Virus record (IMG/VR): IMGVR_UViG_3300025168_000776
Span: 1-21,816 of that record
Direction: 5' to 3' (one strand)
Origin: a virus
Length of the DNA: 21,816 nt
Position numbers and translations under genes: made by a program. This document shows, one piece after another, positions 1 through 21,816 of this stretch. Within the stretch, counting starts at the first letter, position 1. Every line of letters starts with the position of its first letter. A model generated the notes under the pieces. That model was not told where the DNA came from, did no database searches, and saw only the letters and a list, made by a program, of their open reading frames with translations.

Positions 1-857
1 CTTTACTTATTGCTGAGTATTTAACATTACAGAAACGAATAGCTCAGATAAGATCGTGGTTAAAAAACATTGACAACCAAGATAGAGTACACGGTTTTGT
101 TAATACTAATGGGACTATCACTGGTCGCATGACCCATAGAGAACCTAACCTTGCTCAAGTTCCTAATTCTAATTCACCTTATGGTAAAGAATGCAGAGCT
201 TGTTGGACAGTACCCAAAGATTATAAACTTGTAGGTATAGATGCAAGTGGCTTAGAGCTTAGGATGCTTGCACACTATATGAATGATAAGGAGTTTACAA
301 ATGAAATTCTCCACGGAGACATACACACCGCTAATCAAAAACTTGCAGGACTTGAATCAAGAAGTCAGGCTAAGACTTTCATCTATGCATTCATATACGG
401 AGCAGGAGATGAGAAGCTTGGAACAGTGGTCGGAGGAGGCAGAAGAGATGGTCAAAGACTTAAACAACGCTTCCTTGATAATCTCCCATCACTTAGAAAT
501 CTTAAAAATAGAGTTACGAGAGCATCATCAAAGGGTTTCATCAAGGGATTAGATGGTCGAAAGATATACATAAGATCAACTCACTCTGCTCTTAATGCTT
601 TATTGCAGGGTGGTGGTAGTATAGTTATGAAGGAAGCATTACATCTACTGAACAGTTATATTATAGATAATAATTTAGACGCACACTTTGTAGCTAACAT
701 CCATGATGAGTGGCAGATAGAAGTGTTAGAGAAGGATGCTAAGAAGGTAGGTGAGTTGGGCATCTTGGCTATACAAAATGCGGGGCTAGAGTTTGAAATG
801 AAATGCCCTTTAGATGGTGAATACAACATAGGAGCGAACTGGAGTGAAACACATTAA
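1..857 (+). CDS. Family A DNA polymerase (T7-type), C-terminal part
   Basis: This is the C-terminal polymerase half of a phage DNA polymerase I that replicates the phage genome. The frame is open from base 3 with no stop, so the gene starts left of the window; the ATG at 129 is internal. The family motifs appear in order: a VHGFVNTNGTITGR segment encoded upstream of base 129, motif A (DASGLELRMLAHYM), motif B (KTFIYAFIYGAGDEKLG) and motif C (HDEW, with the catalytic Asp). The closing 'GANWSETH' resembles the end of T7 gp5 ('GPNWAICH'). The 3'-5' exonuclease and any other N-terminal domain lie outside the window. The next gene begins inside its last codons, as expected for a packed replication operon. 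Family identity is clear; which phage group it belongs to is inferred. Confidence 0.95.
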   Translation, partial: LLIAEYLTLQKRIAQIRSWLKNIDNQDRVHGFVNTNGTITGRMTHREPNLAQVPNSNSPYGKECRACWTVPKDYKLVGIDASGLELRMLAHYMNDKEFTNEILHGDIHTANQKLAGLESRSQAKTFIYAFIYGAGDEKLGTVVGGGRRDGQRLKQRFLDNLPSLRNLKNRVTRASSKGFIKGLDGRKIYIRSTHSALNALLQGGGSIVMKEALHLLNSYIIDNNLDAHFVANIHDEWQIEVLEKDAKKVGELGILAIQNAGLEFEMKCPLDGEYNIGANWSETH

Positions 858-1185
858 TAGCAATGAAACAATGGACGATATGTTTGAAGATACAGCGCCA
901 CATAAACTGGCTAGAAAAGAATCTCCTCAGACATCTAAAGATGCAGCAGAGAGAGTACCTTCTGCACGAATGCGGCGCTATGTCTTAGCTTTAATAGACT
1001 TAGCAGGGCGTAAAGGTACAACAATTAGAGAGATGAATAAAGCTCATCCTCAATATACGACTAGTACTATCTCAGCTAGACCCTGTGAATTAGAAAGGGC
1101 CGGGCATATCTTTTATGCAGGAGATAAGAGAGATAGCTCAAGAGTTATAAGACATATTAAATATAAAAATTCTAATATCTCTTGA
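844..1185 (+). CDS. Small winged-helix DNA-binding protein
   Basis: A 113-residue protein. Residues 1-40 are polar, with a 'PQTSKDAAE' segment. Residues about 43-95 look like a winged helix: a hydrophobic helix (MRRYVLALIDLAG), a TTIREM turn, a TISARPCELERAG recognition-helix-like segment, then an IFYAG wing and basic residues. Small proteins of this pattern are common in phage replication regions; I know of no assigned reaction and would expect DNA binding. The start is the GTG at 844, which overlaps the polymerase by 14 bases and has GGAG at 831-834 in front. An in-frame ATG at 871 is an alternative but lacks a clear ribosome binding site. The stop overlaps the TTG start of the next gene. 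Confidence 0.75.
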   Translation: MKHINSNETMDDMFEDTAPHKLARKESPQTSKDAAERVPSARMRRYVLALIDLAGRKGTTIREMNKAHPQYTTSTISARPCELERAGHIFYAGDKRDSSRVIRHIKYKNSNIS

Positions 1186-1502
1186 AACATAGCGGCCATT
1201 CAAGTAGTAGGAAGGGTGACTTAGCTGAATATTATGCTGTGACTTGGCTATGGGATCAGGGCTATGAGGTATTCCCTAATGCTGGTAGTCAAGGCATGGC
1301 TGATATGATAGCTTGGCATCCAGATACAGAAAAAATTATTCTGATAGATGTTAAAACAGTAAGAGTAGCAAAGAAAGATAAAAATAAATGCAGAAATGGT
1401 AGAACACCAGCCCAAGTACAAAAAAATGTTTGTTTATTATTATATAATGCAGACACCAGACAACTTAGATTTGTGGAGCATAGAGATGAAAAATCTGATT
1501 GA
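1182..1502 (+). CDS. Small PD-(D/E)XK nuclease-fold protein
   Basis: A 106-residue protein with the core of a PD-(D/E)XK nuclease: KGDLAEYYAVTWLWDQGYEV (residues 11-30, containing Glu16), then ADMIAW with Asp41, then IDVKT with Asp56 and Lys58. This matches the resolvase/intron-endonuclease-like branch, in which an acidic helix is followed by the D...(D/E)-X-K strand. A DNA-cutting role in recombination or host DNA breakdown is inferred. The only start giving a whole domain is the TTG at 1182, which shares bases with the preceding TGA (TTGA). The first internal ATG would remove most of the fold. No Shine-Dalgarno is visible, so translation probably depends on the upstream gene. It overlaps the next gene by 17 bases. 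Confidence 0.75.
   Translation: MKHSGHSSSRKGDLAEYYAVTWLWDQGYEVFPNAGSQGMADMIAWHPDTEKIILIDVKTVRVAKKDKNKCRNGRTPAQVQKNVCLLLYNADTRQLRFVEHRDEKSD
1475..1478 (+). promoter_or_regulatory. Ribosome binding site fixing the start of the Cas4-like nuclease
   Basis: GGAG lies 7 bases before the ATG at 1486. The open frame runs further upstream (an ATG at 1396), but that part is fully inside the previous gene and has no such site. The gene is therefore taken to start at 1486. Confidence 0.65.
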
Positions 1503-2376
1503 AGATATATACAAAACTATAGAGCCTTTATCAGAAGGTAAACCTTTAGACATATCTGAAGAACAGATAGAGAACTTTGGTGAGTCTATGAAAGAGGTGA
1601 TGCGTTCATGGGCTAACCCAACTAAGCGGGACGCTACCTTTTCTATTAGGATGTCTAATGTGGGCAAGCATCCCCGCAAACTTTGGTTTGATTCTCAGAG
1701 TGGAGAGAGGCAATCAACAATAGATGTACCTACTCAAATTAAATTTCTTTATGGTCACATGTTAGAAGAACTGGTTAAGTTATTTGTGGTTGTATCTGGG
1801 CATGATCTAACTGGAGAACAAAAGGAAGTTATTGTTGATGGAGTAACAGGCCATATAGATTGTATCATTGATGAAGAAGTTGTTGATATTAAAACCGCAT
1901 CTAGCTTTGCCTTTAATAAGTTTAAGAACGGAACACTCAGAGATGACGATCCCTTTGGTTACTTAGGGCAGCTTGCAGGGTATGAAGAGTCTGAAGGTAC
2001 AGACAATGGCGGCTTATTAGTTATCAATAAAGAAAGCGGTGAGCTATGTTTCTATCAACCAGAAGATTTAGATAAGCCTAACATTAAAAATAAAATAAAG
2101 AATATAAAAAAGGCATTGAAGAAATCAACACCTCCTGTTGACTATTGTTTTAAGCCGATTCCTGATGGCACTAAAGGTAATGAAAAAATAAATAAAAATT
2201 GTGGTTGGTGTTCACACAAATTCAAATGCTTTGAAGATTCTAATGACGGCAAAGGTCTGCGCGTATTTCAGTATGCTAGAGGGTATGCTTTCTTGACAAA
2301 AGTTGTAGTGGAACCTAAAGTAGAGGAGGTTAACCATGAATTCAAAGCTCTGCAAACAGATACGGAAACACTCTAA
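1486..2376 (+). CDS. Cas4/RecB-like PD-(D/E)XK exonuclease
   Basis: A 296-residue nuclease of the PD-(D/E)XK superfamily, Cas4/RecB-nuclease branch. Visible parts are a 'GKHPRKLW' motif (residues 60-67), GHMLEE (Glu94/Glu95), GHID (Asp125), VVDIKT (Asp134, Lys136), a GQLAGY helix carrying the branch's conserved Gln (about 162), and a C-terminal cysteine cluster Cys239-X2-Cys242-X5-Cys248. In many marine podoviruses a protein like this stands where T7 has its gp6 exonuclease, so a role in degrading host DNA and recombination is likely. Cas4 proteins hold a [4Fe-4S] cluster with one N-terminal Cys in a CPRK-type motif plus three C-terminal Cys. Here the N-terminal position is His62. The start at 1486 has a ribosome binding site and overlaps the previous gene by 17 bases. 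Confidence 0.85.
   Translation: MKNLIEDIYKTIEPLSEGKPLDISEEQIENFGESMKEVMRSWANPTKRDATFSIRMSNVGKHPRKLWFDSQSGERQSTIDVPTQIKFLYGHMLEELVKLFVVVSGHDLTGEQKEVIVDGVTGHIDCIIDEEVVDIKTASSFAFNKFKNGTLRDDDPFGYLGQLAGYEESEGTDNGGLLVINKESGELCFYQPEDLDKPNIKNKIKNIKKALKKSTPPVDYCFKPIPDGTKGNEKINKNCGWCSHKFKCFEDSNDGKGLRVFQYARGYAFLTKVVVEPKVEEVNHEFKALQTDTETL
2324..2330 (+). promoter_or_regulatory. Strong Shine-Dalgarno for the 88-residue gene
   Basis: AGGAGGT, a near-complete anti-16S match, lies 5 bases before the ATG at 2336 and inside the 3' end of the Cas4-like gene. It indicates that the 88-residue gene is efficiently translated although it overlaps its neighbour by 41 bases. Confidence 0.7.
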
Positions 2377-2602
2377 AACTATTCTAGTTGAATGGTTTAA
2401 AACTCTAGTGTCTGAAGAGCAATCTAAAGACGTAAATGAAAGCAACATACTCTCTTACTTGTCAACTCAGACACACATCTTTACTAACAATCAACTCCAT
2501 TTAAGTGCCTACTCTTATAGGTGGGTGGTGAAAAGAGTAAAGACTCTAGTAAGAAAAACTAATATGGACGTTACTTCAGTGGGGTTAAAAGACATTGGCT
2601 AA
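2336..2602 (+). CDS. Small phage protein of unknown function (88 aa)
   Basis: A basic 88-residue protein with two predicted helical stretches (KQIRKHSKTILVEWFKTLV and YRWVVKRVKTLVRK) around a central QTHIFTNNQLHLSAYS segment. I recognise the general pattern as a recurrent small phage protein but can name no family or activity. There is no signal peptide or membrane segment. It starts inside the Cas4-like gene behind a strong ribosome binding site and overlaps the endonuclease I start by 8 bases. Its place between two nucleases suggests a DNA-metabolism role, which is only a guess. Confidence 0.7.
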   Translation: MNSKLCKQIRKHSKTILVEWFKTLVSEEQSKDVNESNILSYLSTQTHIFTNNQLHLSAYSYRWVVKRVKTLVRKTNMDVTSVGLKDIG

Positions 2603-3074
2603 AAAAGGATATAGAAAACCTAGAGTTAAAAGACCTGTAGAAAAGAATGTGCCGCCTAGTTATGATTCTAACTGGGAGCATGAGCTACACACAGGGCTTT
2701 TAAAAAAGTGGCAACTACATGTTAAAGAAGTAGACTACATAATTAAACATAAGTATGAGCCTGACTTTGTAAAGACAGTAGATAATAAAACAATTCTTTT
2801 AGAAGCTAAAGGAAGGTTTTGGGACTTTGCCGAATACAGTAAATACATATGGGTAAAGAAAGTCTTGCCCCCTGATATAGAATTAGTATTTTTATTTGCT
2901 AATCCTTCTGCTCCTATGCCTCAAGCTAAGAGAAGAAAAGATGGCACTAAAAGAAGTCATGGAGAATGGGCATCAGCAAATGGATTTAAATGGTATAGTG
3001 AAGATTCTCTGCCTGATGAATGGGTGGATACGAAGTATAGAAAAGATAATACTTTAAACATTGAAAGTGAATAG
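2595..3074 (+). CDS. Endonuclease I-type Holliday junction resolvase
   Basis: A 159-residue homologue of T7 gp3 endonuclease I, which cuts branched DNA (replication and recombination intermediates) and helps break down host DNA. The catalytic pattern is visible: NWEHEL with Glu28 (T7 Glu20), YEPDF with Asp57 (T7 Asp55), and LEAKGRF with Glu70 and Lys72 (T7 Glu65, Lys67). The C-terminal half, with GEWASANGFKWY and a final LPDEW, also follows T7 gp3 (GEFCEKHGIKF...IPAEW). The N-terminus is basic. The start is the TTG at 2595, giving MAKKGYRK; it overlaps the previous gene by 8 bases and has only a weak upstream G-rich stretch. No later start keeps Glu28. T7 gp3 is 149 residues, so the length fits. 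Confidence 0.85.
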   Translation: MAKKGYRKPRVKRPVEKNVPPSYDSNWEHELHTGLLKKWQLHVKEVDYIIKHKYEPDFVKTVDNKTILLEAKGRFWDFAEYSKYIWVKKVLPPDIELVFLFANPSAPMPQAKRRKDGTKRSHGEWASANGFKWYSEDSLPDEWVDTKYRKDNTLNIESE

Positions 3075-3082
3075 GAGACAGC

Positions 3083-3400
3083 ATGAGTATTAACGATGCA
3101 ACACCCGCAGAGTGGGATGAAGTTACTAGTAAGGTAAGAAGCTATAAAAGAGAAAGAGTTGAACCGACTAAAGATGATGATGTGGAGCATCCAGTTCATT
3201 ACAATAATGGTAACGTAGAATGTATTGAAGCAATAGAAGCTGCCTCTTCTAAAGAGGAATTTGAGGGTTACCTTAGAGGTAACGTAATCAAATATATCTG
3301 GAGGTTTAGATACAAGGATGGTGAAAAAGATTTGCGTAAAGCAAAGTGGTACTTAGAAAAACTTATATCTTTTCTGGAGAAGAGTAATGTGGGATCGTAA
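3083..3400 (+). CDS. DUF3310 protein (T7 gp1.7-like)
   Basis: A 105-residue protein with the DUF3310 signature: HPVHYNNGNVECIEAIEA (residues about 34-51), then YLRGNVIKYIWRF and KDLRKAKWYLEKLI. DUF3310 is the domain of T7 gp1.7, reported as an unusual nucleotide kinase acting on dGMP and dTMP. A nucleotide-metabolism role fits its place just upstream of the ribonucleotide reductase genes. The first about 30 residues are charged and variable. The ATG at 3083 has AGGAGA at 3073-3078. The last 14 bases overlap a 40-codon ORF that leads into nrdA. Confidence 0.85.
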   Translation: MSINDATPAEWDEVTSKVRSYKRERVEPTKDDDVEHPVHYNNGNVECIEAIEAASSKEEFEGYLRGNVIKYIWRFRYKDGEKDLRKAKWYLEKLISFLEKSNVGS

Positions 3401-3509
3401 ACTAGAAAGGACTGAGCAGTATTTAAAAAAGAAAAAGAAAGAAAAACCTAAGCCAATTAAACAGGCTGTCGAAAAAAATAAACGCAAGGAGAGTTTTAAA
3501 AATGACTGA
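3387..3509 (+). CDS. Tiny lysine-rich ORF bridging DUF3310 and nrdA (40 aa)
   Basis: A 40-codon ORF beginning MWDRKLERTEQYLKKKKK and ending KNKRKESFKND, very basic (15 Lys, 3 Arg), probably one helix followed by a disordered tail. It has an ATG at 3387 with GGAG at 3375-3378 (8 bases away). It overlaps the DUF3310 stop by 14 bases and the nrdA start by 8 bases, so it fills the only gap of about 100 bases in this operon. I cannot assign a function. It may be a real small nucleic-acid-binding protein or a translational link that carries ribosomes to nrdA. No homology evidence is available. Confidence 0.5.
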   Translation: MWDRKLERTEQYLKKKKKEKPKPIKQAVEKNKRKESFKND

Positions 3510-5331
3510 GAAAATTGGAGTTCAGCCATACTTAGGTATTCATATTAATTATGATAAAGAAGTAACACTGAATAATTTTAGTAAACAAACAATCACAGAC
3601 AGATATTTATGGGAAGGAGAAACACATGCTCAACAAGCTTTTGCGAGGGCCAGTATATTTGGTGCTACTTATAAAGGATGCACTGACTTTCATCTTGGAC
3701 AGAGACTTTACGAGTACGCTAGTAATCATTGGTTTAGTTTCAGTACTCCTATACTTTCTAACGGGGGAACTACTCGCGGCCTACCTATCAGTTGCTTTCT
3801 TAATTTTGTTCCTGATTCTAGGGATGGTCTATCTTCTCACTACGATGAAAACATATGGCTTGCGAGTGGAGGTGGAGGCATCGGTGGATATTGGGGTGCT
3901 GTTAGGAGCAATGGTGTGGATACTTCTAACGGGAGCCGCAGTACTGGATCAATACCCTTTATGCATGTTGTAGATTCTCAGATGTTAGCCTTTAATCAAG
4001 GCATTACTAGGCGTGGTAGTTACGCAGCTTATATAAATATATCTCATCCAGAAGTAGAAGAGTTTATTAATATGAGAAAAACTACAGGAGGAGATTTAAA
4101 TAGAAAATGTTTGAACCTTCATAATGCTGTTAACATTACTAATGAATTTCTTCAGGCTGTTTCTGATGATGCAGAGTGGAGATTGATAGACCCTAAAACT
4201 AAGACAGCAGTAAAGATAGTTTCAGCTAGAGACTTGTGGTTCCAGATAATACAAACCCGAATGGAAACTGGAGAGCCTTACATAGTTAATATAGATACTT
4301 GTAACGAAGCTCTACCAGAAGAACAAAAGAAACTTGGACTAGAAATAAAACAAAGTAATTTATGTTCTGAAATAACTCTGCCTACTAATGAAGAAAGAAC
4401 AGCAGTCTGTTGTTTGTCTAGTGTCAACCTAGAGTATTTTGATGCGTGGTCTGTGAACGATACTTTTATATCTGATCTTGTCACCATGCTAGATAATGTT
4501 CTTGAGCATTTCATTGACTCTGTAAAAGACAGGGGCGGCTATTCTAAGGCTGCATATTCTGCCATGCGTGAAAGGTCTATCGGCTTAGGAGCTATGGGAT
4601 TCCATAGTTATCTACAACAAAATAATATTCCTTTTGAAAGTATGTACGCTGCAAGCTTTAACAACAAAGCCTTTAGCCTCATAAAGAATAGGGCTGACAT
4701 CACCACAAGGATACTAGGTACTGAAAGAGGTGAGGCTCCTGACATGAAAGGGAGTGGTAAGAGGAATGCACATCTCCTTGCTGTGGCTCCTAATGCAAGT
4801 AGCTCTATAATCTGTGGAGGTACAAGCCCGTCTATAGAACCTAATAGAGCTAATGTTTATACTCACAAGACATTGACCGGAAGCTTTAAAGTTAGGAATA
4901 AATACTTAGATGATTTATTATTTGAACTGATGCCCAATGTTAAGAAACGAGAAGAGGTGTGGAAAGATATAGCTGCACACGAAGGATCAGTACAACACTT
5001 AGATATTCTAACTGACAGTCAAAAAGAATTATTTAAAACTGCCCCTGAAATAAATCAGATATGGATTATTGAACATGCACATCAAAGGCAAAAGTATATT
5101 TGTCAAAGTCAAAGTGTTAATCTATTCTTTAAGCCGCCGTCCATAGATTCAGATCAAGATACTCATAATGATTTCTTGCAGTACTTGAATGATGTACATT
5201 GGGCGGGAATGCATAAGCTTAAATCTCTTTACTACTTACGTTCTGATGCTGCTAGAAATACAGAAAATGTTAATATAAAAATACCTAAATTAAATTTGGA
5301 AGAAGAGGGGTGTTTAAGTTGTGAAGGCTAA
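3502..5331 (+). CDS. nrdA: Ribonucleotide reductase class Ia, alpha (large) subunit
   Basis: This subunit reduces ribonucleoside diphosphates to deoxy forms for phage DNA synthesis, with NrdB supplying the radical. All key residues are present: Cys98 (STPILSNGGTTRGLPISC) and Cys303 as the redox pair, Asn286-Leu-Cys288-Ser-Glu290 as radical Cys and active-site residues, Tyr577-Tyr578 of the radical pathway (SLYYLR), and a C-terminal Cys604-X2-Cys607 shuttle pair. At 609 residues it is about 150 shorter than E. coli NrdA (761). The active-site Cys lies about 127 residues earlier, so the N-terminal ATP-cone is absent and dATP feedback inhibition is probably lost. The ATG at 3502 follows AAGGAG (3486-3491). 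Two small genes separate it from nrdB. No glutaredoxin or thioredoxin lies in the window. Confidence 0.96.
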   Translation: MTEKIGVQPYLGIHINYDKEVTLNNFSKQTITDRYLWEGETHAQQAFARASIFGATYKGCTDFHLGQRLYEYASNHWFSFSTPILSNGGTTRGLPISCFLNFVPDSRDGLSSHYDENIWLASGGGGIGGYWGAVRSNGVDTSNGSRSTGSIPFMHVVDSQMLAFNQGITRRGSYAAYINISHPEVEEFINMRKTTGGDLNRKCLNLHNAVNITNEFLQAVSDDAEWRLIDPKTKTAVKIVSARDLWFQIIQTRMETGEPYIVNIDTCNEALPEEQKKLGLEIKQSNLCSEITLPTNEERTAVCCLSSVNLEYFDAWSVNDTFISDLVTMLDNVLEHFIDSVKDRGGYSKAAYSAMRERSIGLGAMGFHSYLQQNNIPFESMYAASFNNKAFSLIKNRADITTRILGTERGEAPDMKGSGKRNAHLLAVAPNASSSIICGGTSPSIEPNRANVYTHKTLTGSFKVRNKYLDDLLFELMPNVKKREEVWKDIAAHEGSVQHLDILTDSQKELFKTAPEINQIWIIEHAHQRQKYICQSQSVNLFFKPPSIDSDQDTHNDFLQYLNDVHWAGMHKLKSLYYLRSDAARNTENVNIKIPKLNLEEEGCLSCEG

Positions 5332-5626
5332 AAAGAATAAAGTCATAGAAGTTAAATGGGAAGATGCATGGATAGATACTGATGATATACTTATTAGTGA
5401 TGCCAAAAAACTAAAGCCTATTGTACGTTCTACAGTAGGTTGGTTAGTGGCAGACAATGATAATGAACTTATCCTGTCAACTGATATTTTTCATAATGAT
5501 AAAGATAGTGAATATGTTAATGCTATTATGGTCGTGCCTAAAGGTATGATCTTAGAATATTGGGAGTACGCTGTAATTGTTGATACTCCTGTGGCTACTG
5601 ATGGATTTTGTTTAGGTGAAAATTAA
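5321..5626 (+). CDS. Small acidic phage protein of unknown function (101 aa)
   Basis: A 101-residue acidic, soluble-looking protein. It starts KAKKNKVIEVKWEDAW and continues with TVGWLVADNDNELILST and an IMVVPKGMILEYW strand, suggesting a small beta-rich fold. Proteins with this 'V.WEDA...GWL...PKG' pattern recur in phages, but I know no function. The start is a GTG at 5321, inside the last codons of nrdA (11-base overlap), with GAGGGG at 5305-5310. It is embedded between nrdA and nrdB and so is expressed with the reductase. A direct role in nucleotide metabolism is possible but not shown. Confidence 0.75.
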   Translation: MKAKKNKVIEVKWEDAWIDTDDILISDAKKLKPIVRSTVGWLVADNDNELILSTDIFHNDKDSEYVNAIMVVPKGMILEYWEYAVIVDTPVATDGFCLGEN

Positions 5627-5627
5627 A

Positions 5628-5918
5628 ATGAATTTAATACTAGCTAGTTATATTTCAGTATTTGTTAAAGCTTTTCAGCAGCGTAATGTTGCGTTTAATA
5701 ATTATTTATTTGTTCCTGTATTTAGTTTGGCTATGGCCTTTACAGAAGTGTATATAATTATTAACATAGTAAAACTAGGAGCTAGTTGGGACTTAGTTTG
5801 GAAGCTTTCAATCGGAGCAATCTTAGGCTGTTGGTCTGCTATGTATCTGCATAACAAAGTAACTAATGCAAAAAATGATTTTGAATCAATAACTACTTTA
5901 ATGAAGGAAAATAAATGA
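5628..5918 (+). CDS. Small integral membrane protein (96 aa)
   Basis: A 96-residue protein with two clear membrane segments: about residues 27-49 (LFVPVFSLAMAFTEVYIII region) and 58-76 (WKLSIGAILGCWSAMYLH). A hydrophobic first helix (ILASYISVFVKAF) may make a third. The tail is polar. The 'KAFQQRNVAFNNY' segment is a pattern I associate with a common small phage membrane protein of unknown role. The ATG at 5628 is preferred because AGGTGA (5614-5619) lies 8 bases upstream. The GTG at 5616 would add four residues but has no binding site. It lies two bases after the preceding gene's stop and overlaps nrdB by 4 (ATGA). It could be a holin-like protein, but the position in the nucleotide operon argues against that. 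Confidence 0.75.
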   Translation: MNLILASYISVFVKAFQQRNVAFNNYLFVPVFSLAMAFTEVYIIINIVKLGASWDLVWKLSIGAILGCWSAMYLHNKVTNAKNDFESITTLMKENK

Positions 5919-6889
5919 GTTTATTAGGAACAAGAGATTACTATAAACCTTTCGACTATCCGTGGATGTTTGATTATTACGTTCAACAAAATCAAATGAT
6001 ATGGTTGCCAGAAGATGTACCCCTACACAATGATGTCAAAGATTGGCAAGAGATGAGTTCAGAAGAAACGAATTTACTTACTCAAATCTTTAGACTCTTT
6101 ACACAATCAGATGTAGATGTAGCATCTGGATATATAGATAGATATATGCGTGTATTTAAAAAGCCGGAAGCTAGAATGATGATGTCTGCATTTGCCAACA
6201 TGGAGTCTATACATCAACATGCTTATAGTCTGCTCTTAGATACTGTAGGAATGCCTGAGACAGAGTACAAAGCATTTGCTGACTACGAAGAGATGGCTGC
6301 TAAACATGAGTACATCAGTAGCTCACCTTTAAAAATAAACGATAAAGAATCTGTGGCTAAGAACCTCGCTATTTACTCTGCCTTTACTGAGGGGCTTCAG
6401 CTCTTTAGTAGCTTTGTAATTCTATTAAACTTCTCTAGGTTTGGAAGGATGAAAGGCATGGGGCAGATTGTAACCTATAGCATACGGGATGAGAGCCTTC
6501 ATGTTGAAGCAATGACCAAGCTCTTCAGAGAGTTTATGAAAGAAAATTTAAATCTATGGACTGACGATTTTAAGAAAGAGATATATCAGGTATGCAGAGA
6601 GATGGTGAAACTAGAAGATAAGTTTCTTGATTTGGTATTTGAAATGGGAGATATACAGGGGCTTTCTAAAGAAGAAATGAAACAGTATATTAGATACATA
6701 GCAGACAGGCGTTTATTACAGCTTGGTTTGAAAACTAATTATGGGGTAAAGGACAACCCGCTTAATTGGTTAGACGATGTTCTAGGAGTAGAGCATCAGA
6801 ACTTTTTTGAAGGGAGAGCAACTACTTATATGAAGGGTGGTATAAAAGGCAACATAGAAACTGTCCAATTTAAGAACTTAGTAGTTTAA
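5915..6889 (+). CDS. nrdB: Ribonucleotide reductase class Ia, beta (small) subunit
   Basis: A 324-residue subunit that forms the diiron-tyrosyl radical for NrdA. All ligands align with E. coli NrdB by spacing: Asp66 (QSDVDVA), Glu97 and His100 (MESIHQHAY), Glu159 (FTEGLQLF), Glu193 and His196 (RDESLHVEAM). The radical tyrosine is Tyr104, seven residues after Glu97 as in the E. coli Glu115-Tyr122 pair. It is therefore a tyrosine-radical enzyme rather than a Phe-bearing class Ic type. It is shorter than E. coli NrdB (376), with a compact N-terminus. The C-terminal tail that should dock on NrdA reads ETVQFKNLVV. The start overlaps the membrane-protein stop (ATGA). Confidence 0.96.
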   Translation: MSLLGTRDYYKPFDYPWMFDYYVQQNQMIWLPEDVPLHNDVKDWQEMSSEETNLLTQIFRLFTQSDVDVASGYIDRYMRVFKKPEARMMMSAFANMESIHQHAYSLLLDTVGMPETEYKAFADYEEMAAKHEYISSSPLKINDKESVAKNLAIYSAFTEGLQLFSSFVILLNFSRFGRMKGMGQIVTYSIRDESLHVEAMTKLFREFMKENLNLWTDDFKKEIYQVCREMVKLEDKFLDLVFEMGDIQGLSKEEMKQYIRYIADRRLLQLGLKTNYGVKDNPLNWLDDVLGVEHQNFFEGRATTYMKGGIKGNIETVQFKNLVV

Positions 6890-6891
6890 AT

Positions 6892-6900
6892 TAAGGAGGT
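6892..6900 (+). promoter_or_regulatory. Full-length Shine-Dalgarno before the 74-residue gene
   Basis: TAAGGAGGT is a complete match to the 16S tail, 3 bases before the ATG at 6904 in the short gap after nrdB. It supports translation of the last small gene on this strand. Confidence 0.7.
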
Positions 6901-6903
6901 AAC

Positions 6904-7128
6904 ATGGATAAAAATAAAGAAGAAGGGAATCTAGTTTCGTTTAGAGTATTTTTAACGCGAGATGGCAATGTAATTTCTGAGTTTAGTCACTTACCTTTAG
7001 AAGAAATAGAGACTATTTTTTCTTCGGATGAGATTCCTGTCATTAGAAAAATAGTAAAGGAAGGATGTGCTGAACTAGCGGGTTTGCATTTCCATTTAGA
7101 AAGAGAAGTCCAAATGATTAATGTTTAG
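6904..7128 (+). CDS. Small protein of unknown function at the operon end (74 aa)
   Basis: A 74-residue acidic protein: a beta-like start (LVSFRVFLTRDGNVISEF), then an acidic linker (LEEIETIFSSDEIP) and a helix (VIRKIVKEGCAELAG). It has one Cys, so it is not a thioredoxin or glutaredoxin despite standing next to nrdB. I do not recognise a family. It has the strongest ribosome binding site in the window. Its last four codons overlap, head-on, the last codons of the opposite-strand gene (7118-7128), marking where the two transcription blocks meet. Confidence 0.65.
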   Translation: MDKNKEEGNLVSFRVFLTRDGNVISEFSHLPLEEIETIFSSDEIPVIRKIVKEGCAELAGLHFHLEREVQMINV

Positions 7129-7300
7129 TCTCTCCTCCACCATCAAATATTTCTTCGGGGTTAGACATGGCTAAGTATTGATACTCAAACATTTCTCTAT
7201 AGGTTTCAAAAGGAACTACACTCAAGTCATTTGCAGCGTGGAAACGCGCATAGATTTGATAAGCAGCCCCTAGTTGATCTTCTGTATATAAAGCTAACAT
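7118..7300 (-). CDS. Small conserved-type phage protein (60 aa)
   Basis: A 60-residue helical protein: LYTEDQLGAAYQIYARFHA, then PFETYREMFEYQYLAM, then an acidic tail. The 'YTE.QL..AY..Y' opening followed by 'E.YR.MFE' is a pattern I have seen in small proteins at the end of marine phage late operons; no function is known to me. The AAAGGT of its ribosome binding site contains part of the preceding lipoprotein's stop region. It is the last gene of the late block and converges on the 74-residue gene with an 11-base overlap. Confidence 0.65.
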   Translation of the reverse strand: MLALYTEDQLGAAYQIYARFHAANDLSVVPFETYREMFEYQYLAMSNPEEIFDGGGETKH

Positions 7301-7306
7301 ATAATT

Positions 7307-7492
7307 TTACCTTTTAAATATTTGATCTACAGAACAAGTTGGTTGTCGCCTACAATCTTCAAGATTTTGTTGAAATATCTCTGGCTCTACCCATTCAAAT
7401 TCAGGATAGATGGGAACATCATTTAAATAATATGATAACTCATTGGCATTACACCCTGTTATTAATAGAGCTGTAAGCATTAAATATTTCAT
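7307..7492 (-). CDS. Predicted small lipoprotein coupled to the cytochrome/copper protein
   Basis: A 61-residue protein with a short lipoprotein signal: MKYLMLTALLITGC, with lipobox ITGC and Cys14 as the lipidation site. The residue after the Cys is Asn, so Lol sorting to the outer membrane is expected. The mature part of about 47 residues is acidic and contains a FEWVEPEIF segment and two further cysteines (Cys47, Cys53). Its start overlaps the upstream stop by 4 bases (ATGA), so the two are probably made together. One reading is an outer-membrane spanin: it is small, lies in a lysis-gene neighbourhood and has an 'EWVEP' stretch like some phage lysis lipoproteins. The other reading is an accessory or anchor for the upstream periplasmic enzyme. 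The sequence does not decide. Confidence 0.7.
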   Translation of the reverse strand: MKYLMLTALLITGCNANELSYYLNDVPIYPEFEWVEPEIFQQNLEDCRRQPTCSVDQIFKR

Positions 7493-8787
7493 TGGGCTAG
7501 TAATCTCCTTTCTTTTCTTTCAGTTAAAAGTTCTTGGTACTTCTCATCATCAAGATGGGTGACTGCAATCCAAGCATGAGTCATTTCATCACCAGTACGG
7601 CTTCCTCCTACAACCCACATATCGGGATCAGGGTTGTTGGGGTTATCTGCGGTGTTATCATACCACTGTTTAAGGACTAACACGGCTCCTTGTGGAATCA
7701 GTGGGGCATAGTCAGTGTCATATATGTGACTATGATGCCATGTAGCACTCCAGTTAGACACTTGACTGATCGCTTCTGTGCGTCCTGTCTCTGGATAGAA
7801 TATTTCAAAACTTGCTGCATTCATACGGAGATGACCATGAGGTTGCCATGAGTCTATGCGTACTGGATGGTCAAAACTGTGGAAGGCTTGAGTCATGTAG
7901 TAATCATTGGGCGGTATAGTAATATCATTTTGATTACCAATCCTATAGAGCTTTAAGTCTTGCTTGTATGTGAGTTCTTTAGATTCTTCTGCGCTATAGA
8001 GCCACAGACCTATCTCTACTACATTATCTTTAATCATTGTGCCGGGAGCTATTGAACCTAAGCCGCCGGGAAACATATGAATGTCCCAAGCTATCTCAGC
8101 ATTGGCGGGTAGAGTTCTGCATACATTATCAGGAACAATCTCTCCCCATTTACCCATAGCGTATTCAGTTAGCATCCCATATCTCTCACCATCTAAGGTG
8201 ACAGTACTGTTTGCATGGTGTACTACGCTCTTAGCATCGCCTCTAGGCTTAACCTGAACTGCTTTGATGCAACGGTCCTCAGTTAAACCACTAGCTACGT
8301 TGTGCTTGTGCCAGAGATCATTACCACTAGCAGGAATATCTATTGGTATAGATGGTATAACCAGTGTAGGCTCTCCGAAGTCTCCGTAGAAACTCCACTG
8401 ACTAGGATCAGGGAGATCAGGGGGTTGAACAACCCTATCTGTATCTCCATACTCTGATCCCATATCTACCCACTCAATTAAAGTATCTATATCTTTTTGG
8501 GAGAGCCGCCAATCCCCATGAAGGTTCTGGATTCCTATGTTCTCATCATATGCATAAGGAGGCATCTCACGACTCGCTACCTTGTACTGTATTAAAGGAC
8601 TCCACGGTCTTACTGCCTCATAAGATTCAAACGTCATAGGACCAATGCCGCCTTCGCGGTGACATACTACACAGTTATCATTAATTATGGCTGCAACGTC
8701 ATCAACATATGTTACTTTTTCAGCATATGTTTTCTCGGCTACTAAGAGCAGCGCAACGGCTATCATTAAACCAATTAATGTTTTCAT
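7489..8787 (-). CDS. Secreted cytochrome c / copper type II monooxygenase-like (PHM/DBM-fold) protein
   Basis: A 432-residue exported protein. Residues 1-22 form a Sec signal peptide (hydrophobic LIGLMIAVALLLVA, cut near TYA-E). A cytochrome c domain follows: Cys39-Val-Val-Cys42-His43 for covalent haem and Met75 (REMPPYAYD) as likely axial ligand. From about residue 135 comes a region like copper type II ascorbate-dependent monooxygenases. His190-His191 (VVHHANS) and His237 (DIHMFPGG) are candidate CuH ligands. His317-Gly-His319 (QPHGHLRM) and Met402 (GDEMTHAW) match the CuM site. Bacterial proteins with this cytochrome-monooxygenase fusion occur widely; their substrates are mostly unknown. 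It would act in the periplasm and need host cytochrome c maturation. GGAG lies 8 bases before its ATG, just after the endolysin. Domain calls are strong; reaction and phage role are unknown. Confidence 0.88.
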   Translation of the reverse strand: MKTLIGLMIAVALLLVAEKTYAEKVTYVDDVAAIINDNCVVCHREGGIGPMTFESYEAVRPWSPLIQYKVASREMPPYAYDENIGIQNLHGDWRLSQKDIDTLIEWVDMGSEYGDTDRVVQPPDLPDPSQWSFYGDFGEPTLVIPSIPIDIPASGNDLWHKHNVASGLTEDRCIKAVQVKPRGDAKSVVHHANSTVTLDGERYGMLTEYAMGKWGEIVPDNVCRTLPANAEIAWDIHMFPGGLGSIAPGTMIKDNVVEIGLWLYSAEESKELTYKQDLKLYRIGNQNDITIPPNDYYMTQAFHSFDHPVRIDSWQPHGHLRMNAASFEIFYPETGRTEAISQVSNWSATWHHSHIYDTDYAPLIPQGAVLVLKQWYDNTADNPNNPDPDMWVVGGSRTGDEMTHAWIAVTHLDDEKYQELLTERKERRLLAQ

Positions 8788-8788
8788 A

Positions 8789-9157
8789 TTAGTAACTCCA
8801 TATCCACGGTCTAGGCCGTTCTAGTGTATTTTCAATATTATCTAAGTGTATAAATCTGCTGCTTCCTTTCTGGTTTATACCAATCCCGCCAAACTCTCCA
8901 GACTTAACAGCAGCTTCTATGAGCTTGTAAGCCTGTTCTCCAGAGACTCCAATATCTATCGCGTGACCTGTAGCATGTGCGCCAGCGGCCTTCTTACGAG
9001 CTTCTATGGGGTGTTCTGGGCAACGATAGGCACTATTGACAGGGAAGGGGAAGCCTAGCTGATGCCTTAGTGTCTCTATCCTTTCCATGAAGGTTTCATT
9101 CATTCCACTCTTCCCACAGTGAGAGCATTTGAGTTCATCTGCGGTGAAGTATTTCAT
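8789..9157 (-). CDS. M15-family peptidase, probable endolysin
   Basis: A 122-residue zinc peptidase of the M15 (D-Ala-D-Ala carboxypeptidase / L-Ala-D-Glu endopeptidase-like) family, which cuts peptidoglycan stem peptides. Zinc ligands are His61 and Asp68 (GAHATGHAIDI) and His104 (RFIHLDN). The upstream SAYRCPEHP (residues 42-50) is also typical. An N-terminal Cys11-X2-Cys14 (LKCSHCGKS) precedes the catalytic domain. There is no signal peptide or membrane segment, so release for lysis would need a holin, which I cannot identify here. Its start overlaps the stop of the 735-residue gene (ATGA) and it is one base from the cytochrome/copper gene. A virion-attached peptidase is possible, but the small free domain favours a lysis enzyme. 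Confidence 0.88.
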   Translation of the reverse strand: MKYFTADELKCSHCGKSGMNETFMERIETLRHQLGFPFPVNSAYRCPEHPIEARKKAAGAHATGHAIDIGVSGEQAYKLIEAAVKSGEFGGIGINQKGSSRFIHLDNIENTLERPRPWIWSY

Positions 9158-11361
9158 CTCTTTTGTGCTAAGTCTAATGCATTAATTATTATATCTTCAC
9201 CCATTCTTAAAGGTTCCCCACGCTTTAATTTATCTTGAGTGTTAGCTATTGCTTGAGCCAAAGCGTTATCAAATTCTGGTCTACTAAATCCTTGTTTTCT
9301 TTGGTTTATTCCCCAACTATTATTCCACATATCTTTTAATTCTGTTCGCCATTCTTGTCCTTTTATAGCTTGTTTGGCTCCCTGATAAACTTCTTTGGCT
9401 TGACCCGCAGCAGCAGTAAGGGGGTTTTCAGCAGATTCATAACCAAATAAAGCATGATTAACCACATCAAATACTTCTTCATCGCCATCAATTTTAAATT
9501 GATTTCTATTTGTATCTGCATTTCTTAAATCATCAGTAGTCATTTCATATTCTCTGGCTACTTTTTTAGTTGGTAAATTATCTTTTTCGGGCGGTCCTTG
9601 TAAAATTACATCAGGCTCAGGAACAACTCTCTTTACTCCTACTCTTTGATGAGGAGGCACAATTTTATTAGTTAAATCTACAGCATCAGCAGTAATTTGT
9701 ACTTGTCTATCATCATCAAACCCTAAAAATTTAGCACCTTTGTTTAAAGCTCTATCAAACATACCAAAAATACCGCCTTTAGCACTCCGAGTTCTTTGAA
9801 GACTTCTTAGAACTTTACCACCTGTGTTGAAATTTGTTGTTGGTTCTAGTGGTGTTTCTTCTTCTTTATCTGGAAACGGAAATACAAAAGAATGTGTTTT
9901 TTTATGATCTAAATATGCTTTAGCTTCTTCTGTATCTTCGCCTCTGAGATCGGCTGTGGCTAAATAGGATGCTTCTTTATTTTCTTCGGCATATAGCGGC
10001 AATGTAAATCCTGCTGCGGGTAAACCAACTATTAAATAACCTGCCTTATCAGACCTTACTGATGCTCCTATTTTTTTTGCAACTGATCTTATCTGTCCTG
10101 CTACTACAGTTTCATAATGTTTTTGTACTTCTTCGGTTCTAGCCATTCTTCCTGACCAGACTTCTTCTTCGGGATTAATTAAAAATTTAACTTCTTGAGT
10201 TCCTTTGTTTTCCCCCATTACTAATGCTCTGTTAATCATGTTTTTAGTTTCACTAATATCTGGAAGAGATATAGACTGTTGTGAACGTAACAAGTTATCG
10301 GCAGAATATGTAAGTTCAGCTCTTTGTTCTTGTAACCTTCTTCTTGCTTCTAGATTTAGATTGCGTCCTGTTCGCGCATAAAGCTCTTCCTCTTTCTTGG
10401 CTGACTCTTTTATTTCTATCTCTATGTCTTCTAGTTGGTCCTGAAGATTTCTTAGTTTAGTGTCAGATTTTTTAGATAAGTATGTTTTCCGTTGAAACTC
10501 ACTATGCTTTTTCCACTCCTCAAAACGAACACCCCCACCAGCAGGAACCAAATCACTTTGCATTTCAAAAACTCTAAAGGCATTTGAATCTGGTTCTATA
10601 TCGTATCTCATATGATAAGAATAATCTGCTTCATCCAAATAACCAAAATGAGATGAGACTTTTGATCCGGGTTGTCTTACATCTCTTGGGTCTTTAAATA
10701 TTGCAATCCCATAAGTGTCTAAATCTACATCTTCGGGGGTGATCCCCTCATAAATATCTCTTAACGGAGAGGTGTCTCTGGCATATTGTTCAGCATCCAT
10801 ACTACGAACTATATCTTCTGGTAGAATATTAGCAGCCTCCGTATTATATCTAATTATATCGGCTTGCAGATCGGCTATTTCTTCGTCAATTGCCCAGACA
10901 TTACCATCACCTTCAGGTAGCCTAGCTCTTTCAGCCTGAAGATGCAAGATGAGGTCTTCAGCGTCTTCTACTCGTTCTCTCAGTACATCGGGATTAGTAA
11001 CTGTTGGGCCTTCTCTTACATCCTCCATACCTTCTTGTGCTTTAATTTCGTGTTGAGCTTGTGTGTCTTCTTTAGTTTTAAAACCAGTATCAACTGCATC
11101 TCGATCAAAACGATCCACATCTAGCTTTCGTATTCCTTCTGGCGTTAGAGCTACATTGCCGGACCTAGTATAGACAGTATCGTTTGGAAAGGTATCTTGT
11201 TGATTATCTAGCATGTAGTCAAGTTCTGCTCCCTCCATTTCGTCAGCCCTAACGCCTCTAGCAGCTAGTCTTTTTTTAACCAAATCGATAGGTACATTCT
11301 CGCCTTTGTCGGCAATTGCCTTTAAAGCTTGAGATAATATTGATTTAAGTCCTAGTGGCAT
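9154..11361 (-). CDS. Large virion-type protein with polyvalent-protein-like domain (735 aa)
   Basis: A 735-residue protein between the giant virion gene and the endolysin. Residues about 12-52 (VPIDLVKKRLAARGVRADEM, then ELDYML) form a small helical domain. Residues about 215-275 (YGIAIFKDP, then SHFGYLDEADYSYHMRYDIE and VFEMQSD) and about 370-460 (NMINRALVMGENKGTQEVKF, then EVQKHYETVV and IGASV) resemble blocks of phage polyvalent-protein-associated domains, whose usual form is 'H.R..R.D..G...L...E.QSD' followed by a 'RAL..A...G' helix. A charged coiled coil (about 295-350) sits between the blocks. A Gly-Gly-Lys motif (NFNTGGKV) follows near 518. The C-terminal region is helical and charged. 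It is probably a minor virion or ejected protein; an enzymatic role cannot be shown. It starts at TAATG with the previous stop. Confidence 0.7.
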   Translation of the reverse strand: MPLGLKSILSQALKAIADKGENVPIDLVKKRLAARGVRADEMEGAELDYMLDNQQDTFPNDTVYTRSGNVALTPEGIRKLDVDRFDRDAVDTGFKTKEDTQAQHEIKAQEGMEDVREGPTVTNPDVLRERVEDAEDLILHLQAERARLPEGDGNVWAIDEEIADLQADIIRYNTEAANILPEDIVRSMDAEQYARDTSPLRDIYEGITPEDVDLDTYGIAIFKDPRDVRQPGSKVSSHFGYLDEADYSYHMRYDIEPDSNAFRVFEMQSDLVPAGGGVRFEEWKKHSEFQRKTYLSKKSDTKLRNLQDQLEDIEIEIKESAKKEEELYARTGRNLNLEARRRLQEQRAELTYSADNLLRSQQSISLPDISETKNMINRALVMGENKGTQEVKFLINPEEEVWSGRMARTEEVQKHYETVVAGQIRSVAKKIGASVRSDKAGYLIVGLPAAGFTLPLYAEENKEASYLATADLRGEDTEEAKAYLDHKKTHSFVFPFPDKEEETPLEPTTNFNTGGKVLRSLQRTRSAKGGIFGMFDRALNKGAKFLGFDDDRQVQITADAVDLTNKIVPPHQRVGVKRVVPEPDVILQGPPEKDNLPTKKVAREYEMTTDDLRNADTNRNQFKIDGDEEVFDVVNHALFGYESAENPLTAAAGQAKEVYQGAKQAIKGQEWRTELKDMWNNSWGINQRKQGFSRPEFDNALAQAIANTQDKLKRGEPLRMGEDIIINALDLAQKR

Positions 11362-14300
11362 TAACTGGCTCCGTATACAGAGTTATAGAGGCTTCCGAAC
11401 TTTTCTTCTAACATTTTATTTCGGTCTTCTTCATCTATAAAAGCTCCACCTGCTTGCTCAACATAAGGCCGACCTGTCATTTTATCTATACGTTGATCAG
11501 GTTCTACAGGAACTTGAGGCACGTTATGTACTTCACCACCTTTGGCTAGTCTGAAGTCTCTAAAAGCAGCTTCCTCTTGTTGTTCAACAGCACCCGTTTC
11601 TACTGGCGGTCTTGGGTCTGGAACTTCTTCTTCAAAGTATAAATTAGTGTTTAACATTTCCACATGTTTATTATTTAAAGCGCGAATTAATTTACTAACA
11701 CTATTAATTTCGGACTCTGGATCAAAAGGAGTTTTGTTAAACATATTCATAAGCGCGGTTTCTGTTACCATATTATAAGGAGTAAAATATTTTCCTGCTA
11801 GTAAAGAGCCTATTGATTGCTTAGACATGCCTCTTTCTTCTAAAACTTTTACTGTTTCGCTACTACCTATTAATTCTTTAGTTGCTAAAAATTGACGATA
11901 TAACTCTTGCGTATTCCTATACCTAGCATCTTCAAAATTTACATAGTTTTTAATAATTTCTTCTGGTGTATTTTCATAGTTTATAATAGGTCTTCCAAGA
12001 TCATTTTGCTTGCCGTTATATTCAGAAACTCTATAACCTAAAGTTGTTTGAGGGTCTAGTTTGTTTATACGCAGACCTGCAAAAGTGGCTGCAAGTGCTT
12101 GTGATGTTGGCTTGACATATCCTGTGCTTGGATTGGGCGTGGCTAAAATAGATTCAGAACTTATAAGGTCATCTATTGAAGGTACTGTACCCGGTAAAAA
12201 AGATTGAAATATATGCCAAATAGCATTATCTAATCTTTCTATAGGTGTAGAAGATTCATTAAAAATATTTTTACCTCTTGGTGTTCTTCCGTCTGAAGCG
12301 GATATAGCAAAAGCTACATCTGTTAAGGCTTGAGTTAAAACAGGCTGATCTGTATACGGAGCAAGAACATCTCCTATTGCTGCTAAAGTTCCTTTTATTA
12401 TACGCTTATCTAAATCCTCGCCTTTTAATTTACCATTTCTAACTTCTTCAAATAAAATTTGAAAGGGAGCATTTATACTTTCGTAGGCATTTAAAAATTG
12501 AGTATCTATAACATGTATTTCTCCGTCTATTACAATCGGTATTCTAGGCGATGATTTAGACCACGGCTTTTCGTCTACTGTTTGAATAGCGTTATATTGT
12601 TCTCTTGAAAATCCATATAGTGCCGCTGATCCGCTTGCTACGCCAGACCAAAGACCCATCTGTGCTGTTCTACCTGCAAAACGCCTCATGCCTCTATTTT
12701 TTAATACTTGATTACTAGAACCCATCTCTTTAAAAGCTTCTCTATAGATGTTGACACTTGTTCTTAGTGACTCAGCAGGAAAAGAAACAAAACTACCGAA
12801 AGGAAGATGTCGCAAACGCTTTACATAAGGCGGGACAAAATCATAATTAGGAACAGTAGCACGAACTTTTCTAGCTGCTTCAGCTTTTAACACACTTATA
12901 TCAGTAGTAGGTAATGCTTTTTGTAGTGTTTCTAGTTCTGAATTATATATAACTATTTTATAAAAATCGTCTACTGCTACATAAGATTTTTCCATACCTT
13001 TGGCAAGAGGATCAACTACTTTTCCTATACCTTCAACTACAGGGTCTAAAGCCTCTCCAACTTTTCTTGTTGTACCATAGCTTTTTAGAGTATCGTTAGA
13101 GGCTTCTAATATACTTTTATCAGCATCTTTAAAACCAGACTCTAACAAAGCCCTAAATTCATTAACATTGGTATTAGTATTAACTACTCCTAGTCGTAGA
13201 TATTCTTTATACATTTTATTAAAACCTTCATCGCCTTGATCTCTTGCATTATTCCATAAAGTTTTAAATGTGTTTCTTACTGAAGCACCTGCGGGATTAA
13301 CTATAATACCATTAGCAGGGCCAAACTGCGCTCCTCCTATTATATTACGAGCTTGCGTTGTTATGCTGTAAACAGTTTTTTGTTTTTGAGAAAAGCCTTT
13401 TAATGATAGTGCGCCCTTATACCAACCATACAAGTTAGCATCAAATGATCCTTGATCATGTTTCAAAGCACTTGCTATTTCCGGTGTAGTATAATAGATA
13501 AATTCGCCTTCTCCATCTAACATACTACCAGTTCCTCCTATTTTAGTATTGTATACATCTGTATCAAATAGTTGTTCACCTGTATCTTTTTGAAAAGTCG
13601 CTCTAGATTCTACAGATGGTACAAGGCTTCTTCCCGGTGTTGCAGAAGTTCCCCAATCTGGATTACGAGATTTAAATATATAATTACCTTCTCCTAATCT
13701 TAGAAGATTTTCGTGGAACCTAGCGTCTTCATAAAACTTTGTTACTTTGTTAACAGTAATTAAAAGAGATTCATCAGCGTCAGTTACTTCACCCATTAAC
13801 TTTCTTATTTCTTCGGGTATATCTTTTTTAGCATCAAAAATCTTGTTATTTAATTTTTTTACAGATGTTAGATATTCTAAAGCACTATTATCTCCTCTTT
13901 CTAATATCTCATTAACATGTAATCTAGCATTTTGTTCAGCCAGTTCAGGAAGCTCTCCTGCATTCATACGGTTTTGTGTAAGAAAATTTATAGCATCATC
14001 TTTTATTTCTTGAGTAGGCACATAGTTTTTATCTTCAAAAAGTCTGAATGATCTTCTAATATATGAACCTATATTATCTTGTATTATTTCTTTTAGTTCA
14101 GGTTTTACCATAGCTGAATTAGACAGCCTATCAGAAAGTTGATCAATAAGTATTCTGCCTTCTAAAACTTGTTCTGCTACTTCTTCTGGTAAGTCGTGGT
14201 TTCTAGCTATGTTTTCAACTTGAGTTAAAAAGGGGCTAGATGAATCATCTAGTGATTCAGAAAAAGCTTCATTAACTTTATCTCTTAGTCCGGGGTTTTC

Positions 14301-15671
14301 TTCGCTAAAGGTATTTATAATTCTATTTAATTTTGCAGCCGATATTTCTGCTTCTTGCACAGTTGCCCTTCCTGCATATATAGAATCATTAAAAGCATCA
14401 AAAGCTCTAGGACTCCAGTAACCTCTAGAAGTAAGTGTTGAATTAAACCATCTTCTTAAAATACTGCTTTGCTGTAAACGTACTTGCTCTATGCCTTCTG
14501 GAGTTTCGTTGAAGCGTAGCTCAGGCTCTTCACGGAGATTTCTTAAAGCCGCAGCGTCCTCTAAGGATTCTTCATCAGTTCGTCTAAGATATGGGCCTTC
14601 CCATCCACCCACAGAACTATCTTTTGGTTCAGTTATACTTTTTTTCTGTTCTTCAAGGAAGTCAACAAATAATTCACCTTTATCTTCTTTGGAAAGTTCT
14701 TGTGGAGTTTTATTAAATTTATCACGAACTAGTTTTCTAAATTTATTAGCCCCTCCAACTACGTCTATAAGGCCACCTATTAAAGCTCCTTCTCCAAGAA
14801 GTTTTAATCTCTTTATAGATTCAGAATCTTCACGGTCTGCTGATAAAAATAAATAAGTATTCCACTCCCTTGCAGCTTCTTCGCCTAGAGCATGTTCTAT
14901 AACATTACTAATATTTTCATCGGGATTAGTTAATAGCTGATCTATTATTGCACCACTACCAGTACCTTTTAAAAAATTATTACGCCATGCTTTGCTTTTT
15001 ATAAACAAGTCGGGTAAATTTTTATAAACACTAATACCTCCTGCGAGGTATGTTCCTACTTCTGCTAAAGTACCTACAGTAGTATCCATAGGAAATATTC
15101 TTCCAGTATCAGAATCAAATATTGTGTTGACATCTACGTTCATAGCTTTAGCTATTGGCTCTGCTGATGTTCTTGCAAGCTCACTTGTAATTACTTCAGA
15201 GACTTCAGGACTTTGTAAAACATCTAACATCTCTCCGCGCCTCCGAGAAGAGCCAGATATTCTACTCATAATTGGTCCGGGTTCAAAAAGCCTAGTTGCT
15301 CCATAAAGGGCAAGCCGCTTTAAATCGGTTTTTGTATCCGCAAAAAGTCTTCCAAAGTCTAAAGCAGTATCTTTGGCTTCTTGTTTGTAATCAATATTTG
15401 GTATGTCTTCAACTACTGCTCCTAAAACAGCACGATTATATTGTCTTGCTGCTGCTGATGCAGAAAGCGGCTCTTCAAGTTGACTTGATTCAGGTTCAAT
15501 TAAAGCTGTTTCTTTTTTTTCTTTTTCGGGCGATTCTAGTTCCGCCGCATCTACAGCCGCTTGTATTCTTTGACTTTTATATATTTCATAAGCTTCTGCG
15601 TCCGTGTAAGAATCAGGTACGTTTGTGTACTCAACGCCATTAGGAAACTTTACTGTTCTTCCATCTGCCAT
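11361..15671 (-). CDS. Giant internal-virion/ejection-type protein (1436 aa)
   Basis: A 1436-residue protein, the largest complete gene in the window. The N-terminus (RTVKFPNGVEYTNVPDSYT) is the short 'FP.G....VP.' head common to large phage virion proteins. The middle is long and helical, with a central region near residues 760-1010 rich in aromatic and basic residues (YSITTQARNIIGGAQFGP, VDDFYKIVIYN, HLPFGSFVSFPAESLR). The C-terminus carries AKGGEVHNVP, then EPDQRIDKMTG and EQAGGAF, a tail motif I associate with marine podovirus internal proteins. In position and size it matches ejection proteins such as T7 gp15/gp16, which leave the capsid and form a conduit across the envelope; I see no transglycosylase motif. 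It overlaps both neighbours by one base (TAATG). Confidence 0.75.
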   Translation of the reverse strand: MADGRTVKFPNGVEYTNVPDSYTDAEAYEIYKSQRIQAAVDAAELESPEKEKKETALIEPESSQLEEPLSASAAARQYNRAVLGAVVEDIPNIDYKQEAKDTALDFGRLFADTKTDLKRLALYGATRLFEPGPIMSRISGSSRRRGEMLDVLQSPEVSEVITSELARTSAEPIAKAMNVDVNTIFDSDTGRIFPMDTTVGTLAEVGTYLAGGISVYKNLPDLFIKSKAWRNNFLKGTGSGAIIDQLLTNPDENISNVIEHALGEEAAREWNTYLFLSADREDSESIKRLKLLGEGALIGGLIDVVGGANKFRKLVRDKFNKTPQELSKEDKGELFVDFLEEQKKSITEPKDSSVGGWEGPYLRRTDEESLEDAAALRNLREEPELRFNETPEGIEQVRLQQSSILRRWFNSTLTSRGYWSPRAFDAFNDSIYAGRATVQEAEISAAKLNRIINTFSEENPGLRDKVNEAFSESLDDSSSPFLTQVENIARNHDLPEEVAEQVLEGRILIDQLSDRLSNSAMVKPELKEIIQDNIGSYIRRSFRLFEDKNYVPTQEIKDDAINFLTQNRMNAGELPELAEQNARLHVNEILERGDNSALEYLTSVKKLNNKIFDAKKDIPEEIRKLMGEVTDADESLLITVNKVTKFYEDARFHENLLRLGEGNYIFKSRNPDWGTSATPGRSLVPSVESRATFQKDTGEQLFDTDVYNTKIGGTGSMLDGEGEFIYYTTPEIASALKHDQGSFDANLYGWYKGALSLKGFSQKQKTVYSITTQARNIIGGAQFGPANGIIVNPAGASVRNTFKTLWNNARDQGDEGFNKMYKEYLRLGVVNTNTNVNEFRALLESGFKDADKSILEASNDTLKSYGTTRKVGEALDPVVEGIGKVVDPLAKGMEKSYVAVDDFYKIVIYNSELETLQKALPTTDISVLKAEAARKVRATVPNYDFVPPYVKRLRHLPFGSFVSFPAESLRTSVNIYREAFKEMGSSNQVLKNRGMRRFAGRTAQMGLWSGVASGSAALYGFSREQYNAIQTVDEKPWSKSSPRIPIVIDGEIHVIDTQFLNAYESINAPFQILFEEVRNGKLKGEDLDKRIIKGTLAAIGDVLAPYTDQPVLTQALTDVAFAISASDGRTPRGKNIFNESSTPIERLDNAIWHIFQSFLPGTVPSIDDLISSESILATPNPSTGYVKPTSQALAATFAGLRINKLDPQTTLGYRVSEYNGKQNDLGRPIINYENTPEEIIKNYVNFEDARYRNTQELYRQFLATKELIGSSETVKVLEERGMSKQSIGSLLAGKYFTPYNMVTETALMNMFNKTPFDPESEINSVSKLIRALNNKHVEMLNTNLYFEEEVPDPRPPVETGAVEQQEEAAFRDFRLAKGGEVHNVPQVPVEPDQRIDKMTGRPYVEQAGGAFIDEEDRNKMLEEKFGSLYNSVYGAS

Positions 15672-17026
15672 TAGTCTTGTTGTCCTGTATTAGTGTCACC
15701 TAAACTATTAAAATAATCAGCAAAGTTAAAATTATCAGCTAATATTTCTTCTATCTTTATCATATGCTTTTCTCTTTCAGCGGGGTCGTCTTCAAACTGA
15801 GCCATCATCATTGTTATTTCAAGTGCTGTATTACCTAATTGACTCATAAGTGCTAAAGCTGTTGCATTTTCAATTTCATTTTTTAAATTTGCGGATGGGT
15901 CTTCGTTTAGTATAGTTTCAGCTAATTTTTGCACCTCTTCGTATTCTGCTACAGTTCTAGGATTCATAAATCTCAGGGGCGGATTGACTGCTTTTGCTCT
16001 TGTAACAAAGACTTCACGCGCTTCTGGAGTAGCTATATCAACCATAAGTTCAAATATATTTACATCGTCCATCATTATTCCTAAAGCTTTTTTATCTATT
16101 TCATCCGCAGTATCTTCTTTCCCATAAAAAACATTTTCTATATCACCTCTTTCTTGTATTTTCTCACCAGTATTTCTATGTGTTTTTGTTTTTATTTCTT
16201 GTGTAACTAATCTGTCATTAGTGCCTATGTATTTTATTATTTCTGTTGATATTTCGTACATTCCAGTTTCATCATATACGGGTGCTTCTAACTTAGCCAT
16301 ATCAAAAGCATCATGAATATCTTTGCTTTCATCGTATGCTTTTTTAAACTCGTTAAATGTTTCAACATTTTCAGCTATAGAAGAATTACTTAAAGCGTCT
16401 ATTGCTGCTGCATCTAATTCTTCTTTACTTTTACCACCAAAGAAACCTCTAGCACTTTTAATTAAACGCCCTGTAATTCTTCTAGGATTTACAGAAGTAG
16501 TTAATTCTGTAAGAAGAGCTGCTCTTTGTTCCTCAGTACCTATATTTCTTACAGAAGATAAAGCAGTTTCATAGTCCGTTGTTAATGCATCAGTTAAAAG
16601 TCTTGTTTGGTCTTCTATAATACTATTAAATGGCCCTGCATCTCCTATGGCTCTATATTCATTACCGGGCCTAGATTCTAATTCACTAATAGCTCTAGCT
16701 CTAAAATTATCTTTATGTAGATTATACATGTACTCATTACTAGATAATCCAGATTTTGCTATAGCCTCTTCAGTGGCTAATAATTCTGCGCTATTCTTAG
16801 CTGCTATTTGAAAATTTGAAGCCACTTCCATTACATCAGGGTCAGAAGTAAGAAGTTCAGCGTCTTTTCTTTTAGCACTTTCTACCATAGCTGTTTGAAC
16901 AGCAGGTACAACAAGCTCAAATAAGGCTTGTCTTTTTTCCCACTTTTCTCGTTCTTCATTAAATTTATCATCTCTACGTTGTTTAGAGGCTAATAAACTA
17001 CCACCTAATTCTGCTGCTCTGCCCAT
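15671..17026 (-). CDS. Virion-type protein, unknown (451 aa)
   Basis: A 451-residue, highly helical acidic protein. Residues 1-70 are strongly charged (SKQRRDDKFNEEREKWEKRQ, then a hydrophobic FELVVPAVQTAMV stretch). A basic patch with glycines occurs near 187-200 (RLIKSARGFFGGK). There is no signal peptide or membrane helix, and I recognise no family. It lies among the virion genes immediately before the giant protein, where T7-like phages encode internal core proteins, so an internal virion role is inferred. AGGAAGG precedes the ATG. It overlaps the next gene by one base (TAATG) and follows the 191-residue gene by two bases. Confidence 0.7.
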   Translation of the reverse strand: MGRAAELGGSLLASKQRRDDKFNEEREKWEKRQALFELVVPAVQTAMVESAKRKDAELLTSDPDVMEVASNFQIAAKNSAELLATEEAIAKSGLSSNEYMYNLHKDNFRARAISELESRPGNEYRAIGDAGPFNSIIEDQTRLLTDALTTDYETALSSVRNIGTEEQRAALLTELTTSVNPRRITGRLIKSARGFFGGKSKEELDAAAIDALSNSSIAENVETFNEFKKAYDESKDIHDAFDMAKLEAPVYDETGMYEISTEIIKYIGTNDRLVTQEIKTKTHRNTGEKIQERGDIENVFYGKEDTADEIDKKALGIMMDDVNIFELMVDIATPEAREVFVTRAKAVNPPLRFMNPRTVAEYEEVQKLAETILNEDPSANLKNEIENATALALMSQLGNTALEITMMMAQFEDDPAEREKHMIKIEEILADNFNFADYFNSLGDTNTGQQD

Positions 17027-17028
17027 GA

Positions 17029-17604
17029 CTAATTCCTTCCTAATAGACTATCATTATCTTCTTGTTCATCTTGTTCTGGTTGTGCTAATAAACTTGGTAG
17101 TTCTACATTTGCTATATCTTCTTCTATTTCTTTTGGTAAAACGCCAGAAGGCATAGGCGAAACTGAAAGTTTTTTAATCTTTTCTTTATTAGAAGTAACA
17201 TTAAATGCTGTTGCTTCCTCTTCGCTGTCATCATCTTCTTCTGAATAAATTACAGGGTCTATACCTGCTCTTTCACAAAATGCTAAAAGTACATAACATA
17301 AAGGTTCTGCTAATATCATCATTAAATCAGGATTCCATTTTCCTTCTGTAAATCCTTTAAATAATATACCTTGCGTTATATTCATTAAAGGAGTTCCGTC
17401 TGCTATTGTTTCCATTACAGGAAGATAAGTTTCTTCTTTAATTAAAAGACTTACTAAATAAGTAATAGCTTCTTTTAAATCTGTAAACTCAGGAGCTTTT
17501 TCCCACGGATAAGGATCGTCTGGATCATTGGTTAAACTTTGACCCGGAATTGATTTGTTTAAAAGAATCCTAGAATCTATAGGAGTATCTTGTTCTATTG
17601 CCAT
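17029..17604 (-). CDS. Virion-associated small protein, unknown (191 aa)
   Basis: A 191-residue acidic protein. The N-terminus carries IPGQSLTNDPDDPYPWEKAPEFT. A helical core has DGTPLMNITQGILFKGFTEG and KWNPDLMMILAEPLCYVLL. The last 70 residues are acidic and disordered-looking (EEDDDSEEEATA). The 'DP..PYPWE.PPE...' head followed by 'GKW.PDLM' is a pattern I recall from marine phage virion modules, with no known function. It may act as a small scaffold or core protein. AGGAGT lies before the ATG, and the preceding stop is one base away. Confidence 0.7.
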   Translation of the reverse strand: MAIEQDTPIDSRILLNKSIPGQSLTNDPDDPYPWEKAPEFTDLKEAITYLVSLLIKEETYLPVMETIADGTPLMNITQGILFKGFTEGKWNPDLMMILAEPLCYVLLAFCERAGIDPVIYSEEDDDSEEEATAFNVTSNKEKIKKLSVSPMPSGVLPKEIEEDIANVELPSLLAQPEQDEQEDNDSLLGRN

Positions 17605-17605
17605 G

Positions 17606-18766
17606 TTATGCTACTCCTGATAAACGATAGAAGGCGGCTAAGTCTGAAGCATAAGTATTTCTGCCGTCATACATTCCTGTTGCGGGACTTGAAGACTGAG
17701 GAGTAAACTGCGCTCCTATGCCATAGTCTACTGCTTGTCCTGCTCCTTGTACAAGTGTTTGTCCTGCATCTACAACGTAGCCATAATCAGGAGCTTCAGG
17801 GGGATCACCTGCTATTGCGCTTCGTGCTGCATCTGTAGCCAATGTTGTAGCTACATTTAGACCAATACCTTTTGCAGTTTTACCCATTTCTGAATCAAAG
17901 AAGCCACCATCGCCTGTTGCAACATCGTCAACTGGTAGTTTATATGGAGTACCTTTAAAACTATCAGGTATAGAAGGAACTATTTTTTCACCAGTTAATA
18001 GGTTTGTATCTGGACTTAATAAAGAAGGTGTTGATGCTGTTGCTTGGGCTTGAGCTATTGTAGATTTATTAATTAAAGATGGCCCTTGTATAACATTAGA
18101 AATATTATCCATATCTAAATTTATAACTTGTCCATCAATCTTACCCCAATCAGATATTTGAGGATTCATATTTTGAATATCCTCTACAGAATGAAAGGCA
18201 TTATCTGAAAGTCCTTTTAATGTTGTATTTTTACCTGCTGTAATACTAGACTTAAAAGGATTTAAAATATTACTTGCATTCTCAGTTATATTGGTTGAGA
18301 CTTTTCCCCAAGCTTCTCCAAAAGAATTACTACCAGACTTAACCCATGTGTCAAGACCACCACCGGGTTTGAATCCAAACTTAGTAGGGTTGAATCCTAT
18401 TTTCTTTAGACCAGTTTTAGTGAACTCGCTAACAAAGTTACTCACTCCTTTAGTTATAGTACCAAAAGCATTCTTAGCGGTAGTAATAAATTTTCCTGCT
18501 GAACCTATTACAAACTGTGCGCCTTTAAGTATAGTAGCTCCTATTGGACCCATAGCTGATAAAGCAGTAGCAGCTACACCGCCTATTCCTTTGAACATTG
18601 CACTTAACATTGGCCCAACGCCCGGAATAAACATAAGAGCTATTTGACCGACAATGCCTATCTTATTCATAAACTTGCCAACTTTCATAGCTACTTTTTT
18701 TATGCCCTTGCCAATCTTTTTAAAGACCTTTTTAACGCCTTTAAATATTTTACTAAAAAATCCCAT
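17606..18766 (-). CDS. Membrane-active virion-type protein with cationic amphipathic N-terminus (386 aa)
   Basis: A 386-residue protein. Residues 1-37 carry 12 lysines spaced 3-4 apart among Phe/Ile/Val/Gly (FFSKIFKGVKKVFKKIGKGI), forming an amphipathic helix like a membrane-active peptide. Residues about 36-95 are hydrophobic and Gly/Ala-rich (IGIVGQIALMFIPGVGPML, GVAATALSAMGPIGATIL), enough for two membrane-inserting helices. The rest is polar and Gly/Ser/Asn-rich with a TGMYDGRNTYASDLAAFYR end. There is no signal peptide cut site. It lies between the hendecad protein and the small virion gene. I infer a virion protein inserted into the host membrane during DNA delivery; a lysis role is less likely from the position. 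AAGGAG precedes its ATG. Confidence 0.7.
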   Translation of the reverse strand: MGFFSKIFKGVKKVFKKIGKGIKKVAMKVGKFMNKIGIVGQIALMFIPGVGPMLSAMFKGIGGVAATALSAMGPIGATILKGAQFVIGSAGKFITTAKNAFGTITKGVSNFVSEFTKTGLKKIGFNPTKFGFKPGGGLDTWVKSGSNSFGEAWGKVSTNITENASNILNPFKSSITAGKNTTLKGLSDNAFHSVEDIQNMNPQISDWGKIDGQVINLDMDNISNVIQGPSLINKSTIAQAQATASTPSLLSPDTNLLTGEKIVPSIPDSFKGTPYKLPVDDVATGDGGFFDSEMGKTAKGIGLNVATTLATDAARSAIAGDPPEAPDYGYVVDAGQTLVQGAGQAVDYGIGAQFTPQSSSPATGMYDGRNTYASDLAAFYRLSGVA

Positions 18767-18780
18767 TACTTAACTCCTTA

Positions 18781-21700
18781 TTAAATAATACCTTTGACTA
18801 TATCAACTATAGGTTTTATTCCTACGGCTCCAGTTCCGGCCACATCATTAGAAATAGCAGTAGCATACAATGTAGTATCTCTTTGTTCATCATTCTCATA
18901 AGCTTGTCTTAAATACGCAGCTTCATCTCTAAGTTCTTGCCACATAAAATTCTGATCGGCTGCTGAAATCTGGAAAGCTTTAGCAGCATTTTCTTGGTTA
19001 GTAGCATTTTGAGCTGCTGTATTAATAGTATTAGCTTGCCTACGCCATTGAACATTTGATTGTTCTATAGCTTGAGCATTAGCAGCGTTCCATTGATCTC
19101 TTTGTAAATCTTGTTGCTCATTAAATGTTTTAACTTGAAGGTCTATTTGATTATTAAATTTAGATGCATCTATAGCGTTAGCAGCGTTTATAGCGTTTAC
19201 TCTGTTTTCTTCAGCAGCATTAAATTGCGCCATAGCATTAGCTTGTGTACTATTAAACTGTTCAATTTGATTAGCTAAACTTGCATTAAATTGATTAATT
19301 TGATTATCAGATGTTGCATTAAACTGTTTAGCTGCATTAGCAGAAGACTGATTAGATAATAGTCTTTGCTGTTCTACTTGCGTATCAAGTATTAATGCCT
19401 GTTGCTCATTACTAAGATCAGACATATCTCTTTGTAAAAAGTTTTGCGCTTGAGTAATAGCTAACTTAGTTCTTTGATCTGCCGCAGCCATATCTAAACC
19501 CGCAAGTGCCGTAGCATCTTGCATTACTCCTTGCTGTCTAGCATTAAAATCAGCTAATGAAACACTTTGCATAAATTTACTATTAGCTAGTTCTACTTGT
19601 TGAGCATCAGAGAATTTAGTCAGGTCCATACGAGCCACCATAGAAGCGTTCTCTACGGCTCTTTGTTGATCTGCACTTAATAATGCTGTACCCATCTGTG
19701 CTGCAATATTAGCAGATGTTATGTTTGTCTGCATTCTAGTGTTTAAATTTGCTAGTTCTGTTTGTTGTGCTGCTGATAAAGATTCTGAATCAGCTTGATT
19801 CTTTGCAGTTAAATTAGCAAGTCTCATTTGCTGATCATTGCTAAGATTAGCTGTCTTCATTTGTTGATCAAAGGCAGCATTCTTAGATATAAAATCAGCA
19901 GCCACTTGCATTTCAGAAAGACGTTCTTGATTAGCAGCAGACATATTTTGCTGTTCAGTCTGGTTCTTTATTTCTAATTCAGCTAATTCTATTTGCTGTC
20001 TATTACCTAAGTTCTGAGATAATAAAGCAGCTTCGTTCTGAGAATTAAGTTCAGCAGTTCTCTGTTGATTCTGTAAGTTTATTACTTTCTGTTCTTGTTG
20101 TTGTTGGAAAGATAAAGTATCCCTTTCCTGTGTAAATTGACTTTGAAGAACTTTTAAATTCTGAGAAAACTGAGCAGTCTGTGATTCCGCTGTTTGTCTA
20201 TTAGCTAGATTATTTGCCCTTCTACTAGCTTCTGTTTGCGCTCTTTGTAGATTAGCTTGCTGCTCATTAGATAAATTTTGTGCTGCTCTAGTTTGGAGAG
20301 CTTGTGCATTACTTTGTGCTATAGGTAAAGCACTTTGTATAACAGAATTAAAAAGAGCATCTCTTCCTACTGTAGAAACATCTAAACCTCTTTGTGTCAT
20401 CCTTTGATTGACAGCATCAACAGCAGGTTTTGCCCACGCAGGAATAGTTCCTGACTCCATACCCGCTAATAATGTTTCCATTTGTGAAGATACTAGAGCT
20501 TCTGGAGGGAGTGCAGCGATTGCAGCTATTACTTCAGGCTCTTGAGTATCTATTTGTGCTGTAACAGAAGCCGGGTCTTGAACTATAGATTGAGCTAAGT
20601 TTGAACTAATGTTTGCAGTTTCAGCAGTAAACTTAATGGCAGCATCTTGAGCTGCAATGCCTGTAACTGCTCTACGCTGATAGCTTTCATAGCCTATAGT
20701 GTCTGTGATCTTAGCAGCATCACTGTCAGCAGCCGTTCCTGTGATAGCTTCTCTAGTTTGTTTTTCGGCTTCTGGTGTAGCTGATACATTAACATCATCT
20801 CTAAAACCTACTTTGTCTATAAAAGAACTGTCGCTTATAAAATTTTCAGTAGTCCTTTGTCCTAAACCAGCCTTTACTTGACCTGCACTAAATTGAGCTG
20901 CTTGAGTAGCACCGCCAGAAAGCTTTCGTATTTCGTCAACAGAAATCGTAGGGCGATTCACATCTGTAGCAAACTGTGGGCTATTAAGAAGATCAGTTAG
21001 AAAGGCATCATAATTTCCGGGTTTTACTACACCTGCTGTAGCAGCTTCTTTTAGGGCGGCTGTAGCTTCTTTAAATGCATTAGCGTCTACGCCAGTAGGA
21101 GCTGTTATATCTTTATAAGCATCTAATTGCTGTATATCTGCATCTGCTGTTATACCAGAAGAAACATTTATATCTACTGATTGTCTTTTGTCAAACAACA
21201 AATCGGGGTCTATACGTTTGTAGTCTTTAATAAATGCCCCTGCTGCTAGTTGTTCATTTACTGTTGTTGCTGGATCATCCTTTATCCAAGTTTTAGTTTC
21301 AACATCAACACCTGCTAATGACTCTGTTGTGTCTGTATCTAAATCTGTTTTACGTTGTGTACTAGCAGCTTCTGCTGCTTCTTCAGCTTTTTTAGCTAAG
21401 GCTCCTTTAGTAGCATCATATACTCCTTCTGAAAAAGGATCGGCTGTTGTAACTGCTTCACCTGCTTTAACCTGCCGCATACGAGCTAACTCTGCCTGTA
21501 CTTGTGCAGGAGTAGCACCAAACATCGCGGCAACTTGCTCTACTGTCATAGAACCATTGTTTAAAGCAGCATAGACTTGATCAACTTCAAACTTTGTGTA
21601 ATCGCCATCGGTAGGTATAGCAGCAACATCAGCAGCGGTAGTAGCAGCAGTAGTAGTGTCATCAGCAGTAGTGTCAGTAGTAGTAGTAGTAGTAGCGGCA

Positions 21701-21816
21701 GCAGCAGTAGCGGCAGCAGCAGTAGCGGCAGCAGCAGTAGCGGCAGCAGCATCGGCAGCAGCTTTAGCATCAGCAGCGGCTTGTGCGGCAGCAGCAGCAG
21801 CAGCGGCATCACCAGA
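18781..21816 (-). CDS. Large Gln/Asn/Ala-rich virion-type protein with hendecad repeats (partial, 1011 aa seen)
   Basis: The frame is open to the right edge without a stop, so the true start lies outside; the ATG at 21549 is internal. The visible 1011 residues run as follows. An Ala/Thr/Asp low-complexity stretch (1-60) comes first. Next is a short helical domain (YTKFEVDQVYAAL, then MTVEQVAAMFGATPAQVQAE; about 70-110) like small modules in marine phage virion proteins. A mixed region follows (about 110-500), then about 44 uninterrupted 11-residue repeats (501-984), then a 27-residue hydrophobic tail (VGIKPIVDIVKGII). The repeats are rich in Gln, Asn and Ala and should form a long right-handed or straight coiled coil. 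It leads the late genes seen here. It could be a fibre or stalk, or an elongated internal protein; no family name can be given. Confidence 0.75.
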   Translation of the reverse strand, partial: SGDAAAAAAAAQAAADAKAAADAAAATAAAATAAAATAAAATTTTTTDTTADDTTTAATTAADVAAIPTDGDYTKFEVDQVYAALNNGSMTVEQVAAMFGATPAQVQAELARMRQVKAGEAVTTADPFSEGVYDATKGALAKKAEEAAEAASTQRKTDLDTDTTESLAGVDVETKTWIKDDPATTVNEQLAAGAFIKDYKRIDPDLLFDKRQSVDINVSSGITADADIQQLDAYKDITAPTGVDANAFKEATAALKEAATAGVVKPGNYDAFLTDLLNSPQFATDVNRPTISVDEIRKLSGGATQAAQFSAGQVKAGLGQRTTENFISDSSFIDKVGFRDDVNVSATPEAEKQTREAITGTAADSDAAKITDTIGYESYQRRAVTGIAAQDAAIKFTAETANISSNLAQSIVQDPASVTAQIDTQEPEVIAAIAALPPEALVSSQMETLLAGMESGTIPAWAKPAVDAVNQRMTQRGLDVSTVGRDALFNSVIQSALPIAQSNAQALQTRAAQNLSNEQQANLQRAQTEASRRANNLANRQTAESQTAQFSQNLKVLQSQFTQERDTLSFQQQQEQKVINLQNQQRTAELNSQNEAALLSQNLGNRQQIELAELEIKNQTEQQNMSAANQERLSEMQVAADFISKNAAFDQQMKTANLSNDQQMRLANLTAKNQADSESLSAAQQTELANLNTRMQTNITSANIAAQMGTALLSADQQRAVENASMVARMDLTKFSDAQQVELANSKFMQSVSLADFNARQQGVMQDATALAGLDMAAADQRTKLAITQAQNFLQRDMSDLSNEQQALILDTQVEQQRLLSNQSSANAAKQFNATSDNQINQFNASLANQIEQFNSTQANAMAQFNAAEENRVNAINAANAIDASKFNNQIDLQVKTFNEQQDLQRDQWNAANAQAIEQSNVQWRRQANTINTAAQNATNQENAAKAFQISAADQNFMWQELRDEAAYLRQAYENDEQRDTTLYATAISNDVAGTGAVGIKPIVDIVKGII
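18865..20316 (-). repeat. About 44 consecutive 11-residue (33-bp) repeats inside the large virion gene
   Basis: Cutting the protein every 11 residues from QSNAQALQTRA keeps register through to ENDEQRDTTLY without insertion or deletion. Examples are TANLSNDQQMR / LANLTAKNQAD / SESLSAAQQTE / LANLNTRMQTN. Position 4 is mostly Leu, Ala, Phe or Asn and positions 8-9 are often Gln-Gln. A 22-residue double repeat is visible in the middle part. Hendecads of this kind form extended coiled coils. Confidence 0.85.
19195..19326 (-). repeat. Four near-identical QFN(A/S) 33-bp units
   Basis: The units QFNATSDNQIN, QFNASLANQIE, QFNSTQANAMA and QFNAAEENRVN follow one another exactly. They are similar at DNA level too, each beginning CA(G/A)TTTAA. 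This is the most recently duplicated-looking part of the hendecad array. Confidence 0.85.
21642..21813 (-). repeat. Ala/Thr low-complexity segment with a 15-bp tandem repeat
   Basis: The coding strand here is almost only GCx and ACx codons (Ala/Thr runs with some Asp). Within it, AGTAGCGGCAGCAGC (given as the + strand) is repeated four times without change at 21691-21750, encoding Ala-Ala-Ala-Ala-Thr units. Such a segment is probably a flexible linker and is prone to copy-number change by slippage. Confidence 0.9.

Follow-up and report, generated by a model that had tools for sequence, protein, structure and literature searches.

In animals, copper hydroxylases of the PHM/DBM kind make hormones, and enzymes of the PHM type use O2 in tight coupling to their substrate. 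PHM and dopamine β-hydroxylase (DBH; PF01082/PF03712) are secreted proteins with a two-domain fold, in which CuH is held by three His and CuM by a His-x-His motif together with a Met. Among viruses, the closest precedents for a gene of this kind are virus-encoded pmoC (PMC7674155) and amoC/nirK (PMC8115048), of which pmoC and amoC are phage-carried copies of host copper monooxygenase genes proposed to boost oxidation by the host. Here we describe a gene, termed A, in a 21.8-kb podovirus fragment from one virus record (the window, meaning the whole stretch of DNA analysed). A resembles PHM and DBH in fold, in both sets of copper ligands and in its predicted secretion, and resembles the viral pmoC and amoC genes in being carried by phages.

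Phage genome and position of the gene

The genes of the left arm of the window, polA, nuclease genes and nrdA/nrdB, lie on the plus strand. Those of the right arm lie on the minus strand and encode virion proteins, a protein of 735 aa, the M15 endolysin, A, a lipoprotein of 61 aa and a protein of 60 aa; the two arms converge near 7.1 kb. The features of the right arm that concern A are given below.

7118..7300, minus strand: last gene of the operon, encoding 60 aa and conserved in podoviruses, present also in relatives without A
7307..7492, minus strand: small lipoprotein of 61 aa, with lipobox LITGC and two conserved Cys near the C-terminus
7489..8787, minus strand: gene A, predicted secreted cytochrome c / PHM-type copper monooxygenase of 432 aa (ORF, PHM/DBH fold, invariant ligands)
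8789..9157, minus strand: M15 peptidase endolysin directly upstream of A (PF08291, E 2e-12; PHROG 894 endolysin, E 5e-25)
8796..8799, minus strand: Shine-Dalgarno-like GGAG, 8 nt 5' of the A start codon (from sequence)
11361..15671, minus strand: internal virion-type protein of 1436 aa (PHROG 22602 virion structural protein, E 3e-16), 29% identical to the HTVC027P structural protein

The ORF of A runs over 432 codons from an ATG at 8787 to a stop codon at 7489-7491. It begins 1 nt past the endolysin stop codon, with virion-protein genes upstream on the same strand, and its own stop codon overlaps the lipoprotein ATG by 4 nt (ATGA). Given this arrangement and the GGAG, A is placed by position in a late operon, as the first-pass annotation had proposed. 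That annotation had also taken the gene to be intact, which agrees with the full ORF and with dN/dS values of 0.06-0.11 between phage copies, indicative of strong purifying selection.

The podovirus clade to which the window belongs is of the HMO-2011/HTVC115P-like type. Around nrdA/nrdB the gene order of HTVC115P agrees with that of the window, as does its converging late arm, and its terminase is 80% identical to that of a member of the window clade (L031); unlike the window, it carries an Hsp20 and small ORFs in the slot of A. The HMO-2011-type Pelagibacter phages HTVC115P, HTVC103P and HTVC104P all lack the A gene.

The protein can be divided into the following parts.

8722..8787, minus strand: Sec signal peptide, residues 1-22 (MKTLIGLMIAVALLLVAEKTYA; n-, h- and c-regions by sequence)
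8443..8709, minus strand: class I-like cytochrome c domain, residues ~27-115 (weak Pfam matches, invariant ligands)
8659-8673, minus strand: CXXCH, residues 39-43 (C39-x-x-C42-H43)
8563-8565, minus strand: predicted axial Met75 of the haem domain, in MPPY
7552..8370, minus strand: PHM-fold domain, residues ~140-412 (Foldseek against PDB, hhalign, invariance)
8215-8220, minus strand: predicted CuH ligands His190/191
8077-8079, minus strand: predicted CuH ligand His237
7831-7839, minus strand: predicted CuM ligands H317-G-H319
7582-7584, minus strand: predicted CuM ligand Met402, in GDEM

The signal peptide, the single CXXCH and each residue named earlier from the letters alone were recovered at their positions in the 432-aa ORF, and in the AlphaFold2 model the signal peptide region forms a helix over residues 2-20.

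Metal ligands, fold and homology

An alignment of 58 relatives of A (26-87% identity) contains only 34 invariant columns, which include all ten predicted ligands. Six of the 16 His of A are invariant, namely the one in the haem motif and the five that correspond to PHM copper ligands, as are two of the 13 Met (M75 and M402) and two of the four Cys (C39 and C42). The six copper ligands are likewise invariant in A, in its paralogue B and in a distant bacterial member, and no further His or Met is invariant apart from the haem ligands. The set of haem and PHM/DBM ligands first proposed is thus upheld by all ten residues, and its conservation, as judged from the alignment, is far beyond chance. 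A cytochrome c domain is weakly matched in most members (PF13442 in 55 of 58, PF00034 in 48 of 58); for the window protein alone the Pfam cytochrome c matches fall under the cut-off (E 0.0016), and CXXCH and Met75 are invariant in the family.

The AlphaFold2 model of A, built with the 58-relative alignment, reached a pLDDT of 83 and a pTM of 0.80. When it was searched against the PDB with Foldseek, ranks 1 to 31 were all PHM or DBH (E 4e-10 to 5e-8, TM to target up to 0.62), and everything beyond consisted of unrelated structures with a TM of about 0.25 or less. Comparison by hhalign of the A family with bacterial proteins of the TlpA–cytochrome c–Cu2_monoox architecture gave a probability of 100 and an E of 7e-57 with the ligands aligned, and 12 of 16 of those bacterial proteins match Cu2_monoox_C (PF03712, best E 6.6e-7). 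The kinship with PHM and DBM inferred in the first reading is therefore borne out by a fold search that returns no other real matches and by the profile link to proteins carrying Cu2_monoox_C. Its expectation that the His and Met residues would not prove scattered stands in part: a weak alignment between a joint profile and a confirmed segment of rat PHM puts each of the six copper ligands in register. Since the PHM/DBH fold and all six ligands are matched, A is a PHM-type copper monooxygenase in so far as a model and alignments can establish this; its activity and copper geometry are inferred.

The sequence evidence for this assignment is indirect. The window protein has no match above the cut-off to Pfam Cu2_monooxygen or Cu2_monoox_C, so that A is tied to these families only via the bacterial relatives that do match. 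Single-sequence searches with A of Pfam, PHROGs, NCBIfam, PADLOC and PDB gave weak cytochrome c matches or none, and the profile of the A alignment, run against the PDB, found no PHM and only spurious matches to SMC and other chance matches. That A misses the Pfam cut-offs and that its profile fails to reach PHM by sequence is a point against the functional reading that we prefer below.

This weakness, together with the absence of any known activity, also leaves room for the view that A keeps the fold without the hydroxylase chemistry and serves as a haem- or copper-binding or sensing protein, or as a structural virion protein. We regard this as very doubtful, because all six copper ligands are invariant as far as B and the distant bacterial member without any additional invariant His or Met, and because the sequence, which we infer to be exported, is under purifying selection.

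Two narrower assignments were rejected. At the positions of the PHM peptide-binding residues Arg240, Asn316 and Tyr318, A has Gln315, His404 and Trp406 (again in a weak alignment), which rules out a peptidylglycine α-hydroxylating enzyme proper. Since these residues are replaced, the substrate should not be peptidylglycine-like; as far as the aligned residues tell, it differs from that of PHM and its identity is unknown. A membrane CuMMO subunit of the pmoC/amoC kind was dismissed as well, given the β-sandwich PHM fold and the lack of any CuMMO match.

A WHHSH cluster (H351/H352/H354, about 7726-7737, minus strand) is invariant in A and absent from B. This A-specific cluster is unexplained and could possibly form an extra metal or substrate site.

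Bacterial relatives and origin

The direct relatives of phage A are gammaproteobacterial genes with 61-72% identity to it, often found in tandem arrays of two to five copies. Bacterial fusions with an N-terminal cytochrome c, whose existence had been stated in the first-pass annotation, were indeed found as gammaproteobacterial cytochrome c–Cu2_monoox proteins with the same domain order as A in the shared part; besides the A arrays they include TlpA/AhpC–cytochrome c–PHM proteins of ~580 aa. Relatives of B are abundant in some marine Gammaproteobacteria, with up to eight matches per genome. The bacterial A arrays lie near genes for a GMC oxidoreductase and gluconate-dehydrogenase subunit 3, or near PQQ dehydrogenase genes. 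Such a neighbourhood fits hydroxylation followed by periplasmic alcohol oxidation, but it is only suggestive, since it varies between lineages.

Four marine gammaproteobacterial genomes (L087, L105, L094 and L118) have three to five A-type genes in tandem, in most cases behind a conserved secreted protein of ~317 aa without a Pfam match.

A tree with the bacterial homologues, as had been suggested at the outset, was calculated with IQ-TREE and groups all 27 phage rows into one clade (100/100) nested in the marine gammaproteobacterial paralogues. The simplest reading of this tree, resting on sequence, would be a single acquisition from marine bacteria followed by spread among phages.

Occurrence in phages

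A is present in at least 155 IMG/VR stretches, and among the matches listed A and B occur in at least 138 contigs from at least 122 datasets. Within the window clade (nrdB at least 85% identical), all 18 contigs with enough flank carry A at the same site, whereas only 2 of 28 more distant relatives have it and several of these relatives still hold the neighbouring endolysin. The gene is also found in phages of unrelated gene content (L007, L008) and in T4-like phages, in which Gp23 and terminase are encoded in the same records; the Gp23 of these phages is 71% identical to that of the OM43 phage Melnitz and the SAR11 phage HTVC008M. Its insertion site varies among phages, with tail-fibre, clamp-loader or Fe-S genes as neighbours.

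It can be asked whether these records are assembly artefacts in which a bacterial gene was joined to phage contigs, given the bacterial origin of A and the few copies in MAG contigs of other taxa (L081, L082). We consider the chance of this practically nil: the gene recurs at one site across the podovirus clade, in independent datasets and between conserved phage flanks, terminase or Gp23 is encoded in the records, and the phage copies form a clade of their own. The first-pass annotation had named a phage-host chimera as a possible refutation, and the recurrence at one site, as well as in other phages including T4-like ones, speaks against it. Two criteria for an auxiliary metabolic gene, a true virus genome and a cellular origin, are fulfilled by A, the former on the basis of phage neighbours, terminase or Gp23 in sister records and the conserved site; a boost to host metabolism during infection, the third criterion, is inferred.

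Phage-type A or B genes were also seen in three MAG contigs (L081, L082 and L117) assigned to Neomarinimicrobiota, Flavobacteriales and Pseudomonadales. The copies in L081 and L082 fall inside the phage clade of the tree. L081 resembles a misbinned T4-like phage; its flanks are phage-like, which may also hold for L082.

The first reading named no described phage example, and none came to light within the incomplete coverage of our searches. No match to A, B or the lipoprotein was obtained by tblastn against the 50,697 phage records of INPHARED, a BFVD fold search with the A model returned nothing above TM 0.25, and no report of a phage or viral PHM or Cu2_monoox protein was found in the literature searched, most subscription papers being outside its reach.

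Partner genes

The lipoprotein has a mature part of ~45 aa and no Pfam match, and its family was found only in phage contigs that bear A. Its gene follows A, at a distance of 1.8 kb in L054, and two lipoprotein ORFs succeed one another in L028-L031 and L081. The paralogue B, of 409 aa, shares the PHM fold and has A upstream in all 75 loci with flank. Directly behind A in 82 phage loci we found the lipoprotein in 43, B in 24, both in 2 and neither in 17. Mutual replacement of lipoprotein and B (41 and 22 alone, 2 both) follows the expected trend; with only three independent pairs it was not significant in a tree test. A gene for a small class I cytochrome c separates A from B in 10 cassettes, as it does the PHM-type genes of L072 (2138-2473) and L078 (9266-9631), the further B loci with an intervening cytochrome c being L172, L173, L191, L197, L219, L220, L224 and L237. 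The constant position of B behind A and the intervening cytochrome c fit an electron-transfer cassette.

These associations can be read as a modular periplasmic redox cassette specific to phages, consisting of A as the core with the lipoprotein or B and with or without cytochrome c. It would be a self-contained oxygenase system, traded among unrelated morphotypes for a task to which bacteria do not put the parent enzyme. This task may be modification of the envelope or a receptor, or the use of a compound released in infection. We entertain this reading only tentatively.

A related proposal, which we consider unlikely, is that A and the lipoprotein oxidise some constituent of the periplasm or outer membrane, be it a lipid, peptide, glycan or receptor, and so provide superinfection exclusion or weaken the envelope before lysis. 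It draws on the location of A beside the endolysin in podoviruses and near lysozyme or spanin genes in some T4-like phages, and on the phage-only lipoprotein, tightly linked to A, with its two conserved Cys. Yet the varying insertion site argues against a constant tie to lysis, the bacterial relatives lie in metabolic-looking neighbourhoods, and A matches no known defence family. A constant link to lysis was dropped, as the neighbourhoods in T4-like phages differ.

The fused haem and the extra cytochrome c of some cassettes, as well as Fe-S or peroxiredoxin genes near A in some T4-like contigs, could instead indicate that A acts in the periplasm mainly as a sink for electrons, by reducing O2 or by handling peroxide or copper, and so balances respiration in the dying cell, hydroxylation being incidental. 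This appears decidedly improbable to us, since every CuM ligand is retained under strong purifying selection, O2 and substrate are tightly coupled in PHM-type enzymes, and the many bacterial paralogues suggest substrate diversity.

Several T4-like contigs have other neighbours of note. IscU-like or IscA-like Fe-S assembly genes adjoin A or B in L054 (9256-9627), L051 (11048-11416) and L078 (11212-11568), and a peroxiredoxin-like gene lies two genes upstream of A in L071 (6206-6823). In L079 (3510-13222), a protein with CHASE2 and guanylate/adenylate cyclase domains by Pfam is encoded beside A, along with CsgA-like repeat proteins recognized by eye and without a Pfam match; the neighbourhood in L080 (4093-7924) looks similar. 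Such neighbours are unusual for a phage.

Proposed function

We lean, with confidence only a little better than even, towards A being an exported haem c and two-copper hydroxylase of gammaproteobacterial origin that oxidises a small substrate and boosts a flow in the host. The most likely role of A, by inference, is periplasmic oxidation during late infection. A marine phage lineage would have taken A once from a marine gammaproteobacterium with tandem arrays beside periplasmic alcohol-oxidising genes, after which the gene would have spread among podoviruses of the HMO-2011 type, T4-like phages and others. Late in infection, A would be made together with lysis and virion proteins and, as we infer, would leave the cytoplasm through Sec, receive its haem from the Ccm system of the host and take up copper in the periplasm. 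Electrons may then pass from the quinol/cytochrome c pool of the host via the fused haem to CuH, and in some phages probably via the small cytochrome c that they encode; the fusion suggests, by inference, that haem replaces ascorbate as the reductant. CuM would activate O2 for hydroxylation at a C-H bond of some small organic compound, and the product would enter the periplasmic alcohol-dehydrogenase route of the host, whereby the phage would raise the flow of carbon or electrons in the cell that it infects. In this scheme the fold, the ligands, the operon layout, the origin, the spread and the purifying selection rest on computation, and the metal loading, the electron path, the hydroxylase activity, the substrate class and the benefit to the phage are inferences.

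No biochemical data on close relatives of A were found, and its activity, reductant and substrate are unproven. The host is a further point against this reading. Among isolated phages, the nearest ones have SAR11, SAR116, Roseobacter or OM43 as hosts and not the gammaproteobacteria from which A came, so that the host pathway is uncertain, and neither the GC content (37%) nor the nearest isolates decide the host of the window phage.

Comparison with known systems

A is common, fixed in one podovirus clade, present in T4-like phages and strongly constrained, and it should therefore matter to the phages that carry it. It suggests an unrecognised O2-dependent periplasmic step in infected marine bacteria. 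It also points to a bacterial enzyme family with many marine gammaproteobacterial paralogues and an unknown substrate, and identifying that substrate would settle the purpose of both phage A and this family.

Unlike its bacterial kin, of which a genome holds several paralogues, phage A forms a separate clade with its own lipoprotein or B. It shares 10-14% identity with PHM and DBH over the structural alignment and differs from them in the fused N-terminal haem c, the His351/352/354 cluster and its location in phages. Viral pmoC and amoC each encode just one membrane subunit out of three, in an enzyme of another fold, whereas A, which is of the soluble type, would be an entire enzyme that brings its own haem domain and accessory genes. 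Within the phage records, BFVD and literature searched, no earlier phage case of a complete, predicted exported and haem-fused hydroxylase of the PHM/DBM class came up.
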